Shown here one piece after another: positions 1-64,000 of a stretch of DNA of 64,000 bases; the first letter of the stretch is position 1, and every line of letters starts with the position of its first letter. The translations under genes were made by a program, and so were the position numbers. This stretch comes from Hydrogenobacter sp. T-8. Its GTDB lineage: Bacteria; Aquificota; Aquificia; Aquificales; Aquificaceae. The notes under the pieces are model-generated. The model was not told where the DNA came from. It saw only the letters and a list, made by a program, of their open reading frames with translations, and made no database searches. Location of the stretch: positions 558,001-622,000 of the forward strand of contig NZ_CP048795.1 in NCBI RefSeq assembly GCF_011006175.1. The letters are read 5' to 3'.

Positions 1-1
1 T

Positions 2-166
2 TTTCGTTCAATGTTTGATAAACCTTTCAGAAACCTTTTGAAAGTAAACTCTTTAAACTACAGACTGAAGAAGTCAATTAAAAAATCCCTGGAAAATAAG
101 GTATATGCTCCCTACAGTATAGGATACGAAAAAGGTATAGACATAGACCTCCTGCAGGCTGCATGA
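2..166 (+). CDS. C-terminal end of an unidentified protein (5' truncated by the window edge)
   Basis: The first reading frame is open from base 2 to a TGA at 164-166 and gives about 54 residues, ending in ...GIDIDLLQAA. It is Lys/Asn-rich and has no family motif I can recognise. The stop overlaps the ATG of the next gene (ATGA at 163-166), so the two are probably translationally coupled. It forms part of the AT-rich stretch before murJ. Its function cannot be told from this fragment. Confidence 0.6.
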   Translation, partial: FRSMFDKPFRNLLKVNSLNYRLKKSIKKSLENKVYAPYSIGYEKGIDIDLLQAA

Positions 167-591
167 GAAAAGTTATAGATAAAAAACTGAAGGATAATCT
201 GAGGCTTTTTTTAGAAAATGTAGATGTAGAATCTTTAAGTCTTGTGAAATTAGCCTTGAATGTAAAAGAATCGGATACAGCCGAAGGTGTTGAAGTAAAA
301 GCTGACCTTTCAATAAGACCAAAGATTGAGGAAGATGGTAAACTTAGCTTCTTATACAACCACAAAGAAAAAATCTTAGTAGAAGGCAAGGAAATAAACA
401 TAGAGATATCATATAAACTTCAGCTCGAGTATAAGGGAAACGTAAAGGAATTAAAAAGAAGCCTTCTTATGGCTTATGCAAAAAATAGTGGCTTGCTCTT
501 GGTATATCCCTATATAAGGCATTTATCTGATATTATAAAAAGAGAAGCTGGATTTATATTCTCACCACTGCCTCATATCCTGATTAAATGA
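163..591 (+). CDS. SecB-like chaperone-fold protein
   Basis: 142 residues. The C-terminal part, PYIRHLSDIIKREAGF followed by a Pro-rich end, matches the end of SecB-fold proteins, where a PYxR motif precedes a helix and an LPP-type tail. Known SecB proteins hold unfolded precursors for SecA; solitary SecB-like proteins also act as chaperones of toxin-antitoxin systems (family knowledge). The gene overlaps its upstream neighbour (ATGA) and its downstream neighbour (588-591), so it is the middle of a coupled small operon rather than a stand-alone housekeeping secB. Base composition is more AT-rich than the genes that follow. Whether it serves export or an accessory system is open. Confidence 0.6.
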   Translation: MRKVIDKKLKDNLRLFLENVDVESLSLVKLALNVKESDTAEGVEVKADLSIRPKIEEDGKLSFLYNHKEKILVEGKEINIEISYKLQLEYKGNVKELKRSLLMAYAKNSGLLLVYPYIRHLSDIIKREAGFIFSPLPHILIK

Positions 592-1070
592 AATGCAATG
601 ATTACGAATACTGGAAACTTATGAAGGAAGTAGAGCAAGAAATAAGAAATCTAATTCAATCTATCAAAGAGGATTGCCCTAAGAATCTACTTGCGGACTT
701 GAGGAAAGAACCTTCTGGAATTTTCTATAGGTTTGAGATAGAAAGATTTGATAGATATCCATACTTCATAAGCAACAAAGAGAGATTTAAGAAAGCAAAA
801 GATAATAAATATAGATGTATGATGTGTGGACTTTCTGTCTATCTTAGTTATGAAAACTCAAAAGAAGCATTAGGAAGAGTATTATCCGCAAGGTCAAGAA
901 AGTTTCCTAACTTGAAGAAGCAAGGCTATAAAATACTTATCTGTGAAAATCTCAAAGACTATGGGGAGCTATACAATACTCCTACGATAGGCAGTAAACA
1001 CTACACTTTTTTCCCTTGTGGCAACTATAACCCTAATAATGTGTGGAAAATATACGAGGAATCCGTATGA
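588..1070 (+). CDS. Hypothetical protein following the SecB-like gene
   Basis: 160 residues, charged, no signal peptide or membrane segment. It has a CMMCG motif near residue 80 and more cysteines towards the C-terminus (ICENL, FPCGNY), a pattern compatible with a small zinc site, but I recognise no family. Its start overlaps the SecB-like stop and its own stop overlaps the murJ ATG (1067-1070), so it is translated within one transcript with both. Composition is AT-rich compared with murJ. It may be a client or partner of the SecB-like protein; that is inference from coupling only. Confidence 0.55.
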   Translation: MKCNDYEYWKLMKEVEQEIRNLIQSIKEDCPKNLLADLRKEPSGIFYRFEIERFDRYPYFISNKERFKKAKDNKYRCMMCGLSVYLSYENSKEALGRVLSARSRKFPNLKKQGYKILICENLKDYGELYNTPTIGSKHYTFFPCGNYNPNNVWKIYEESV

Positions 1071-2557
1071 GTTTAATAAAGCACTCTATTTCCTTCTCCA
1101 TCGCCACCCTTTTGAGTAGGGTTATAGGCTATGTAAGGGACGCCTTAATAGCCTACTATTTTGGCGTTTCCCATATCACAGATGCCTTCTTTGTAGCCTT
1201 TAGGCTTCCCAACACCTTTAGGAGGCTCTTTGGAGAGGGTGGCTTCAACGCCGCCTTTGTTCCCATATTTGCCAAAAGGGTAAAGGAAGGAACAGAAAAG
1301 GAGTTTCTAAACTCAACCTTTACCTACTATACACTTTTTAATCTTTTAGTAACCCTTGCAGGCATCCTATTTGCGGAGTGGATAATAAGGCTTATAGCTC
1401 CAGGAATAGTAGGTAAAAGCTACTTTGAATTGGCAGTCTTCATGGCAAGGTTTCTCTTCAGCTACCTTTTTTTTGTAGGGCTTAGTGCCTTCTTCATGGC
1501 GGTATTGAACACAAGGGGAGTTTTCTTTGTCCCCGCCTTTGCACAAGCGGTTTTCAACATAGTGATGGCTCTTTGTATTGCACTCACCTCTCACAGTTTG
1601 GGTTATATGGCTCTTGTTTTAGGAGTTTTAGCTGGGGGCTTTGCCCAGTTAGTTTTTCATCTTCCTGCAGTAGTTTCTCAAAAGCTCGTGCCTCAACCAA
1701 CGCTTAAAAGAGACAGAGACTTAAACCTCCTTTTGAAAAGACTCACTCCAGCCCTGATGGGCTTTGGCGTGGCTCAGCTCTCTTTTTTTATAGATACATT
1801 CCTTGCTTCTTTTTTGGCATTGGGTGCTATATCATACCTCTATTACGCCAACAGGATATTCCAGCTTCCCTTAGGTGCCTTGTCTGTAGGTATGGCAAAC
1901 TCTCTACTTTCCGTCTTGGCAAGCGGGCAAGACCCAAAGAAAAACATCACCCTCGCCTTTAGGTTTATTACACTGCTTGCCCTTCCTGCCACTGGAGGTC
2001 TTTTGGTGCTATCGCATCAGATAATAGCCTTGCTTTACGGAAGGGGAAGGTTTTCAGAAGAAGACATAGCAATAGCAGGCAAGGTGCTTGCGGTCTACTC
2101 CTTGGGTCTTGTCTTCTTTTCCCTTCAAAAGGTGCTGGCAAGTGTCTTTTTTGCAAGAGGAGACACAAAAACTCCCGTGCTTTCTTCTCTCTTTGCGGTT
2201 TTATCCGAGGGTCTTTTTGCCTTTGTTTTTGCCTTTGTCCTCAAACTTGGCGTAGTGGGTCTTGCTCTTGGAACTGCAAGCTCCTCTATAGCAGGCTTAG
2301 GGTTTTTGCTATACTTTTGGAGAGAAAGAAACTTAGACATAAGAGCCTACCTCATAACCACGATAAAGTCTATCTTTGCCACCTTGGTTATGTGTATTTC
2401 TGTCCTTTTACTAAAACCCTCCCCTTATGGAGTGCTGTATGCTATACCCCTTGCAGTTGCCATGTATTGGCTGTGCCTTCTTATGCTTAAAGAACCCTTA
2501 GCTCACCTGCCCTTGAACCTTTTGAAGAGCCTTGTTAAGAAGGGTAGAAACCCTTGA
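1067..2557 (+). CDS. murJ: MurJ lipid II flippase
   Basis: 496 residues, polytopic MviN/MurJ family. The protein opens with the characteristic amphipathic start and ..LLSRVIGYVRD.., followed by AFFVAFRLPNTFRRLFGEG, both family signatures. It flips undecaprenyl-linked lipid II across the inner membrane for peptidoglycan synthesis. About 14 hydrophobic segments are visible. The ATG at 1067 is preferred over an upstream in-frame ATG at 1043 because it gives the canonical family N-terminus and overlaps the previous stop. Its last 60 bases are also coding on the other strand (end of rpsT). Confidence 0.95.
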   Translation: MSLIKHSISFSIATLLSRVIGYVRDALIAYYFGVSHITDAFFVAFRLPNTFRRLFGEGGFNAAFVPIFAKRVKEGTEKEFLNSTFTYYTLFNLLVTLAGILFAEWIIRLIAPGIVGKSYFELAVFMARFLFSYLFFVGLSAFFMAVLNTRGVFFVPAFAQAVFNIVMALCIALTSHSLGYMALVLGVLAGGFAQLVFHLPAVVSQKLVPQPTLKRDRDLNLLLKRLTPALMGFGVAQLSFFIDTFLASFLALGAISYLYYANRIFQLPLGALSVGMANSLLSVLASGQDPKKNITLAFRFITLLALPATGGLLVLSHQIIALLYGRGRFSEEDIAIAGKVLAVYSLGLVFFSLQKVLASVFFARGDTKTPVLSSLFAVLSEGLFAFVFAFVLKLGVVGLALGTASSSIAGLGFLLYFWRERNLDIRAYLITTIKSIFATLVMCISVLLLKPSPYGVLYAIPLAVAMYWLCLLMLKEPLAHLPLNLLKSLVKKGRNP

Positions 2558-2785
2558 AGCTCTCCTGCTTGCCTCCTTTTTATGGATAACGCCCTTTGAG
2601 GCGGTGTGGTATATGATGCTTATGACCTCTGGTAGAAACTGCTTTGCCTCTTCCAACTGCCCTGACTCTACCATTCTCCTAAATTTCTTTATGTAGGTCC
2701 TCATCCTTGATAGATGATACCTGTTCCTTACTCTTCTCTTTGCGTCCCTTCTCATACGCTTTTCTGCTTGTCTTGTGTTGGGCAT
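2498..2785 (-). CDS. rpsT: 30S ribosomal protein S20
   Basis: 95 residues, very basic, starting MPNTRQAEKRMRRDAKRR as in S20, which binds 16S rRNA early in 30S assembly. The coding region carries a good ribosome-binding site (AAGGAGG on the minus strand just before the start). It lies directly downstream of tRNA-Cys and tRNA-Gly on the same strand and is probably on the same transcript. The last 60 bases overlap the 3' end of murJ on the opposite strand. Confidence 0.95.
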   Translation of the reverse strand: MPNTRQAEKRMRRDAKRRVRNRYHLSRMRTYIKKFRRMVESGQLEEAKQFLPEVISIIYHTASKGVIHKKEASRRASRVSTLLNKALQKVQGQVS

Positions 2786-2813
2786 TCAAAACCTCCTTAC
2801 CTTTTATCTTTCA

Positions 2814-2885
2814 AGGCAACGGGCGGATTCGAACCGCCGTAAAAGGGATTTGCAGTCCCTCGCCTAGCCGCTCGGCCACGTTGCC
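2814..2885 (-). tRNA. tRNA-Cys (GCA)
   Basis: The minus strand folds as a full cloverleaf: acceptor GGCAACG/CGTTGCC, anticodon stem GGGACT-GCA-AATCCC, T arm GGTTCGAATCC. Anticodon GCA reads Cys codons, and the discriminator base is U as expected for tRNA-Cys. The 3' CCA is not encoded. It sits between tRNA-Gly and rpsT. Confidence 0.95.
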
Positions 2886-2889
2886 TAAA

Positions 2890-2961
2890 AGCGGGCGACG
2901 GGACTCGAACCCGCGACCTGCTGCATGGCAAGCAGCCGCTCCACCACTGAGCTACGCCCGC
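2890..2961 (-). tRNA. tRNA-Gly (GCC)
   Basis: Minus-strand cloverleaf with acceptor GCGGGCG/CGCCCGC, anticodon loop TTGCCAT (GCC, Gly) and T arm GGGTTCGAGTCCC. CCA is not encoded. Four bases separate it from tRNA-Cys. A TATAAT on the minus strand at 2974-2979 lies 12 bases upstream of the mature 5' end. Confidence 0.95.
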
Positions 2962-2973
2962 TAAGGTATATAT

Positions 2974-2979
2974 ATTATA
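2974..2979 (-). promoter_or_regulatory. -10 box for tRNA-Gly / tRNA-Cys / rpsT
   Basis: TATAAT on the minus strand, 12 bases upstream of the tRNA-Gly 5' end and just after the yicC stop. No convincing -35 hexamer is seen at the usual distance. Confidence 0.5.
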
Positions 2980-2982
2980 CCA

Positions 2983-3831
2983 TCATTCCACGTTTGCCAC
3001 CTGTTGCTTTAGTCTGTCAATCTCCGTCTTTATTTCTACGGCGAGAGGAGAAAGGTCTGGCAGTTTGTTGGAAAGGGTGGTTATTTCCCGGTGCATTTCC
3101 TGAAAGAGAAATTCCAGCTTTCTTCCCACATCCTCCTGTGACTTAAAGAGCTCCCTGCTCTTGTTGAGGTGAGCCTTAAACCTTGTTATCTCCTCTTCCA
3201 CATCCATTTTGGAAAGGATCAAGGCAATTTCATTAAGCACAAGGGCGCTATTTTCGGAGAGACCCAGCTCCTTCGCTTTTTCCATAACCTTAACCTTAGC
3301 CTTTTCATATACCTCTTCCTTGCTATCCATTATTCTCTTAAGTAGCTCCTCTATCCTTGTGAGCCTCTCCTCCATGTCTTTTCTTATATGCTCTCCCTCT
3401 TCCGCTCTTCTGTTGAGGAGCTCCTTTAGTGCATCCGTCAGGGCACAAGAAATTGCCTCCTCAAGGGATGGGTCTATCTCCTCCCTTGGAGACTCAGAAA
3501 ACCTCGTTGCCAGCTGGAGGACAATGTCGTCGCTTACACTTAGGCTTAACTTTTCCCTTAGTATCTTAAAAAAGTTTATGTTTCTAAAGAGGGTTTCCAG
3601 GTCTACCGGTTCTATAATGTCCTTTCGCCTTACTTCAACCTGAAGGTTTACCGTGCCCCTCCTTACAAACTCTCTTATTAGCCTTCTTATGGAAAACTCA
3701 ATGGACATAAGGTTGTAGTTGGACTTTATGAAAATATCAAGGGTCTTTCCGTTAAGGCTTTTTACAAAGACATTAACCGCCCACCTATCGTTTTCAAAGG
3801 CTCCTGAGCCATAACCAGTCATGCTGAGCAT
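2983..3831 (-). CDS. YicC/YloC family endoribonuclease
   Basis: 282 residues. The N-terminus MLSMTGYG and the segment VKSLNGKTLDI are family signatures; the C-terminal domain holds the conserved LSNKLPDLSPLAVEIKTEIDRLKQQVANVE-type end. Members act as RNases in RNA turnover (family knowledge). There is no ribosome-binding site; instead TATAAT lies 7 bases upstream of the ATG (3839-3844), so the mRNA is probably leaderless. A second ATG three codons later (MTGYG) is the alternative start. Confidence 0.88.
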   Translation of the reverse strand: MLSMTGYGSGAFENDRWAVNVFVKSLNGKTLDIFIKSNYNLMSIEFSIRRLIREFVRRGTVNLQVEVRRKDIIEPVDLETLFRNINFFKILREKLSLSVSDDIVLQLATRFSESPREEIDPSLEEAISCALTDALKELLNRRAEEGEHIRKDMEERLTRIEELLKRIMDSKEEVYEKAKVKVMEKAKELGLSENSALVLNEIALILSKMDVEEEITRFKAHLNKSRELFKSQEDVGRKLEFLFQEMHREITTLSNKLPDLSPLAVEIKTEIDRLKQQVANVE

Positions 3832-3838
3832 TATGAAG

Positions 3839-3844
3839 ATTATA
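3839..3844 (-). promoter_or_regulatory. -10 box placed for a leaderless yicC mRNA
   Basis: Minus-strand TATAAT, 7 bases before the yicC ATG and just past the dnaB stop. Transcription would begin at or next to the start codon. Confidence 0.5.
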
Positions 3845-3846
3845 AG

Positions 3847-5250
3847 CTAAAAGTCTAAGTCAAGCTCGTCTTCTGAGAATTCCTCAAACTCTGGTTCATA
3901 GTTCTCCACAGAGGGGCTACTCACTCCCGCCATAAGCGGTTTGAAGCTGGCGGTATCCTTCAAAAAGGCCACTTTAACTATCCCAGTGGGTCCTTGCCTT
4001 TGCTTTGCTACGATTATCTCCGCAATTCCTTGCTCCTCCGGTGATGGGTTTCTTTTGTAGTATTCTGGTCTGTGGATGAATATGATAAGGTCCGCATCTT
4101 GCTCAATCTGTCCAGACTCTCTTAGGTCCGCAAGCTGTGGTCTTTTGTCTGACCTGTGTTCCACCTGACGGGATAGCTGTGCCAGAGCCACCACGGGTAT
4201 GGCAAGTTCTTTTGCGAGAGCTTTGAGGTTTCTTGATATCTCCGCCACCTCCTCCTGTCTTGAAGACCTTCTTGTGGGAGGTCTAAGGAGCTGAAGATAG
4301 TCAATAAAGGCTACTTCCACACCCTTTTCTTTCTTTAACTTTCTGGTCTTTATCCTCACATCGGTGGTGGAAAGCCCCGGCGTATCGTCAATGTATATCT
4401 CACACCTTGAGAGGTCCAGAGCGGCGGATATGAGCTTGTTCCTGTCCTCCTCGTTTACAAAGCCTCTTCTTATGTTTTGAAGAGGCACACCGGAAAGCAT
4501 GGACAAAGCCCTCATCACAAGCTGTTCCTTGCTCATCTCCAGAGAGTATATGACAACTGGAGCTTTTTCCTGCATCGCCATGTTTATTGCCATGGAGAGC
4601 ATAAAACTACTTTTGCCCATGCCCGGTCTGGCAGCAACTATGATAAGGTCAGAGGGATGAAAGCCAGTGGTTAGAGTGTCAAGGTCAAGAAATCCCGTTG
4701 CCCTACCAGTTATAAGTTTTTCCTGCTTTCGGTGCTTTTCTATAATATCAATAACATCCCTCGCCACATCCCTTATGTGCCAGTAATGGCTAACTATCTG
4801 CTTTTCGGATATTTCTATTAGCTTTGTATTTAAGAGCTCAAGAAGGTTCTCAAGGTCTGGCTCTTCCCTTATGCCCCTTAGCACGTTCAGAGAAAGGTCC
4901 ATGAGACGCCTAAGACCTGATTTTTCCTTTACATTTCTTATGGCTTCTTCAAGAAGGCTTCCTGTAGCAGCCTCTTCCACAAGAGAGTAAATAAAAGCCA
5001 TATCCAACCTTTCTTTCAGACCTCTTTTCTCTATATATTCCTTGAGGACTATATCGTCCCAGTCCTTTCCTTTGTCTTCCCAAACCTTGTAAAGCAAAGA
5101 AAAGAGCAGTTTGTGATTTTCAAAATAGAAATCTTCCTCTCTGAGATGCTCAAGCACGGTGGGCATGGTTTCTGGGTCTGCGATTATTGCACCCAAGACC
5201 GCCCTTTCCGCAAGCTCGTCATAAGGTGGTTCAAGGTCGGAGGGTATCAT
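3847..5250 (-). CDS. dnaB: Replicative DNA helicase DnaB
   Basis: 467 residues. N-terminal helical domain (about 1-110) with the typical AERAVLGAII start, linker, then a RecA-like domain with Walker A ARPGMGKSS (about 207-215), Walker B VAFIDYLQLL and the Arg/Asp motif DLRESGQIEQDADLI. It unwinds DNA at the fork as a hexamer. The ATG overlaps the ridA stop (5247-5250), so it is coupled to ridA. The tail is acidic (EFEEFSEDELDLDF). Confidence 0.96.
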   Translation of the reverse strand: MIPSDLEPPYDELAERAVLGAIIADPETMPTVLEHLREEDFYFENHKLLFSLLYKVWEDKGKDWDDIVLKEYIEKRGLKERLDMAFIYSLVEEAATGSLLEEAIRNVKEKSGLRRLMDLSLNVLRGIREEPDLENLLELLNTKLIEISEKQIVSHYWHIRDVARDVIDIIEKHRKQEKLITGRATGFLDLDTLTTGFHPSDLIIVAARPGMGKSSFMLSMAINMAMQEKAPVVIYSLEMSKEQLVMRALSMLSGVPLQNIRRGFVNEEDRNKLISAALDLSRCEIYIDDTPGLSTTDVRIKTRKLKKEKGVEVAFIDYLQLLRPPTRRSSRQEEVAEISRNLKALAKELAIPVVALAQLSRQVEHRSDKRPQLADLRESGQIEQDADLIIFIHRPEYYKRNPSPEEQGIAEIIVAKQRQGPTGIVKVAFLKDTASFKPLMAGVSSPSVENYEPEFEEFSEDELDLDF

Positions 5251-5636
5251 GTCTTTTCTTTGACAAGTGCGGTAATCTCAAGCTCCACGAGAGCATCAAG
5301 AGGTAGTCCGCTTACTTCAACGGTTGTTCTCACAGGCTTGACAGGGACATCCTTGAAAAAGTCCTCATAAAGAGCGTTAAACTCCTTGAAAAGGCTTATG
5401 TCCTTTAGATAGACCACAACTCTCACTATGCTTTCCTTACCCACACCCCCTGCTTGAAGTATAGCCTCTATGTTATCAAAAACCTGTTTAACTTGGTCTG
5501 TAAACCCTTCTCTGAGTTTTCCCGTCTCTGGGTCAATGCCTATTTGACCAGACAGAAACAAAAAGTCACCTGCCATAAGAGCTTGAGAATAAGGACCTAC
5601 AGGTTTTGGTGCTTTCTCGGTAAAAAGGGGTATCAT
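5247..5636 (-). CDS. ridA: RidA family enamine/imine deaminase
   Basis: 129 residues, full family length. Motifs seen: KAPKPVGPYSQA, FLSGQIGIDPETG, and PVRTTVEVSGLPLDALVELE with the conserved Arg that binds the substrate carboxylate. It hydrolyses reactive enamine/imine intermediates from PLP enzymes. It is first in a ridA-dnaB unit and divergent from the Crp/Fnr gene with only 18 bases between start codons. No ribosome-binding site; a TAAAAT lies 7 bases upstream of the ATG, which suggests a leaderless message. Confidence 0.92.
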   Translation of the reverse strand: MIPLFTEKAPKPVGPYSQALMAGDFLFLSGQIGIDPETGKLREGFTDQVKQVFDNIEAILQAGGVGKESIVRVVVYLKDISLFKEFNALYEDFFKDVPVKPVRTTVEVSGLPLDALVELEITALVKEKT

Positions 5637-5640
5637 ATTT

Positions 5641-5649
5641 TATATTTTA
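5641..5649. promoter_or_regulatory. Overlapping divergent -10 boxes of ridA and the Crp/Fnr gene
   Basis: On the plus strand TATATT (5641-5646) stands 8 bases before the Crp/Fnr ATG at 5655. On the minus strand TAAAAT (complement of 5644-5649) stands 7 bases before the ridA ATG at 5636. The two -10 boxes share three bases, so both promoters cannot be occupied at once. Confidence 0.5.
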
Positions 5650-5654
5650 AGTCA

Positions 5655-6284
5655 ATGCGAGCGGAAGAGATAAGAAGTTTTCTGGAAGGTATGTTTCGCC
5701 CTCTGAAGGTTAGCAGAGGGTCTTTGCTCTTTTCTGAAGGTAGTCTATGCTCTGCAGTTCCTTTTGTAAAAGAAGGTGAACTAAAGGTTTATCTTATATC
5801 CGACTCAGGGAGGGAGCTGACCCTCTACAAGGTGATGCCCGGTCAGATGTGCATGCTTGCTATGATTACAGTTTACTCCAATAGGGAATATCCAGCCTAC
5901 ACAAGAGCTGAAGAAGATTCCGTTATTTTTATGGTGCCTAAGGAAATAGCCTTCAGATGGTTTGAAGAAAATCAATGGTGGAGGAGCCTTTTTATGAAGG
6001 TCCTTTCAGAAAATCTCCTTTCCGTAATGGGAACAATCAACTCAATGGTGTCGGATAGGGTTGAGGAAAGGCTTATACACTATCTGCTTTCAGAGGCTAA
6101 AGGAAAAGGGTTTATTGAAAAGACCCATGAAGATATTGCCAAAGATGTGGGAAGTGTTAGGGTAGTGGTAAGTAGGGTTCTAAAGGACATTGAAAGGGAT
6201 GGACTTATAGAGGTCTGCAGAGGAAGGATATTTATTAAGGACTATGAGGCTCTGAAAAGGCGGGCAGGGATAACCCGCCCCTGA
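5655..6284 (+). CDS. Crp/Fnr family transcriptional regulator
   Basis: 209 residues: cyclic-nucleotide-binding beta-roll (about 10-120, GSLLFSEGS, GRELTLYKVMPGQMCML), dimer helix (about 125-150) and winged helix (HEDIAKDVGSVRVVVSRVLKDIERDGLIEV). The FNR-type N-terminal cysteine cluster is absent, so it is not an Fe-S oxygen sensor of that type; the ligand is unknown. The start at 5655 is chosen because it fits the family N-terminus; longer in-frame starts would run through ridA. It may act on nearby palindromic sites such as 6818-6832 (inference). Confidence 0.85.
   Translation: MRAEEIRSFLEGMFRPLKVSRGSLLFSEGSLCSAVPFVKEGELKVYLISDSGRELTLYKVMPGQMCMLAMITVYSNREYPAYTRAEEDSVIFMVPKEIAFRWFEENQWWRSLFMKVLSENLLSVMGTINSMVSDRVEERLIHYLLSEAKGKGFIEKTHEDIAKDVGSVRVVVSRVLKDIERDGLIEVCRGRIFIKDYEALKRRAGITRP
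6259..6279 (+). terminator. GC-rich hairpin at the end of the Crp/Fnr gene
   Basis: GGCGGG (6259-6264) pairs with CCCGCC (6274-6279) inside the last codons of the regulator. There is no U-run after it. It lies between convergent genes and could stop transcription from either side. Confidence 0.35.
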
Positions 6285-6287
6285 GCT

Positions 6288-6761
6288 TTACTTAGTCCAA
6301 ACAGAAAAGACAAAGTCCTTGTCCTTTACCTGAGCATGGCACGCATGGCAGTCCTTTGCCATGTCCTTGACCAATTTGTTCCCCTTACCATCGTAGCCAT
6401 AGTAGCCCCAGCCGTCGGTAGCCTTGTATTTCTTGCTATCTTTTACCATAAAGGCTTCTATCCTCTTTGCACCCTCTACATAAGCACCATTATCAAGCAC
6501 ATGCTCGTAGAAGACTATGGCTATAACCGTTCCATCTGGAAAGACCCTTTTTCCATCCTTCTTTATGGTTTCCAAGCCCTTATCGTTCACATAAACATGG
6601 TGAACACCGCTGAATGGGTTAAAAAGGGGATGCTTCTGGTCAAATATTACCATACTCTTTACATGGTTCCAGCTCCTGTATTTCTCAGGAGCGACCTTGA
6701 AGGCTTCTGCAAGGGCAAGGCTAAAACCTGCAATGATTCCCAAAGCTAAAAGTTTCTTCAT
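6288..6761 (-). CDS. Cytochrome P460 family protein
   Basis: 157 residues. Sec signal peptide (MKKLLALGIIAGFSLALAEA), then a cytochrome P460-type domain (RSWNHVKSM, HHVYVN, FPDGTVIAIVFYE) and a C-terminal heme c motif CHACH (138-142). It is a periplasmic heme protein. Classical P460 oxidises hydroxylamine; other family members have unknown substrates, so the reaction here is not assigned. It has a strong ribosome-binding site (AAGGAGG). It is divergent from the exported transglutaminase-like gene, with a palindrome at 6818-6832 between them. Confidence 0.87.
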   Translation of the reverse strand: MKKLLALGIIAGFSLALAEAFKVAPEKYRSWNHVKSMVIFDQKHPLFNPFSGVHHVYVNDKGLETIKKDGKRVFPDGTVIAIVFYEHVLDNGAYVEGAKRIEAFMVKDSKKYKATDGWGYYGYDGKGNKLVKDMAKDCHACHAQVKDKDFVFSVWTK

Positions 6762-6817
6762 GACAGCACCTCCTTAAGGGTTTTGTTTAAATTATGAGAT
6801 ACCTCTTTTCTGTTGTC

Positions 6818-6832
6818 TGTAACAAAGTTACA
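6818..6832. promoter_or_regulatory. Palindromic operator candidate between P460 and transglutaminase-like genes
   Basis: TGTAAC-AAA-GTTACA, a perfect inverted repeat with 6-base arms and a 3-base spacer, in the 178-base divergent intergenic region. Half-sites of the TGTNA/TNACA type are used by Crp/Fnr regulators, and such a gene lies nearby at 5655-6284. The link is inference. Confidence 0.45.
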
Positions 6833-6939
6833 AATTTTTCAAAGGGTTTTTGATGATTGTTTGAATAAATCTGATGATAGGTCTTTGAAGTCGCTCTATA
6901 TTAGTGAGCCATGAAACCAAAAACTAAAGGAGGTTAACC

Positions 6940-8001
6940 ATGGATAGAAGAACGCTTCTTAAGGGAGCAGTGTGTGGAATTACGCTTATGGCTATGCCCA
7001 TCGGCACTGTTTTAAGCAAGACATCACAAAATAAAAAAGCGTTGAAGCTAACCTACTCCACGGAATTACCCTATAAAGACCTCGTTAGGTTATGGATTCC
7101 AGTTCCTATGAACACCTCCTATCAGAAGCTCGTTGATGTGGAGGTAAGGAGTAATGCTTCCAGAATTCTTATGACAGAGGAAAATATCTATAAGACCCCT
7201 ATTCTGTATTTAGAATTTCAGGGTGGTTCAGAAAGAAACTTTGCAGAGGTGAGCTTCCATGTAGAAATTTGGAATAGAGATAAGATAGATTGGAAAACTA
7301 TACCTGCTAATAATAGAAAAATACCAGAGGATGTGGCTCTTTATCTCAAGCCAACGGAACATATACAGACGGATGGTATAGTTAAAGAATACGCAGACAA
7401 AATAACAAAAGGAGCAAAGACGGATTTAGAAAAAGCAAGGGCGATATATAACTGGGTTGTAGAAAACACCTTTAGAGACCCAAAAGTTTTGGGTTGTGGT
7501 GTCGGGGACGTGAAGAGTATGCTGGAAAGCGGATATTTTGGCGGAAAGTGCACAGATATAAACTCTCTGTTTGTCGCACTATGTAGAGCTTCTGGTATAC
7601 CAGCAAGGGAAATATTTGGGATAAGGGTATTGCCCTCTGAGCTTTCAAAGGGAATATCCTCTGTTCAAGGTGATGCCACAAAAGCACAGCATTGCAGGGC
7701 AGAATTTTATCTGGGCAGATGGATACCTGCGGACCCTGCGGACGTAAGGAAGCTAATACTTGAAGAACAGCTTGACCTAAAGCATCCTAAAGTGGCACAG
7801 ATAAGAGAGTTTATGTTCGGCGGGTGGGATGTCCACTGGGTAGCTTTTAATTATGCAAGGGACTTTAAGCTGAAGCCTCCCATGTCCAGCGTAGAATCTC
7901 TCAACGAATTCATGTATCCTGTTGCAGAAGTGGGAGGCAAGGCAATAGACAAATACAAGCTTACTTTTGAGCACTCTAAGTATAAAGTGCAGGTAATTTA
8001 G
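6940..8001 (+). CDS. Exported transglutaminase-like cysteine peptidase-fold protein
   Basis: 353 residues. The N-terminus DRRTLLKGAVCGITLMAMP resembles a Tat/Sec signal. A transglutaminase core follows: Cys204 in GGKCTDINSLFVALCRASGIPAREIFG, His251 in QHCRAEFYLG, and Asp about 265 in WIPADPADV, the classic Cys-His-Asp triad. The upstream half (about 30-130) is a beta-rich domain. The family includes peptidases and amidases of unknown substrate. AAGGAGG precedes the ATG. It is divergent from the P460 gene across a shared palindrome, so the two may be co-regulated. Confidence 0.85.
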   Translation: MDRRTLLKGAVCGITLMAMPIGTVLSKTSQNKKALKLTYSTELPYKDLVRLWIPVPMNTSYQKLVDVEVRSNASRILMTEENIYKTPILYLEFQGGSERNFAEVSFHVEIWNRDKIDWKTIPANNRKIPEDVALYLKPTEHIQTDGIVKEYADKITKGAKTDLEKARAIYNWVVENTFRDPKVLGCGVGDVKSMLESGYFGGKCTDINSLFVALCRASGIPAREIFGIRVLPSELSKGISSVQGDATKAQHCRAEFYLGRWIPADPADVRKLILEEQLDLKHPKVAQIREFMFGGWDVHWVAFNYARDFKLKPPMSSVESLNEFMYPVAEVGGKAIDKYKLTFEHSKYKVQVI

Positions 8002-8013
8002 ATATTAGGGTGG

Positions 8014-8029
8014 ATGCCCTTCGGGGCAT
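8014..8029. terminator. UUCG hairpin between convergent genes
   Basis: ATGCCC-TTCG-GGGCAT, a perfect 6-bp stem with a UUCG tetraloop, flanked by GGGT/ACCC that can extend it. It lies between the ends of the transglutaminase-like gene (plus) and the rhomboid gene (minus). A U-run is missing. Confidence 0.5.
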
Positions 8030-8039
8030 TACCCCAACA

Positions 8040-8693
8040 CTAATACCATCTTCTCCTATATAGTCTTTTTGCAAGTAAATACCCTACCACGAACCCACCT
8101 ATGTGAGCAAACCAAGCAACTCCACCAACACCAGAGAGTGGAAGGGTTATAAGCCCATTTATAACCTGTATAAGTATCCACAAACCTATGAAGAAGACCG
8201 CAGGAAGCTCCATAAAGGTGAGGAAAAAGAAAATGGGAATCAAGGCAAGGATTCTCGCATGTGGGAACATCCACAGGTATGCACCAAGCACACCGCTTAT
8301 GGCACCGCTGGCTCCCACCATAGGAATATCCGCTCCGCCAAACAGGAAACTAACAAACATCTGAATTACTGCTGCGCCAAGCCCTGAAAGTATATAAAAG
8401 AGAAGATACTTAAACCTGCCCATCCTATCTTCCACATTGTCCCCGAAGACCCAGAGAAACCACATATTGCCTATTATGTGAAGCCAGCTTCCGTGGAGGA
8501 ACATATGGGTCAGGAGAGTTTGAGGCCTCTCAAAAAGGTTAATAGGGACAAGCCCATAGTGATATATAAAAAGGTTGAGCTTTTCTTCGGAGAGGCTCAC
8601 CTCGTAAAGCCAAACAATGGAACAGGTCAGTATTATGCTCAGGTTTACAAGAGGAAAGCTCCTGTGAGGGTTTACATCCTTTATTGGTATCAT
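8040..8693 (-). CDS. Rhomboid family intramembrane serine protease
   Basis: About 217 residues with six hydrophobic segments. Catalytic Ser in GASGAISG and catalytic His in AHIGGFVVGYLL; loop motif HMFLHGSWLHIIGNMWFL is conserved in bacterial rhomboids. It cleaves transmembrane substrates in the inner membrane. The ATG at 8693 (MIPIKDVNP) matches the family start; a TTG six bases upstream is possible. A TAAACT lies 7 bases before this ATG with no ribosome-binding site, in line with a leaderless message. Divergent from lptB. Confidence 0.9.
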   Translation of the reverse strand: MIPIKDVNPHRSFPLVNLSIILTCSIVWLYEVSLSEEKLNLFIYHYGLVPINLFERPQTLLTHMFLHGSWLHIIGNMWFLWVFGDNVEDRMGRFKYLLFYILSGLGAAVIQMFVSFLFGGADIPMVGASGAISGVLGAYLWMFPHARILALIPIFFFLTFMELPAVFFIGLWILIQVINGLITLPLSGVGGVAWFAHIGGFVVGYLLAKRLYRRRWY

Positions 8694-8704
8694 GCTCAAT
8701 AGTT

Positions 8705-8710
8705 TAAAAT
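8705..8710 (+). promoter_or_regulatory. -10-like box for a leaderless lptB mRNA
   Basis: TAAAAT ends 7 bases before the GTG start of lptB at 8718. On the other strand TAAACT faces the rhomboid start in the same short gap, so the two promoters overlap. Confidence 0.4.
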
Positions 8711-8717
8711 CTTTAGG

Positions 8718-9434
8718 GTGCTGGTCGCAAGGAAAATTAAAAAGGGCTTTAAAAGAAGAGAAATACTAAAGGGCATAAACCTGGAACTCAAAAGAGGTGA
8801 GATAGTAGGACTTCTTGGTCCGAATGGAGCGGGTAAGACCACACTTTTTAACTGTCTGGTAGGATTTTTGTCCGTTGACGGTGGAACTATAGAACTTGAT
8901 GATGAAGATATCACACACCTCCCAGCCCATAAGAGGGCAAGAAGGGGCATAACCTTTCTGCCTCAGGAGCATACACTTTTTGAAGACCTTACGGTTCTGG
9001 AAAACCTTCTTATATTCCTTGAGTTTTTTGAGGAGGGCAGGGAATCACAGCTTGCAAGAGCGGAGGAGCTCCTTGCGGACTTTGGGCTCTGGGAGCTAAG
9101 GAACCAAAAGGCTGGCAGGCTCTCTGGAGGTCAAAAGAGAAGGCTTGAGGTGGCGCGATCTCTTATACCAAAACCCAAATATATCTTCTTTGACGAGCCC
9201 TTTACTGGCATAGACCCCATAATGATTTCAGACATAAGGGCAATAATACTGAACCTAAAGCGTCAGAATATAGGCATACTCATAACAGACCATAATGTAA
9301 GAGAGACCATAAGAATGGTAGACAGGGTATACATAATAAGCGATGGCAGAATATTGGCAGAGGGAGAACCACACGAGGTAAGTGAAAGGGAAGACGTAAG
9401 GGAAGTTTATCTTGGAAGAGATTTCAGTTGGTAG
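8718..9434 (+). CDS. lptB: LPS export ABC transporter ATP-binding protein LptB
   Basis: 238 residues. Walker A GPNGAGKTT, Q-loop LPQEHTLFEDLTVLEN, signature LSGGQKRR, Walker B YIFFDEPFTGIDP, and H-loop ITDHNVRET, all with the LptB-type spacing (LptB has this FTGIDP and DHNVRET). It powers lipopolysaccharide extraction from the inner membrane with LptF/G. The start codon is GTG at 8718. It stands alone rather than with lptA/lptC. Confidence 0.9.
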   Translation: MLVARKIKKGFKRREILKGINLELKRGEIVGLLGPNGAGKTTLFNCLVGFLSVDGGTIELDDEDITHLPAHKRARRGITFLPQEHTLFEDLTVLENLLIFLEFFEEGRESQLARAEELLADFGLWELRNQKAGRLSGGQKRRLEVARSLIPKPKYIFFDEPFTGIDPIMISDIRAIILNLKRQNIGILITDHNVRETIRMVDRVYIISDGRILAEGEPHEVSEREDVREVYLGRDFSW

Positions 9435-10560
9435 GCTTGTAGAACATACCCCTCAAAAGCACCGCCCATGCAAAGTATAGCCACAGAAGTATATAGGGCA
9501 GGCTGGACATATAGGAAAGAAAACCACCATAAGCGTCCGCAAAAAGCATCCAGGCAAGACTGAGGGGGATTAAAAAGATTATCCTTTTTAGGGCATCCTC
9601 CCTAAGCAAGTCTGAGAGTGAGACACCCGTTGCTCCGGAAAACTTCCAGTTATACACAATCCTTGGATAAAGGTGAGCAAGCCCGCCCATTATGGTTGTC
9701 CCAGTAAAGCCATAAACCAGCAGGTCAAAGTGTAAGGGAAGCAAGAAGGAGACTATGCCCTCACCTGCCATAATAGAGCCAAGTAAAAGACCGAAGGGTA
9801 GCATGATGAGAGCAAGTATGAAATATCTCACCACAAGAGGCACCTCCTTTGGCATGCGCCTTCTTGAGAAAACAGAGTAGAGAATATAAAAAAAGTATCC
9901 CACAAAGGCAAGCACAAGAAGGCTCGCGAGGGAAATAAGTCTGTAGTTAAGGAGGTAAAGGCTCAAAAGAAAGGGTGGAAGGTATAAAAGGCTAAGGTAG
10001 AAAAGCCTTCTACTTAGGACTATGTTGAGGGGTTCCATGTAAAGCATAGGAATCCATGCAAGCTCAACGCCAACCACCACATTAAGCATAAAGCCAAGAG
10101 TAAGGCTGTGAACCGCAAGGGCTAAGGGAAGGAAACCAAGCTCCGAAAGTAGAAGGAAAAAACTTGCAAAGAGGAGGTAAAGAGTGCCAAGACCTATAAA
10201 CTTTACAGTTATAGGTTGCCAGTTTTTTATAGAGAGCAGAATGTTTATGGCAAAAAGCAAAGAGGCAAAGGCATATACAAGGCTTGCGTAGAGTGTCTGA
10301 AAAAGGTAGAAAAGAAAGGAAGAAAAAAGACTTAGGGCAAAAACCACATAGGAGAGCCAAATAGGTCTGAGTGGTCTACCCTGAGAGTTGGGAACTATCT
10401 GATACATAGCAGACATTATGGTATGGGCAACAAAACCAAAGACTGCAGTTATCCAAACTATCTTTGGGTCAAGCTGGAGGCTTTTTACAGCAAGAGAATA
10501 CAACAGGTCCAGCATCGCAAGAAAGAAAAAGGGCAAGCTCACCTTTGACACATAAAACAT
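9424..10560 (-). CDS. Polytopic membrane protein, heme-copper oxidase subunit I / NnrS-like
   Basis: 378 residues, about 10-12 hydrophobic segments. Histidines lie inside helices as in heme-binding membrane proteins: FVAHTIMSAMYQIVPN, LAVHSLTLGFMLN, and LHFDLLVYGFTGTTIMGGLAHLYPR. The pattern resembles the reduced CcoN/NorB-like and NnrS-like proteins, but the full set of oxidase ligands is not evident. Function is not assigned; a role in NO or oxygen metabolism is inference. Its 3' end overlaps lptB by 11 bases. Divergent from the YuiH-like gene. Confidence 0.65.
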   Translation of the reverse strand: MFYVSKVSLPFFFLAMLDLLYSLAVKSLQLDPKIVWITAVFGFVAHTIMSAMYQIVPNSQGRPLRPIWLSYVVFALSLFSSFLFYLFQTLYASLVYAFASLLFAINILLSIKNWQPITVKFIGLGTLYLLFASFFLLLSELGFLPLALAVHSLTLGFMLNVVVGVELAWIPMLYMEPLNIVLSRRLFYLSLLYLPPFLLSLYLLNYRLISLASLLVLAFVGYFFYILYSVFSRRRMPKEVPLVVRYFILALIMLPFGLLLGSIMAGEGIVSFLLPLHFDLLVYGFTGTTIMGGLAHLYPRIVYNWKFSGATGVSLSDLLREDALKRIIFLIPLSLAWMLFADAYGGFLSYMSSLPYILLWLYFAWAVLLRGMFYKPTN

Positions 10561-10636
10561 GTATATATAGTAAGCAATTACTTATATTCTGTCAAGCCTT
10601 CCTGACAAAGGACAGTGTGTGGAAAAGAGAAAAGCC

Positions 10637-10642
10637 TATAAT
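10637..10642 (+). promoter_or_regulatory. -10 box for a leaderless YuiH-like mRNA
   Basis: Perfect TATAAT ending 8 bases before the ATG at 10651. No ribosome-binding site can fit between, so the transcript would start on or next to the AUG. Confidence 0.55.
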
Positions 10643-10650
10643 AGAAAAAC

Positions 10651-11247
10651 ATGGAGAAGAAAACCCTTGTAAGCTCTACAAACCTCAGGGAAGATAGACT
10701 ACCACCCGGTCAAAGATGGATATCCGCGCCCATAGTCTATGATATAGTGGATGAGATACCCCAGTGGGATACAGAAAAATACCGCTTTATGGTCTTTGGA
10801 CTTGTGGAAAATCCTTTAGAGTTTAGTTATGAGGAGATACTCAAGATGCCTTCTGTGGAGCTTGTAGCGGACTTTCATTGTGTGACTCGCTGGAGCGTAA
10901 AGGAGATAAGATGGGAAGGTGTACAGACCTCTTATATATTAAACCTTGCAAAGCCAAAGCCCCAAGCCAAATATGTTATGGTTCACTGCCTTGAGGGATA
11001 TACCACGAACCTACCCCTTGAATACCTTTATGAGGAAGACAGCATACTGGCATACAAGATGTATGGAAAACCTATACCTCTCAGACACGGCTACCCTCTT
11101 AGGCTTGTGGTTCCAAAGCTATATGCTTGGAAAAGTGCCAAGTATGTGTGGGGTATTGAACTTATGGAGGAGGATATGCCAGGCTTTTGGGAGCAAAGAG
11201 GATACAACATGAGGGGAGACCCATGGAAGGAGGAACGTTATTGGTAA
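10651..11247 (+). CDS. Sulfite-oxidase-like molybdopterin-dependent oxidoreductase (YuiH/MsrP-type fold)
   Basis: 198 residues, one sulfite-oxidase-type molybdopterin domain. The Mo-ligand Cys is in VADFHCVTRW, and HGYPLRLVVPKLYAWKSAKYVWGIEL is the conserved C-terminal part. No signal peptide is visible, so it is likely cytoplasmic. Substrate unknown; related proteins reduce methionine sulfoxide or oxidise sulfite. A mobA gene (51547-52188) in the window shows Mo cofactor (guanine dinucleotide) chemistry. The 3' end overlaps the next gene's start slightly. Confidence 0.85.
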   Translation: MEKKTLVSSTNLREDRLPPGQRWISAPIVYDIVDEIPQWDTEKYRFMVFGLVENPLEFSYEEILKMPSVELVADFHCVTRWSVKEIRWEGVQTSYILNLAKPKPQAKYVMVHCLEGYTTNLPLEYLYEEDSILAYKMYGKPIPLRHGYPLRLVVPKLYAWKSAKYVWGIELMEEDMPGFWEQRGYNMRGDPWKEERYW

Positions 11248-11978
11248 GATTAAACCGCTACCTTTCCATGTGCGGAGTTGCTTCAAGAAGGAAGGCGGAT
11301 GAGCTTATACTTCAAGGAAGGGTAAAGGTTAACGGTCTTGTGGTAAAGGAGCTTGGTTGGAGGGTGGACCCGCATAGGGATGTGGTGGAGGTGGACGGAA
11401 GAGAAGTGAAACCAGCGACCTATAGATACATAATCCTGTATAAGCCCTGCTGTTATCTTACCTCCCTTGGAGGAACCAAGGAGGGCAAAAGGACTATAGA
11501 AGAACTTATAAAGGACATCTCCGAGAGGGTATATCCTGCGGGAAGGCTTGACTATAATGCGGAGGGACTTCTTATACTTACCAACGACGGAGAACTTGCC
11601 CACCGAATAATGCACCCAAGGCATAAACTTCCTAAAACCTACTTGGTTTGGGTTTCTGGAATAGTAAAGGGGGAGACCCTTGATGCTATGAAAAGGGGTG
11701 CAGTGCTTGAGGATGGTCCAGCAAAGCCTGACAGTGTAAGGCTTGTAAAGCACATGAAGGATAAAAGCCTTATAGAGATAGTTTTCCACGAGGGCAGAAA
11801 ACACATAGTGAAAAGGTTTGTTTCTAGCTTTGGACACAAGGTTATAAGACTTAAGAGGGTCGCCATTGGACCCGTAAGGCTAGGTAAGCTCAAACCCGGT
11901 GAGTGGAGAGATATGACAAAGGAAGAGCTTAAAAGTCTCAGGCAAGCCCTTGGTATAAAATCCTTTGTGAGGGATTGA
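11241..11978 (+). CDS. Pseudouridine synthase, RsuA/RluB family
   Basis: About 245 residues: S4 RNA-binding domain (LNRYLSMCGVASRRKADELILQGRVKVNG) and catalytic domain with AGRLDYNAEGLLILTNDG, where Asp is the nucleophile. It isomerises uridine in rRNA (rluB/rsuA type; exact target not determinable). I choose the TTG at 11241 because AAGGAGG (11227-11233) stands 7 bases upstream and the protein then starts on the S4 domain; an in-frame ATG at 11223 would carry that ribosome-binding site inside the gene. Confidence 0.85.
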   Translation: MVRLNRYLSMCGVASRRKADELILQGRVKVNGLVVKELGWRVDPHRDVVEVDGREVKPATYRYIILYKPCCYLTSLGGTKEGKRTIEELIKDISERVYPAGRLDYNAEGLLILTNDGELAHRIMHPRHKLPKTYLVWVSGIVKGETLDAMKRGAVLEDGPAKPDSVRLVKHMKDKSLIEIVFHEGRKHIVKRFVSSFGHKVIRLKRVAIGPVRLGKLKPGEWRDMTKEELKSLRQALGIKSFVRD

Positions 11979-11980
11979 GC

Positions 11981-12097
11981 ATGGAAAGCCTTTTCAAGTT
12001 GGTAGTTTTGTTTTTGGCCCTCTTTTTCGCATTCATGGCTGTGTTAAGAATCTATGCAGGTATAAGAAGCAAGAAGATGCAAGGCAGAAGGTCATAG
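11981..12097 (+). CDS. Small single-pass membrane protein (38 aa)
   Basis: ATG follows the previous stop by two bases. The product is a short N-terminal head, one hydrophobic helix (about residues 6-26, LVVLFLALFFAFMAVLRIY) and a basic tail KKMQGRRS. This fits a small inner-membrane protein with the tail in the cytoplasm. No family recognised. Its position directly after the pseudouridine synthase gene supports co-transcription. Confidence 0.5.
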   Translation: MESLFKLVVLFLALFFAFMAVLRIYAGIRSKKMQGRRS

Positions 12098-12101
12098 GTG
12101 G

Positions 12102-12107
12102 TATAAT
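12102..12107 (+). promoter_or_regulatory. -10 box upstream of hypothetical gene
   Basis: TATAAT, preceded by TGG, just after the stop of the small membrane protein gene. An in-frame TTG begins 11 bases further on (12119); ATG candidates are at 12161 and 12188. Confidence 0.4.
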
Positions 12108-12160
12108 TTACACAAATTTTGAAACAGTCCTTCAATTTTTTTGATGTTAGTTTGCAATTT

Positions 12161-12445
12161 ATGGTGTTTTCTACAGCTGATGGAATAATGTATAGATTGA
12201 GCGTTGCATGGGAACATCCAAGCCCTTCAAGAAAGTGGTTGATAAACTGTGGGGAACTGGTTTTAGACTTTGTCAAAGAGGAAGTGTGGAAAAGGGGAGA
12301 ACTTATCCTTCAGGAAAAAAGGGACAAGCTTAAGATGATGCTTGAGAGCTTTCTAAGGGATGAGTACGATACAAAGAGCAGAGAAAGGGCCATGAGGAAC
12401 ATTAAGCTTTTGGAGAGGGTGCAAGAGCTTCTAACATCTTCCTGA
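12161..12445 (+). CDS. Hypothetical protein, Lys/Arg/Glu-rich helical C-terminus
   Basis: 94 residues from the ATG at 12161 (alternatives: TTG 12119, ATG 12188; none has a clear ribosome-binding site). The C-terminal half is helical and charged. No family recognised. It overlaps the end of the sigma-54 activator gene on the opposite strand by 44 bases. Confidence 0.45.
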   Translation: MVFSTADGIMYRLSVAWEHPSPSRKWLINCGELVLDFVKEEVWKRGELILQEKRDKLKMMLESFLRDEYDTKSRERAMRNIKLLERVQELLTSS

Positions 12446-13760
12446 GTGTTATCCTGTTTATGCCTAAGATCCTGGCAGTTTTAGATTGGTTTTTATCCAG
12501 TAAGGTGTATGCTTCTTGAACAATAACTGAGGAAAGTTTTTTTAAAAGTTTATGGTATATTCCCTCTTCCCCTCCTTCTATAAGCCTTTTGATCTCCAGT
12601 CTGAGAAGGGTTTCAAGTTCCTCAAGACCTTCCCTGCAGTAATCTACCACCGTAAGCTCAACGTCCCTACTTTTTAGTACATCTCCACTGCTGAGAGCAA
12701 TTGCTCTCCTAAGAACGTTTTCCATCTCCCTTATATTACCAGGCCAACTGTAAGATGTAACTTTTTCCAAAAACTCCCTTGTATAACCTCTTATCCTCTT
12801 CCCCATTTCTTTAGAAAGGTTTTCTATCATACAGTTGAGCAAGATTGGAATATCCTCCTTCCTATCCCTGAGAGGGGGAATGTGTATATGAATGGTGCTT
12901 ATCCTGTAATATAGATCTTCCCTGAACTTACCATCCTTAACCAAGCTCTTTATATCTTTATTGGTAGCACTTATGAGCCTAAAATCGCAATGCACCTCCT
13001 TTGTACTTCCCAGCCTCCTTACCTTCTTTTCCTGTAGTACTCTCAGCAGCTTAGATTGCATGGAAAGAGGCAGGTCTCCTATCTCATCAAGGAAGAGTAC
13101 ACCACCTTTTGCAGACTCTATTAGCCCTTCTTTAGTATGGGATGCACCAGTAAAAGCACCTCGCTCGTAACCAAAAAGCTCTGCTTCAAGAAGTTCTGGA
13201 GGGATTGCCGAAGAGTTAATGGCTACAAAGGGACCGTTCCATCTCCTGGACAATTTCCAAAGAGCTTTGGCAAAGAGTTCTTTCCCAACGCCCGTTTCAC
13301 CGGTTATCAGAACAGGCACATCCAAAGGTGCAGCTTTACCAACGTTTTTCAGTACTTCCTTCATCTTCCCCTCTGGGTTTCCTATTATGGAGCAAAGCTC
13401 TTTACACAGCTCACCAGATAGGTTCTCACCACTGGTAAAGACTGGTATGACCTCTTCCTCGTGATAGATCACCCTCTTAGCTTCACTTATAGACATTTCC
13501 AGATCTTTAACATCAACAGGTTTCAGGAGGACATCATAAAAGCCGAGGCTTATGAGTTTCATAGTGTACCCTGGTAAACGCTTCGCAGTTATAGCCATTA
13601 TGATGTTACCATTCTCTTTTAGGTCTGGAACTGCAGAAAAACCAACAGTATCTACATCCAGTATTACCACAGAGTTCTTGATGTCATCTGGTAATTCTTC
13701 AACGCGCTCTATGCCATCTAAGTAAAGCTCGCAATCTTTTGTGTAGAGCACCACATCCAT
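12402..13760 (-). CDS. Sigma-54-dependent transcriptional activator (NtrC type) with a degenerate receiver
   Basis: 452 residues. N-terminal receiver-like domain (about 1-95) keeps the beta-3 Asp (VVILDVDT, D35/D37) and the Lys (LLKPVD, K80) but lacks the acidic pair after beta-1 (VVLYTKD). AAA+ domain: Walker A GETGVGKE (154-161), GAFTGA loop (201-206) that contacts sigma-54, Walker B VLFLDE (221-226). Fis-type HTH at the end (SKTARILGINRITLRKML). It is divergent from the sulfur-assimilation operon, whose promoter is a sigma-54 element, so it most likely activates it. The signal is unknown. Confidence 0.92.
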   Translation of the reverse strand: MDVVLYTKDCELYLDGIERVEELPDDIKNSVVILDVDTVGFSAVPDLKENGNIIMAITAKRLPGYTMKLISLGFYDVLLKPVDVKDLEMSISEAKRVIYHEEEVIPVFTSGENLSGELCKELCSIIGNPEGKMKEVLKNVGKAAPLDVPVLITGETGVGKELFAKALWKLSRRWNGPFVAINSSAIPPELLEAELFGYERGAFTGASHTKEGLIESAKGGVLFLDEIGDLPLSMQSKLLRVLQEKKVRRLGSTKEVHCDFRLISATNKDIKSLVKDGKFREDLYYRISTIHIHIPPLRDRKEDIPILLNCMIENLSKEMGKRIRGYTREFLEKVTSYSWPGNIREMENVLRRAIALSSGDVLKSRDVELTVVDYCREGLEELETLLRLEIKRLIEGGEEGIYHKLLKKLSSVIVQEAYTLLDKNQSKTARILGINRITLRKMLEALAPSPKA

Positions 13761-13795
13761 GTTTATTAAGTATACAAGTTGTTTATAAAATATAC

Positions 13796-13809
13796 ATGAT
13801 ACTTATCAT
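13796..13809. promoter_or_regulatory. Inverted repeat, candidate activator site
   Basis: ATGATA-CT-TATCAT, perfect 6-base arms, about 40 bases upstream of the sigma-54 promoter and between the two divergent genes. Its place fits an enhancer site for the adjacent NtrC-type activator. Confidence 0.45.
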
Positions 13810-13847
13810 AAGTGAACAAAAACACTGGTTTCTGCATTCATCACCGA

Positions 13848-13864
13848 TTGGCACAGATTTTGCA
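13848..13864 (+). promoter_or_regulatory. Sigma-54 (-24/-12) promoter of the sulfur operon
   Basis: TTGGCAC-N5-TTGCA, an exact match to the RpoN consensus with GG and GC at the required spacing. The predicted transcription start is near 13875, and AGGAGG precedes the ATG at 13905. A sigma-54 activator is encoded divergently. Confidence 0.8.
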
Positions 13865-13883
13865 ATACACAGATTTTGCAATA
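13852..13883 (+). repeat. Two tandem copies of a 16-bp unit over the sigma-54 promoter
   Basis: The unit CACAGATTTTGCAATA occurs at 13852-13867 and again at 13868-13883 without mismatch. The first copy contains the downstream part of the -24/-12 promoter; the second has the TTGCA but not the GG of the -24 element. Confidence 0.85.
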
Positions 13884-13904
13884 CTCAAGATAGGAGGTTG
13901 AAGT

Positions 13905-16547
13905 ATGAAGAGAGAACATTTGGAAGAGATCATAGAAAGGAATCCAAGGGAAAAGCTAAAGGCGGACAAACATCCTCTTGATATAATGGAAGACCTTCCA
14001 AGGCTCATAAGGGATGGTTATGATAAAACTCCTGAAGAGGACCTTGTACGCCTTCAGTGGTACGGACTCTACCATGATAAACCACGGATTGGGCACTTTC
14101 TTCTGAGGATAAAACTACCAGGTGGCATGTTAAGCCCGAAACAGCTTAGAGAAATAGGTTCACTTGCTAAGAATTTTAACGACTATGCGGAGCTTACAAC
14201 CCGTCAGGACATACAGCTGCATTACATAAGGCTTGATGACCTTCCTCTGGTGTTTAAAAGATTGTCCAGCGTTGGACTCTTTCCCGTTGGATCCTGCGGT
14301 GATACAGTAAGGAATATAACAAGCTGTCCTGTCGTTGGTGTAGACAAGGATGAGCTCTTTGATGTCAGAGAGTGCATAGGGGAGCTTGAGAGCTTCTTCC
14401 ACAACCCTGAGAACAGGAAGTACTTTAACCTACCAAGAAAGTTCAAGATAACCATATCAGCCTGTCCTTACCACTGCAATTATCCGGAGATGCATGACCT
14501 TTCCTTTGTTGGGATGGTAAAGGATGGAGTTGAAGGCTTTGCAGTATGGGTAGGCGGTGGGCTTTCATCAACGCCAAGGCTTGCAAGGAAGCTTGGCATA
14601 TTCATCCCAAAGGAAAAGGTCTTAGAGGTGGCAAAGGCAGTTGTAGATATATGGAGCGAAGAGCCAGAAAACAGAAAGTCCTTTGTAAAGGCGAGGATAA
14701 AGTACTTCGTAGACAAGGTAGGAGCAGAAAGGTTTAAAGAGATGCTCTTTGAAAGGCTAAGCTTCACTCCAGAATCCATTAAGGAGGAGCCAGTGGCAAT
14801 AAGGAGGAACTTTCACGTGGGGATTGGAAAACAAAAGCAGGAGGGGTTCTTCTATGTGGGTTTTCCTGTAGAAGCTGGTAGGGTATCTGGCAGTCAGCTT
14901 ATAAAGGTAGCAGAGCTTGCGCAAGCTCTTAACCTTTCCATAAGGATCTCTCAGAGGCAAAACCTGATACTAACAGACGTACCGGAGGAAAGGCTTGAGC
15001 ATGTTATAGAAGGTATGGAAAGGATAGGCTTTAGCTTGAAAAAGAGCATTCCAAGGAGTATCTCCATAGCCTGCACTAGCGACCCCTTCTGCAATTACTC
15101 TGTTGGTTCCTCAAAAGAGTGGCTTTTGGAACTTCTTAACTATCTAGAAGAAAGAATTGGAGATATAGGGGACATAGCAATAGGTGTTGATGGATGTCCC
15201 CATGCCTGCGCCCATCATTGGCTGAACGATATAGGGCTTCAGGCTACCCACATAAGACATCCAGATGGTAGTGTGGAAAGTGCCGTGAATATTGTGCTGG
15301 GAGGTGGTTATGGAAGGCATGCAAGCATAGGCAGGATTGTGGTAAAAAGGGTTCCTTTACCTTTGGCGAAGGAGTACATAGAGAAGCTCATCATAGCTTA
15401 TAAAAGCTCAGCGTATGGAAGCTTTCATGAGTTTATAAAAGCTCATTCTGATGAGGAGCTTTTAAACATCATGCAGGAAAAGAAGGTTATAAAAGAAGAA
15501 GGAGGAAAGGTAAGAGTGAGGATATTTGGGCCTATAAGCAGGTTCTTTGGCGGTCTTTCTGAGGTTGAAGTGTCTGCGAAAACGGTAGAAGAAGCCCTTT
15601 TGAAGCTTGAGGAGGAGTTTGAAGATTTTCGTGGAAAGGCCATTGATGAAAGGGGAGAGCTAAAACCCTTTTTGAAGGTTTTTCTGAATGAGGAGGACGT
15701 AAGGTTCTTACAGGGGCTTAAAACACCCGTTAAAGAGGGGGATGAGATAGCTATGTATCCAGCTCTTGCAGGAGGTTCTCCCATGTACGATGAGCTTGAA
15801 CTTCATGAGCTTGCCATTGAGTACGAGGACAAACCAGCTAAGGATGTGATAGCTTGGGCTCTTGATAGCTTCCATCCAAGGCTTTACATAGCGTGGAGCG
15901 GTCAAGCAGAGGACATGGTTCTACTTGATATGGCTCACAGGATAAACCCACAGGTTAGAGTTTTTACCGTTGACACAGGAAGACTCTATGAAGAAACTTA
16001 CAGGCTTATTGAACGAGTTTACGAGGTATACGGTTTAAGGATAGATGTTTATTTTCCAAACAGTGAAGAAGTTGAACAGATGGTACAGGGATTTGGCGTA
16101 AATCTTTTCTACAAGTCTGTAGAACTAAGACACCTTTGCTGTCATGTAAGAAAAGTGAGACCTTTACTGAGGGCTTTAAGACAGGTGGATGCATGGATAA
16201 CTGGACTAAGAAGGGAGCAGTGGGCAAGCAGGCAAAACATAATGAAAATTGAGGTAGACCATGACCACGGACAGATAGTAAAGATAAATCCCTTGGCAGA
16301 TTGGACAGAGAAGGAAGTATGGAATTACATAAAGGAGAACAAGGTTCCCTACAATGAGCTATACGACAAAGGCTTTAAAAGCATAGGATGTGCTCCTTGT
16401 ACAAGGCCCGTGTCTGAAGGTGAGGACCCAAGGTCTGGTAGATGGTGGTGGGAAAAGGATGCACCAAAAGAGTGTGGTATGCACTGCAGTTTAGAAACTG
16501 GAGGCTTTGAAAGAATAGCTGACAAAGTGCTGGGAGACATAAAATGA
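13905..16547 (+). CDS. Sulfite reductase - MoaD/ThiS-like carrier - APS reductase fusion protein
   Basis: 880 residues in one frame. (1) About 1-535: ferredoxin-type siroheme reductase with duplicated halves; Cys390/Cys396 (CTSDPFC) and Cys431/Cys435 (CPHAC) bind the 4Fe-4S/siroheme centre. (2) About 536-624: beta-grasp MoaD/ThiS-like domain ending ALAGG. (3) 627-880: CysH with Cys745-Cys746, Cys829-Cys832 (GCAPC) for a 4Fe-4S cluster and catalytic Cys857 in ECGMHC, hence APS rather than PAPS reductase. Together these convert APS to sulfite to sulfide and offer a carrier to accept it. Internal in-frame starts with ribosome-binding-like sequences exist at both junctions (GTG 15516, ATG 15783). 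First gene of an operon with SUMT and sat. Confidence 0.9.
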   Translation: MKREHLEEIIERNPREKLKADKHPLDIMEDLPRLIRDGYDKTPEEDLVRLQWYGLYHDKPRIGHFLLRIKLPGGMLSPKQLREIGSLAKNFNDYAELTTRQDIQLHYIRLDDLPLVFKRLSSVGLFPVGSCGDTVRNITSCPVVGVDKDELFDVRECIGELESFFHNPENRKYFNLPRKFKITISACPYHCNYPEMHDLSFVGMVKDGVEGFAVWVGGGLSSTPRLARKLGIFIPKEKVLEVAKAVVDIWSEEPENRKSFVKARIKYFVDKVGAERFKEMLFERLSFTPESIKEEPVAIRRNFHVGIGKQKQEGFFYVGFPVEAGRVSGSQLIKVAELAQALNLSIRISQRQNLILTDVPEERLEHVIEGMERIGFSLKKSIPRSISIACTSDPFCNYSVGSSKEWLLELLNYLEERIGDIGDIAIGVDGCPHACAHHWLNDIGLQATHIRHPDGSVESAVNIVLGGGYGRHASIGRIVVKRVPLPLAKEYIEKLIIAYKSSAYGSFHEFIKAHSDEELLNIMQEKKVIKEEGGKVRVRIFGPISRFFGGLSEVEVSAKTVEEALLKLEEEFEDFRGKAIDERGELKPFLKVFLNEEDVRFLQGLKTPVKEGDEIAMYPALAGGSPMYDELELHELAIEYEDKPAKDVIAWALDSFHPRLYIAWSGQAEDMVLLDMAHRINPQVRVFTVDTGRLYEETYRLIERVYEVYGLRIDVYFPNSEEVEQMVQGFGVNLFYKSVELRHLCCHVRKVRPLLRALRQVDAWITGLRREQWASRQNIMKIEVDHDHGQIVKINPLADWTEKEVWNYIKENKVPYNELYDKGFKSIGCAPCTRPVSEGEDPRSGRWWWEKDAPKECGMHCSLETGGFERIADKVLGDIK
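15770..15785 (+). promoter_or_regulatory. Internal ribosome-binding site and start codon for CysH alone
   Basis: AGGAGG (15770-15775), 7 bases, then ATG (15783-15785), in frame, at the exact start of the CysH domain. The AGGAGG also encodes the Gly-Gly of the carrier domain. Separate production of CysH is possible. Confidence 0.5.
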
Positions 16548-16825
16548 TCAGAGTTTGGTGTGTCTCAAAAGATTTTGAAAAGGAGCTTATAAAGAGAGGC
16601 TGGAAAGAGGGAAAGTTCGATGGCCGGAGGTGCCTAATGAAGGAATTAGGAAGCTGGTTATGGATTTGTCTCCTTTCAGACCAAGAGGTGAAACTTGTAT
16701 CTTTTCCCATAGAAGATAGCTCAAGGGTCCACTCTGAAGGTATGAGGAAATTGATAGAGGAACTGAAGGAGGTCTCTGAAGTTATGGACTTTTCCCTTTC
16801 TGCGAGGATGGAGTATGGGAGCTGA
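16544..16825 (+). CDS. Hypothetical protein in the sulfur-assimilation operon
   Basis: 93 residues, no signal peptide. Notable motifs are VWCVSKDFEKELIKRGWKEGKFDGRRCLMKE and a central LWICLL; three cysteines in all. No family recognised. It is translationally coupled on both sides: its ATG overlaps the fusion-protein stop (16544-16547) and its end overlaps the TauE gene by 11 bases. Such fixed coupling to the reductase suggests an accessory role such as maturation, carrier handling or regulation, but nothing in the sequence proves this. Confidence 0.6.
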   Translation: MIRVWCVSKDFEKELIKRGWKEGKFDGRRCLMKELGSWLWICLLSDQEVKLVSFPIEDSSRVHSEGMRKLIEELKEVSEVMDFSLSARMEYGS

Positions 16826-17576
16826 GCACATTATGTTTGCTTTTCTTGGATTTTTCATAGCCTTTGCCATAGGCCTAACTGGTGTGGGTGCTGGAACTCT
16901 CACAGCTCCTACCCTCATACTGCTTGGATTGGACCCAGCAAAAGCTGTCGGTTCAGCCCTCGCTTTTTCAGCTATCGTAAAGCTACCAGCAGGTTTTTTA
17001 CACGCACTCCATAAAAACGTAGACTACAGAGTTCTCAGGGCTATGCTGTCTGGAGGCCTTCCAGGTGTTTTCATAGGCTCTTACTTCCTTTCCAAGCTTT
17101 CCCTTGCTCAAAGCCTAAAAGGTCTGATCCTTCTGACCATAGGCCTTACCATACTCTTATCCATACTCCTAAACCTCTTTCTCCTCTTTAAAAACATGAG
17201 GATAGATATGACAGAGCACTCTTACGTATTACCTTTTGCGTGCTTTTTTATAGGTCTTGAGGTAGGCTTTACCTCGACTGGCGCTGGAGCATTGGGAATG
17301 GTGCTCCTGATCTATTTTACTCGTTTGGACACTCCAAAATGCGTTGGTACGGATATAGCTTTTGGTTTAGCTTGTTCTTTAATCGGTAGCTTTTCTCATA
17401 TGTTCTTGGGACATGCGGAGGCGAGCCTTTTCCTTCCTATGAGTATTGGTGGCCTCTTAGGTGTTTGGCTTGGAACTAAACTAACAAGGAAAATCGACCC
17501 AAGACCTTTGAGGTTCATCATATCAGCCCTGCTTTTCATAGTGGCTTTAAACCTTATCCGCAGAGGGCTTAACTGA
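16815..17576 (+). CDS. TauE/SafE family membrane transporter
   Basis: 253 residues, about 8 hydrophobic segments in two repeats. The repeated motif GLTGVGAGTLTAPTLILLGLDPAKAVGSALAFS near the start and TSTGAGALGMVLLIYFTRLDTPKCVGTDIAF later is typical of TauE/SafE (sulfite, sulfoacetate or other organosulfur anion export, or sulfate uptake in some CysZ-like uses). In this operon a sulfur oxyanion is the probable cargo. It overlaps the gene before it by 11 bases and the next by one. Confidence 0.85.
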   Translation: MGAEHIMFAFLGFFIAFAIGLTGVGAGTLTAPTLILLGLDPAKAVGSALAFSAIVKLPAGFLHALHKNVDYRVLRAMLSGGLPGVFIGSYFLSKLSLAQSLKGLILLTIGLTILLSILLNLFLLFKNMRIDMTEHSYVLPFACFFIGLEVGFTSTGAGALGMVLLIYFTRLDTPKCVGTDIAFGLACSLIGSFSHMFLGHAEASLFLPMSIGGLLGVWLGTKLTRKIDPRPLRFIISALLFIVALNLIRRGLN

Positions 17577-18352
17577 TGGGTAAAGTATACCTTGTAGGAG
17601 CAGGGCCAGGAGACCAAGAGCTTTTAACACTTAAAGCTTTAAGACTCATAAAATCTGCGGATGTCATACTCTACGACAGGCTCATAAACCAAGAGATACT
17701 TCTTTTTGCAAAACCAGACTGCGAGCTCGTATACGTAGGAAAAGAAGCTGGAAAGCATACAATAGAACAGGAGAAGATAAACGAGCTTTTGCTAAAGTAT
17801 GCTCAAACAAAGGATGTCGTTGTAAGGCTAAAGGGAGGAGATCCTTTCATCTTCGGAAGGGGAGGAGAAGAGGCATTATTTTTGGCAGAGCATAGAATAG
17901 ACTTTGAGATAGTTCCAGGGGTAAGCTCCTTTTACTCAGTACCAGCCTATGCGGGTATACCATTGACCTTTAGGGGAATATCCTCTTCCTTTGCGGTAAT
18001 AACAGGGCATGAGGACACAAGGAAAGAAAGCTCCAGCATAGACTGGAATAGCCTAAAAGGTATAAACACACTGGTTTTTCTCATGGGAGTATCAAGGAGG
18101 AAGGAGATAGCCAAGAGGCTAATAGAGATAGGAAGGAGTCCAGATGAGCCAGTTGCCTTTATAGAGAATGGGACAACTGAGAGGCAAAGGGTGATCTTAA
18201 CGAGCCTTTACGAGCTTTCCACAGACCCTCCAAAGGTGAACCCTCCAGCCGTTATGGTTGTAGGGAGTGTAGTAACACTTAGAGAATATATGAATCAGTT
18301 TTCAAAGGAGGTGAAGGTATGCTTCCAGCACCCCATGGTGGAGCGCTTGTAA
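17576..18352 (+). CDS. cobA: Uroporphyrinogen-III C-methyltransferase (SUMT)
   Basis: 258 residues, single-domain tetrapyrrole methylase. Motifs: VGAGPGDQELLTLKA at the start, LYDRLI, VRLKGGDPFIFGRGGEEA, and PAYAGIPLTFRG. It uses SAM to make precorrin-2, the precursor of siroheme, which the sulfite reductase domain encoded at the head of this operon needs. The NAD-dependent dehydrogenase/chelatase part (as in CysG) is not fused. The ATG overlaps the TauE stop by one base. Confidence 0.93.
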   Translation: MGKVYLVGAGPGDQELLTLKALRLIKSADVILYDRLINQEILLFAKPDCELVYVGKEAGKHTIEQEKINELLLKYAQTKDVVVRLKGGDPFIFGRGGEEALFLAEHRIDFEIVPGVSSFYSVPAYAGIPLTFRGISSSFAVITGHEDTRKESSSIDWNSLKGINTLVFLMGVSRRKEIAKRLIEIGRSPDEPVAFIENGTTERQRVILTSLYELSTDPPKVNPPAVMVVGSVVTLREYMNQFSKEVKVCFQHPMVERL

Positions 18353-19482
18353 ATAGAGTTGTTCCTGAAAGGGAAAAGGTGAAGATACTGATGGAGGCTG
18401 AAAAATATCCAGCTCTTTACGTTGATACTGATACACTTCTTGATATTGAGAACATAGCCACTGGAGTTTTTTCACCTCTTAAGGGGTTTATGACGGAGGA
18501 AGAGCTTAGCAGTGTTGCTCACAGGATGATCCTACCTAACGGTGATGTGTGGAGCATACCTATTTTGCTACAGGTCAAAGAGAAAGATAGTTTAAGAAAG
18601 TTGGGGATTGGGGAGAGAGTGGTTATAAAGGACAGTAGTAATAGAATAAAGGCGATAGTTGATGTTAAGGATATTTATCGCATTGATATTAAGAAAATTG
18701 CCAAGCTTGTATGGGGCACGGATAGCGATGAGCATCCAGGTGTAAATATCTTCTATTCAAAGGGTGAGTGGGCGCTAGGAGGTGATGTTTGGCTTTTGGA
18801 AAGGGTAGAATCTCCCTTTAAGCAATGGGTCTTAGAACCGGCAGAAACAAGGAAGGTCTTTGAGTACAGAGGATGGAAGACTATAACTGGATTTCAAACA
18901 AGGAACGCACCGCATAAAGCTCACGAATACCTTCAGAGGATAGCCTTAGAAATGACGGATGGGCTTTTTATAAACCCTGTCCTAGGTTGGAAAAAATCCG
19001 ATGACTTTGATTCTCATACAGTTTTAAGAGCCTACGAGTATCTCATAGATAACTACTATCCACGTCAGAGGGTCTTGCTCTCTGGACTTTCTACATCCAT
19101 GAGGTACGCAGGTCCAAGGGAAGCAGTATTCCATGCCATAGTGAGGAAGAACTTTGGATGTACGCATTTTATGATAGGTAGGGACCATGCAGGCGTTGGA
19201 AACTTTTACGACCCATACGAAGCACATAGAATATTTGATAAACTCCCCTCCGACATAGGTATAGAGATAGTAAAGGTTACTGCAGTCTTTTATTGCCACC
19301 TATGTGAAGCCATGGCTTCAGACAAAAGCTGTGGACATGATGACCATCAAAGAGTGTACGTTAGCATGACCAAGATAAGGGATATGTTAAGAAAGGGGCT
19401 CACTCCTCCAAGAGAGATGATAAGAGAGGATGTTGCTCAGCTTCTTATGAAAGGGTTTGTAGCTTCAGAGGTTGACATATAG
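18319..19482 (+). CDS. sat: Sulfate adenylyltransferase (ATP sulfurylase)
   Basis: 387 residues, homo-oligomeric Sat type, not CysDN. Motifs: QTRNAPHKAHEYLQR (ATP/sulfate binding, with the HXXH-like NAPH), GRDHAGVGNFYDPY, and a Cys/His group FYCHLCEAMASDKSCGHD that can hold zinc. It makes APS from sulfate and ATP, feeding the CysH domain of the fusion protein. A strong AAGGAGG stands 7 bases before the ATG, which lies inside the end of the SUMT gene (34-base overlap). No APS kinase is seen here, in line with an APS-type CysH. Confidence 0.94.
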   Translation: MLPAPHGGALVNRVVPEREKVKILMEAEKYPALYVDTDTLLDIENIATGVFSPLKGFMTEEELSSVAHRMILPNGDVWSIPILLQVKEKDSLRKLGIGERVVIKDSSNRIKAIVDVKDIYRIDIKKIAKLVWGTDSDEHPGVNIFYSKGEWALGGDVWLLERVESPFKQWVLEPAETRKVFEYRGWKTITGFQTRNAPHKAHEYLQRIALEMTDGLFINPVLGWKKSDDFDSHTVLRAYEYLIDNYYPRQRVLLSGLSTSMRYAGPREAVFHAIVRKNFGCTHFMIGRDHAGVGNFYDPYEAHRIFDKLPSDIGIEIVKVTAVFYCHLCEAMASDKSCGHDDHQRVYVSMTKIRDMLRKGLTPPREMIREDVAQLLMKGFVASEVDI

Positions 19483-19563
19483 CTATAAGCCGAGTAAGAA
19501 AGAAATCAATACCCTTGTGTATGAGCAGAGCTTGTTTCTAAAAGAAGGAATTTTTTTACAAAA

Positions 19564-19587
19564 CCTTCACAAGAAGGCTCTCTTTTT
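19564..19587 (+). terminator. Weak hairpin with U-rich tail after sat
   Basis: CCTTC-ACAA-GAAGG (19564-19577) followed by CTCTCTTTTT. Short stem, but it is the only terminator-like element after the sulfur operon. Confidence 0.4.
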
Positions 19588-19643
19588 AAGAAAAAGAATT
19601 AGCCCACTTTGAGGAAAAAGGGGACTTGAAAAGGAGAGCTACA

Positions 19644-19754
19644 ATGAACAAGGTAGCACAGAACAGAGAAAAAAGCAAGGGGGAATTTCAAAACCCCTCA
19701 CAGAGAGAGCAGGAGCTCCGCCAGAGATTTCTTGAGAGCAAGGCAGTGGAATAG
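19644..19754 (+). CDS. Possible small protein (36 aa), charged
   Basis: ATG at 19644 follows AAAAGGAGAGCT, a plausible ribosome-binding site. The product MNKVAQNREKSKG... is Gln/Glu/Arg-rich, without hydrophobic segment. No family recognised; the good ribosome-binding site is the only support. Confidence 0.3.
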   Translation: MNKVAQNREKSKGEFQNPSQREQELRQRFLESKAVE

Positions 19755-19818
19755 AGGAGAGGAAGTCACGATATTATACCGCGGTCCGCTTTCCTTTTTA
19801 AAGGATGGAGGTGGCAAC

Positions 19819-19992
19819 ATGGAGTTCAAAAAGGAAGTTATAAGAGTTAGGCTCACAAAAAGTGTAAAAGAAAAGCTGGATGCTGTGGCAGAAGAAGAAG
19901 GTAGAGGAATTTCTGAGTTGGTCAGAGAAGCCATAATGGAATGGCTACATAAAAAGGAAAAGGAAATGGCAAAGCCCTTCCTAATCAAATAA
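19819..19992 (+). CDS. Ribbon-helix-helix (CopG/Arc type) DNA-binding protein
   Basis: 57 residues. EVIRVRLTKSVKEKLDAVAEEEGRGISELVREAIMEWL shows the beta-strand with alternating basic/polar residues, followed by two helices with the G.S.LVREAI pattern of the RHH_1 fold. GGAGGTGGCAAC precedes the ATG. Such proteins repress their own operon or serve as antitoxins; no toxin gene follows. A tiny thioredoxin-like gene comes next. Confidence 0.75.
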   Translation: MEFKKEVIRVRLTKSVKEKLDAVAEEEGRGISELVREAIMEWLHKKEKEMAKPFLIK

Positions 19993-20010
19993 CCTTGAGG
20001 TGATATAAAC

Positions 20011-20133
20011 ATGGCTTTTGAGTTTGTGGTTGGTATTATGGCAACACCCACAACCCTTGTGGTTAAGGATGGTATAATTAAAAGGGTATTTGTTGGTGTA
20101 GTAAGACACCAGAGAATACTTCAGGAGGTGTAG
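20011..20133 (+). CDS. 40-aa thioredoxin-like fragment (remnant or mini-protein)
   Basis: The product, MAFEFVVGIMATPTTLVVKDG followed by IIKRVFVGVVRHQRILQEV, reads like the C-terminal half of thioredoxin: the cis-Pro segment (GIMATPTT), beta-4 plus KDG turn, beta-5 with FVGV, and the last helix. The CxxC half is absent. It still has a good ribosome-binding site (GAGGTGAT, 6 bases, ATG) and an intact frame to TAG, so it may be expressed. It could be the remnant of a deleted thioredoxin gene. Confidence 0.5.
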   Translation: MAFEFVVGIMATPTTLVVKDGIIKRVFVGVVRHQRILQEV

Positions 20134-20136
20134 ACT

Positions 20137-20793
20137 ATGCAATTTTTTCTTGATACTGGCATGGTGGATGAGATAAAACAAGCTCTTGAATGGGGAATAC
20201 TTGACGGTGTAACGACGAACCCATCTCTAATAGCCAAGACGGGAAGACCCTTCTTGGAGGTAGCTAAGGAAATACTCCAATTGGTGGACGGACCTGTAAG
20301 CCTTGAGACGGTCTCAAGGGATGCGGAGGGTATGATAAGGGAAGGTAGGATGCTTGCGGAACTTGGGGATAATGTAGTGGTAAAGATTCCCATGACTCCA
20401 GAGGGGATGAAGGCGGTTCAGGTTCTTGAATCTGAAGGTATACCAACGAACGTTACCCTTGTTTTTTCACCCGCTCAAGCTCTCATTGCGGCAAAGGCAG
20501 GAGCGAGTTTTGTATCGCCCTTCATAGGCAGGATAGACGATGTTTCAAGCGATGGAATGAAGCTTATAAGGGAAGTAAAGCAGATATTTGACAACTATGA
20601 CATAGTGGATACGGAGATAATCGTCGCCAGTGTAAGACATCCCATGCATGTGGTGGAGGCAGCACTAATAGGTGCGGACATATGCACCATGCCCTTTGAG
20701 GTAATGAAAAAACTCTTCCAGCACCCTCTCACCGATAAGGGTATTGAGCTTTTCCTAAAGGATTGGGAGAAGGTGCCAGGAAGACCCTTCTAA
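20137..20793 (+). CDS. tal: Transaldolase, small fructose-6-phosphate-aldolase-like type
   Basis: 218 residues, full length for the short TalC/FSA-like subfamily. [32 protein letters not shown] is the start signature; the Schiff-base Lys is in [41 protein letters not shown] follows. It acts in the non-oxidative pentose phosphate path. The ribosome-binding site AGGAGGTG sits at the stop of the mini-gene before it. It overlaps rseP by 4 bases, tail to tail. Confidence 0.93.
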
Positions 20794-22085
20794 AACCTCC
20801 CACCGCCGAGAATTCTGAGTATGTCGTTTAATATCACAAAACCCGCAAGCACTATTATTATGGCATAGCCTGCTTTTACCCATACCTCTTTGAACTTGGG
20901 AGAGAAGGGCTTTCTTCTCATGGATTCCATAAGAAAGAGTAGGATAAGCCCACCATCAAGAATGGGAAGTGGTATAAGGTTAAATATGGCAAGTTGAACA
21001 GATATAAAAGCCATCATACCTATAAAGGGAAGTATGCCTTGCTGTGCGGACTCACCCGCCAATTGGGCTATGGCTATGGGTCCACCAAGGGTCTTTATGG
21101 ACAAACCACCAGTAATAAGGCTCCAAAGAGCTTTCAAAGAAAGAAGGCTCAACATGTATGTTCTGTGAACCCCGTCAAGGAAGGCTTGCAGGGGTGGCTC
21201 TTTGCTCTCCACCGTCTCCACGTAGGGAGATATACCCAAAAGGGGCAGTCCTGTCTTTTGGTCAATCTTTGGAATAACGGTCTTCTCCTCTAAGGAATCT
21301 CCCCTCTGCACGAGAAGCACTACAGGCTTGTCTCTGGACTCTCTTATAGCCTTTACAAGGTCATACCATCCCTTTACCTCACGACCATTGACCTTTAGTA
21401 TCTTGTCTCCTCTCTGTATGCCCACCTGAAAGGCAGGGCTGTTCTCCACAACCCTTCCTACCACTGCTGGAAGCCATGGCTCCGCACCAAAGCCAGAAGA
21501 CCTACTTATGCTGTCCCTTACAGATAGGTTTATTTCCCTTCCGTCCCTTATTACCTTTACGCTCCAACCTTTGCTGAGTATATTCTCAAAGACCGCACTC
21601 TCCACATCTTTCCAACTTTGCACCCTCTTGGAGTTTATCTCCAGTATAAGGTCCCCTTCCCTTATGCCCAGCTTTTGAGCTATGCTGTTTTCTGCCACAT
21701 GACCTACCACTGGCTTTTCATAAACATACTTGGGAACCTGTTTGCCCACCATAGCAAGGAAGGCAAAGAGCAAAACCGCAAGAATAAAGTTAAAGAGGGG
21801 ACCACCAAAGGCTATAAGTATCTTCTGCCAGTTAGGTTTTGAGGAAAAGGCTCTTTTGTCTTGAACCACCTCCTCCTCACCGTAGAGCTTTACAAAGCCC
21901 CCAAGAGGCAATGCAGAGACCCTATACTCCGTCTCTCCCACCTTCTTACTGAAAAGCACAGGACCAAAGCCTATGGAGAATATATCCACCCTGACACCAA
22001 AAAGCTTTGCCATTAGAAAATGACCAAGCTCGTGAAACCATATAAGCACACCTATAAGAACAAGAAAAGCCAAAACATACTCCAT
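20790..22085 (-). CDS. rseP: Site-2 metalloprotease RseP
   Basis: 431 residues. Zinc motif HELGH (18-22) in the first transmembrane helix, two PDZ domains (about 120-200 and 205-285), and the second active-site motif [11 protein letters not shown] (third zinc ligand Asp) near residue 370. It cleaves transmembrane substrates such as anti-sigma factors or signal-peptide remnants. A ribosome-binding site AGGAGG lies before the ATG. It follows a coiled-coil envelope protein gene on the same strand. Confidence 0.95.
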
Positions 22086-22094
22086 GTTTACCTC

Positions 22095-22502
22095 CTAAGT
22101 GATACCTTCTTCCTTTAATATTTTTTCTATCTCAGGGTCCTTTTTGGCAAGTTTTTTCATAACTTTCTCCAACTTTTCTTCCCTTTCCTCTATCTCTCTA
22201 ATCTTCCTTGCCACAGGCTCAACCGCAGTCCTTCTGTCCCATATGACAAAACCTATAAGAATTCCCATACCTCCAAATAATATACCAAAGCCCCAATAAA
22301 GAAAGGTTCTTAATTCGTCAAATTGTCTCTGTGTGTCTTTTTTAAGTTCGTCTATCTGTTTTTTTAGGTCATCTATCTGTCTTTGGAGATATTTTTGACC
22401 CTCTTCCAGCCTTATAATCCTATCCCTATCCTCCTGAGTAAAAGGCACTTCCTTTGGCAGTGCAATGCTAAATAACAAAGTCAACAGCAGGAAAAGTTTC
22501 AT
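22095..22502 (-). CDS. Membrane-anchored coiled-coil protein
   Basis: About 135 residues. N-terminal signal/anchor (MKLFLLLTLLFSIALP), coiled coil (LEEGQKYLQRQIDDLKKQIDELKKDTQRQFDELR), a transmembrane helix (FLYWGFGILFGGMGILIGFVIW) and a charged helical tail. I use the ATG at 22502, which has GAGGAG four bases upstream; a GTG at 22514 adds four residues but has no ribosome-binding site. Similar small coiled-coil proteins are common in Aquificales, role unknown. Confidence 0.7.
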   Translation of the reverse strand: MKLFLLLTLLFSIALPKEVPFTQEDRDRIIRLEEGQKYLQRQIDDLKKQIDELKKDTQRQFDELRTFLYWGFGILFGGMGILIGFVIWDRRTAVEPVARKIREIEEREEKLEKVMKKLAKKDPEIEKILKEEGIT

Positions 22503-22514
22503 ACTACTCCTCAC

Positions 22515-22910
22515 TTAGTCTTCTATGACCTTAACTATAATCTTCCTTTCTCTGGGTCCGTCAAACTCTGCAAGAAAAATCGCTTCCCAAGTGCCAAGGA
22601 CAAGGTCTCCATCTTCTATAGGTATTACCCTTGAGTTGCCTATTATGGCACTTCTTATATGTGCTGCGGAGTTTCCTTCTGAGTGGGCGTAGTTATCCCT
22701 CCATGGGATTATCTTCTCAAGGGAATAGGTTATATCCTTTATCACATCTGGGTCCGCACCCTCGTTTATAAATACGCAGGCGGTGGTATGGGGAACATAT
22801 ACGAGACACATGCCAGACCTCACACCAGAAGCTCTAACCACTTCTCTTACTTGATTGGTGATGTTTACAAAGCTCGTATGTTTTGTGGTTCTGACCTTTA
22901 TTACAGCCAT
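22515..22910 (-). CDS. YjbQ/UPF0047 family protein
   Basis: 131 residues, full length. Conserved motifs: [24 protein letters not shown]-like segment with PHTTA, [22 protein letters not shown], and [20 protein letters not shown]. The histidines form a metal site. The family complements thiamine-phosphate synthase loss in bacteria, and its true activity is uncertain. Its stop is directly before the next gene and its start two bases after the V4R gene stop. Confidence 0.88.
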   Translation of the reverse strand: [131 protein letters not shown]

Positions 22911-22911
22911 G

Positions 22912-23397
22912 CTACCTGAGGGTCATCTTAAAGATGCATCTTTCGTGGCCTTGGGCTCTGCAGGCTACCTCTTTGACGCTCACCTTCTTATCAAGAAGCT
23001 CACTTAGAAAGCCTTCAAAGAACCCAGCCATTGGCTCACACACAGGACTTTTGCTCTGACCCACCGCCTCCACCAGAATGGATCCATCAACCCTTATCTC
23101 CATCTTATCAAGGTCGTATTCAAAAACATCCAAAAGCCTTGAGGACTCTGCTATAACCGTTAGCACATCAAGGGCCTCATCCAACCTATCTGTGTATATG
23201 CCATACCTTTCCTTTAGTATCTTTGCACCCTTTTTTCCGCCAAAGTTAGTGGCTTTTTTTATAACCTTATCTATGCCCAGCTTGCTGAGCTTGTATATGT
23301 CCCTATAGCCATCCACCAGCGCCGCACGGTGCACAAGCACAGACTCCCGCTCAATGGCCTCCGCAAGAGCTCTGAACTTATCCTTTAAATATTCCAT
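22912..23397 (-). CDS. V4R (4-vinyl reductase) domain protein
   Basis: 161 residues, ending in a V4R domain: ...SPVCEPMAGFFEGFLSELLDKKVSVKEVACRAQGHERCIFKM. The three cysteines and the His (GHERC) match the small-molecule/metal-binding signature of V4R domains. The N-terminal part (about 1-85) is helical. V4R domains bind hydrocarbons or tetrapyrrole intermediates and often act as sensors. No photosynthesis genes are near, so a sensor or trafficking role is more likely. It overlaps the MIP18-family gene by 13 bases. Confidence 0.75.
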   Translation of the reverse strand: MEYLKDKFRALAEAIERESVLVHRAALVDGYRDIYKLSKLGIDKVIKKATNFGGKKGAKILKERYGIYTDRLDEALDVLTVIAESSRLLDVFEYDLDKMEIRVDGSILVEAVGQSKSPVCEPMAGFFEGFLSELLDKKVSVKEVACRAQGHERCIFKMTLR

Positions 23398-23693
23398 CCT
23401 ATACTCCTAAGTTTTTGCCTTCCTTCTTCAGATATTTTATCACTGCTCCAAGCAGGCTCAAATACAAAGTTTATCACAACATCCTCCAAATCTGGAAAGT
23501 TTTTAAGCAGATGCTCCCTTATATGCTGAGCAAAAAAACCTCTTGCAGGGCAGGAGGGGACTGTTAAGGTCATATCTATGTATGCCATTCTGTCTTTGAC
23601 CTGCACACCGTATATAAGCCCAAGATTTACTATGTCTATAGGTATCTCTGGGTCTTTTATCTCTTTTAACTTTTCCAAGATTTCAAGTTCCAT
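23385..23693 (-). CDS. MIP18 family (DUF59, SufT/PaaD-like) protein
   Basis: 102 residues. LKEIKDPEIPIDIVNLGLIYGVQV and MTLTVPSCPARGFFAQHIREHL, with the conserved Cys in SCP, are DUF59 hallmarks. Members assist Fe-S cluster delivery. It overlaps galE by 11 bases and the V4R gene by 13, so the group galE - MIP18 - V4R - YjbQ - coiled coil - rseP runs as a compact unit. Confidence 0.88.
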   Translation of the reverse strand: MELEILEKLKEIKDPEIPIDIVNLGLIYGVQVKDRMAYIDMTLTVPSCPARGFFAQHIREHLLKNFPDLEDVVINFVFEPAWSSDKISEEGRQKLRSIGWNI

Positions 23694-24669
23694 TGGAATA
23701 AATATAGGATTTTTCCCAGTCTAAGGCGGTTTTTATGATAAACTCCAAGTTGTCATATTGAGGTTTCCAGCCAAGAATTTGTCTTGCCTTTTGACTATCC
23801 GCTACGAGCATGGGTGGGTCTCCTTCACGCCTTGATGCGTATCTTACCTGAAAGTCCACGCCAGAGACCTCTTTTACCTTTTGCACTACCTCAAGCACCG
23901 AGTATCCTCTACCATATCCCACATTAAAGACGTCGCTTTGCCCTCCACTCATTAGGTAGTCTAAAGCCTTTAAATGAGCCTCGCATAGGTCCATAACATG
24001 CACGTAGTCTCTTATGCACGTCCCGTCAGGTGTTGGATAATCTGTTCCAAAGACCTCCATATGGGGAAACTGACCAGTTGCAGTCTTTACAGCCCTTAGG
24101 ATAAGATGCGTTGGCTCTCTGCTTACTTGTCCTATACTGCCCTCTGGGTCTGCACCCGCTACGTTGAAATACCTGAGGATAGCATACTTCAAGCCTGTGG
24201 TATAGGAGAAGTCTTTTATTGCCTGCTCTGTAAATAGCTTACTCCAGCCATAGGGGTTGATAGGCTCTGTTGGGTCATCCTCTTTTACTGGGACTTTATC
24301 TGGTATGCCATAAACTGCAGCGGTGGAGGAAAATATGAGATACTGCGTCCCAGCTCTTTGCATAGCCTGAAGAAGGTTGAGAGTTCCCAGAAAGTTGTTC
24401 TCGTAATATAGCAGTGGCTTTCTAACGCTTTCTGGGACTTTTACCTTTGCGGCAAAGTGGATAACCGCATGGGGCTTGAACTCAAGGAAAACCTCCTCAA
24501 GGGCTTTGTAGTTGAGAAGGTCTACTACTTTGAGGTCTCCGTAAAGCACAGCCCAAGCGTTGCCTTCGGAGAGGTTGTCTACAGTAAGGACTTGGTATCC
24601 TCTCTCACCTAATAGCTTTACCATATGAGAACCTATATAGCCTGCTCCCCCCGTTACTAATATTCGCAT
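23683..24669 (-). CDS. galE: UDP-glucose 4-epimerase
   Basis: 328 residues, short-chain dehydrogenase fold. NAD site GGAGYIGSH at the N-terminus, catalytic SS/T (IFSSTAAVYG) and YGWSK, then NVGYGRGYSVLEV. It interconverts UDP-glucose and UDP-galactose for envelope polysaccharide. I choose ATG 24669 (MRILVTGG); a TTG at 24687 has no support. TATAAT lies 6 bases upstream of the ATG, so the mRNA is probably leaderless. Confidence 0.93.
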   Translation of the reverse strand: MRILVTGGAGYIGSHMVKLLGERGYQVLTVDNLSEGNAWAVLYGDLKVVDLLNYKALEEVFLEFKPHAVIHFAAKVKVPESVRKPLLYYENNFLGTLNLLQAMQRAGTQYLIFSSTAAVYGIPDKVPVKEDDPTEPINPYGWSKLFTEQAIKDFSYTTGLKYAILRYFNVAGADPEGSIGQVSREPTHLILRAVKTATGQFPHMEVFGTDYPTPDGTCIRDYVHVMDLCEAHLKALDYLMSGGQSDVFNVGYGRGYSVLEVVQKVKEVSGVDFQVRYASRREGDPPMLVADSQKARQILGWKPQYDNLEFIIKTALDWEKSYIYSNGT

Positions 24670-24675
24670 AGTGCA

Positions 24676-24681
24676 ATTATA
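24676..24681 (-). promoter_or_regulatory. -10 box for a leaderless galE mRNA
   Basis: Minus-strand TATAAT, 6 bases before the galE ATG, between the stop of the Fe-S oxidoreductase gene and galE. Confidence 0.45.
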
Positions 24682-24683
24682 TA

Positions 24684-25877
24684 TCAATCCTCAAGGTTTT
24701 GTGCCAGATAGTCCGCCAAGTGCAAGACCTCCTGTCCAGTTTTGTGTTTTTTAACTCCATCCTTTAAATTAAGCACACAGCCTGGGCAGGTGGTAAGCAC
24801 CACATCCGCTTGAGTTTTCTGAAGGTCTTGGACTTTTTCCTTCTGTATTTGGTCTGACATTTTGGGGTTTGTTATGGAAAAAAGCCCTGCAAAGCCACAG
24901 CAAGACTTGTCCTTTTCTGCCCTGTTGACCTTGTCTCCTTCAATCCTCTCCATGACACCGTAGAAGACCTTGTCGCTTACCTTCATTGCACTGTAGGAGT
25001 GGCATGGCACGTGGAAGGTGAGGACTTTTCCAGAGCCTTTGAATTTCAAAGGGCTTTTGAAGACTATTTCCGCAAAGTCATAAACTGGTTTTTGTAGCTT
25101 GTAATCCTCCTGCAAAGCTCCACCGCATGTGGGACAGGCAACCACCACTGCGTCAAACTCATACTTTTCCATCTCTTTAAGGTTATGCTCTCTTAACTTC
25201 TCAAAAGCGGGTAGGTTTCCAGAGTAATAGTGGGGTGCACCACAGCACTTTATATCCTCTGGGACAACCACCGTGTAGCCTGCTTTGTTCATTAGCCTTA
25301 TGACGTTCTCACCCGTTTTGCCATAAAAGGCATCTATCATACAGCCTGTGAAAAAAAGGAGCTTTCCCTTTTCTTCCTGAGCCTTAAAGACCTTACCTCT
25401 TAGTCCAAAAGCCTCTGCAGTAGGCTTTGGCATAAACTTCACCGCACCGGTGGGAAAGGGCGTTTTTATCTCTCCAAAAGGCAAGGGGCTAAGAAGTTTA
25501 CCAGCTAACTTTACCACCTTTCTACCTGCCTTTGACTGCAATAGTTCCAGGGACTTTAGACCAAGACTTTTTACTATTCCCTGTCCCAAATTTTCCCTTT
25601 GCATATTTCTTGCATGGACCAAAATCTCCTTATATTCCACGTTATTGGGACATATCCACTCACATCTTCTACACATGGCACACTGGTCCCATTGCTTGGC
25701 AACCTCTTCAGAGAGTGGTAGTTTTCCCTTTACCACCATCTCCGCAAGGGCAAGCCTGCCACGTGCAAATCCAGCCTCCTCTTGTATGTATGGATATGTG
25801 GGGCATACGGACTTACAAAGTCCACATTTTACGCACTTTTGAGCAAGGTCAAGAGGTATCTCTATAAACTTCTCCAT
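24684..25877 (-). CDS. GlcF-like Fe-S oxidoreductase with two CCG domains
   Basis: 397 residues. Two 4Fe-4S ferredoxin motifs at the N-terminus (CVKCGLCKSVCP, CAMCRRCEWICP) and two CCG domains (CCGAPHYYSGN, CCGFAGLF) as in glycolate oxidase GlcF, lactate LldE and heterodisulfide reductase HdrD/B. It passes electrons from a flavoprotein partner to the quinone or carrier pool. No GlcD-type flavoprotein is adjacent, so the substrate is open. Confidence 0.85.
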   Translation of the reverse strand: MEKFIEIPLDLAQKCVKCGLCKSVCPTYPYIQEEAGFARGRLALAEMVVKGKLPLSEEVAKQWDQCAMCRRCEWICPNNVEYKEILVHARNMQRENLGQGIVKSLGLKSLELLQSKAGRKVVKLAGKLLSPLPFGEIKTPFPTGAVKFMPKPTAEAFGLRGKVFKAQEEKGKLLFFTGCMIDAFYGKTGENVIRLMNKAGYTVVVPEDIKCCGAPHYYSGNLPAFEKLREHNLKEMEKYEFDAVVVACPTCGGALQEDYKLQKPVYDFAEIVFKSPLKFKGSGKVLTFHVPCHSYSAMKVSDKVFYGVMERIEGDKVNRAEKDKSCCGFAGLFSITNPKMSDQIQKEKVQDLQKTQADVVLTTCPGCVLNLKDGVKKHKTGQEVLHLADYLAQNLED

Positions 25878-25909
25878 AGTCTATGTAAATATAGGGCTTT
25901 TGTAAGAGG

Positions 25910-25936
25910 TTGAATTGACCAAAAGCAGGTTATAAT
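25910..25936 (+). promoter_or_regulatory. Promoter of tRNA-Leu and tig
   Basis: TATAAT at 25931-25936 with TTGAAT at 25910-25915 (15-base spacing). The tRNA begins 14 bases after the -10 box. Confidence 0.45.
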
Positions 25937-25949
25937 TTTGTATTCTTGA

Positions 25950-26035
25950 GCGGGTGTGGCGGAACTGGCAGACGCGCAGGACTTAGGATCCTGTGGGGAT
26001 AACCCGTGAGGGTTCGACTCCCTCCACCCGCACCA
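25950..26035 (+). tRNA. tRNA-Leu (UAG)
   Basis: Class II tRNA, 86 nt with encoded CCA. Acceptor GCGGGTG/CACCCGC, anticodon stem CAGGACT-TAG-GATCCTG, long variable arm GGGGATAACCC..., T arm GGGTTCGACTCCC. Anticodon UAG reads CUA/CUN leucine codons. It ends 16 bases before the tig start. Confidence 0.95.
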
Positions 26036-26051
26036 ATAATAGGAGGTTTGC

Positions 26052-27347
26052 ATGAAGATTAGTGTAGAAGACAGACAGGGGCTATTCAAAAGCCTTAAAG
26101 TTGAGGTGGAAGGTGATATAGTGAGGTCTGCCCTTGATGAGGTTTACAACTACCTTAAGCAAAACGCAGAGGTGGAAGGCTTTAGAAGGGGCAAAGCACC
26201 TCTTTGGGTCATTAAAGCTAAGTTCAAAGAATACATACAGGAGGAGGTGGGCAAAAAGGTGGCAAATGCCACGCTGGCGGGTGCAATACAGGAAAGTGGG
26301 CTAAAGCCGGTGGCGGACATATACCTTGAAAGCGTTCACTTAGAAGAGCCTTCTCAGAGGCTGAGCTACAGTGTGTCCTTTGAGGTCCCTCCTGAGTTTG
26401 AGCTTGAGAACCTTGAGGGGCTTGAGGTGAAGATAGGAAAGGTAGAGTTCAGCGATGAGTTGGTAAAGAGAAGGATAGAGGAGATAAGGGAGGAGCATGC
26501 CATCTGGGAGCCTGTAGAAAGGGAGGCAAGAGAGGGCGACCTGGTGGTGGTGGACTACAGGGTTGAGGAAACAGAAAGCGGTGAGCACACCGAGGGGGAA
26601 ACCTCAGGGGTCATAGGGACAAAAACCTTCAGAGAAGAGATAGAGAGAGAGCTTGTAGGAAAGAAAGAAGGCGACAGCTTTGTTCTTGAGGACCTAACCC
26701 TCTACGACACGGAGGGCAAACCTGCGGGCAAGGCAAGGGTGGAGATAACCATAAAAAGCATAAAGGAGAAGGTGCTTCCTGAGCTCAACGACGACTTTGC
26801 AAAGGAGCTTGGGCTTGGTGAGACTTGGGCGGAAGCGGAGGAGAAGATAAGGGAAGAGGTAAGGGCAAGCATTGAAAACATGAAGAAAGCCATGATAGCC
26901 GATGCGGTAGCCATAAAGCTGGTCCAAATGCACCAGTTTGATGTCCCTCAGACCCTTCTTCAGAGAGAGCTTTCGCACCTTGTAGAAAGGAGGGTAAGGG
27001 AGCTATCCCAATGGGGGATAGACCCCAAGTATTTAGACTACAAAGCTATAGCTCAAGAGCTTACACCGCAGGCGGTTTTCAACATAAAGCTAAGGTTTAT
27101 ATTGGATAAATACGCAGTCCAGAAGAATATTGAAGTTAGCACGGAGGAGCTACAGCAGAGGATAGAAGGCTTGGCACAAGCCTATGAACGTACACCAGAG
27201 GAGATGAGAGAATTTCTGCAGAGAGAAAACCTACTGCCAGTCCTTGAGGAGGACATAAAGAGGGAGAAAGCTCTTGAGGACATAGTTTCAAAGGCAGTGG
27301 TCAAAGAAACAGAGGAGAAAAAGGAGGAAAAGGATGAGAATACTTGA
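26052..27347 (+). CDS. tig: Trigger factor
   Basis: 431 residues: ribosome-binding domain with [16 protein letters not shown] (the tail signature near 40-55), PPIase domain (about 150-240, EGDLVVVDY) and helical chaperone domain. It binds nascent chains and catalyses prolyl isomerisation. AGGAGG precedes the ATG. It overlaps clpP by 14 bases, giving the common tig-clpP-clpX order. Confidence 0.95.
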
Positions 27348-27930
27348 CCAGCTTGTTCCCATAGTTATAGAGCAGACACCAAGGGGTGAAAGGGCTTTCG
27401 ACATATACTCAAGGCTTTTACAGGACAGGATAGTCCTATTGGGCTTTCCCATTGACGACCACATAGCCAACCTTATCGTGGCACAGCTACTTTTCTTGGA
27501 GGCTCAGGACCCTGACAAAGACATATATATGTATATAAACTCACCCGGTGGGTCCGTCACTGCTGGTATGGCAATATACGACACCATGCAATACATAAAG
27601 CCCGATGTGGTTACCATATGCCTTGGTCAGGCAGCCTCTATGGGTGCGGTTTTGCTCTCTGCAGGTGCAAAGGGCAAAAGGTATGCATTGCCCCACTCAA
27701 GGATAATGATACACCAACCCCTTGGAGGTATAACAGGTCAGGCGACAGATATAATAATCCATGCGGAGGAAATAAAGAGGATAAAACACATGCTCAACGA
27801 AATCCTATCAAAGCACACAGGACAGCCCTTAGAAAAGATTGAAAGGGATGTGGAAAGGGACTATTTTATGTCCGCTCAGGAAGCTATGGAATACGGCATA
27901 GTGGATAAGGTAATAGAAAAGAGGAGCTAA
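27334..27930 (+). CDS. clpP: ATP-dependent Clp protease proteolytic subunit
   Basis: 198 residues, no long propeptide. Catalytic Ser in [11 protein letters not shown] (about 98), His in MIHQPLGG (about 123) and Asp in [11 protein letters not shown] (about 172). Forms the tetradecameric chamber used with ClpX. AAGGAGG before the ATG lies inside the tig end. Followed by clpX after one base. Confidence 0.97.
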
Positions 27931-27931
27931 T

Positions 27932-29170
27932 ATGTCAAGAAAGAGACAGGAAAACCACTGTTCCTTCTGTGGACGCTCTCAGAGCGAGGTTTTGGTGCTA
28001 ATAGCAGGACCCAACGATACCTTCATATGCGACCGGTGCGTGGAGGTTTGCAACAACATAATAAAGGAGCAGAAAAAACAGCTCAGCTATAACCTCTCAA
28101 AAGAAGTCCCCACTCCAGAAGAGATAAAAAGACAGCTTGACCAGTATGTGATAGGACAAGAAAGGGCAAAGAAGGTGCTTTCTGTGGCAGTCTACAACCA
28201 CTATAAGAGGATAAGGACAAAGGAGCTGGGGTTTAGCCTTGACGATGTAGAGGTGGAAAAAAGCAACATTTTACTAATAGGTCCCACAGGTTCTGGCAAA
28301 ACCCTGCTTGCCAAAACCTTGGCGAAGATACTAGATGTGCCCTTTGCCATATCCGATGCCACCACTCTCACAGAGGCGGGGTATGTGGGAGAAGATGTGG
28401 AAAATGTTCTTGTAAGGCTTTTGCAAAACTGTGGCTATGATGTGCAGGCAGCCCAGAGGGGTATCGTATACATTGATGAGATAGACAAAATAGCCAAGAA
28501 GGCTGGCATAAACCCCTCCATCACAAGAGATGTCTCTGGCGAGGGTGTCCAGCAGGCACTTTTGAAGATAATAGAAGGAACCATTTCCAACGTGCCACCA
28601 CAGGGAGGAAGAAAGCACCCCCATCAGGAGTTCATACAGATAGACACCACAGACATCCTCTTCATATGCGGTGGTGCCTTTGTGGGACTTGAGGACATAA
28701 TAAAGAGAAGACTTGGCAAATCTGTGGTGGGCTTTGAGGCGGAGATAAGAAAGTTTGACAAAGGAGAAAACCCGCTCCACTTTGTGGAGGTGGATGACCT
28801 CATACACTATGGGCTAATACCGGAGTTTGTTGGTAGGCTTCCTGTGATTGCGGTTCTTGATGAGCTAACGGAGGAGGAGCTAATAAGGGTGCTTGTTGAA
28901 CCAAGAAACGCACTTGTGAAGCAGTATAAGAAACTTTTTGAGATGGAAGGTGTAGAGCTTGAGTTTACAGAGGATGCACTTGTAGAAATAGCGAGAGAAT
29001 CTATAAGAAGGAAAACGGGTGCAAGGGGTCTAAGGGCTATCATGGAGGAGATAATGCTTGATGTGATGTTTGAGATACCTTCTTTGCATGATGTAAAGAA
29101 AGTGCTTGTAAGTGCGGAAGTAGTGAAGAACAAACTAAAGCCCATATATATAATGAAAGAAGCGGTGTAA
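27932..29170 (+). CDS. clpX: ATP-dependent Clp protease ATP-binding subunit ClpX
   Basis: 412 residues. N-terminal zinc domain (CSFCGRSQ ... CDRCVEVC), Walker A GPTGSGKT, Walker B YIDEIDKI, sensor region and the IGF-like/pore motifs (GYVGEDVE). It unfolds and feeds substrates to ClpP. Last of the tig-clpP-clpX operon. Confidence 0.97.
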
Positions 29171-29205
29171 AGAGTTAAGCCATGAATACATGGAGCTTAA
29201 TCCAA

Positions 29206-29226
29206 CCCTATAAAAGCAACATAGGG
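29206..29226 (+). other. Inverted repeat upstream of skp
   Basis: CCCTAT-N9-ATAGGG, perfect 6-base arms, in the 97 bases between clpX and skp; a second short repeat CATG-AATA-CATG is at 29181-29192. A CATAAT -10-like box follows. It may be an operator or a leader hairpin; no U-run argues against a terminator. Confidence 0.35.
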
Positions 29227-29267
29227 CATAATTTAGTGATATGCTTTTTAGTAAGGAGGTTATGGTT

Positions 29268-29753
29268 ATGAAAAAAGCTCTTCTTGTAGTTGCCCTCTTT
29301 TCTGGTTATAGCTTTGCCCAGCAGAAGTTTGCCTGCGTTGACCCAAATAGGATTCTTTCAGAATCACAGCTAGTAAAGGGTAAGGAAACCCAGCTAAGAG
29401 CCAAAGTGGAGGAATATCAAAAACAGCTTGACCAGATAAACAAGAGGCTCGAGGAACTCAAGAAGCAAATAGAAAGTAAGGGAATAGCTCAAAACGTAAG
29501 AGAGCAAAGGATAAGGGAATATCAGAAGGCGGAGGCAGAAGGAATGGAACTTCAACAAAAGGCTCAAAAGGAACTCTCGGAAATAAAGGGCAAGATGGAA
29601 GAAGAGATAATATCAAGAGTAAGGGGGATATCAGAGGAGATAGCAAAGAGACAGGGCTTTACTGGTGTTCTTGACTGCTCCGCCTTTATATATAAGTCTG
29701 CGGAGATAGATATTACTACGGAGGTTATCCAGAGGCTGGACCAACAGAAATGA
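29268..29753 (+). CDS. OmpH/Skp-like periplasmic chaperone
   Basis: 161 residues. Signal peptide [19 protein letters not shown], then [19 protein letters not shown] (Skp start) and a long coiled-coil hairpin rich in Lys/Glu/Gln (about 45-125). It escorts outer-membrane proteins. The ATG at 29268 is 8 bases from AAGGAGG; in-frame starts upstream sit too close to it. It overlaps lpxD by 4 bases. Confidence 0.85.
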
Positions 29754-30748
29754 AGCTCTTAGACCTTGCGGAGCTTTTAGAGGGTGAAGTCTTTGGAACT
29801 TCCAGTTTAGAGGTAGAGGGAATTTCCTCACCAGAAAATCCAAAAAAGGGCACGGTCGTCTTTCTTCAAAATGTAAGAGAAGCGGAGAGGCTAAGAGAGA
29901 TGGAAGTAATCCCAGTAGTATCTCAGAATATTGACTTTCCTACATACATAAAAGTCAAGGATGTGAGACTTGCCCTCGCACGCTTTTTATCTTACTTCTA
30001 CCCAGAAAAACATCCTTCTGGCGTATCCGATAAGGCTTACATAGAAGATGGAGTAAGATTAGGAAAAGATGTTTATATCGCACCCTTTGTTTATTTGGGA
30101 AAGAATGTGGTTCTTGAGGATGGAGTAAAGGTTTATCCCTTTTGCTACATAGGTGAGGGTGTGAGGATAGGTAGAAATAGTGTTCTTTTTAGCGGAGTTC
30201 ATGTGTATCCTTACTGCGTGATAGGTGAAGGGGTGAGAATTCATAGCGGTTCTGTGATAGGTGCGGATGGTTTTGGCTACTATGTGGGTCCAGAGGGAAT
30301 AATAAAGCTAAACCACATAGGCAAGGTGGTAATAGAGGACAAAGTGGAAATAGGTGCAAACACCTGCATAGACAGGGCTCTCATAGACCAAACGGTTATT
30401 GGGGAAAATACAAAGATAGACAACCTTGTGCAGGTAGGGCATAACTGCAAAATAGGTGAGGGAAACCTTATAGTGTCTCAAGTAGGACTCTCTGGTAGTG
30501 TAAGGACGGGTAGGGAAGTAATCTTGGCTGGACAGGTTGGGGTGGCGGACCATGTGGAAATAGGGGATAAAGCGGTGGTCTCTGCCAAAGCAGGTGTGTC
30601 AAAAAACCTTGAAGGTGGCAAGGTATACGGAGGAACTATCCCAGCCATGGAATGGTCAAGATGGAAACGACTTTACGCCTATATTTTAAAACTGCCAGAC
30701 CTTTTTAAGGAGAAAAGGCATGAGGATAAGGATAGCCCACAGCCCTGA
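29750..30748 (+). CDS. lpxD: UDP-3-O-acylglucosamine N-acyltransferase
   Basis: 332 residues. N-terminal uridine-binding domain (about 1-100), then left-handed beta-helix hexapeptide repeats ([24 protein letters not shown]..., [12 protein letters not shown]) and a C-terminal helix. The catalytic His is in [10 protein letters not shown]. Third step of lipid A synthesis. It overlaps skp before it and mqnD after it (29 bases). Confidence 0.94.
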
Positions 30749-31562
30749 CTCGGACGATGCCTTTATGTTTTATGCTTTGACCGCTGGAAAGATAGACACA
30801 GAGGGTTTAGAGATTGAGCATGTGCTTGCGGACATTGAAACCCTCAACAGAGAAGCCCTGAGGGGCACCTACGAGGTCTCCGCCATATCCTTCCACGCCT
30901 ATCCCTACGTAGCGGACAGGTATCTTGTGTTACCCAGCGGTGGAAGTGTGGGAGAAGGATATGGACCTATAGTGGTGGTAAAGGAAAAGGTTGAAAGCCT
31001 TAAGGGCAAAAGGGTTGCCATTCCAGGCACACTAACCACCGCTTACCTTGTTCTCAAGCTCTACGAACCGGGCTTTGAAGAGGTGGTTGTTCCCTTTGAC
31101 AAGGTATTGGATATGGTGGCACAGGGTATAGTGGATGCAGGGCTTGTGATACACGAGGGACAGCTAAGCTACCAAGACAGAGGGCTACAAAAGATGGTGG
31201 ACTTAGGTAAGTGGTGGCAAGAAAAGACCAACCTTCCGCTCCCCCTTGGGTGCAACGTGGTAAGGAAAGACCTTGGAGCTGAGTTAATAAGGAAGATGGA
31301 AAGGTTAATGAGGAATAGCATAGAGTATGCCCTCCAACACAAAGAGGAAGCCCTGAGCTTTGCAAGGGAGTATGCAAGGGATATAAAAGAAGACATGGAG
31401 CGCACCGGAAGGTTTGTGAGCATGTATGTAAACCATAGAACTCTGGATTACGGCGAGGATGGCAGGCAGGCGGTAAGACTTTTGCTACAGATGGGCATAG
31501 AAAGGGGTATAATTAAGGCTAAGATGCTCGAGGTGATATTTAGCGATGAGGTGAAAGACTAA
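30720..31562 (+). CDS. mqnD: 1,4-dihydroxy-6-naphthoate synthase MqnD
   Basis: 280 residues, periplasmic-binding-protein fold. The signature [14 protein letters not shown] at the N-terminus, with GEGYGPIVV and [15 protein letters not shown], identifies MqnD of the futalosine menaquinone pathway, which cleaves cyclic dehypoxanthinyl futalosine. This matches the menathioquinone of Aquificaceae. AAGGAG lies before the ATG, inside the lpxD end. It runs into nuoE (one-base overlap). Confidence 0.9.
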
Positions 31563-32032
31563 TGGGTGTCTTGCCACAAGAACTAATGGAAAAGCTAAGG
31601 GAACATGTGGAGTATTTTCCAAGAAAGGAACAGGCTGTGTTGCTTTGTCTCCACGAAGTCCAAGACTACTACGGACATATACCCTTTTTTGCCTTGGAGG
31701 AAGTGGCAAAACTCTTGGAAGTGCCACTAAGCCACGTGGAAAATGTGGTCTCCTTCTACGATATGTTTGACAGGGGAGAACCTGCAAGGCATAGGATAAG
31801 GGTTTGTGTAAGCGTTGTGTGTAATCTTATGAACTCTAACAAGGTACTAAATGCCTTAAGGGAGCTACTTGGCATCTCCTTAGGTGAGACCACAAGGGAT
31901 GGAAGGTTTAAGCTCATAGGGGTGCAATGCATAGGTGCATGCTCAGAGGCACCTTGTTTCATGATAGATAACGACACCTATAAATTTGAATCAAAGGAGA
32001 AGCTACATGAGATCCTATCCCGTTATACCTGA
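31562..32032 (+). CDS. nuoE: NADH-quinone oxidoreductase subunit E
   Basis: 156 residues, thioredoxin-like 2Fe-2S protein. Cluster cysteines in CVSVVC and CIGACSEAPC; helical N-terminus with FPRKEQAVLLCLHEVQD. It binds the N1a cluster in complex I or a related hydrogenase-like diaphorase. Coupled with mqnD and nuoF. Confidence 0.94.
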   Translation: MGVLPQELMEKLREHVEYFPRKEQAVLLCLHEVQDYYGHIPFFALEEVAKLLEVPLSHVENVVSFYDMFDRGEPARHRIRVCVSVVCNLMNSNKVLNALRELLGISLGETTRDGRFKLIGVQCIGACSEAPCFMIDNDTYKFESKEKLHEILSRYT

Positions 32033-33284
32033 AATATACGCAGAGACAACGCTTAACCTTTTGTTAAAAAGGGCTAAAAAGCCAAGAGTTCACACCATAG
32101 AGGATTACCTCAAGGACGGTGGTTATCACGCTTTGGAAAAAGCCCTCAACATGAAGCCAGAGGAGATAATAGACTGGGTGGACAAAAGCCAGCTTAGGGG
32201 TAGAGGTGGTGCAGGCTTTCCCACGGGTAGAAAGTGGAAGTTTGCGGTGCAAAACCCAGCACCGAGATATCTCATATGCAATGCGGACGAGTCTGAGCCT
32301 GGCACCTTCAAGGACAGAATACTCATAGAGAGAGACCCACACCTTCTCATAGAAGGTATGATAATCTCTGCTTACGCCATAGGGGCAAATGAGGCTTTCA
32401 TATACATAAGGGGTGAATATCCTGCGGGTTATTACATACTGAGGGATGCTATACGAGAAGCAAAGAAGAAGGGCTTTCTTGGGAAAAACATACTTGGCTC
32501 TGGCTTTGACCTTGAGATTTATGTGGCAAGAGGCGCAGGTGCCTACATATGCGGAGAAGAGAGTGCGCTCATTGAATCTCTTGAAGGTAAGAGAGGCTTT
32601 CCAAGGATAAAACCACCCTTTCCTGTCCAATATGGTCTTTGGGGAAGACCCACTGTGGTAAACAACGTGGAAACCCTTTGCAATATACCACTAATAGTAA
32701 GTATGGGTTGGGAAGAGTATCGCTACATAGGACCCAGCGACTATCCAGGTCCCAAGCTCTTTCCTGTAAGTGGAAAGGTGAAAAAGCCGGGGGTCTATGA
32801 GCTCCCCATGAACACCACCCTCAGAGAAGTTATCTTCAAGTATGCGGGAGGAACTATTGGAAACAAAAAGATTAAGGCAGTATTCTCCGGAGCCCTTGAC
32901 TGTTTTTCCGCAGAGGAGTTAGACACACCCATGGACTACTCGCCCTTTGGCTTTGGTGGGACGGGAACGGTTATAGTCCTGACAGAAGAAGACGATATAG
33001 TCCAAGCTTGTCTGTGGGTAGCAGAGTTTTACGCTCATGAGAGCTGTGGTCAATGCACGCCCTGTAGAGTTGGCACCCATGAACAGGCTAATCTACTTGA
33101 GAAGATACTTCACCATGAAGCGGATGAAAGAGAATGGATAGGCTTTGAGTTTGTGAACTCACACATACAGCCCACTTCTATATGCGGTCTTGGTGCAGTT
33201 GCGGGTAGGCTAATTCGTCAAACTATGCAAAAGTTCCCACAAGAGTGGGAGAAATACAGAAAGCAAGTAAAATTAGGAGTATGA
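32007..33284 (+). CDS. nuoF: NADH-quinone oxidoreductase subunit F
   Basis: 425 residues. FMN/NADH motifs GRGGAGFPTGRKW and GAGAYICGEESALIESLEG, and the 4Fe-4S ligands SCGQCTPCRVG plus TSICGLG. It accepts electrons from NADH. The start at 32007 has AAGGAG 7 bases upstream and gives the family N-terminus; it overlaps nuoE by 26 bases. The other nuo genes are not in this window. Confidence 0.95.
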   Translation: MRSYPVIPEIYAETTLNLLLKRAKKPRVHTIEDYLKDGGYHALEKALNMKPEEIIDWVDKSQLRGRGGAGFPTGRKWKFAVQNPAPRYLICNADESEPGTFKDRILIERDPHLLIEGMIISAYAIGANEAFIYIRGEYPAGYYILRDAIREAKKKGFLGKNILGSGFDLEIYVARGAGAYICGEESALIESLEGKRGFPRIKPPFPVQYGLWGRPTVVNNVETLCNIPLIVSMGWEEYRYIGPSDYPGPKLFPVSGKVKKPGVYELPMNTTLREVIFKYAGGTIGNKKIKAVFSGALDCFSAEELDTPMDYSPFGFGGTGTVIVLTEEDDIVQACLWVAEFYAHESCGQCTPCRVGTHEQANLLEKILHHEADEREWIGFEFVNSHIQPTSICGLGAVAGRLIRQTMQKFPQEWEKYRKQVKLGV

Positions 33285-33520
33285 GGTTTTTTCTCTTGTC
33301 TTTCTTTGCGGTTTACCTTGCTTACGCTTCAGAAGGGCAAAAGTGCGAAAGCAATCCTTTAGAGGATAAGGAATACTGTAGATATTTTTGGAGTATATGC
33401 AAAAATCTTGGTTTAAAGAGGCTTGATGGTATAAGAAGCTGTTTAGAAAAGAGCCAAAGTTATGAGGAGGGAGTTAAGTGCTTTGAAAGGTCTTGGCTTG
33501 AAGACCTCTTTAAAAGATGA
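33281..33520 (+). CDS. Small exported Cys-rich protein
   Basis: 79 residues. Signal peptide MRFFLLSFFAVYLAYA, then a mature part of about 60 residues with five cysteines (KCES, EYCRYF, SICKN, RSCLEK, VKCFER). The pattern suggests periplasmic disulfides or a metal site. The ATG overlaps the nuoF stop. No family recognised. Confidence 0.65.
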   Translation: MRFFLLSFFAVYLAYASEGQKCESNPLEDKEYCRYFWSICKNLGLKRLDGIRSCLEKSQSYEEGVKCFERSWLEDLFKR

Positions 33521-34206
33521 AGACTTTGAAGCATACTATAAGGTCTCTTATAGAAATTGGCTTTGACGTTTTGTATATAGAAAAAGAAGCTCCGCAAAGT
33601 CAGGTAGAGCCTTCACAAAAGGTCAAAGAACCTACCCAGAGCAAAGAGGAAATGTTGAAGGCTTTGTATAGAAAACTTGAGGAGGAGAGAAAGTGCATCC
33701 TCTACGAGGGAGCGAGCGGTTATGTCTTTGGGGAAGGAAATCCTCATTCACCTGTGGTCTTTGTGGGCGAAGCCCCCGGAGAGGAAGAGGACCAACAAAA
33801 AAGACCCTTTGTGGGAAGGGCTGGCAGGTATCTCAATCAAAAACTTGAAGAGGTTGGGCTAAGACGCGAAGAGATATACATAACCAATGTGGTAAAATCA
33901 AGACCTCCTGGCAACAGAAAACCCACCGCAAAGGAAATGCAAACCTGCCTACCTTACCTGCGTAAAGAGATAGAGATAATAAACCCAAGGCTAATAGTGT
34001 GTCTGGGTGCCACAGCCCTTGAGGGCATACTGGGAAAGTCCATGCCCATAACCAAGCACAGAGGAGCCTTCTTTGATTATCCCTACGACAGAAGAATAAG
34101 GGTCTTTCTCACTTATCATCCTGCCTACATTCTTAGAAATCCTGGGGCAGAGGATGAGTTCGTGGAGGACCTCAAAAGGATAAAACAATTCCTATCAGGC
34201 TCTTGA
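33517..34206 (+). CDS. Uracil-DNA glycosylase, family 4-like
   Basis: 229 residues. Motif 1 GEAPGEEEDQQKRPFVGRAG, the ITNVVKSRPPGNR segment and motif 3 TYHPAYILRN identify a family 4/5-type uracil-DNA glycosylase. Of the four usual 4Fe-4S cysteines, Cys60, Cys144 and Cys162 are seen, but the partner in the first CxxC is Tyr63 (CILY). A charged extension of about 45 residues precedes the domain. Removes uracil from DNA, important at high temperature. Overlaps the ArsA gene tail to tail by 12 bases. Confidence 0.88.
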   Translation: MKTLKHTIRSLIEIGFDVLYIEKEAPQSQVEPSQKVKEPTQSKEEMLKALYRKLEEERKCILYEGASGYVFGEGNPHSPVVFVGEAPGEEEDQQKRPFVGRAGRYLNQKLEEVGLRREEIYITNVVKSRPPGNRKPTAKEMQTCLPYLRKEIEIINPRLIVCLGATALEGILGKSMPITKHRGAFFDYPYDRRIRVFLTYHPAYILRNPGAEDEFVEDLKRIKQFLSGS

Positions 34207-35382
34207 GAGGAAAATCTTCAAATATCCCTCCTCTATCCTTGCCCCTGCTGGCTTGTAGTCTCTGAGCTTTCTGGGAAGAAGTATGTGGCTTTTGAAGTTT
34301 CTCCACCTTATCACTATTTCACCCTCGCTCTTTAGCACAGAAAGCCCATCCTTTGTAAGGAAGGGAGCTTTTAGCTTTACAATGTATTCACCGTCCTGCT
34401 CTACAAACTCGTAGGGCTTTTCTCTATGAAACACCCTTATAGGGTCCGAGTCGCCGTATATAAGGTCAGATAGAATTCTGAGTCTTTCCTCGCCCACCAC
34501 CTCGTCCTCCATCAGAGGAACACTAAAGACAGGAACAGGATAGAAGAGTGCCTGCATGTCCTCAAGGTATCTCTTTTGCGTAAGCACCCATCTTGAGAAA
34601 TGCTCACAGCCCTCCACGGAAGGAGGTAAGACCTTGTTGACCACCACCGCATCCACGTTGACTCCAAAGAGATTAAAATACATGAAGGCTCTCTGGCTTT
34701 CTTTTAGGACCATCTTCTCAGGGTTTGCCACAAGCCTAACAGAGGTTATCTCGGGGTCAACCAGTAGCTCGTCCACTCCCTTTAGCTTTTCGTAGAAATT
34801 TTCAAGGGCTTTGAAGTATTCGTCATCGGGTATGGGGACATCCGTAAGGCGTCTTGCTACAGGTCTTGCCACCTTGAGTATGGTTCTCTCTACGTTGAAT
34901 ATCTTTCTCATATACCATTTGAGGACCGTTGGCATAGAAACAAAGCGTAAAGACTCACCGGTAGGAGGTAGGTCAAGCACCAAAGCATCAAACTCACCTT
35001 CTCTATAGTATTTGTTTACATACAGAAGACTTGTAACCTCCTCCATACCCGGCAGTATGGCAAGCTCCTCAGAGACAATCTGGTCAAGCCCGGTGGTATT
35101 GAAAAGAAGCTCCAAAAACCTGTAAACATCTCCCCAATATCTGTCCACTTCTTCCTGTATGTCTATCTCCTGTATGTAGAGGTTATCTGATATCCTTATA
35201 GGTAGCCCCTTTGCCTTTATCTTTTCATCTTCTGGCACATCAAAGGCATCGCCAAGGCTGTGTGCTGGGTCAAGGGAAACCACTATGGTCTTGTAGCCGA
35301 GGGTGGAGAGCCTGTAGGCGGTTGCAGCCGATACGGTAGTCTTGCCCACACCCCCCTTACCAGAAAAGAGAATAACCCTCAT
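34195..35382 (-). CDS. ArsA/Get3 family ATPase
   Basis: 395 residues. Deviant Walker A GKGGVGKTT (8-16), DPAHSLGDAF, and DLPPTGESLRF; a C-terminal HSP20-like beta domain (about 320-395, YIVKLKAPFL...). The Get3 CxxC zinc motif is not visible, as in many bacterial ArsA-like proteins. No arsenic genes are near, so a role in protein targeting or metalloid handling is open. Confidence 0.85.
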   Translation of the reverse strand: MRVILFSGKGGVGKTTVSAATAYRLSTLGYKTIVVSLDPAHSLGDAFDVPEDEKIKAKGLPIRISDNLYIQEIDIQEEVDRYWGDVYRFLELLFNTTGLDQIVSEELAILPGMEEVTSLLYVNKYYREGEFDALVLDLPPTGESLRFVSMPTVLKWYMRKIFNVERTILKVARPVARRLTDVPIPDDEYFKALENFYEKLKGVDELLVDPEITSVRLVANPEKMVLKESQRAFMYFNLFGVNVDAVVVNKVLPPSVEGCEHFSRWVLTQKRYLEDMQALFYPVPVFSVPLMEDEVVGEERLRILSDLIYGDSDPIRVFHREKPYEFVEQDGEYIVKLKAPFLTKDGLSVLKSEGEIVIRWRNFKSHILLPRKLRDYKPAGARIEEGYLKIFLSRA

Positions 35383-35472
35383 AAAGTAGAAAGTATAACA
35401 TTAAAAGAGATACATCTTAGCCCTCGTTTATGCCTGTTAACATAGCCCGACTAATGCTTCGTGTTTTACTAC

Positions 35473-35501
35473 TTGACATGGTTCTGTGGCTTGGGTTAAA
35501 A
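35473..35501 (+). promoter_or_regulatory. Sigma-70 promoter upstream of the ribosomal operon
   Basis: TTGACA (35473-35478), 17 bases, TTAAAA (35496-35501). It lies about 80 bases before rplN in the intergenic region. Confidence 0.5.
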
Positions 35502-35539
35502 TGGATAGCCTTGATTGATATATCCCAAAAAAGGATTGC

Positions 35540-35560
35540 TTGTGATATAATTTTTAGCTT
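35540..35560 (+). promoter_or_regulatory. Promoter element of rplN, copy 1 of a shared 21-base block
   Basis: TTGTGATATAATTTTTAGCT plus T. It contains TATAAT (35546-35551) with an upstream TG. The same block, one base different, lies before rpmJ at 42609-42629. Confidence 0.6.
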
Positions 35561-35578
35561 GTTATAGAGGTGGAAGCT

Positions 35579-35944
35579 ATGATACAACGGCAGGGTTATG
35601 CAAATGTTGCAGATAACTCGGGCGCGAAGAAGGTGCAGATTATAGGTATACCCTACGCTCCGAGGAAATATGCTACCGTGGGTGATGTGGTTACAGTCAC
35701 CGTCAAGGTGGCTGCACCCAACAGCCCAGCCAAGAAGGGTAAGGTCTACAGGGCTGTGGTGGTAAGGACAAAGAAAGAGGTAAGACGCCCAGACGGTAGC
35801 TACATAAAGTTTGATGATAATGCGGTGGTCCTTCTCAACCAGTATGGAGAGCCCCTTGGCACTCGTATACTAGGTCCAATAGCCAGAGAGGTAAGAAATA
35901 GAGGCTTTACCAAGCTGGCATCCTTGGCTCCGGAGGTGGTGTGA
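35579..35944 (+). CDS. rplN: 50S ribosomal protein L14
   Basis: 121 residues, full length ([23 protein letters not shown]). First gene of the operon here; the usual upstream genes rplP-rpmC-rpsQ are absent, as the S10 and spc blocks are separate in this lineage. ATG 35579 is preferred over an in-frame GTG at 35570, because AGAGGTGG is the ribosome-binding site. Confidence 0.96.
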
Positions 35945-36300
35945 TGGCTCAGAGAATAAAGAGGGGTGATACTGTGGTGGTTCTAAGAGGAAAAGAGAAG
36001 GGCAAGACTGGAGAGGTTATCAAGGTTCTTAGAGAAGAAAACAGAGTAATAGTAAAGGATGTGAACCTTGTGAAAAAGCATGTAAGGGAAATACCCAATG
36101 TAAGAGAGGGTGGCATATACGAGATGGAAGCTCCCATCCATATAAGCAATGTGATGCTTATCTGCCCCAAATGCGAAAAGCCTACAAGGGTGGGCATAAG
36201 GACGGTGTTGGAAGGAGACACCATTAGAAAATACAGATACTGCAAAAAATGCAACGAAAACATTGACCTTATAAGAGAAAAAGTGAGGGTTAGAGCATGA
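35944..36300 (+). CDS. rplX: 50S ribosomal protein L24
   Basis: 118 residues. N-terminal KOW domain ([22 protein letters not shown]) and a C-terminal zinc ribbon with CPKC and CKKC. The ATG overlaps the rplN stop by one base. Initiates 50S assembly. Confidence 0.96.
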
Positions 36301-36866
36301 GCGTAGAGACCAAGTATGTTCCCAGGCTTTACACCAAGTATAAAGAAGAGGTAGTTCCTCAGCTGATAAACCGCTTTGGCTACAAGAACCCCATGGAGGT
36401 GCCCAAGATAGTCAAGGTTGTGGTCAACATGGGCGTGGGCGAGGCAGTGGGCGATATAAAGCATCTTGAAAGGGCCACAGAGGACCTGAGGGCAATAACA
36501 GGTCAACAGCCAGCGGTAAGAAGGGCAAAGAAATCCGAAGCCGGCTTTAAACTCAGAAAGGGTATGCCCGTGGGTTTGAAGGTGACCCTAAGAAAGGAGA
36601 GGATGTGGGACTTTTTAGACAAGCTCATATGCGTGGCACTACCAAGGGTGAAGGACTTCAAGGGGCTAAACCCCAGGTCTTTTGATGGTAGGGGCAACTA
36701 CGCCTTTGGTATTGCGGAGCAGATAGTGTTTCCAGAAATAGATTACGAAAAGGTGGATGCCATAAGGGGTATGGATGTTATAATCCATACCACTGCAGAA
36801 ACAGACGAGGAAGCCTTCTGGCTTTTGTCCCTGCTGGGGCTTCCTATAAGGAGCGCAGGAGGTTAA
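36297..36866 (+). CDS. rplE: 50S ribosomal protein L5
   Basis: 189 residues, full length, with [13 protein letters not shown] and the conserved end ([25 protein letters not shown]). Binds 5S rRNA. Overlaps rplX by 4 bases. Confidence 0.97.
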
Positions 36867-36867
36867 T

Positions 36868-37056
36868 ATGGCAAGAAAGGCAAAGGTGGCAAAGGATGTC
36901 CTGCACTTTCCAAAGTATGTGGTCAGGCAGAAAAACAGATGTCCTCTCTGTGGAAGACCCAGAGGTTTTATAAGACAGTTCGGCATGTGTAGGCTATGCT
37001 TTAGGGAGCTTGCCCTCAGGGGTGAAATTCCAGGTATTAGAAAAGCAAGTTGGTAA
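36868..37056 (+). CDS. rpsN: 30S ribosomal protein S14, zinc-binding type
   Basis: 62 residues, short type Z form with CPLCGRPRG and CRLC zinc ligands and the end [11 protein letters not shown]. Confidence 0.96.
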
Positions 37057-37067
37057 GGAGGTAAAAG

Positions 37068-37472
37068 ATGGACCCAGTGGCAGATATGTTCTCCGCCATA
37101 AAGAACGCAATAAGGAGAAGGATGGATTATGTGGATGTGCCCTCTTCAAGACTAAAGGAGGCCATACTGGAACTTCTAAAAAAGGAGGGCTATATAAAGG
37201 GCTGGGAGAGATTGGAAGAGGGTAAAAAAGGCACTCAGTATACGTTGAGGATACACCTCAAATACCTTGACCCTAAGAAGGAAAGAAGTGCCATATCGGA
37301 GCTACAGAAGGTTTCCAAACCAGGAAGAAGGATATACACCCCAAAGCACAGAATACCCTATGTGCAGAGGGGGTTTGGCATAGCCATACTCTCCACCGAT
37401 GCAGGTCTTATAACGGACCATGAAGCCAGAAGGCTGGGCAGAGGTGGAGAGATATTAGCCTATGTATGGTGA
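37068..37472 (+). CDS. rpsH: 30S ribosomal protein S8
   Basis: 134 residues, starting DPVADMFSAIKNAIRRRMD and ending in the conserved HEARRLGRGGEILAYVW. Binds the 16S central domain. AAGGAGG lies before the ATG. Confidence 0.97.
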   Translation: MDPVADMFSAIKNAIRRRMDYVDVPSSRLKEAILELLKKEGYIKGWERLEEGKKGTQYTLRIHLKYLDPKKERSAISELQKVSKPGRRIYTPKHRIPYVQRGFGIAILSTDAGLITDHEARRLGRGGEILAYVW

Positions 37473-37481
37473 GGTGCGAAC

Positions 37482-38036
37482 ATGTCAAGGATAGGCAAAA
37501 AACCCATTGAGATACCTCAAGGTGTAAGGGTAAACCTTCAGGATGGAGAGCTAAGGGTTGAAGGACCAAAGGGCAAGCTCTCCATGAAAGTGCACCCAGA
37601 CATAAAGGTAAGCCTTGAGGGCAACACCATAAGGGTAGAAAGACCCACAGACCAACCCTTTCACAGGGCTATGCATGGCACCACCGCCGCACTCATAAGG
37701 AACATGATAAAGGGCGTGACCGAAGGCTTTACCAAGGTGCTGGAAGTGGTGGGGCTTGGCTATAGGGCTGCGGTAAAGGGCAACAACTTAGAGCTCAGCC
37801 TCGGACTATCGCATCCTGTCATATACCCCATACCACCCGATGTGAAGATAGAAGTAAAAGAAAACAAAATATATGTAAGCGGGATAGACAAGGAAAGGGT
37901 GGGTCAGGTATGCGCCCAGATAAGAGCCTTCAGAAAGCCCGATGTATACAAGGGTAAGGGTATAAGATACGAGGGCGAAGTGCTAAGGCTCAAGGCTGGA
38001 AAGGCTGCCGGAAAGGGCAAGGGTGGTAAGAAGTAA
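37482..38036 (+). CDS. rplF: 50S ribosomal protein L6
   Basis: 184 residues, two L6 repeats. [15 protein letters not shown] and [15 protein letters not shown] are family signatures. Lys/Gly-rich tail. Confidence 0.97.
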
Positions 38037-38047
38037 GGAGGTAGTCT

Positions 38048-38425
38048 ATGGCAAAGCTAAGCAGGCATGAAAAGAGAGAAAGAAGGCATAAGAGGATAAG
38101 AAAGAAGATAATAGGCACACCAGAAAGGCCCAGGCTATGCGTGTATAGAAGCCTGCACGCCTTTTACGCTCAGCTCATTGATGATACTGGAGGACAGTCA
38201 AAAACCCTTGTCTCCGCATCTTCCATAGACCCAGAGTTTGTCCAGCTCACGGGCAAAAGGGGTGGAAAGTCCATAGAGGATGTGCAGAAGGTGGCAGAGA
38301 TTCTGGTAAAAAGGGCTACCGAGAAGGGCATAAAAAAGGTGGTCTTTGACAGAGGCGGTTTCCTTTACCATGGAAAGATTAAGGCTTTTGCAGACAAATG
38401 CAGAGAGCTTGGACTTGAATTCTAA
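38048..38425 (+). CDS. rplR: 50S ribosomal protein L18
   Basis: 125 residues, with basic N-terminus, [24 protein letters not shown] and [26 protein letters not shown]. Binds 5S rRNA. AAGGAGG lies before the ATG. Confidence 0.97.
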
Positions 38426-38436
38426 AGGAGGCAAAG

Positions 38437-39024
38437 ATGGGTGGCATATCCATTGAAAAGCTTATTGACAACAAAAGAAGAGACCAGAGGATAGCGGAGC
38501 TTGAAGACCAGCTACAGATAGAAGAGAGGCTCATTTACGCCAAAAGAACCACAAGGGTCACAAAGGGTGGAAAAAGGTTTTCCTTTAGTGCTTTGGTAAT
38601 AGTGGGCGACAAAAGGGGTTTTGTAGGCTTTGGACTTGGAAAAGCCAGAGAAGTGCCAATAGCCATAGCCAAAGCCATAGAGGACGGAAGAAAGCACATA
38701 ATAAGAGTGCCAATAGAAAACGGCACTGTCCCACATGACGTGATAGGACATTACGGTCCTACCATGATAAAGGTTATACCTGCAAGGCGTGGAACGGGTA
38801 TAGTGGCTGGGGGTGCAGCAAAGCCTATCTTTGAATTGGCAGGTTATACGGACGTGCTTACCAAGCTACAAGGAAGCACAAACCCCAACAATGTGGTAAG
38901 GGCGGTTTTTGACGCCCTACTCAAGCTAAGGTCTCTGGAAGAGGTGGCAAGAGAGCGAGGAATAGACTTGGAGGTTCTCAAAAAGCGATACAACATCTAC
39001 GCAAGAGACCTGCGCATACCATGA
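38437..39024 (+). CDS. rpsE: 30S ribosomal protein S5
   Basis: 195 residues with S5 motifs (RTTRVTKGGKRFSFSALVIVGD, GHYGPTMIKVIPARRGTGIVAGG). Translation fidelity protein. AAAGGAGG lies before the ATG. Confidence 0.97.
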   Translation: MGGISIEKLIDNKRRDQRIAELEDQLQIEERLIYAKRTTRVTKGGKRFSFSALVIVGDKRGFVGFGLGKAREVPIAIAKAIEDGRKHIIRVPIENGTVPHDVIGHYGPTMIKVIPARRGTGIVAGGAAKPIFELAGYTDVLTKLQGSTNPNNVVRAVFDALLKLRSLEEVARERGIDLEVLKKRYNIYARDLRIP

Positions 39025-39035
39025 GGAGGAAAAAC

Positions 39036-39221
39036 ATGGCAAGGCTGAGAGTAAAACTTGTTAGAGGTCTCGCAGGAAAACCAGAGGCTCAAGTAAAGGC
39101 GGTAAAGAGCCTTGGTCTCAAGAAGGTGGGTCAGGAAGTCCTGCTTGAGGACAACCCCATGGTAAGGGGTAATATACGCAAGGCGGTTCATCTTCTTCAA
39201 GTAGAGGAGGTTAAGGAATGA
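39036..39221 (+). CDS. rpmD: 50S ribosomal protein L30
   Basis: 61 residues ([16 protein letters not shown] ... [10 protein letters not shown]). ATG 39036 follows AGGAGG; an in-frame ATG at 39021 overlaps rpsE and lies before that ribosome-binding site. Confidence 0.95.
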
Positions 39222-39660
39222 AACTGCATGAGCTTGCACCCAACGAAGGAGCGGTGAAGGAAAAAAGAAGGGTTGGAAGGGGTATAGGCTCTGGACTTGG
39301 TAAAACCTGTGGGAAGGGACACAAGGGTCAAAAGACAAGGTCTGGAGACAGAAGACTTCCCTCATGGTTTGAGGGCGGACAAACACCACTCCATAAGAGA
39401 GTGCCAAAGAGGGGCTTTAGACCCATAAACAGGGTAGAGTATGCGGTGGTAAACCTCAAGACCTTAGAAAGATACTTTGAAGCAGGTCAAGAGATAACGC
39501 CAGAGCTTCTTCTTCAAAGGGGTCTTGTGAAGAAGGGTATGCCAGTAAAAGTGCTCGGAGATGGAGAGCTCACAAAGCCTCTTAGAGTAAGGGCTCACGC
39601 CTTTTCGGTCTCCGCAAGGCAGAAGATTGAAGCCCTTGGTGGAACCTGCGAGGAGATAAA

Positions 39661-39664
<4 letters not shown>
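39218..39664 (+). CDS. rplO: 50S ribosomal protein L15
   Basis: 148 residues ([41 protein letters not shown]-type start, basic glycine-rich tail). Overlaps rpmD by 4 bases. Confidence 0.96.
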
Positions 39665-42367
<2,703 letters not shown>

Positions 42368-42375
<8 letters not shown>

Positions 42376-42607
42376 AAAGAAGGGAGAAGAAAAACAGAAG
42401 GAGAAGGGTATAGTGCTTGAGGGTGAGGTGCTTGAGGCTCTGCCTAATGCCATGTTCAGGGTCAAATTGGAAACTGGGCACGAGGTGCTTGCCCATGTGT
42501 CTGGTAAGATGCGTATACACTTCATAAGGATACTGCCCGGTGACAAGGTAAAGGTGGAGCTATCTCCCTACGACCTGACCCGCGGGAGGATAGTCTACAG
42601 GGGATGA
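42368..42607 (+). CDS. infA: Translation initiation factor IF-1
   Basis: 79 residues, S1/OB fold: [32 protein letters not shown] and [21 protein letters not shown] Lys-rich extension of about 12 residues precedes the domain, compared with E. coli IF-1. Confidence 0.96.
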
Positions 42608-42608
42608 T

Positions 42609-42629
42609 TTGTGGTATAATTTTTAGCTT
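42609..42629 (+). promoter_or_regulatory. Promoter element before rpmJ, copy 2 of a shared 21-base block
   Basis: Same block as 35540-35560 with one change (GTGGTATAAT for GTGATATAAT), with TATAAT at 42615-42620. It can start a second transcript of the alpha block rpmJ-rplQ. The rpmJ ribosome-binding site AAGGAGG follows. Confidence 0.6.
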
Positions 42630-42643
42630 ACAAGGAGGTAAGC

Positions 42644-42760
42644 ATGAAGGTAAAGCCTTCTGTTAAACCCATATGCGCCAAGTGCAAGGTGATAAGGAGA
42701 AAGGGAAGAGTGATGGTTATATGCGAAAACCCAAAGCACAAACAAAGGCAGGGTAGTTAA
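42644..42760 (+). CDS. rpmJ: 50S ribosomal protein L36
   Basis: 38 residues: [20 protein letters not shown], then [18 protein letters not shown]. Zinc ligands are CAKC, C and H. AAGGAGG lies before the ATG. Confidence 0.96.
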
Positions 42761-42771
42761 GGAGGTAGAAG

Positions 42772-43152
42772 ATGGCAAGGATAGCAGGTGTTGACCTTCC
42801 AGACGGTAAAAAGTTAGAGGTAGCCCTTACTTATCTCTATGGCATCGGCTGGGCAAGGGCAAGGGAAATATGCCAAAAGACGGGCATACCGGGCACCAAA
42901 AGGCTTGGAGAGCTAACACCAGAAGAGCTAAACACCATAAGGAAGTTTATAGAGCAAAACTACACGGTAGAAGGCGACCTAAGAAGAGAAGTGCAGATGA
43001 ACATAAAGAAGCTTATAGACATGGGGTGCTACCGGGGTATGAGGCATGTAAAGGGCTTACCCGTTAGGGGTCAACAGACAAGAACCAACTCAAGAACCAG
43101 AAAGGGTAAGAGAAAAACCGTGGGTGGGACAAAGAAAAAGATAGTAAAGTAA
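42772..43152 (+). CDS. rpsM: 30S ribosomal protein S13
   Basis: 126 residues with [46 protein letters not shown] and a Lys-rich tail. AAGGAGG lies before the ATG. Confidence 0.97.
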
Positions 43153-43163
43153 GGAGGTAATGG

Positions 43164-43553
43164 ATGGCAAGAAGACAACAGCAACCCAAAAAGCAGAAAA
43201 AAACTGTAACAGAAGGTATAGTTAACATACTAAGCACCTTTAACAACACCATAGTGACCATAACGGATAAACAGGGCAACACCCTTGTCTGGGAAAGCGG
43301 TGGCACTGTTGGTTTCAAGGGCACAAGGAAAAGCACACCCTACGCAGCACAGCTTGCCGCCCAAAAGGCGGCAAAAAGGGCAATGCAGGAATATGGACTT
43401 CAAGAAGCGGAAGTTAGGGTAAAGGGTGCAGGTGCAGGAAGGGAATCTGCCCTAAGGGCTATCTACGCCGCAGGCATAAAGATAAAGGCTATAAGGGATG
43501 TAACACCCATTCCTCACAATGGATGCAGACCACCAGCCAAGAGGAGGGTTTGA
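43164..43553 (+). CDS. rpsK: 30S ribosomal protein S11
   Basis: 129 residues with [32 protein letters not shown] and [18 protein letters not shown]. Part of the decoding platform. Confidence 0.97.
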
Positions 43554-43556
43554 AGC

Positions 43557-44186
43557 ATGGGTAGGTATATAGGACCTCAGGTAAGGATTGACAGAAAGCT
43601 CGGTGTAGTTGTCTCGGGCAAAAAGAGTGCACCAAAAATTTTAGCCAGGAGAAACTTCCCACCCGGTCAGCATGGAAGGGTAAAGGGTAGAAGGAAGAAA
43701 CTGACTGAATACGGCATAAGGCTTATGGAAAAGCAAAAGCTCAAGTTCCTCTACGGCGGTTTGAGGGAAAAACAGTTTAAAAGATACTTTGATGAAGCCT
43801 CCCGCTCCAAGGGCAACACTGGACAGGTTCTTCTCCAACTCTTGGAAAGAAGACTTGATAATGTGGTCTACAGGCTTGGTTTTGCCAGCACCAGAAGACA
43901 GGCAAGGCAGTGGATTGTGCACGGGCACTTTTTGGTAAACGGCAGAAAGGTGGACATACCCTCCTACAGGGTAGAAGTAGGAGATATAATAGAGCTAAAA
44001 CCCTCTTCCAGAGACATACCCCAGGTCTTGGAAAACTTAGAAAACACAGACCCCAGAAGTGTTCCCCCTTGGCTTGAGCTGGATAAGGACAACTACAGAG
44101 GAAAAGTTATAGACCTTCCAAAGGACATACAACTGGAGGTGCCAGTGAACCTTCAGTATATCATAGAGTTCTACTCAAGGGTCTAA
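43557..44186 (+). CDS. rpsD: 30S ribosomal protein S4
   Basis: 209 residues, zinc-free form; S4 domain RRLDNVVYRLGFASTRRQARQWIVHGHFLVNGRKVDIPS. Organises the 16S 5' domain. Confidence 0.97.
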   Translation: MGRYIGPQVRIDRKLGVVVSGKKSAPKILARRNFPPGQHGRVKGRRKKLTEYGIRLMEKQKLKFLYGGLREKQFKRYFDEASRSKGNTGQVLLQLLERRLDNVVYRLGFASTRRQARQWIVHGHFLVNGRKVDIPSYRVEVGDIIELKPSSRDIPQVLENLENTDPRSVPPWLELDKDNYRGKVIDLPKDIQLEVPVNLQYIIEFYSRV

Positions 44187-44198
44187 GGAGGAAAGATT

Positions 44199-45152
44199 AT
44201 GCTTAGAGAGTTTCTTTTCCCCTCAAAGGTTTATTGGGAAGAAAGGACAAGGACATATGGGCGATTTGTGATGGAACCTCTGGAGAGGGGTTTCGGTATA
44301 ACTGTAGGAAACTCCCTCAGAAGAACGCTCCTGTCCTCCATACAGGGAGTTGCCCTAACTGCGGTAAAGATATACGGTGTTTATCACGAGTTTTCAGCGG
44401 TTGATGGTGTCCAAGAGGATACCCTTGAAATAATAGCAAACCTCAAAAAAGTTAGGTTTAAGCTCCACAATTCTGATGTGGAGGTGCTTTATCTCAAAAA
44501 GAAAGGCGAAGGTGTTGTCTACGCAAAGGATATAAGCGTTCCTCCCAGCGTGGAAGTGGTAAACCCTGACCAGAAGATACTTACCATTACGGACCCCAAT
44601 AAGGAAATAAACATAGAGTTAAGGATAGAAAAGGGTTTTGGATATGTGCCTACGGAGGAAATGGAAGTCCTTGGGGAGGTAGGATGGATACTGGTGGATG
44701 CGGATTTCTCACCGGTTCGTCAAGTGGCCTTCAGAGTGGAAAAGACAAGGGTGGAGAAAAGAAGCGATTACGATAGGCTTATAATGGAAGTCTACACAGA
44801 TGGCACAAAAACCCCAGAAGAGGTCATAAAGGAAGCGGTTGATCTAATAATTAAAAACTTTACTCCCCTCGAAAACATATCCTTTGAGGTGCCAGTCATA
44901 GAGGAGCCAGTGTCAGTGGTTGAGGAGTTTGTGGAAAAGCTAAGCCTTCCCATAGAGGAACTGGATGTATCCCAGCGAGCTCTCAATTCAATAAAGAGGA
45001 TGGGTATATCTACCATAGGAGACCTTGTAAAGCTCACAGAGGAAGACCTCAAAGGGACAAAGAACGTGGGTAGGAAAGCCATCAATGAGATAAAGGAAGC
45101 TCTCAAACAGATGGGGCTTTACCTGGGTATGGACATAGAAAGTAGGAGGTAA
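44199..45152 (+). CDS. rpoA: RNA polymerase alpha subunit
   Basis: 317 residues. N-terminal assembly domain (YGRFVMEPLERGFGITVGNSLRRTLLSSI) and C-terminal domain with two HhH motifs (SLPIEELDVSQRALNSIKRMGISTIGDLVKLTEEDL). In its standard place between rpsD and rplQ. Confidence 0.97.
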   Translation: MLREFLFPSKVYWEERTRTYGRFVMEPLERGFGITVGNSLRRTLLSSIQGVALTAVKIYGVYHEFSAVDGVQEDTLEIIANLKKVRFKLHNSDVEVLYLKKKGEGVVYAKDISVPPSVEVVNPDQKILTITDPNKEINIELRIEKGFGYVPTEEMEVLGEVGWILVDADFSPVRQVAFRVEKTRVEKRSDYDRLIMEVYTDGTKTPEEVIKEAVDLIIKNFTPLENISFEVPVIEEPVSVVEEFVEKLSLPIEELDVSQRALNSIKRMGISTIGDLVKLTEEDLKGTKNVGRKAINEIKEALKQMGLYLGMDIESRR

Positions 45153-45155
45153 AAG

Positions 45156-45512
45156 ATGAGGCACAGGGTTAAGAAAAAGCACTTTGACAGGACAAAGGAA
45201 CAAAGGCTTGCTCTATACAGATCCCTTGCCAGAGCCCTCATAATGGAAGAGAGGATAGAGACTTCCCTTCAGAGGGCTAAGGCGGTAAGACCTTTTGTAG
45301 AAAGGCTCATAAACCTTGGTAAGAAGGGAGATCTATCCTCCAGAAGGCTCGCCCTGTCTCTCTTACCTGATAGAAAGGTAGTCAAAAGGCTTTTTGAAGA
45401 GATAGCTCCTAGGTTTGAAAATAGGAATGGAGGCTATACGCGTATCATAAAATTGCCCGAAAGAAGAAGGGGTGACGGGTGCGAGCTTGCTATCCTTGAG
45501 CTTGTGGAATGA
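45156..45512 (+). CDS. rplQ: 50S ribosomal protein L17
   Basis: 118 residues with [29 protein letters not shown]. Last ribosomal gene of the operon; the end overlaps yggT by 4 bases. Confidence 0.96.
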
Positions 45513-45748
45513 TAAAGGGAATTTTATCCCTCTTCATAAACTTGCTTATACTCTTGGTTTTTATCCATGCCATAGGCTCATGGATACCCAAAGTTAGGGA
45601 AAGTAAGTTATACGAGGTGTTAGACAGCCTTATATCACCCCTTCTTAACCCTATAAGAAGAGTTCTTCCACCCACTGGCGGGTTTGACTTTTCTCCTCTT
45701 GTCCTTCTTTTTATACTCTACTTCATAAAGCATCTTTTTAGGCTTTGA
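45509..45748 (+). CDS. YggT family membrane protein
   Basis: 79 residues, two hydrophobic segments around the conserved motif [21 protein letters not shown]. Role unknown; linked to osmotic stress and cell division in other bacteria. Overlaps rplQ and tlyA by 4 bases each. Confidence 0.85.
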
Positions 45749-46521
45749 GGCTTGACCAGTATCTGGTTGAAAAGGGTTATGTCTCTAGTAGAGAAAAGGC
45801 TCAAGCCATAATAATGGCAGGGCTTGTGTATGTAGATGGCAAACCTATTACAAAGCCAGGGACGAAAATAAAAGAGGGGCAAATTATAGAGGTTAAAGAG
45901 CTTCCTAAATATGTATCCAGAGGTGGTTATAAGTTAGAATGGGCTATCCAAAGGTTTGGACTTGATGTGAAAGGTATGACCGCACTTGATGTAGGGTCTT
46001 CTACAGGTGGTTTTACTCAGTGCCTTCTTATGCATGGTGCTAAAAAGGTATACGCGGTGGATGTGGGTCGCGGTCAAATGGACCCAAAGCTCAGGTCAGA
46101 CCCAAGGGTTGTGCTCTATGAAAAGACCGACGCAAGAGAGCTTACAGAAAAGCATATACCAGAACCCGTAGACCTCATTGTGATGGATGTATCTTTCATC
46201 TCTGCAACAAAGCTAATTCCATATGTGGTAAAATTCCTTAAGGAGGAAGGGCTTTTGATAGTGTTGGTAAAGCCACAGTTTGAGGTAGGTCCAGAGAAGG
46301 TAAAAAAGGGAATAGTTAGAGAGCAAGAGGAAAGAAAGTGGGCTGTGCTAAAGGTAGCGGAGTTTCTAATTTCCTTAGGTTTTAATGTGGCTAAGGTAAT
46401 AAAGTCAAAACCAAAGGGAACAAAGGGCAACGAGGAGTTTTTCATTCTCTCAGGCAAGCATCTTAAAGCCTTGGAAAATTTAGAGGAGGCTGTGGAAGGT
46501 GCAATCAAGGAAGTTGTTTGA
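45745..46521 (+). CDS. tlyA: TlyA family rRNA (cytidine-2'-O)-methyltransferase
   Basis: 258 residues: S4 domain ([22 protein letters not shown]) and an FtsJ-like methylase with SAM motif LDVGSSTGGFTQCLL and DVSFISATKLIP. Methylates rRNA cytidines in the known family. TTG start overlapping the yggT stop. Confidence 0.92.
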   Translation: MRLDQYLVEKGYVSSREKAQAIIMAGLVYVDGKPITKPGTKIKEGQIIEVKELPKYVSRGGYKLEWAIQRFGLDVKGMTALDVGSSTGGFTQCLLMHGAKKVYAVDVGRGQMDPKLRSDPRVVLYEKTDARELTEKHIPEPVDLIVMDVSFISATKLIPYVVKFLKEEGLLIVLVKPQFEVGPEKVKKGIVREQEERKWAVLKVAEFLISLGFNVAKVIKSKPKGTKGNEEFFILSGKHLKALENLEEAVEGAIKEVV

Positions 46522-46531
46522 AGGAAACTAC

Positions 46532-46900
46532 ATGCAGGGGAAGGTTGGACTATTCCCCTTTACTCCGGAAAACCTCATGAGAGTGGGTCTTGCTCTATGC
46601 ACTTACCTTAAGATAAACAAGAGTATTGAAAGACCGAAGATGAGAGTGGATGCACTAAATTTCCTTACCCTTTCAGTGGCGGTAGGGTTTATGACAGGGG
46701 GTGGAGATGTATACATGGATGAGGAAGGAGACATAATCCTAAGATATGTGATGGAAGAAGGTAATGCGAGGTTATGGATAGAAAACCTGCAAGACTATGA
46801 GCTCAAAATGGTTGAATCTATACTTTTTAGTAGATATAATATGCCAAGGTCAGAAGGAGAGGAGGTAGGTAGCATATGGATACCAAGAAACTCGCTTTAG
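46532..46900 (+). CDS. Hypothetical protein upstream of the pseudo-sensor
   Basis: 122 residues. The start LFPFTPENLMRVGLALCTYL faintly resembles the N-terminal part of phosphohexomutases (LTPE..L.LG.A.G.YL), but the catalytic serine loop is not present, so I do not assign that function. The ATG at 46532 follows AAGGAAACTAC; an in-frame ATG at 46499 lies inside tlyA. It overlaps the next gene by 25 bases. Confidence 0.55.
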   Translation: MQGKVGLFPFTPENLMRVGLALCTYLKINKSIERPKMRVDALNFLTLSVAVGFMTGGGDVYMDEEGDIILRYVMEEGNARLWIENLQDYELKMVESILFSRYNMPRSEGEEVGSIWIPRNSL

Positions 46901-47124
46901 ATCTTTCAGAGGAGACCATTAAAGCTCTTCTGAGTTTTGGCACTGAGGCAGATGAGTTCTACAGAAGGTTTAGAGAGCTAAGACTTCTCGAAGATGACCT
47001 GTCCTTTCAGTCTGCGCTTCTTAAGGTGGAGCATGCCTTTTTCATGTTAGTGCAATCAATGAACATACTCAAAGAACAGTTAGCACTTCTGAGAATAGCA
47101 GCTCAGAAGGGGGAGGTTTACTGA
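46876..47124 (+). CDS. Small helical hypothetical protein
   Basis: 82 residues, all-helical by composition (LALDLSEETIKALLSFGTEADEFYRRFREL, LLKVEHAFFMLVQSMNILKEQLALLRIAAQ), no signal peptide. No family recognised. It overlaps its two neighbours, so 46532-48830 is one translational group and the three products may act together. Confidence 0.6.
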   Translation: MDTKKLALDLSEETIKALLSFGTEADEFYRRFRELRLLEDDLSFQSALLKVEHAFFMLVQSMNILKEQLALLRIAAQKGEVY

Positions 47125-48830
47125 TGGGTGTTATGTGTATGCTTTTAGACAAAAAGAAACAATACTTTCCTCTTCTTGCGGATATATTTAACATAACTGG
47201 ACATAAACTCCTTATAGCTTTTGATGAGGAAAAAGCCTTTGAGCTTTTAAAGGTATCAGAACCTGAGGTCATAATACTTCCCGCGGAAGATATAGGTTTC
47301 TGGCTTAAGCTCCTTGAACTTGAAAAATACCTTCTGCCCATTCTGTTTGTAGAAAGCTATGAAGATGCAGAGGCGTTAGCAAAATACGGACTGAGGGAAG
47401 TTAACTACGAGGTTATTCCCTTTAATCCTATGGAACTTTTAACCAAAATAGTCAGCCTAAGCAGGGACCCGCAAGATTCAGCATCCCTGTCAATAATAGG
47501 TCCCCTGAATTTGCTAATTAAACTCTTGCGTAAAGGTGCTACTTCAGCCCTCGTAGTAGAGGATGAGGAGAAATCTTGCACCATATACATACATAAGGGC
47601 ATTATAAAGGGTTGTAGTTGTGGGATAGAGGAATTGGCTAATTTGTTTGTAAAGGATGTTAAAATCAGACTTGACATCTACGAGGAGGATAAGGCTGTTA
47701 TTAGCTATGTATACAAAGACAACTGGGAGTTCTTCTCTGGTCTTGTCTATGGTTATGCCCCACCGCAGGCTGTTTCACAACCCGTTTCAAAAGTAGAAGA
47801 AACTAAAGCCCCAAAGTCTACTCTTGATTTAAGCCAACCTATAGAAATATCTTATGGGTTCTTCTGGATAGGGTCGCCTCAGGAGGATGGGCTATTCCAG
47901 AAAAACGCATACCTGCGTATATACGAAAAGGATAACATAAAGGTTCCCATGCTTATAAACATAGGCACGGTGCAAGATTATGTCCTTATAAGGTCAAAGC
48001 TGGAGCAGGTGGTTGGCACTGTAGAAGCTGTAAAGGCGGTGGTAGTGCTTAGCTCTGGGGTGGATGATTGTTCGGGAATTGTAAATTTTCTACAGTCAAA
48101 CCAAAAGGCTTTCGTGATAACTTCTCTTAGCATTGCTCAGCGATTAAGGGCTTTTGGTATTCCGCAGGCAAGAATAAAGGCTTTTGAAACCTTCCCCAAC
48201 AAAAGGCTTAGGTTAGCCACTGGAGATGTTCTAAGGTTTCTGTCCTTACCCTTTCTTCCTGAGAGAGGTAGTTTTGCAGTATTGGAGGAAAGCACGGGCT
48301 TTCTATTTACTGGAAGGTTTTTGAGCTCTCTTTGCACTTATGAAGACCTTAACCCCTTAGAGGGAGGGGACATGGAAGATGTGCTTATATATACAAGCCT
48401 TTTCATACCCTCGCAGGATACCCTCAATAGGTCTCTGGGACAGGTAAATAAGGAAGAAATAAATGCCATACTACCAATGTTAGGCAATCCCATATACTCA
48501 AAAGGCAAAATAAGAGAGATATTTGATAGACTGGAAAGCGGATTTTTAGCAGTTCCTGAGGTTAGAGATAGCCAAGTGCTCTTAGAAACCTGCAACAGCA
48601 TTCTGTCTTATCTTAGAGACAACTTAGAAACACAGGAATTTCAGAATTTCCTTGAGGAGCTGGGTAGCTTTATGTACATGGAAGACAACAAAATAGTAGA
48701 GCCTTTTGTAGACCCCGAAAATATACCCTCTCTCATATTAAGCCTCATGTATGTAAAGGGTATAAACCCTGCTACTATAAAAAAAGCAATAAAACACTTT
48801 TATATGGCGGGTATTTCCATCACCATATAA
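47124..48830 (+). CDS. Three-domain pseudo-sensor: receiver-like, DUF4388/PatA-like, degenerate ODP (metallo-beta-lactamase fold)
   Basis: 568 residues. 1-112: receiver-like fold without the acidic pair (MLLDK) and with LPAED in place of the phospho-Asp strand end. 116-210: DUF4388-like segment (ISIIGPLNLLIKLLRKG... IYIHKGIIKG). 240-430: oxygen-binding di-iron-protein-like metallo-beta-lactamase fold (YGFFWIGSPQEDGLFQKNAYLRI), where the usual HxExD(H) metal motif is replaced by SSGVDD (310-315). 430-568: helical tail. All catalytic and metal sites appear lost, suggesting a binding or scaffold role. GGAGG precedes the ATG by 7 bases. Confidence 0.7.
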   Translation: MGVMCMLLDKKKQYFPLLADIFNITGHKLLIAFDEEKAFELLKVSEPEVIILPAEDIGFWLKLLELEKYLLPILFVESYEDAEALAKYGLREVNYEVIPFNPMELLTKIVSLSRDPQDSASLSIIGPLNLLIKLLRKGATSALVVEDEEKSCTIYIHKGIIKGCSCGIEELANLFVKDVKIRLDIYEEDKAVISYVYKDNWEFFSGLVYGYAPPQAVSQPVSKVEETKAPKSTLDLSQPIEISYGFFWIGSPQEDGLFQKNAYLRIYEKDNIKVPMLINIGTVQDYVLIRSKLEQVVGTVEAVKAVVVLSSGVDDCSGIVNFLQSNQKAFVITSLSIAQRLRAFGIPQARIKAFETFPNKRLRLATGDVLRFLSLPFLPERGSFAVLEESTGFLFTGRFLSSLCTYEDLNPLEGGDMEDVLIYTSLFIPSQDTLNRSLGQVNKEEINAILPMLGNPIYSKGKIREIFDRLESGFLAVPEVRDSQVLLETCNSILSYLRDNLETQEFQNFLEELGSFMYMEDNKIVEPFVDPENIPSLILSLMYVKGINPATIKKAIKHFYMAGISITI

Positions 48831-49503
48831 GAGGCTTGCCTATCCTTTCAAATCTCGGGTTCAGCAGGGCAAGAAAAAGCTGTTTAAAACCAGTAAGTAT
48901 GCTTACATCTGTGCTATCAAGGGGAGGTATATCTCCAGAAAAGTAAACCACAAAAGCCTTCCCTACTATGTTCTCTCTTGGCAAAAGCCCCCAGTATCTG
49001 CTGTCTTCGCTATTGTCTCTGTTATCTCCCATTACAAAGTAGTATCCTTCGGGTATCTTAGCATAATAAACATCTTTTCTTTGTATTAAAGGGCTTTGAT
49101 ATAGGGCTATTTTGTGCTTTACCCCATTGGGAAGTGTTTCTTCATAGATGAGCTTTAGGTTTCCATCCTCCAAAACCTCTTCCACAAACCTCAAAGGTAA
49201 TTCTTGACCGTTTATAAATACCCTTTCACCCTTTATTTCAAGAGTGTCGCCAGGCATACCTATTATCCTCTTTATGAAGTCTATCTGCGGGTTTACTGGC
49301 CACCTGAAAACTACTATATCCCCTCTCTGAGGTTCAGAAAGCCTGTAAACCAACTTGTTGACCAGTATAAAATCACCCACAAGAAGGGTGGGTTTCATAG
49401 AGCCAGAAGGTATGTTGTAAGCCTGTAGAAGAAAAGCCCTTATAAAAAGAACCACTATTATGACTACTATGAGCTCTCTAATCCATTTAGGAACTGCCTG
49501 CAC
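48820..49503 (-). CDS. lepB: Signal peptidase I
   Basis: 227 residues. One N-terminal membrane anchor, catalytic Ser35 in PSGSMKPTLL and Lys in DFIKRIIGMPGD, then GDNRDNSEDSRYWG. Removes signal peptides of exported proteins. GTG start, 5 bases after the rlmN stop on the same strand. The end overlaps the pseudo-sensor gene by 11 bases. Confidence 0.95.
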   Translation of the reverse strand: MQAVPKWIRELIVVIIVVLFIRAFLLQAYNIPSGSMKPTLLVGDFILVNKLVYRLSEPQRGDIVVFRWPVNPQIDFIKRIIGMPGDTLEIKGERVFINGQELPLRFVEEVLEDGNLKLIYEETLPNGVKHKIALYQSPLIQRKDVYYAKIPEGYYFVMGDNRDNSEDSRYWGLLPRENIVGKAFVVYFSGDIPPLDSTDVSILTGFKQLFLALLNPRFERIGKPLIW

Positions 49504-49507
49504 CCTT

Positions 49508-50551
49508 CTATTTTACCATAAGCTCAAGCCTTTTGCTCCTTAGTTGTCCGCAAGCTCCGAAAACCTCAATACCCTTGCTCAGTCTTATAAAGGTGGATAT
49601 GTTGTATTTCCTTAGCACTTCTTGGAAAGCATATACGCCCTCCATGGAGGGTCTTTCAAAGGGGATAGATGGGTCTGGATTGTAGGGTATGAGGTTTACC
49701 TTAAATTTCCTCTTATAGGGTGCTATGAGTTTGGCTAAGGCTTCCGCCTGTTTGGGTGAGTCATTAAGGTTCTTTATCAAAACATATTCAAGCATTATCC
49801 TTCTGTCAGGTGGATAGGGAAATTCTATAAGAGCCTTAAGGATTTCTTCAAGGCTGTTGGTTTTGCTTATGGGCATAAGGGTTTCTCTAAGTTTTTGAGA
49901 GGGTGCGTTTATGGAAACCGCAAGGTTTAGCTCTCTCATGAGAGGGTCCTGTGCCATTCTTCTTATCTGAGCTACAAGACCGCTTGTGGATATGCTGACC
50001 CTTCTCTTGGAGAGGTCTATACCCCATGGGCTTATCATTATCTCCACAGCCTTTCTGACCGCTTCGTAGTTTGCCAAAGGTTCCCCCATACCCATAAAGA
50101 CCACGTTCCTTATCCTATTGGGTGTTTCTTTCTGCACGAGGAGATACTGGTCAATTATCTCAGAGGTTGTTAGGTTTCTCAAAAGCCCATCCTTTGCAGT
50201 GGCACAAAACCTGCACCCTACCGCACAGCCTACCTGAGAGGATACACACAAGGTTAGATGGTCTCTCTCAAATATAAGGACCGTTTCTATTAGATGTCCA
50301 TCTTCGGTTCTGAATATATACTTTACCGAGTCTTCCGCAGGCACTTTACTGACAAGCTCAAGAGTATGAACCTTGAAATGTTCAGAAAGCAAACTCCTGT
50401 GTGCCTTTGAGAGGTTTGTCATATTCTGGAAGTCTGTTTCAAACTTCTTGTAAACCCAGTCAAGGATCTGGCTCGCCCTATAGGGTTCAAGACCAAGCCC
50501 TATGAGTATGTCCGTTAGCTCCCTTAAATTAAGAGAGGATAGTAACCACAT
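49508..50551 (-). CDS. rlmN: Dual-specificity 23S rRNA/tRNA (adenine-C2)-methyltransferase RlmN
   Basis: 347 residues, radical SAM: CAVGCRFCATAKDG (CX3CX2C), GMGEPLANYEAV, and the C-terminal Cys in FGACGQL. It methylates A2503 and tRNA A37. Minus-strand promoter-like TTTAATAC lies directly before the ATG, with no ribosome-binding site. Confidence 0.95.
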   Translation of the reverse strand: MWLLSSLNLRELTDILIGLGLEPYRASQILDWVYKKFETDFQNMTNLSKAHRSLLSEHFKVHTLELVSKVPAEDSVKYIFRTEDGHLIETVLIFERDHLTLCVSSQVGCAVGCRFCATAKDGLLRNLTTSEIIDQYLLVQKETPNRIRNVVFMGMGEPLANYEAVRKAVEIMISPWGIDLSKRRVSISTSGLVAQIRRMAQDPLMRELNLAVSINAPSQKLRETLMPISKTNSLEEILKALIEFPYPPDRRIMLEYVLIKNLNDSPKQAEALAKLIAPYKRKFKVNLIPYNPDPSIPFERPSMEGVYAFQEVLRKYNISTFIRLSKGIEVFGACGQLRSKRLELMVK

Positions 50552-50611
50552 AGTGTATTAAATTTATAACATTGATTGCGATAAGTATATAATACATAGT
50601 TGAGGGTAGAT

Positions 50612-51550
50612 ATGAAAAAGGGGATATTATTTTTGGGGCTATTATCAACGGTTTTAAGCTCTTGCACTCCTATCGTAAGACAAGCGGTAATGCCTAAGGC
50701 GGACAACCAAGTAAGCCTTGTGCAGAAAGGGAGTTTTTACTTTACAGAAGAGGAAGAGAAGTTCATAAGGGAGGAGGCAAAAGCTCTTGGTATACCTATA
50801 CCAGATAGAGAGGAGATAAGGAGGTTTATGGATTACTATCTTAGCAATAGGAGGTTTTTTGAGCTTACTCTACAAAGAGCAAACTACTATATGCCCCTAA
50901 TAAAACCAATAGTGCGGAAACACGGTCTTCCTGAGGAGCTTGCCCTCTTGCCTGTTATAGAGAGTGCCTTTAACAACTTCGCAGTATCAAGGTCTGGTGC
51001 AGCAGGGCTTTGGCAGTTTATTCCCTCTACCGCAAGAAGGTATGGTCTCAGAGTTGACCAGTTTGTGGATGAGAGGTTTGATGTCCTTAAGGCTACAGAC
51101 GCAGCCATGAGATATCTAAAAGACCTATACAGCATGTTTGGAAACTGGGAGCTTGCCCTTGCCAGCTATAACTGTGGCGAAAACTGTGTAGCAAGAAGGA
51201 CAGGTGGTATAGACTTCTGGGCAACGCAGAGGTTCTTGCCAGAGGAGACGAGAAACTATGTCCCTGCCTTTTTTGCAGTATTACTTCTTGCAAGAGACCC
51301 TGAAAAATACGGATTATCTGTTAAGGTTGAAGGACTAAGTGTAGACAGAAAGCTTGTGGAAAGAGATACTGCGGTTGAGGAGGTCCTTAGCGAGAAAAAC
51401 GTAAGAGAAAACATCTTCAGGGACCTAAATCCTCATATAAGAACTGGGATCATACCTGCAGGCACCTATGTTTACATACCAAGAGAGCATAACATGGAAG
51501 AGAGGGTTGAAAGACTTCCAAACGGTGCAAAACTTATAATAAGGGAATGA
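50612..51550 (+). CDS. Membrane-bound lytic murein transglycosylase, MltD-like
   Basis: 312 residues. Lipoprotein signal with lipobox LSSC near residue 18; SLT domain with catalytic Glu in LPVIESAFNNFAVSRSGAAGLWQFIPSTARRYGL and SYNCGE. It cuts glycan strands from the outer-membrane-anchored position. The C-terminus lacks recognisable LysM repeats. ATG 50612 follows GAGGGTAGAT; TATAAT lies upstream near 50588. Overlaps mobA by 4 bases. Confidence 0.9.
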   Translation: MKKGILFLGLLSTVLSSCTPIVRQAVMPKADNQVSLVQKGSFYFTEEEEKFIREEAKALGIPIPDREEIRRFMDYYLSNRRFFELTLQRANYYMPLIKPIVRKHGLPEELALLPVIESAFNNFAVSRSGAAGLWQFIPSTARRYGLRVDQFVDERFDVLKATDAAMRYLKDLYSMFGNWELALASYNCGENCVARRTGGIDFWATQRFLPEETRNYVPAFFAVLLLARDPEKYGLSVKVEGLSVDRKLVERDTAVEEVLSEKNVRENIFRDLNPHIRTGIIPAGTYVYIPREHNMEERVERLPNGAKLIIRE

Positions 51551-52188
51551 TAGAATGCTTTGTGCTTGCAGGCGGTCTTAGTAGGCGATTCGGTGAAGAC
51601 AAACTTCTCTATCAGATAGGCGGAAAGAGAGTTATAGAGCATACCCTTGAAGCCTTAAGGAGCATATGTGGAAGACTGTGTCTTGTGGTAAAGGATGAAA
51701 AAAAGTTTTCCTTTCTAAAGGAAGTAGAAATTCTAAAAGATACACTTGAAAAACAATTTGCTCTTGCAGGTGTTTATACAGCGTTGGAAAACTTAAGAGT
51801 AGATAAAGCCCTTATCGTAGCTGGGGACATGCCACTCATAAAGAAAGAAGTAGTAAGTCTTCTGTTAGAAAAGGCGAAGCCACCTATAACCTTCTTTAAT
51901 ATAGACGGAAGGCTCTATCCGCTTTTTGCAGTTTATTACAAACAGGTTTTGCCAGAGCTAAAGCTATATATTGAATCGGGTGGTGAAAGGGTCTTAGACT
52001 TTGTAAAAAAGTTTCCATATAAGGAAGTTACCGAAAGGGAAGTTTTAGAATATGACCCTATGCTTTTGTCCTTTCTGAACATGAACACAAGGGCGGATGC
52101 TGACTATATAGTAAAAGTTATAGGCTACTCAGATACATACGAGATGTCTTATATTAGAAAGTATGATGAGAAAGACGCTAAAGGTTGA
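51547..52188 (+). CDS. mobA: Molybdenum cofactor guanylyltransferase
   Basis: 213 residues. Nucleotidyltransferase start CFVLAGGLSRRFGEDKLLY, metal Asp in ALIVAGDMPLIK and C-terminal FLNMNTRADAD. Attaches GMP to molybdopterin. It matches the presence of a molybdoenzyme-type protein at 10651-11247, though that family usually uses unmodified MPT. Confidence 0.9.
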   Translation: MIECFVLAGGLSRRFGEDKLLYQIGGKRVIEHTLEALRSICGRLCLVVKDEKKFSFLKEVEILKDTLEKQFALAGVYTALENLRVDKALIVAGDMPLIKKEVVSLLLEKAKPPITFFNIDGRLYPLFAVYYKQVLPELKLYIESGGERVLDFVKKFPYKEVTEREVLEYDPMLLSFLNMNTRADADYIVKVIGYSDTYEMSYIRKYDEKDAKG

Positions 52189-52375
52189 AGGTATGACCTG
52201 CCTCCACTGCGTGGAGAGGGTAAAGAAGGCAATATACTCCATTGAAGGTGTCTCCCATGTTGAGGTGAGTCTTGAAGAGGGTAGAGTGCAGGTCTATATG
52301 GAAAAGGAAATACCTTTTCATGTCCTTAAGTCCGCAGTGGAAGAGTGGGGCTATAGAGTGGTTGGTGAAGTTTGA
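52163..52375 (+). CDS. Heavy-metal-associated (HMA) domain protein, copper chaperone-like
   Basis: 70 residues. Motif GMTCLHCVERVKKAI binds a soft metal with CxxC, beta-alpha-beta-beta-alpha-beta length. ATG at 52163 or 52166. It overlaps mobA by 26 bases. No copper ATPase is adjacent. Confidence 0.88.
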   Translation: MMRKTLKVEGMTCLHCVERVKKAIYSIEGVSHVEVSLEEGRVQVYMEKEIPFHVLKSAVEEWGYRVVGEV

Positions 52376-52952
52376 AGAGTTTAAAAAGGAAGTGGAAGGG
52401 CTTGAGCTTTTTAGCAAAGGATGGAGAGGATATATCTACAGGGGCATTTGGAAAGGGCAAAAGGTAGCCATAAAGGTTGCTAAAGACCAGGAGAGAGTAT
52501 ACGCCATACAGAAGGAATGCAAGATATTAAAAAGGCTTTTGGGACACGGAGGCTTTCCACAAGTTCTTTTTTGCGGAAAGGACTTTATAGTCTATCCTTT
52601 TATTGAAGGCGTCCCTTTAGAAAAGAAAAGGCTATCCCTTGAGGAAAAGGCAAGGGTTTATCTGAAGGTATTAGAGCTTATTAAAGTTTTGGACTCTCTT
52701 GGTATAAACAAGGACGAGCTTCATAGCCTTGACAAAAATACCCTCTTGGGCAAAGATGGAGGGGTATACATGCTTGACTTTGAGAGGGGTAGCCAAGAAC
52801 CTAAAAAGCTACATAACCTTACACAGTTTCTCCAATTGCTGGTAAGAGAAGGTTTTCTTGGAAGGGAAAGGGCGATAGATTTGGGCAGAAAATACTCAAG
52901 AGGAGAGAATGTATACGATGAAGTTGCTGAGGTTATACGAGCTTTTACTTGA
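52365..52952 (+). CDS. Predicted protein-kinase-fold protein (RIO/BUD32-like)
   Basis: About 195 residues. VAIKVAK holds the ATP Lys (37) and EC the Glu; the catalytic loop reads DELHSLDKNTLL instead of HRDxxxxN, and the metal motif is MLDFERGS in place of DFG. This resembles small predicted kinases of archaea and thermophiles. Start uncertain: GTG 52365 or TTG 52362 gives a domain-length protein, whereas ATG 52320 would add 15 residues read inside the HMA gene. Substrate unknown. Confidence 0.65.
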   Translation: MKFEEFKKEVEGLELFSKGWRGYIYRGIWKGQKVAIKVAKDQERVYAIQKECKILKRLLGHGGFPQVLFCGKDFIVYPFIEGVPLEKKRLSLEEKARVYLKVLELIKVLDSLGINKDELHSLDKNTLLGKDGGVYMLDFERGSQEPKKLHNLTQFLQLLVREGFLGRERAIDLGRKYSRGENVYDEVAEVIRAFT

Positions 52953-53568
52953 CCTTTACGGCTTTCAGGGGTGGTGGCCAGTGGATGCTTACTACCATAA
53001 CCTAATGGGCACAGACCCCAGAGATGAGGTCATAATAGGTGCTGTGCTTACTCAAAATACAAGCTGGAAAAATGTAGAAAAATCCTTAGAGAACCTAAAA
53101 AGAGAAGGTGAATTATCTCTTGAATTTGTCAGAAAGGTCAATTTGGAAGGGCTGAAGGAACTTATTAGACCCTCTGGCTTTTACAATCAGAAGGCTATTA
53201 GATTAAAAACAGTGGCTGAGTTTATAAACCCTACGGACAGGGTAAAAACCCTATCAAGAGAAGAACTATTAAGAGTCAAAGGCATAGGACCCGAAACCGC
53301 AGATGCTATACTTTTGTATGCTGGTGAAAGGCTCAGCTTTGTTATAGATAAATACACGCAGAGGTTTATTAAAAGGTTTATGAACCTTGAGGGAGACTAC
53401 CACAGGCTAAAGAATTTCTTTGAATCAAACCTACCTCAAGATCTTGGAGTTTATAAGGAATTCCATGCCCTCATAGACGAGCATGCAAAAAGGTATTGCA
53501 GGAGCACCCCCCTATGTGGGGAGTGTCCTTTGAATAGCCTTTGTATTAGTGCAAGCCCATCCTCTTGA
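52909..53568 (+). CDS. Endonuclease III-like DNA glycosylase
   Basis: 219 residues, HhH-GPD. Helix-hairpin-helix GIGPETADAILLYA, catalytic Asp in VIDKYTQR, and Fe-S ligands YCRSTPLCGECPLNSLC. The Lys of bifunctional Nth (GxGxKTA) is Glu here (GPETA), so a monofunctional glycosylase of the MagIII/alkylbase type is likely. Overlaps petC tail to tail by 23 bases and its start overlaps the kinase-like gene by 44. Confidence 0.85.
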   Translation: MYTMKLLRLYELLLDLYGFQGWWPVDAYYHNLMGTDPRDEVIIGAVLTQNTSWKNVEKSLENLKREGELSLEFVRKVNLEGLKELIRPSGFYNQKAIRLKTVAEFINPTDRVKTLSREELLRVKGIGPETADAILLYAGERLSFVIDKYTQRFIKRFMNLEGDYHRLKNFFESNLPQDLGVYKEFHALIDEHAKRYCRSTPLCGECPLNSLCISASPSS

Positions 53569-54178
53569 GTATTTTATCCCTCCATACCCAGAGAAGAACA
53601 CCCATAACTATAAGGTAGGCTAAAGTTCCTACGCCCATAAGAACTCTCTTGTTTTTCTCTTCCGGAGAAGGCTCAGCCACAGATTTAAGGTAAGCTATTA
53701 TCTTTGCTGTCTCTTCAGGTCTTCCTGCCATAACTGGTGGCATGGAGGTGCCTGGCAGGACCTTTTGAGGCTCAAGAATGAAGTTATAAAGGTACTCTTT
53801 GCCTTTAACAAGATACATAGTGGAGAGGTCTGGTGGAACTTTACCAAAGGACTCTTTCAAAGCCATGAGGTCTTCATGAAATACCGCCTCATACACATCC
53901 CTTGGAAGCACCTTCCCATACTTCTCCTGAAGGGTTTTCAGTTTTGGGTTCGCTTGCACAGAGCTTAGATATACCGCATCATACCTGACAGAGTGGCATG
54001 CCTGACAGTTTTGCTCAAAGAGCTGTTTGCCCTCTTTTGCGTAGCTCTTTACATCATCCGCTATCTTTGCGTGCTGAGCAGGCATTTCGTAATGCTCACG
54101 ATGGGCAAATATGTTGTTTATCCATATTATGTAAAAGAAAAGCACTGTGGTAACCGTAAAGAAAACAGCCTTAATCAT
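53546..54178 (-). CDS. petC: Cytochrome c1 of the bc1 complex
   Basis: 210 residues. N-terminal membrane anchor, heme motif CQACHSVRYD, axial Met region GTSMPPVMAG, and a C-terminal transmembrane helix (TLAYLIVMGVLLWVW). Third gene of petABC; overlaps petB by 4 bases. Accepts electrons from the Rieske protein. Confidence 0.93.
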   Translation of the reverse strand: MIKAVFFTVTTVLFFYIIWINNIFAHREHYEMPAQHAKIADDVKSYAKEGKQLFEQNCQACHSVRYDAVYLSSVQANPKLKTLQEKYGKVLPRDVYEAVFHEDLMALKESFGKVPPDLSTMYLVKGKEYLYNFILEPQKVLPGTSMPPVMAGRPEETAKIIAYLKSVAEPSPEEKNKRVLMGVGTLAYLIVMGVLLWVWRDKILKRMGLH

Positions 54179-55386
54179 TGCTTTTCACCTCCTCTTGCTT
54201 TATACCATCCCCACTCTATGATGGAGATTATTGGTAGGGAGAGGAAAAAGGCAAAAAGACCGGCAGTAAATACAAGACCAAGCATTGCGTTAGTGGGTGT
54301 GGGGGGCATAGTGCCAAGTATGGTAAGAGCCATAGAAGAAATTACAAGCACTATAAACATTATAAAGAAAAGAGGTCTATTCCTTGCACTTTTTAGAGGA
54401 GAGAAGTCAAGGAAGGGCAGTATAAGAAGGAAAACAAGGGTAAGGTTAAAGGCTACAAAACCGAGGAACTTGTCTGGTATGGACCTAAATATGGTGTAGT
54501 AGGCGAGCAGATACCACTCAGGGGCTATGTGGGCTGGTGTCTTGAAGGGGTCTGCAGGGTCGTAGTTGTCCGGTGGTAAAAAGTGGTGCATGTAGAAAAA
54601 GACAAAGAAGAAAAACACTGCAAGATATCCCATTACATAAGCACCCTCCTTAAGGGTCATGTAGGGGTGGAAAGGCACTCCTTCTTTTTTCTTGTCTATC
54701 TCTCTTCCCTCTGGGTTGGATATGCCCGCAGCACGCACCAAGTAGAGGTGAACGCTCACAAGAAGCAGAAGTATAAGTGGCAAAAGCCATATGTGAAGAC
54801 CAAAGAACCTTCCAAGAGTTATCTGTCCTATTTCATATCCGCCCTTCATCCATATGGAAATAGTTTCCCCTATCTTTAAGCTACCTATCAAAGGTGCAGA
54901 ATCTATGGATGTAGGTATTTCTGCTGTGACCACCATGCCCCAATAGGAGAGCTGTCCCCAAGGCAAGAGATATCCTGTAAGAGCGGTTACAAGAAGGACA
55001 AAGTATATGACCCATCCCACTATCCAGGTTAGCTCTCTTGGCTTTTTGTAAGCGTTGTAGTATATGCCGGTGAATATATGAAGGTATACTATCGCAAGGA
55101 AGAAGTTCGCCCCCGCTGCGTGCACGTGCCTTATGAGCCACATGAAGGGAACTTCCTTCATTATGGTATAGTTGGCACTGTCAAAGGCGGTATGGACATT
55201 TGGTTGATAATACATGGTGAGGAATATACCAGAGATTATCTGAATGGCAAAGGCAACAATTGCCATTATACCAAAGGCATAGGGGAATGTAAGGTTCTTG
55301 GGGACTTTATAGTCCACCATCTGAGCCTGCCATAACTCAGAAAGATGTGCCCTCTCATCGATCCATCTGCCAATCCTTCCAAGCAT
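54175..55386 (-). CDS. petB: Cytochrome b of the bc1 complex
   Basis: 403 residues, eight transmembrane helices, N- and C-terminal parts in one polypeptide (mitochondrial/proteobacterial style, not split b6/IV). Heme histidines in RHVHAAGANFFLAIVYLH and FFGLHIWLLPLILLLLVSVHLYLV; the Qo motif PEWY is present (APEWYLL). Confidence 0.95.
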   Translation of the reverse strand: MLGRIGRWIDERAHLSELWQAQMVDYKVPKNLTFPYAFGIMAIVAFAIQIISGIFLTMYYQPNVHTAFDSANYTIMKEVPFMWLIRHVHAAGANFFLAIVYLHIFTGIYYNAYKKPRELTWIVGWVIYFVLLVTALTGYLLPWGQLSYWGMVVTAEIPTSIDSAPLIGSLKIGETISIWMKGGYEIGQITLGRFFGLHIWLLPLILLLLVSVHLYLVRAAGISNPEGREIDKKKEGVPFHPYMTLKEGAYVMGYLAVFFFFVFFYMHHFLPPDNYDPADPFKTPAHIAPEWYLLAYYTIFRSIPDKFLGFVAFNLTLVFLLILPFLDFSPLKSARNRPLFFIMFIVLVISSMALTILGTMPPTPTNAMLGLVFTAGLFAFFLSLPIISIIEWGWYKARGGEKQ

Positions 55387-55398
55387 CTTTATACCTCC

Positions 55399-55917
55399 TT
55401 ATGTGAGTTCTTTAACAAACCCTGGTTCACCTATTACTAACTTACTACCATCTCTCTTTTGTGGAGGCACGTGTAGAGGTCTTGGAGGAGGTCCAGCTAT
55501 GTTATCACCCCATGGAGAATAAAAACCACCATGACAGGGGCAGTGGAAAACGGGATAGTTAAACTCCGCCTCACCCTGAGGTTTCCAAAGAGGGACACAG
55601 CCAAGATGGGTGCAAACCGCTATTAAGGCGTAGGCATCCTGACCTTGAAGTAGCTTGGCGTTTTTGTCTTCCTTTGCCTTGCCGGTCCATTGGAAGCCCT
55701 GAGGAAGTTTGACCACAAAGACAGGTTTGCCTTTCCATGAGACAACCCTTACCTGCCCCTCAGGAATTGAGGCTACGTCCACCTCCATCATAGCACCCGC
55801 AAGGGAGGCAGCGCTTGGTGCAAGGGTCTTAACAATTGGATATAGAACCCCGAGGACTCCTACTACTCCTAAACCGCCTATGGCGAGACCCATGAGGTCC
55901 CTTCTTGAGGTTTCCAT
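55399..55917 (-). CDS. petA: Rieske Fe-S protein of the bc1 complex
   Basis: 172 residues. Twin-arginine-like SRRDLMGLAIGG followed by an anchor; 2Fe-2S ligands CTHLGC and CPCHGG. First gene of petABC on the minus strand, with AGGAGG before the ATG. Divergent from sqr. Confidence 0.94.
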   Translation of the reverse strand: METSRRDLMGLAIGGLGVVGVLGVLYPIVKTLAPSAASLAGAMMEVDVASIPEGQVRVVSWKGKPVFVVKLPQGFQWTGKAKEDKNAKLLQGQDAYALIAVCTHLGCVPLWKPQGEAEFNYPVFHCPCHGGFYSPWGDNIAGPPPRPLHVPPQKRDGSKLVIGEPGFVKELT

Positions 55918-55928
55918 GACATTACCTC

Positions 55929-55961
55929 CTGATATAGTTCATAACATTTTAATTATATCAG
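55929..55961. promoter_or_regulatory. Inverted repeat over the petABC promoter
   Basis: CTGATATA (55929-55936) and TATATCAG (55954-55961), perfect 8-base arms 17 bases apart. The minus-strand -10 box TATAAT (55952-55957) lies in one arm, the ribosome-binding region next to the other. Operator candidate. Confidence 0.45.
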
Positions 55962-56002
55962 AAGGAATTATAAAGGACAAAAGGAGTTTTTTGTAATTTT
56001 AT

Positions 56003-56032
56003 TTGACACATTCAACATTTTGCTTATATAAT
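56003..56032 (+). promoter_or_regulatory. Sigma-70 promoter of sqr
   Basis: TTGACA (56003-56008), 18 bases, TATAAT (56027-56032), near-consensus. sqr starts at 56070 after AGGAGG. Confidence 0.7.
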
Positions 56033-56069
56033 TATAAGCTGTTGCTTATAAAACTCAGGAGGTTGTGTT

Positions 56070-57362
56070 ATGAGCAAACATGTAGTCATAATAGGTGGCG
56101 GTGTAGGAGGAATAGCCACCGCCTACGACCTGAAAAAGTTAGACAGGAGCTTTAAAGTCACGGTCATCTCGGGAAGGCCATACTTTGGCTTTACACCCTC
56201 TTATCCTCACCTTGCCTTAGGATGGAGAAGGTTTGAGGACATAAGCATTCCGTTGGCTGGGTTACTTCCAAAACACGGTATAGACTTTATCAATGAGGAT
56301 GCGGAGAGCATTGACCCAGAAACCAACAAGGTAAAGACAAAGGGTGGTAAGACAATAGAATACGACTACCTTGTGATAGCGACAGGTCCCAAGCTGGTCT
56401 TTGGTGCAGAGGGTCAAGAACAGTATTCCACCTCTGTCTGCACCGCAGAGCATGCTATGGAACTAAACAAAAAACTTGAGGAGTTTTACAGAAATCCCGG
56501 ACCTGTAGTGGTTGGTGCTATACCCGGTGTTAGCTGTTTTGGTCCAGCTTACGAGTTTGCCTTTATGCTCCACCATGAGCTCAAAAGGAGAGGTATAAGA
56601 CACAAGGTCCCTATAACCTACATAACCTCTGAGCCCTATGTGGGACATATGGGTCTTGGTGGTGTTGGACCCTCCAGAAGGCTTATGGAAGACCTTATGG
56701 CAGAAAGGAGCATAAAGTGGGTGGCAAATGTGAAAATAACTAAGGTAGAACCTGACAAGGTAATATACGAAGACCTTGAAGGTAAGACCTACGAGGCACC
56801 TGCAAAGCTCTCCATGATTATGCCAAGGTTTATGGGACCAGAGGTGGTTCAGTCTGCGGGTGAGAAGGTGGCAAACCCAGCCAACAAGATGGTTATAGTC
56901 AACAGGTGCTTCCAAAACCCCACATACAAAAACATATTCGGCGTTGGAGTAGTAACTGCCATACCGCCCGTAGAACAGACACCCATACCCACAGGCGCAC
57001 CTAAAACAGGCATGATGATAGAGCAGATGGCTTTAGCGGTTGCCCATAACATAGTAAACGATATAAGGAATAACCCGGACAGATACGCGCCAGAGCTATC
57101 CGCCATATGCATCGCAGACATGGGCGGTGATGCCATGGGCTTCTTTGCCTCTCCCGTGCTTCCCCCAAGGTCAACGGTTCTTTACAAGAAGGGTGCCATA
57201 ATGCACTACATAAAGTCCGCCTTTGAAAAATACTTTATGTGGAAGGTAAAACGTGGAGATGTGGCACCATGGTTTGAAGAGAAAGGGCTTGAGTTTCTCC
57301 TAAAGGTGCATCCCATACATCTCTGCTCTGACTGCTCAGGTTCACCGGGAAGTGCATGTTAA
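56070..57362 (+). CDS. sqr: Sulfide:quinone oxidoreductase, type I
   Basis: 430 residues. FAD motif GGGVGGIATA at the start; catalytic Cys124 (SVCTAEH), Cys156 (GVSCFGPA) and Cys347 (SAICIADMGGD) at exactly the positions of the Aquifex aeolicus enzyme. Oxidises sulfide to polysulfur and gives electrons to the quinone pool. It is divergent from petABC, so sulfide electrons can feed bc1. The C-terminus ends in a Cys-rich tail (CSDCSGSPGSAC). Confidence 0.95.
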   Translation: MSKHVVIIGGGVGGIATAYDLKKLDRSFKVTVISGRPYFGFTPSYPHLALGWRRFEDISIPLAGLLPKHGIDFINEDAESIDPETNKVKTKGGKTIEYDYLVIATGPKLVFGAEGQEQYSTSVCTAEHAMELNKKLEEFYRNPGPVVVGAIPGVSCFGPAYEFAFMLHHELKRRGIRHKVPITYITSEPYVGHMGLGGVGPSRRLMEDLMAERSIKWVANVKITKVEPDKVIYEDLEGKTYEAPAKLSMIMPRFMGPEVVQSAGEKVANPANKMVIVNRCFQNPTYKNIFGVGVVTAIPPVEQTPIPTGAPKTGMMIEQMALAVAHNIVNDIRNNPDRYAPELSAICIADMGGDAMGFFASPVLPPRSTVLYKKGAIMHYIKSAFEKYFMWKVKRGDVAPWFEEKGLEFLLKVHPIHLCSDCSGSPGSAC

Positions 57363-59620
57363 TCCCTGCTTAGGTATACGAGGGAGGTGCCTGCACCTCC
57401 CTCCTTTGGGTATCCCTCTCTGTGAAAAACCACAAGGGGTGAAGAGGAAAGGAATTCCTGAACCGCCTTTTTTAGAGTTCCATACCCATGGATGACCTTT
57501 ACCGCCTTCAGACCCATGCTGTGGGCTTCTTGGAGGAAAAGCTCAAGTTTTGTGAGAGCCTCCTCCACGCTAAAGCCTGTAAGGTTTATCTCAGAGGGTG
57601 AACTTTTTCTTATTTCAAAGACCTTCTCCGGCTTTTGCTCTTCTGGTGGCGGTTCGGTCTTTTTGAGATCTGAAAGCCTCACCCACGCCCTTACACCCCC
57701 AGATAGAACACACGCCCTGTCATCTTTCAGCTCAAGCACCTTCCCCTTTGAACCGAATATCTCCACCCAATCACCAACCCCTATGGCTTCTCCCCTCTCC
57801 TTCTCATATACGCTTTCCACCTTTTCTCTGAAAAGCTCCCTGAGTTTCTGCCTGTCCTTTAGACTTCTTATATGTTTTTCTGCCTCTAGCAGGAGCTCCT
57901 CAAAACGCTCCCTTATCTCTTCCACCGCCCTTTTTATCTCTTGCTTTTTCCTACTTTCCAGCTCCTTCAGTTTGGCTTCCTGCTCCAAAATTAGCCCTTC
58001 AACCTTTTCTTTTTCCTCTTGCAGTTCCCTTAGCCTTTCCTGATACTCTCTTATGTATCCCTCAAGGGTCTCTCTTGCGGTGAAATACTCTTCAAAGCCT
58101 GCAGGAAGAAAGCTCTTTGCCTTTTGTATGAGTTCCTCCGGCAGACCGCACCTTTGGGCTACAAAAAGAGCCATGCTTTCACCCACCGCGTCGTAAACTA
58201 TCCTGTAGAGGGGTCTCAGGCTCTCCCTATCAAAAAGCATGCTGGCAGGTGTATAGTAGTCAGAGTTTAGGGCATAGACCTTTATGGGTGTGTGATGCGT
58301 GTTTACAAGCACAAAAGCCTCTCTATCCTTTAGGTATTCAAGGATTGCTATACCAAGGGCGGAGCCTTCCACTGGGTCTGTGCCTGCACCGAGCTCATCA
58401 AGAAGCACAAGGCTTTTGTGGTCCACGAGAGGGAGGAACTCCGCTATGTTTGTCATATGAGAAGAGAAGGTGGAGAGACTTTGCTCTATGCTCTGCTCAT
58501 CTCCTATGTCTACAAAGATATTTTCAAAGACAGGCAGTGTGCCTTCTTTAACAGGTATGGGTATGCCTGACTGGAAAAGGAGACAGCAAAGTCCAAGGGT
58601 CTTCAAAGCCACCGTCTTACCGCCCGTGTTGGGTCCTGTCAGCACAAGCCCCCTCTTATTCTTCATCACTATATCAAGAGGAACCACCTCTTCCTTGAGA
58701 AATACCAAAAGGGGATGCCTCACCCCTACAAGCTCCACATGTGGGCCTATTTTCGGAAACCTTCCTCCATAAGCCTTTGAAAACTCAGAAACAGCCTTTA
58801 GATAGTCAACCTTCACAAGGGTTCTAAAGGCTTCCATAAGCCTCTGAGCCTGCTCGCCTATCATGGAAGAGAGCCTTCTGAGTATTCTCTTTAGCTCATC
58901 CTCCTCATCATCCCGCAAGGTGGTGAGCCTGTTGTTAAGCTCTATGACGCTCTGAGGTTCCACATAGGTGGTAAAACCAGAAGAGGAGGTCCCATGCACC
59001 ACCCCTATTATCTTCTTAACCTCTGTGGTCTTCACAGGCAGGACATATCTGCCGTTTTTGTAGGCTACAAACTTGTCAGAGAAAATTCTGTCCGCATCCG
59101 GTCTTGAGAAGACAGCCTCAAGCCTTTTGAGTATCTCCTTCTCCGTATCCCTTATCTTCTGCCTTATATCCCTTAGGTTCTCGCTGGCAGAGTCCTTTAC
59201 AAAGCCCCTCGGGTCTATCACAGACTCTATAAGGTTCTCAAGGCTATTAAAGAGATAGAGGCTTTTTGTGAGAGAACCAAGACTTTTGTAAGTCTGGACG
59301 GATTCTCCCAAAGACCGCCTTATCTCTTTGATAAGCCTTATGACCTTCAAGAGAGCCAAAGCCTCCTCCACTGTAATGGCATATTCCTTGATGGTGGTCT
59401 TCTTTATTATGCCCTCCACATCCTCAAACTCGTAGAGCAAGAGCCTATCTGACACGTTAAGAAAGTCCTCAAGGAGTTTTAGCTCCTCCTCCAGGGTCTT
59501 GTGTTCTCTTATAGGTCTTACCTGCTCAATAAACCTCTCCGTTGCCTTTGAGTGTGCGTAGGCTTTTATCCTATCCAAGACCTGAAAAAACTCAAGCCTT
59601 ATGAGGTCCTTTTCTCTCAT
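57359..59620 (-). CDS. mutS2: MutS2 ATPase
   Basis: 753 residues. Core and lever helices, Walker A TGPNTGGKTVALKTLG (about 322), Walker B LVLLDELGAGTDP, coiled-coil with basic KKQEIKRA region and a C-terminal Smr domain (about 670-750, VKVIHGYGTLKKAVQEFL). In bacteria it rescues collided ribosomes or suppresses recombination. Its last codons carry a strong hairpin (57380-57403). Confidence 0.94.
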   Translation of the reverse strand: MREKDLIRLEFFQVLDRIKAYAHSKATERFIEQVRPIREHKTLEEELKLLEDFLNVSDRLLLYEFEDVEGIIKKTTIKEYAITVEEALALLKVIRLIKEIRRSLGESVQTYKSLGSLTKSLYLFNSLENLIESVIDPRGFVKDSASENLRDIRQKIRDTEKEILKRLEAVFSRPDADRIFSDKFVAYKNGRYVLPVKTTEVKKIIGVVHGTSSSGFTTYVEPQSVIELNNRLTTLRDDEEDELKRILRRLSSMIGEQAQRLMEAFRTLVKVDYLKAVSEFSKAYGGRFPKIGPHVELVGVRHPLLVFLKEEVVPLDIVMKNKRGLVLTGPNTGGKTVALKTLGLCCLLFQSGIPIPVKEGTLPVFENIFVDIGDEQSIEQSLSTFSSHMTNIAEFLPLVDHKSLVLLDELGAGTDPVEGSALGIAILEYLKDREAFVLVNTHHTPIKVYALNSDYYTPASMLFDRESLRPLYRIVYDAVGESMALFVAQRCGLPEELIQKAKSFLPAGFEEYFTARETLEGYIREYQERLRELQEEKEKVEGLILEQEAKLKELESRKKQEIKRAVEEIRERFEELLLEAEKHIRSLKDRQKLRELFREKVESVYEKERGEAIGVGDWVEIFGSKGKVLELKDDRACVLSGGVRAWVRLSDLKKTEPPPEEQKPEKVFEIRKSSPSEINLTGFSVEEALTKLELFLQEAHSMGLKAVKVIHGYGTLKKAVQEFLSSSPLVVFHREGYPKEGGAGTSLVYLSRD
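57380..57403. terminator. Strong hairpin between convergent sqr and mutS2
   Basis: GAGGGAGGTGC-CT-GCACCTCCCTC, 11-base arms, 18 bases after the sqr stop. It also encodes the last Gly-Gly-Ala residues of MutS2. Probably stops sqr transcription. No U-run. Confidence 0.5.
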
Positions 59621-59632
59621 CAGTAAAATATT

Positions 59633-61480
59633 TTAGTAACTCTCCTCTTGCCAGAACTCAGGTCTAAACCTTACAACCCTGTTTCTGCCCATCTCCTTTG
59701 CCTTGTAGAGGGCTACGTCCGCAAACTTTATGCACTGCCATATCCTGTCAGAATCATGTGGAAACTCCGCAACCCCTATACTTACCGTCTTTTTGAGAAC
59801 AACACCGGGTACCTCTATTGTGTGGTTTTCCACAGCTCTCCTTATTTTCTCTGCTACTTCCTCAGACTTACCAACCTGCACATCTACCAAAAGCACCATA
59901 AACTCCTCCCCACCGAACCTAACAACTACGTCAGAGTCCCTTACAGACTTTAAGAGTATTCTTGCAACTTCCTTAAGCACCCTATCACCCACATCATGAC
60001 CGTGCGTATCGTTCACCTGTTTAAAGTAATCTATGTCAACCATAAGAATACCAAGAGCTGTTCCACGCCTTCTTATCTGTGCAGTTATCTTATCTATAGC
60101 TTCCTCAAGAAATCTCCTGTTATAAAGCCCTGTAAGCTGGTCTCTTAGAGATTGCTCCCTGAGCATGTCCATATATGTTCTTGCCTCAAGCACTGGTGAG
60201 GCTTCCTTAAGATAACCCTTTATATAAGGGATCACAAGATTTATAAAGGGCTCTATCTCCTGTTCATAAACTATCTGTAGCACATTACCCACAGCTCCAC
60301 CCACATAAACAGGCGTGCAGTAATAGTGAATCTTCCCCTCTTTACAGGCTTCATTGTTTCTGAAATTTGGACATACACATGGAAACTCTTTTGAGTCCAC
60401 ATCCGCACCACTTCTCTTTGCTCTGCACTCGTCTGCGTTTTCAAAAATAACCTCCTTGCACCAAAGGTCAGAACCCTTTACATAAACCACGCTTATCCTA
60501 CCTTTCCCATGGTCTACCTCGTATATGGAAAAACTCTCCAAACCCATATAATCCTCAAGGACGCTTCTTATCCTTTCGTAAACATCCTTCTTGCTTCTAT
60601 CCTTTTCAATAACTCTCTTGAATTTGTATATGTTTAACAGTTCATCCACTATTTTTGATGTGTCCGAAAGAGCATTTCCTGTCTTCAAAACACCATAGCC
60701 TATCAGACTCCTTACTTTCTCCTCTATAGATGTAAGGGTTTTGTGCAATTTGGAAAAGGACTCTTCCATAGTTCTCTTCAACAGGCTTGCTTCATAACCC
60801 GGGTCTATTTTAAGTTCATAGGTGAAATTACCTTCGCTTGCGGATTTTAAGGCACTAGAAAGCTCCTTTATAAAGGTGGTTATCCTCGCCATAAAGTGGT
60901 TTACCAAGAATATAACACTTCCAAGAGTTATCAAGAACACAATCGTGAGTGAGGCGAGCAGTTTTGCTGACTTATTCCTTACAGGAGAAAGGTCCATTGT
61001 CAAACTTATAGCCCCAAGTGTTTCTCCCGGCTCAACCCTGTGACAGCTCAAACAATCCACACCCTTTATAGGTTCTGCCTTATAAGGTATAACTATTCTA
61101 TAGCTTACCTCAGAGATGCCTTCTTTCAACACTGTGTATGGTTTTCCACTTCTCAGCACAAGTTTGTCTACTTCATCAAGTGGAAGTTCCCACCTCCATC
61201 TATAACCGTATTGTTTTACCACCGCTTCACCTCTTACAACCCTTATTTCTTTTACACCTGGCAACTCTCTTATACTGTTCAAAAAGCTATCCCTTCTGTC
61301 CATTACACCCATCACCATGTAAGAGGTAAGAGTATCTCTGACAAGCTCCGATATGATATGAGCCCTTTGCTTTGACTCACCCAAAGCCTGAGCCCTGAAG
61401 GTGTATAAAGCGGATAAAAGCATGATAAGAAAAGCCAGGAGCAAGACACCAAATAGCCTGAATATTGTAGCTTTTTTCAT
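59633..61480 (-). CDS. Membrane diguanylate cyclase with periplasmic heme-c motif and Cys-rich middle domain
   Basis: 615 residues. TM1 (about 7-29), periplasmic domain with CLSCH (143-147), TM2 (about 174-194), HAMP-like region, a middle domain (about 300-430) with six cysteines (DLWC, ECR, PCVC, ACK, YYC), then a GGDEF domain with GGEEF and the RxxD inhibitory site five residues before it. It makes c-di-GMP; the CXXCH suggests redox or gas sensing outside. Divergent from the peroxiredoxin gene. Confidence 0.88.
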   Translation of the reverse strand: MKKATIFRLFGVLLLAFLIMLLSALYTFRAQALGESKQRAHIISELVRDTLTSYMVMGVMDRRDSFLNSIRELPGVKEIRVVRGEAVVKQYGYRWRWELPLDEVDKLVLRSGKPYTVLKEGISEVSYRIVIPYKAEPIKGVDCLSCHRVEPGETLGAISLTMDLSPVRNKSAKLLASLTIVFLITLGSVIFLVNHFMARITTFIKELSSALKSASEGNFTYELKIDPGYEASLLKRTMEESFSKLHKTLTSIEEKVRSLIGYGVLKTGNALSDTSKIVDELLNIYKFKRVIEKDRSKKDVYERIRSVLEDYMGLESFSIYEVDHGKGRISVVYVKGSDLWCKEVIFENADECRAKRSGADVDSKEFPCVCPNFRNNEACKEGKIHYYCTPVYVGGAVGNVLQIVYEQEIEPFINLVIPYIKGYLKEASPVLEARTYMDMLREQSLRDQLTGLYNRRFLEEAIDKITAQIRRRGTALGILMVDIDYFKQVNDTHGHDVGDRVLKEVARILLKSVRDSDVVVRFGGEEFMVLLVDVQVGKSEEVAEKIRRAVENHTIEVPGVVLKKTVSIGVAEFPHDSDRIWQCIKFADVALYKAKEMGRNRVVRFRPEFWQEESY

Positions 61481-61540
61481 AAAACTCCCTCCTATAATAT
61501 AACCTTACTTAGTATATTGTAAAAGCTGATGGGTGTAGTT

Positions 61541-61571
61541 ATGATTTCTATCATCTTGCAAAAATTTTGCA
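61541..61571. promoter_or_regulatory. Two inverted repeats upstream of the peroxiredoxin gene
   Basis: ATGAT-TTCT-ATCAT (61541-61554) and TGCAAAA-A-TTTTGCA (61557-61571), both perfect. The second covers the -35 region. Confidence 0.45.
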
Positions 61572-61583
61572 TTTAGTTATAAT
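61556..61583 (+). promoter_or_regulatory. Promoter of the peroxiredoxin gene
   Basis: TTGCAA (61556-61561), 16 bases, TATAAT (61578-61583). AAAGGAGG and the ATG at 61615 follow. Confidence 0.6.
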
Positions 61584-61614
61584 ATTCAGTAACAAAACTG
61601 AAAGGAGGTAAGAC

Positions 61615-62214
61615 ATGGAAGCCTTAAAGGTAGGACAAAAGGTTCCAAACTTTGAGATGGAGGTCTATGACCCCAAAACCCTTGGCTTTGGGAAGGTTTC
61701 TTTGGAGGACCTTCTCAGAGAGAGAAAATGGGTAGTGCTATTTTTCTACCCTGCGGACTTTACCTTTGTGTGTCCCACAGAGCTTGCAGACCTTGCGGAT
61801 TACTATGAGGAACTCCAGAGGATGGGCGTGGAGGTAATATCTGTCTCCACGGACACTAAGTATACCCATCTTGCATGGCAAAGGTCTGAAAAGCTCTTGG
61901 AAAAGGTGAAATACCTTATGGGTGCGGATCCAACGGGAAAGGTTTCAAGGCTTTTTGGTGTTTATGACGAGAACACAGGACTTGCCCTAAGGGGGACTTT
62001 CATAATAAACCCAGATGGCGTTCTCGTTGGCTCTGAGGTGAACTTCTACAATGTAGGAAGGAACGCAGAGGAACTTGTGCGGAAAATGAAGGCAAACGCC
62101 TACCTTATGAGCCACCCAGATGAGGCATGCCCGGCAAGGTGGAAAGAGGGAGAGAAGACACTAAAGCCTTCTCAGGAAATTGTGGGTAGGGTTTACGAAG
62201 CTCTTCAAACTTGA
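61615..62214 (+). CDS. Peroxiredoxin, AhpC/Prx1 type (2-Cys)
   Basis: 199 residues. Peroxidatic Cys53 in FTFVCPTEL, resolving Cys in HPDEACPARW. Reduces hydrogen and organic peroxides. The thioredoxin-reductase-like gene follows, as expected for a peroxide reductase pair. Two inverted repeats at the promoter suggest redox control. Confidence 0.94.
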   Translation: MEALKVGQKVPNFEMEVYDPKTLGFGKVSLEDLLRERKWVVLFFYPADFTFVCPTELADLADYYEELQRMGVEVISVSTDTKYTHLAWQRSEKLLEKVKYLMGADPTGKVSRLFGVYDENTGLALRGTFIINPDGVLVGSEVNFYNVGRNAEELVRKMKANAYLMSHPDEACPARWKEGEKTLKPSQEIVGRVYEALQT

Positions 62215-62222
62215 GAGCTCCC

Positions 62223-62247
62223 CCCCCTTCGGGGGATATATTTTTAT
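62223..62247 (+). terminator. UUCG hairpin with U-rich tail after the peroxiredoxin gene
   Basis: A C-run (62224-62227) pairs with a G-run (62232-62235) around TTCG, then ATATATTTTTAT. A reasonable intrinsic terminator, possibly leaky towards the next gene 16 bases on. Confidence 0.55.
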
Positions 62248-62263
62248 CCTTAGGAGGATAGAG

Positions 62264-63235
62264 ATGAAGCTGACTTTGGACTTTAGCACGGATAAGATTT
62301 ACGATGTTGTCATAATTGGTGGTGGTCCTGCTGGTGCCTCTGCAGCTATCTATACTGCAAGAGCTGGGCTGTCTACACTGGTGCTATACAGAGCTGAGGC
62401 AGATGGAGCATTAGGGGTGACCCAGCAGATAGAGAACTATCCTGGCATAAGGGGACCCCTATCTGGCTATGAACTTCTCAAACTCATCCGAGAGCATGCC
62501 AAAGCCTTTGGTGCAGAGTTTGTAAGGGGCAAGGTGATAGCTACAGACCTTCTCGGCGAGATAAAAAAGGTCTATACCATAGATGGGAGAGAGTTTAAGG
62601 GTAGAGCGGTAATAATAGCATCTGGTGCTATGGAAAGAACAAACAAGTATAAAGGTGAGGAAGAGTTTCTTGGCAAGGGTGTATCCTACTGTGGAGTCTG
62701 CGACGCTGCCTTTTTCAAGGATAGACCGGTAGCGGTTATAGGCGAGGATGACTACGCTCTTGAGGAAACTGAGTTTATAGCTCGCTTTGCAAATAAGATT
62801 TACTTGGTTGTGCCTTCAAGCAGGATAAAAGCTCCTCATGAGATGGTCTCCGAGATACAATTCAACCCAAAGGTAGAAATCCTTTTGCATCACAGGGTTT
62901 TGGAGATAGTTGGCACATCCCTTGTGGAAGGCTTATGGGTTCAGAATGTAAACACAAGGGAGAAAAGACTTTTACAGGTGGATGGGGTTTTCATCTTCCT
63001 TGGTGGCAACAAGCCCTCTGTAGACTTTTTGATGAACCAAGTGGAAATGACGGGAGACCACTGCATAGTAGTTAACGAGGAGATGATGACCTCTGTTCCT
63101 GGGGTTTTCGCTGCGGGTGATGTGCTATGCACCAACATAAAGCAGGCGGTTATAGCCGCTGCGGATGGAGTAAAGGCTGCCCTTGCGGTGGACAAATACC
63201 TTAACAAAAAAGCAAAGATTACCGCCCAGTGGTAA
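62264..63235 (+). CDS. Thioredoxin-reductase-like flavoprotein with a non-canonical NAD(P)H site
   Basis: 323 residues. FAD motif IIGGGPAGASAA, redox pair Cys143-Cys146 (YCGVCD) and FAAGD end motif. In the NADPH domain the usual GGGDSA is GEDDYA (160-165) and the usual HRRxxxR is VPSSRIKA (183-190), so NADPH binding in the classic way is unlikely. It may take electrons from another donor. ATG 62264 has AGGAGG six bases upstream; an in-frame start at 62180 lies inside the peroxiredoxin gene. Confidence 0.88.
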   Translation: MKLTLDFSTDKIYDVVIIGGGPAGASAAIYTARAGLSTLVLYRAEADGALGVTQQIENYPGIRGPLSGYELLKLIREHAKAFGAEFVRGKVIATDLLGEIKKVYTIDGREFKGRAVIIASGAMERTNKYKGEEEFLGKGVSYCGVCDAAFFKDRPVAVIGEDDYALEETEFIARFANKIYLVVPSSRIKAPHEMVSEIQFNPKVEILLHHRVLEIVGTSLVEGLWVQNVNTREKRLLQVDGVFIFLGGNKPSVDFLMNQVEMTGDHCIVVNEEMMTSVPGVFAAGDVLCTNIKQAVIAAADGVKAALAVDKYLNKKAKITAQW

Positions 63236-63243
63236 AGCTGTTT

Positions 63244-63249
63244 TATACT
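63244..63249 (+). promoter_or_regulatory. -10 box for a leaderless polyprenyl synthase mRNA
   Basis: TATACT ends 10 bases before the ATG at 63260; no ribosome-binding site between. Confidence 0.4.
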
Positions 63250-63259
63250 ATTTTAGCCT

Positions 63260-64000
63260 ATGGTAAACACGCAGGATATAAGAGAGAAGATAATCTCCTA
63301 TCTTGACCCAGAGGTAAGGGAAGTTTACGAGATAGGAAACTATATCATATCCTCAGGTGGAAAGGGTGTCAGACCTCTTCTAACCATAATGGTATGCGAG
63401 GCGTTGGGTGGTGATGTGGAGAGGGTTATCCCCTTGGCGGTAGGCATAGAATATGTTCATATAGCCTCTTTGCTTCATGACGATGTGGTGGATGGTGCAC
63501 AAACAAGAAGGGGCAAAAGGAGCGCCAATGTGGTTTTTGGCAATCAAGCGTGTGTGCTAACGGGCGACTATATGTATGCAAAGGCCCTTTCCTTGTATTC
63601 CCAATATGGAAGCCTTGAGAGTATACAGGTTCTGAGCGATGCGGTGATGAAAATGTCTCAGGGACAACTCCTTGAGCTAAAAAGCCTTGGAAACCTTATA
63701 GATGAAGAAACATATTTCAAAATAATAGACTACAAAACGGGTGCCCTCTTTGGAGCTTGTATGGCGGTGGGGGCTTTGATAGCAGGTAGGGAAGATTATT
63801 GGGATTTTTATCGCATGGGAATCCTTGCTGGCAGAGCCTTTCAGCTTATTGATGACGCTCTGGATTATGCGGGCAGTGAGGAAAAACTGGGAAAGCCCGT
63901 GGGCTCTGACCTTGCGGAAGGAAAGTGCACCTATCCTCTTCTGTGCGTGCTTGATGAATTAAAAGAAGAGGAAAAACTACTCTTCTACGGCGAAGGGTAT
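63260..64000 (+). CDS. Polyprenyl diphosphate synthase (3' end beyond the window)
   Basis: At least 247 residues. First Asp-rich motif LLHDDVVDGAQTRRGKRS, second LIDDALDYAG, GGKGVRPLL at the start. Makes long isoprenoid diphosphates for quinone side chains or C55 lipid. Gene runs off the window at 64000, still open. Confidence 0.92.
   Translation, partial: MVNTQDIREKIISYLDPEVREVYEIGNYIISSGGKGVRPLLTIMVCEALGGDVERVIPLAVGIEYVHIASLLHDDVVDGAQTRRGKRSANVVFGNQACVLTGDYMYAKALSLYSQYGSLESIQVLSDAVMKMSQGQLLELKSLGNLIDEETYFKIIDYKTGALFGACMAVGALIAGREDYWDFYRMGILAGRAFQLIDDALDYAGSEEKLGKPVGSDLAEGKCTYPLLCVLDELKEEEKLLFYGEGY

Follow-up and report, generated by a model that had tools for sequence, protein, structure and literature searches.

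How could a sulfur carrier act when its Gly-Gly end lies buried within a longer polypeptide? The question is raised by a gene in the window (the whole 64 kb stretch of Hydrogenobacter sp. T-8 DNA analysed here) that joins a siroheme sulfite reductase (SirA), a sulfur carrier and an APS reductase (CysH) in one chain. Carrier chemistry requires a free C-terminus, which is absent from the primary translation product of this gene.

The fused gene and its operon

The gene SirA-CysO-CysH (13905-16547, + strand) is a single open frame of 880 codons with an ATG start, encoding 880 aa. Its SirA domain (13905-15494, +; residues 1-530) has the make-up of a siroheme/4Fe-4S ferredoxin-type sulfite reductase: Pfam places two NIR_SIR and two NIR_SIR_ferr stretches on the 880-aa chain, the four cluster/siroheme cysteines (Cys390/396/431/435) accompany the two NIR_SIR repeats, and the best PDB sequence match is NirA of Mycobacterium tuberculosis (1zj8). 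Since the gene sits in a sulfate-assimilation operon, this domain is most likely a sulfite reductase; the same operon holds APS reductase, Sat and CobA, and the genome encodes a NirB-type nitrite reductase at another locus.

The middle domain (15510-15776, +; residues 536-624, ending in YPALAGG) is a beta-grasp sulfur carrier of the CysO/MoaD kind. Pfam ThiS matches residues 538-624 (E 1.2e-10, 42 bits against a cut-off of 22.5), and the domain alone exceeds the NCBIfam cut-offs for SAMP1 (61.1 vs 60) and moaD_arch (50.8 vs 49.5), while the nearest solved structures by sequence are those of CysO (4n6e, 3dwg). An AlphaFold2 model of the domain alone, built from three sequences only and with a mean pLDDT of 70, retrieved MoaD, SAMP1, CysO and Urm1 from the PDB by Foldseek (E down to 4.5e-7), including HVO_2177 and BexX-bound CysO. 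The initial annotation had read this domain as a carrier and would have abandoned its proposal had the fold not been beta-grasp; the fold agrees, and by sequence and fold its nearest matches are the CysO proteins from M. tuberculosis and Amycolatopsis. Gly623-Gly624 closes the carrier domain; the encoded chain runs on for 256 residues, leaving no free carrier C-terminus, whereas the SirA-CysO of Chloroflexota has one. In the full-length AlphaFold model, the junction (residues 616-635) is of low confidence (pLDDT <50) and not confidently ordered.

The CysH domain (15783-16544, +; residues 627-880) is a 4Fe-4S APS reductase. It scores 271.7 bits against a cut-off of 235.3 for NCBIfam TIGR02055 (thioredoxin-dependent APS reductase), contains Pfam PAPS_reduct at residues 660-835 (E 5.9e-51), carries the CC, CxxC and KECG cysteines (Cys745/746/829/832/857) and is nearest by sequence to the solved APS reductase 2goy. 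A search of the genome for full CysH matches returned the fused one as the single match and no second CysH; any sulfate assimilation by the cell must therefore depend on the fused CysH being functional. ORF, Pfam and NCBIfam analyses thus bear out the single 880-codon frame and the three domain identities of the initial annotation, and the residues it had singled out, including ALAGG at 620-624, are all intact at the numbers given.

The fused gene belongs to a sulfate-assimilation operon. A sigma-54 (-24/-12) promoter for it, TTGGCACAGATTTTGCA (13848-13864, +), is indicated by a motif match ~40 bases upstream of the fused gene that is the only exact YTGGCACN5TTGCW match within the 64 kb; the -24/-12 motif recurs at the equivalent position in 12 of 12 orthologous operons, whether the genes are fused or split. 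Divergent from the fused gene lies the ORF of a sigma-54-dependent (NtrC-type) regulator (12402-13760, - strand), the probable regulator of the operon, which adjoins the gene in every fused locus for which the upstream flank was read, and also in split and SirA-TusA loci. Downstream, a conserved 93-aa protein with no assigned function (16544-16825, +), whose ortholog in genome G022 gave no Pfam match, starts within the stop of the fusion (ATGA). It is followed by three conserved neighbours assigned by sequence inspection: a TauE/SafE-type membrane protein (16815-17576, +), the uroporphyrinogen-III methyltransferase CobA for siroheme supply (17576-18352, +) and the ATP sulfurylase Sat, which makes APS for CysH (18319-19482, +).

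Fused, split and related forms

A search of 136 Aquificota genomes found the full fusion in nine (G000, G002, G006, G012, G022, G063, G065, G066 and G072), all of them members of the heat-loving Aquificaceae, from three genera, and several of them single-contig. G002 and G006 hold two copies each, giving eleven fused copies, none of which has the stop codon after Gly-Gly that would have overturned the initial annotation; the second G002 copy is incomplete at a contig end, leaving ten full-length fusions for alignment, which share 68-83% identity over their full length. The fused gene is not one of a kind: it belongs to a series whose members also occur split. In five sister genomes (G046, G047, G049, G051 and G056), the same operon encodes a SirA-CysO that stops two to six residues after GG (ALAGG-AL, -VS, -VDNEV or -VSDEVR), and cysH starts within the overlap. 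Among 400 Chloroflexota genomes, three have a SirA-CysO stopping exactly at GG (C-termini ...LPALAGG or ...AMSGG), with a separate cysH as the next gene. A SirA without carrier, followed by cysH, was seen in Chloroflexota and in Acidobacteriota, and a plasmid search found no other SirA-CysO fusions on plasmids.

The SirA tree unites the fused genes in one group (support 84/62) beside the split group; the neighbour of both is a carrier-less SirA from Chloroflexota (L063), and the SirA-CysO group of that phylum lies elsewhere in the tree. In the short CysO tree, the attached carriers require two changes. Both trees disfavour a single origin of SirA-CysO common to Aquificaceae and Chloroflexota, and independent joining of CysO to SirA in the two groups is the favoured interpretation. 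The likely history runs from sirA/cysH through sirA-cysO/cysH to sirA-cysO-cysH. Other Aquificota (L027, L009, L014) have a SirA with a C-terminal TusA domain in which the TusA Cys is kept; judged from these sequences, sulfite reductase has acquired a carrier on more than one occasion. A sulfur-accepting function for a domain in this position gains likelihood from such TusA fusions, whose sulfite reductase is only distantly related.

The last step of this history can be traced at the junction. The codons of Gly623-Gly624, GGA GGT (15771-15776, +), which specify the predicted cleavage and adenylation end, are at the same time a Shine-Dalgarno sequence. In the split genomes, GGAGGT serves cysH, whose ATG lies in another frame, 5 or 7 nt further along; in clade A, to which the window belongs, the junction reads GGA GGT TCT CCC ATG, with the in-frame counterpart of that start (Met627; 15783-15785, +) 6 nt after GGAGGT. 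Therefore, one inserted or deleted base would be enough to fuse the genes. Only two residues separate the last Gly from the residue at the normal CysH start.

Selection on the buried carrier end and competing readings

The ten full-length fusions were compared across the carrier domain. YPALAGG is invariant in 7/7 columns, against 35 of 82 (43%) in the remaining carrier domain and 0/3 for residues 625-627, and the dN/dS of the carrier domain is 0.04-0.10 (informative, non-saturated pairs), similar to that of both enzymes. Chance is excluded as the origin of the fused frame, given the full-length identity of 68-83% together with this low dN/dS. A tail motif that would be of use only to E1 and protease recognition is being kept despite its internal position, and so letter-perfect an internal tail suggests that the chain is cut, allowing fresh sulfide to load onto the carrier.

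With modest confidence, we favour the reading that SirA-CysO-CysH is a precursor which would be cut after GG, its tethered carrier then being loaded with sulfide as a thiocarboxylate. Such a precursor would have arisen by in-frame fusion of the older neighbours sirA-cysO and cysH, with CysH standing where related carriers have a short, trimmed tail behind Gly-Gly. Once the chain is translated, a JAMM/Mec-type metalloprotease would cut behind Gly624, releasing CysH, which would reduce the APS made by Sat to sulfite, and leaving SirA with a CysO carrier at its C-terminus that ends in -GG. As its family indicates, SirA would reduce the sulfite to sulfide; the single MoeB-type E1 would adenylate the -GG carboxylate, and attack by sulfide would yield the thiocarboxylate, as in CysO and MoaD chemistry. 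The tethered carrier could thereby catch sulfide at its source and pass the sulfur to a CysM-type synthase or another acceptor, and the JAMM protease would then hydrolyse the carrier-amino-acid adduct.

The genome encodes the partners that the initial annotation had named as worth seeking, namely a MoeB-type E1, a CysM-type synthase and a JAMM protease. There is one E1 of this type (271 aa, without a rhodanese domain) and one JAMM protein (P0002), which has the complete E...HxHP...S..D motif and resembles 2kcq and 2kks, while CysM, at 473 against a cut-off of 394 for the equivalog model TIGR01138, adjoins a siroheme-synthase-like gene. A stand-alone CysO paralog ends in GGYR, and since most stand-alone CysO proteins of the family end in GG plus a short variable tail, trimming is already expected for them. 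In G022 alone, the E1 gene lies in the fusion's operon (moeB 9 nt behind sat). Several observations weigh against the precursor reading: the E1, JAMM and CysM genes either occur in nearly every member of the family or lie apart from the fusion, and may serve just the stand-alone CysO or molybdenum cofactor synthesis; carrier-less relatives of SirA (L063-L065) exist and presumably work; and the full-length model has low confidence around the junction.

The strongest of the other readings, unlikely in our estimate, keeps the carrier internal as a docking or assembly module that binds E1, CysM or stand-alone CysO and bears no thiocarboxylate itself, keeping CysH and SirA together in a single complex, with sulfite passing from CysH to SirA. 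Fusing consecutive pathway enzymes is a usual means of channelling an intermediate, the whole CysO surface is under purifying selection, and the stand-alone CysO is still available as the real carrier. However, a Gly-Gly would be superfluous in a docking module. No stretch of the domain is more constrained than YPALAGG, although the junction next to it is variable, and the split and Chloroflexota carriers end at or near GG.

More doubtful still is separate translation, by which CysH would be started at Met627 from GGAGGT, giving the long chain plus free CysH, with the fusion a near-neutral by-product of an overlapping gene pair that lost its frame offset. The GGAGGT and ATG pair found in the split genomes (out of frame) and in the window's clade (6 nt, in frame) agrees with this, as does the retention of GGAGGT in 9/9 of these copies (4/4 clade-A fusions and 5/5 split genomes) against 1/16 stand-alone cysO genes, although the copies are related and their retention of GGAGGT as a functional signal is suggestive only. 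The ATG of Met627, kept in 4/4 clade-A copies, is lost in 7/7 clade-B copies, where GGAGGT is also drifting (changed in four of the seven) and Gly-Gly nevertheless stays in the protein; an in-frame ATG eight codons before GG is a possible start in clade B. Furthermore, separate translation leaves the carrier end of the long chain blocked. The initial annotation was right that the internal Gly-Gly needs freeing but not in offering separate translation as a means, as GG becomes exposed only if the chain is cleaved or stops early. That separate translation could by itself rescue the carrier was accordingly rejected, since CysH stays on the long chain and clade B lacks the start codon. Separate translation could coexist with cleavage in clade A, where starts at Met627 may add free CysH without freeing the carrier.

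It is very improbable that the middle domain is a relic serving as an inert linker: the lack of a free C-terminus in the primary product would suit such a fate, but the tail is invariant at 7/7 positions across lineages ~30% different and dN/dS stands at 0.04-0.10, and on conservation and dN/dS together the inert linker was rejected. The probability is negligible that two genes only look fused because a stop or frameshift was lost in sequencing or assembly: fused and split forms do differ by a single-nucleotide spacing change, but the frame is open in all nine genomes, several of which are single-contig, and this rules out the artefact.

Known systems and biological meaning

The precursor reading draws together elements of several described systems. 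CysO, MoeZ, CysM and Mec constitute a cysteine pathway of M. tuberculosis (PMC3227635). The fusion resembles this pathway in its CysO-kind carrier (matches to 3dwg and 4n6e) and in having E1, CysM and JAMM proteins of the same classes, but differs in that the carrier lies inside a sulfite reductase-APS reductase chain, the E1 is without rhodanese and the genes are scattered. In actinobacteria, sulfite reductase can carry a fused ThiS at its C-terminus (Iyer et al., 2006; PMC1779556). The carrier here likewise follows the C-terminal part of a sulfite reductase, within a sulfate-assimilation operon that in G022 includes E1; the actinobacterial carrier is terminal, whereas here cysH is fused behind it. 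The class 4e sulfur-assimilation operons described in the same study hold ThiS/MoaD, JAB and E1, together with SirA/TusA and sulfate-assimilation genes. Carrier, E1, JAB and SirA/TusA do not occur together in the present operon, which combines the carrier with SirA, CysH and Sat only; the JAB and TusA genes lie outside it, elsewhere in the genome.

Precedents for cutting come from molybdenum cofactor synthesis. MoaX (MoaD-MoaE) of M. tuberculosis is cut at Gly82/Ser83, and the cut is needed (PMC4326299), while a Deinococcus JAMM protease cuts the MoaD-MoaE protein DR2607, leaving a C-terminal Gly (PMC8832034). SirA-CysO-CysH shares with them an internal Gly-Gly followed by a small residue (Ser in MoaX, Ser or Ala in 11/11 fused copies) and a JAMM protein, P0002, in the genome; it differs in having APS reductase instead of MoaE downstream and an enzyme in front of the carrier, and in that its cut is a predicted one. 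The SirA-TusA proteins of other Aquificota likewise have a C-terminal sulfur carrier on sulfite reductase and a separate cysH nearby (directly adjacent in L027), but their carrier is TusA (persulfide on Cys) rather than a Gly-Gly thiocarboxylate carrier, and their SirA belongs to a distant lineage.

No description of the three-part chain was found in the literature searched, from which subscription journals were mostly absent; as far as searched, the architecture is new and made of known pieces. The initial annotation had called the arrangement unusual; it is not unique, given the split forms and the SirA-ThiS fusions known since 2006 (PMC1779556). Overall, the interpretation in that annotation has partial support, the channelling of sulfide onto the carrier being its proposed part.

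The sulfur source of the CysO thiocarboxylate has been called unknown (PMC3227635). A sulfite reductase that bears its own CysO-type acceptor, strongly selected despite the further enzyme that follows its Gly-Gly, suggests that sulfide is captured directly where sulfite reductase makes it, an idea that becomes testable on one protein. Price et al. (2018; PMC5764234) list Aquifex aeolicus as having none of the known homocysteine pathways, and a search of the window's genome for homocysteine enzymes likewise gave no convincing PF01053 and no PF01837, which makes carrier-bound sulfur a candidate homocysteine donor. Only tentatively, the whole may be pictured as one self-supplying chain of sulfite-making enzyme, sulfide-making enzyme and sulfide acceptor, in which the JAMM cut would couple release of APS reductase to arming of the carrier and the thiocarboxylate would be the donor for cysteine and possibly homocysteine. 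The series from split to fused genes, in which the Gly-Gly codons double as the ribosome-binding site of the next gene, would offer a route from an overlapping gene pair to a processed polyprotein.

Transcription, partners and possible transfer of the fusion operon

A sigma-54 promoter with a perfect match lies upstream of the SirA-CysO-CysH operon (window 13848-13864, + strand), a similar motif precedes 12 of 12 orthologous operons, and an NtrC-type gene (12402-13760) is divergent from the operon. Together, this promoter and the divergent gene suggest a dedicated sulfur-responsive regulator. Behind the fusion, a 93-aa protein is encoded on the same strand (16544-16825), its ATG overlapping the fusion stop (ATGA); it is retained in almost every operon examined, whether fused or split, and a Pfam search with its ortholog from the Aquificaceae genome G022 gave no match. 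Another Aquificaceae genome, G006, carries two fused copies (G006:C1:164519-167128 and 1363792-1366416), one of clade A (cysH ATG kept) and one of clade B (ATG absent), the latter nearly identical to that of G063 (pS 0.08 in SirA), suggesting that the whole operon was transferred recently.

Carrier arrangements in other lineages

Sulfite reductases of other Aquificota bear a C-terminal TusA sulfur-carrier domain with the motif ECP[YF]N (L027:5809-8037; L009:1369-3669; L014:1441-3747), with a separate cysH nearby. A Chloroflexota cluster reads cysM, cysO-moeB fusion, cysO, cysM, JAMM (L180:7943-11787), the carrier Gly-Gly of the fusion being internal and followed by the E1.

Accessory genes and a possible link to homoserine-derived amino acids

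Just 5' of moeB in the Hydrogenobacter genome, repeated LLIYRVELK reading frames (L127:4600-5420) probably represent a CRISPR array. The JAMM gene directly follows an aspartate-semialdehyde dehydrogenase gene there and in G014 (L126:5655-7090; L076).

No recognised homocysteine route was found in the Hydrogenobacter genome: a search of the whole genome gave neither a convincing enzyme of the MetB/MetY/MetZ type (PF01053) nor any PF01837 match. Aquifex aeolicus is likewise listed as lacking all known routes (Price 2018, PMC5764234). Stand-alone cysO follows a threonine-synthase gene by ~15 nt in about ten Aquificaceae genomes (L102, L105, L106, L110-L113, L115, L119, L137) and lies ~400 nt from one in the Chloroflexota genome (L180:4440-6322), hinting at a role for carrier-bound sulfur in homoserine-derived amino acids.

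Follow-up and report, generated by a model that had tools for sequence, protein, structure and literature searches.

A relic cysH start inside a sulfite reductase-carrier-CysH fusion gene of Aquificaceae and a predicted route to maturation of the fused protein

Background

In the window analysed here (a stretch of 64,000 nucleotides from the genome of the heat-loving bacterium Hydrogenobacter sp. T-8), one open reading frame joins a siroheme sulfite reductase (SiR), a ThiS/MoaD-like, ubiquitin-like carrier (Ubl) and CysH in a single chain. ThiS/MoaD-type carriers work via a free Gly-Gly end, as is established for MoaD and CysO. The fused carrier, a beta-grasp-type domain, has Gly-Gly at its end as well, and this end is not free as encoded. 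The dependence of such carriers on a free Gly-Gly end has been documented (PMC4326299). Each joint of the fusion bears a Shine-Dalgarno (SD) motif and an in-frame start codon, and a preliminary description interpreted this as three genes fused by loss of stops while keeping their starts, able to make the whole fusion, carrier-CysH and CysH alone. The locus thus raises the question of whether the two sites are, or ever were, gene starts, and how the buried end of the carrier could be released. No paper on a SiR-carrier-CysH triple fusion was found in a literature search that left most subscription journals uncovered.

Results and discussion

Domain structure of the fused gene

The features of the gene are collected in Table 1. 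Pfam matches in the frame were NIR_SIR, ThiS and PAPS_reduct, and NCBIfam matches were cysH and APS_reductase. The AlphaFold2 model of the 880-residue protein had a mean pLDDT of 87.9 with confident domains, and pLDDT fell below 50 in three stretches, namely the two linking peptides listed in the table and residues 852-856. The SiR part, of the siroheme, 4Fe-4S type, matched PF01077 and PF03460, its cysteine motifs CP-HAC and CPYHC are invariant across the fusions, and its nearest solved structure is M. tuberculosis NirA. The sequence models for SiR are common to nitrite reductases; the context (CysH, Sat and SUMT genes) favours sulfite over nitrite as the predicted substrate. The carrier scored 46.9 bits against PF02597 (cut-off 22.5), and its best PDB sequence matches include CysO-type proteins (CysO, 3dwg). 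CysH was above the curated cut-offs for APS reductases (TIGR02055, 275.5 bits vs 235.3; PRK02090, 288 vs 154), with assimilatory APS reductase 2goy as the nearest solved structure, and no second CysH was found in this genome beyond the fused domain. Besides the fused carrier, the genome encodes a ThiS ending in GGG, a MoaD ending in GG and a free CysO-like carrier ending in GG-YR.

Table 1. Features of the fused gene (positions in the window; residues of the 880-residue protein)
Feature	Position	Strand	Source
Triple-fusion ORF, 880 aa: SiR + ThiS/MoaD-like carrier (Ubl) + CysH	13905..16547	+	ORF list, Pfam, NCBIfam, AlphaFold2
AGGAGG, 7 nt before the real start ATG 13905 and serving as its ribosome-binding site	13892..13897	+	
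SiR domain, residues 1-525	13905..15479	+	
SiR/carrier linker, residues 527-533, disordered (pLDDT < 50)	15483..15503	+	AlphaFold2
ThiS/MoaD-like carrier domain, residues 534-624, ends ...PALAGG	15504..15776	+	
AAGGAGG and GTG at the first joint; GTG = Val538; judged a chance match	15499..15518	+	
AGGAGGT, carrier Gly-Gly codons; cysH ribosome-binding site in split relatives	15770..15776	+	
ATG, relic cysH start; in the alignment, opposite Met1 of the separate CysH of five Aquificaceae	15783..15785	+	
LAGGSP junction peptide, residues 621-626, disordered (pLDDT < 50); predicted to be open to protease cleavage after GG	15765..15782	+	
CysH domain, residues 627-880	15783..16547	+	

The two motifs against the chance background

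Both motifs and start codons lie where the preliminary description had placed them: AAGGAGG (15499-15505) stands 10 nt before GTG (15516-15518), and AGGAGG (15770-15775) stands 7 nt before ATG (15783-15785). The two start codons share the reading frame of ATG 13905, from which they are offset by 1611 and 1878 nt (each divisible by 3), and the GCA-GGA-GGT (Ala-Gly-Gly) codons of the carrier indeed contain the second motif. The 16S 3' end GGCTGGATCACCTCCT was found in the genome, and as this tail carries CACCTCCT, AGGAGG is a full anti-SD match.

To set these sites against chance, we scanned 366 kb of coding sequence from this genome, in 353 mechanically called genes, with expectations obtained by synonymous shuffling. 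AGGAGG was found in frame 4-10 nt before an internal ATG in eight cases (0.023 per gene) vs 11.9 expected, and before any ATG, GTG or TTG in 19 cases vs 38.6 expected. From the latter it can be inferred that internal AGGAGG-start sites are avoided in this genome, which makes an ATG site precisely at a domain joint notable. On the other hand, purine-rich coding sequence could by coincidence create both motifs without either having ever been a start, as GGAGG occurs 868 times in the 366 kb and GGAGGN encodes 27% of Gly-Gly pairs. This explanation holds at the first joint. For the second it is refuted by the five relatives described below, whose actual cysH start is the same GGAGGT with an aligned ATG, so that coincidence at both joints is extremely improbable.

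The first joint

At the first joint, GTG 15516 encodes residue 538, which lies within the first strand of the carrier (residues 536-540 in the AlphaFold2 model). Further AGGAGG-GTG pairs occur in the middle of the SiR part of the same gene (14793, 14817 and 14856), so the pair at 15516 is not notable. None of the relatives compared has AGGAGG with a start codon at this joint; in place of the GTG codon they have GTA, ATA, ATC, GTC, GTT or GTG, the last only in two near-identical genes (G045 and G028) and there without an SD motif. We therefore rejected this site as a gene start, since it is unconserved, sits inside a strand and has three equals elsewhere in the gene, and the sequence comparison indicates that the match is a chance one. 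Moreover, SiR-Ubl is already a single gene in the relatives with separate CysH, and the proposed old gene junction with a kept start is thus abandoned for the first joint.

The second joint and the direction of change

A survey of 136 Aquificota genomes recovered the triple fusion in G000 (the window genome), G025, G028, G029, G038 (two copies), G045, G048 (two copies), G050 and G052, and a split arrangement in G007, G008, G011, G013 and G018. One of the two G048 copies sits on a contig end, which leaves ten full-length genes among the 11 Aquificaceae fusions. In all five split relatives, cysH is a separate gene that begins, in a different frame, before SiR-Ubl ends, with its ATG 5 or 7 nt after GGAGGT, and this GGAGGT constitutes the Gly-Gly codons of SiR-Ubl. 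The SiR-Ubl proteins stop two to six residues past GG (VS, AL, AL, VDNEV and VSDEVR), and the separate CysH starts with M[RK]FDE, which aligns with PMYDE of the window fusion. This alignment shows that AGGAGG/ATG at 15770-15785 and the genuine cysH ribosome-binding site and start of sister Aquificaceae are homologous, so the pair at the second joint does not owe its presence to chance.

In the fusion, the distance from GGAGGT to ATG is 6 nt vs 5 or 7 nt in the split relatives, indicating that a net one-base indel at the overlap put CysH in frame. This is not simple loss of a stop codon, and on that point the preliminary description has to be corrected. What stands of its view is that CysH was once separate and that its start and ribosome-binding site survive; the same view failed for the first joint. 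The later genes of the operon overlap as well (at 16544, 16815, 17576 and 18319), suggesting that the operon is prone to such events. The split relatives are mostly metagenome-assembled genomes (MAGs), and so are the non-Aquificota loci. Sequencing error as the source of the split forms was judged unlikely, because coherent CysH starts with two spacings are common to five genomes.

Quick LG+G4 trees pointed the same way. All ten full-length Aquificaceae fusions grouped on one branch of the SiR tree (support 96), sister to the overlapping split forms (99), and relatives with separate SiR and CysH but no carrier (L069 and L072) fell outside. The CysH tree gave the same grouping with weaker support inside. 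This topology implies that separate CysH is ancestral, and on the basis of these comparisons the fusion is shown to be derived, via a frame-changing indel at a gene overlap. SiR-Ubl proteins of other phyla (Chloroflexota, Actinomycetota, Acidobacteriota, Rhodothermus, Armatimonadota and others) made up their own clade in the SiR tree (100), apart from Aquificaceae. In the carrier tree, for which the alignment had only 90 columns, the SiR-attached carrier of Aquificaceae joined the free carriers of Aquificaceae (99) and not the other SiR-Ubl proteins. Taken together, the SiR and carrier trees indicate that SiR gained a carrier at least twice. The locus can be regarded as a gene fusion caught mid-way: the start codon of the downstream gene and its ribosome-binding site can still be read within the fusion, and living relatives represent the split, fused-with-ATG and fused-without-ATG stages.

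A triple fusion was also seen in an Anaerolineae MAG (L058:4001-6712), with a linker of about 20 residues after GG; as it is placed in the other SiR-Ubl clade, it probably arose in a separate event. Genome G038 has two fusion operons, the second of which (L044, G038:C1:158000-175000) is nearly identical to that of G025 (L045), another genus. With 93% of four-fold codons identical, this suggests recent horizontal transfer. G045 and G028, also of different genera, are identical at four-fold codons.

Does the relic start still initiate?

The relic start could still be in use, giving the full-length fusion and a separate CysH from one gene. The site is the ancestral cysH start, the full AGGAGG stands at the same 7-nt spacing as at the real start, and in-frame internal starts are documented in bacteria and archaea, for example that of Cas11 (PMC11899642). 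Furthermore, none of the four fusion genes of the window's clade (G000, G048a, G048b and G038a) has lost GGAGGT or ATG, despite four-fold codon identity of 43-54% among them. However, these are only 4 of the 11 Aquificaceae fusions; in the other seven, ATG is replaced by ACT, TCC or CCG. GGAGG at the second joint is kept in 8/11, with all three losses among the ATG-less genes, whereas GGAGG at the true start, serving as positive control, is kept in 10/10 full-length genes. The SD motif and start are thus not conserved beyond coding need. Within the clade, synonymous constraint at the second joint was not significant: at conserved Gly columns of the four genes, GGA is kept in 4/9 and GGT in 2/6, which gives the empirical chance of keeping these codons. 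Local codon identity was 0.70-0.73 vs a mean of 0.61, on few columns, and the predicted RNA accessibility at 15783 was merely average for internal starts. Retention of GGAGGT and ATG in this clade is therefore compatible with drift, and internal initiation would in any case leave the carrier unfreed. We consider functional initiation at ATG 15783 unlikely; some free CysH may still come from the relic within the window's clade. The idea of three products made by internal starts is left without support by the loss of ATG in 7/11 fusions, retention that fits drift and a Gly-Gly end that is not freed.

The Gly-Gly end and its predicted release

The Gly-Gly end itself is invariant in 11/11 Aquificaceae fusions. 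In other phyla, SiR-Ubl ends directly at GG-stop in 19 loci and at most two residues past GG in four, so both the carrier with a free end and the stop after GG that the preliminary description proposed to look for do exist, the stop lying somewhat further on in the five split Aquificaceae. The tails found after GG in free carriers of Aquificaceae (none, R, V, M, I, YR, FT, KG, LAL, KGNIQEL and SKIYPF) are variable, as expected of trimmed precursors. An internal start at either 15516 or 15783 leaves GG buried, while a cut after GG frees it, and cleavage is therefore the likelier way to a working carrier.

The window genome has a single JAMM protease (G000:1408699-1409049), which keeps the HxH-x7-S-x2-D motif, and a single MoeB/ThiF-like E1. 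JAMM matches above the family cut-off were almost confined to the two Aquificota families in which the carrier occurs; the exceptions were two matches near 25 bits in another family, in frames of about 230 aa, which may represent a different JAB-fold protein. JAMM presence failed to discriminate between genomes with GG-stop and those with buried GG: 21/23 non-Aquificota genomes have JAMM too, although their SiR-Ubl mostly ends at GG, and its presence is accordingly no proof of action here. The adjacency of asd and JAMM seen in the window genome was absent at the three other JAMM loci examined. The disorder of the GG-SP joint in the AlphaFold2 model signifies accessibility only. The fusion operon of G050 includes a MoeB/ThiF-like E1 as its sixth gene, behind Sat (L043:12026-12841); this E1 is 90% identical to that of the window genome.

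We propose the following model. SiR-Ubl-CysH would be made as one precursor chain, which JAMM would cut after Ala-Gly-Gly, as in MoaX, releasing CysH and leaving SiR-Ubl with its Gly-Gly end free. The MoeB/ThiF-like E1 would then adenylate the freed end, and sulfide made by SiR would be loaded on the carrier as thiocarboxylate. One step earlier, CysH would turn APS into the sulfite that this SiR uses, and the carrier-bound sulfur would go to cysteine (CysM is present in the window genome) or to a homocysteine route. For this protein, cleavage, thiocarboxylate and partners are all inferred. We regard the whole reading, from relic cysH start and derived fusion to one precursor, JAMM cut after GG and E1-dependent thiocarboxylate loading, as reasonably probable.

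Alternatively, the protein could remain uncut as a bifunctional CysH-SiR enzyme, in which the carrier would serve for linking or docking and the start would be a silent relic. Fusion of neighbouring pathway steps is common, and the linker after GG in the Anaerolineae fusion, probably of independent origin, would fit such an enzyme. Nevertheless, neither GG nor the carrier fold varies among the fusions, while other parts of the joint do, and the invariance of GG speaks against an uncut enzyme with a vestigial carrier. Also, the repeated gain of a carrier by SiR implies a job for the carrier that needs its C-terminus, and we find the uncut enzyme improbable. Returning to the cleaved precursor, a wider interpretation can be offered tentatively, with rather less confidence than the model itself: a prokaryotic sulfate-assimilation precursor resembling ubiquitin fusions, matured by a JAMM cut after Gly-Gly, whose SiR would hand sulfide straight to its own carrier arm, in a combination of SiR and carrier that would have evolved independently in Aquificaceae and in the multi-phylum group, and which could feed the homocysteine route of Aquificales. 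Homocysteine synthesis in Aquifex is unexplained (PMC5764234). In line with this, only weak matches to a MetY/MetB-type Cys/Met-metabolism PLP enzyme, and no HcyBio protein, were found in the window genome.

Comparison with known systems

The arrangement resembles the fused molybdopterin synthases M. tuberculosis MoaX and Deinococcus MoaD-MoaE, in which the Gly-Gly of a ThiS/MoaD-type carrier likewise leads straight into a second enzyme. Cleavage of MoaX falls between Gly82 and Ser83 and is required for activity (PMC4326299), and MoaD-MoaE is cut by DRJAMM (PMC8832034). The local sequence at the MoaX cut site (GG|S) is the same as that of GG|SP here. In contrast to these proteins, whose partner is MoaE, the present carrier stands between SiR and CysH of sulfate assimilation, and its cleavage is predicted. 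SiR-ThiS fusions were described in actinobacteria (Nocardioides and Acidothermus) by Iyer et al. 2006 (PMC1779556), who also proposed that JAB/JAMM proteins could cut fused carriers to give a free C-terminus. Like these fusions, the Aquificaceae protein has a ubiquitin-like domain attached C-terminally to sulfite reductase. However, the forms of actinobacteria and other phyla mostly have a free GG end and a separate CysH, whereas the Aquificaceae form arose separately and its GG is buried by CysH.

The Wolinella set HcyS/HcyD/HcyF/Sir likewise includes a sulfite reductase, a carrier, a JAMM protein and an E1 as components by which sulfide is placed on the C-terminus of a carrier. These reportedly constitute a protein-thiocarboxylate methionine pathway, described by Krishnamoorthy and Begley in 2011; PMC5764234 and PMC6225789 cite this work. 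Unlike the separate Wolinella proteins, parts are fused here, and the MetY-family enzyme is absent from the window genome. As for the relic start, Cas11 is made from cas8/cas10 by an internal ribosome-binding site and ATG (PMC11899642), and here too one gene with such a site has two possible proteins; unlike the demonstrated Cas11 start, the present one is the relic of a separate gene and has been lost in most fusions. The fusion offers a testable case of a SiR with its own ubiquitin-like carrier whose working end is buried by fusion, for which a cut after Gly-Gly is a sharp prediction.

Surroundings of the operon

A sigma54-type promoter (TGGCAC-N5-TTGC, 13849-13863) lies 56 nt upstream of the fusion start, and a matching site was present in 13/13 Aquificaceae loci, fused and split. 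The divergent gene of an NtrC-like regulator (12402-13760, minus strand) is kept beside the promoter in most Aquificaceae loci, and together the two suggest sigma54 control of a sulfate-assimilation operon. Finally, a 93-aa ORF of unassigned family (16544-16825) overlaps the fusion stop (ATGA) and is conserved as a neighbour of cysH in every Aquificaceae locus, as well as in some relatives that lack the carrier.
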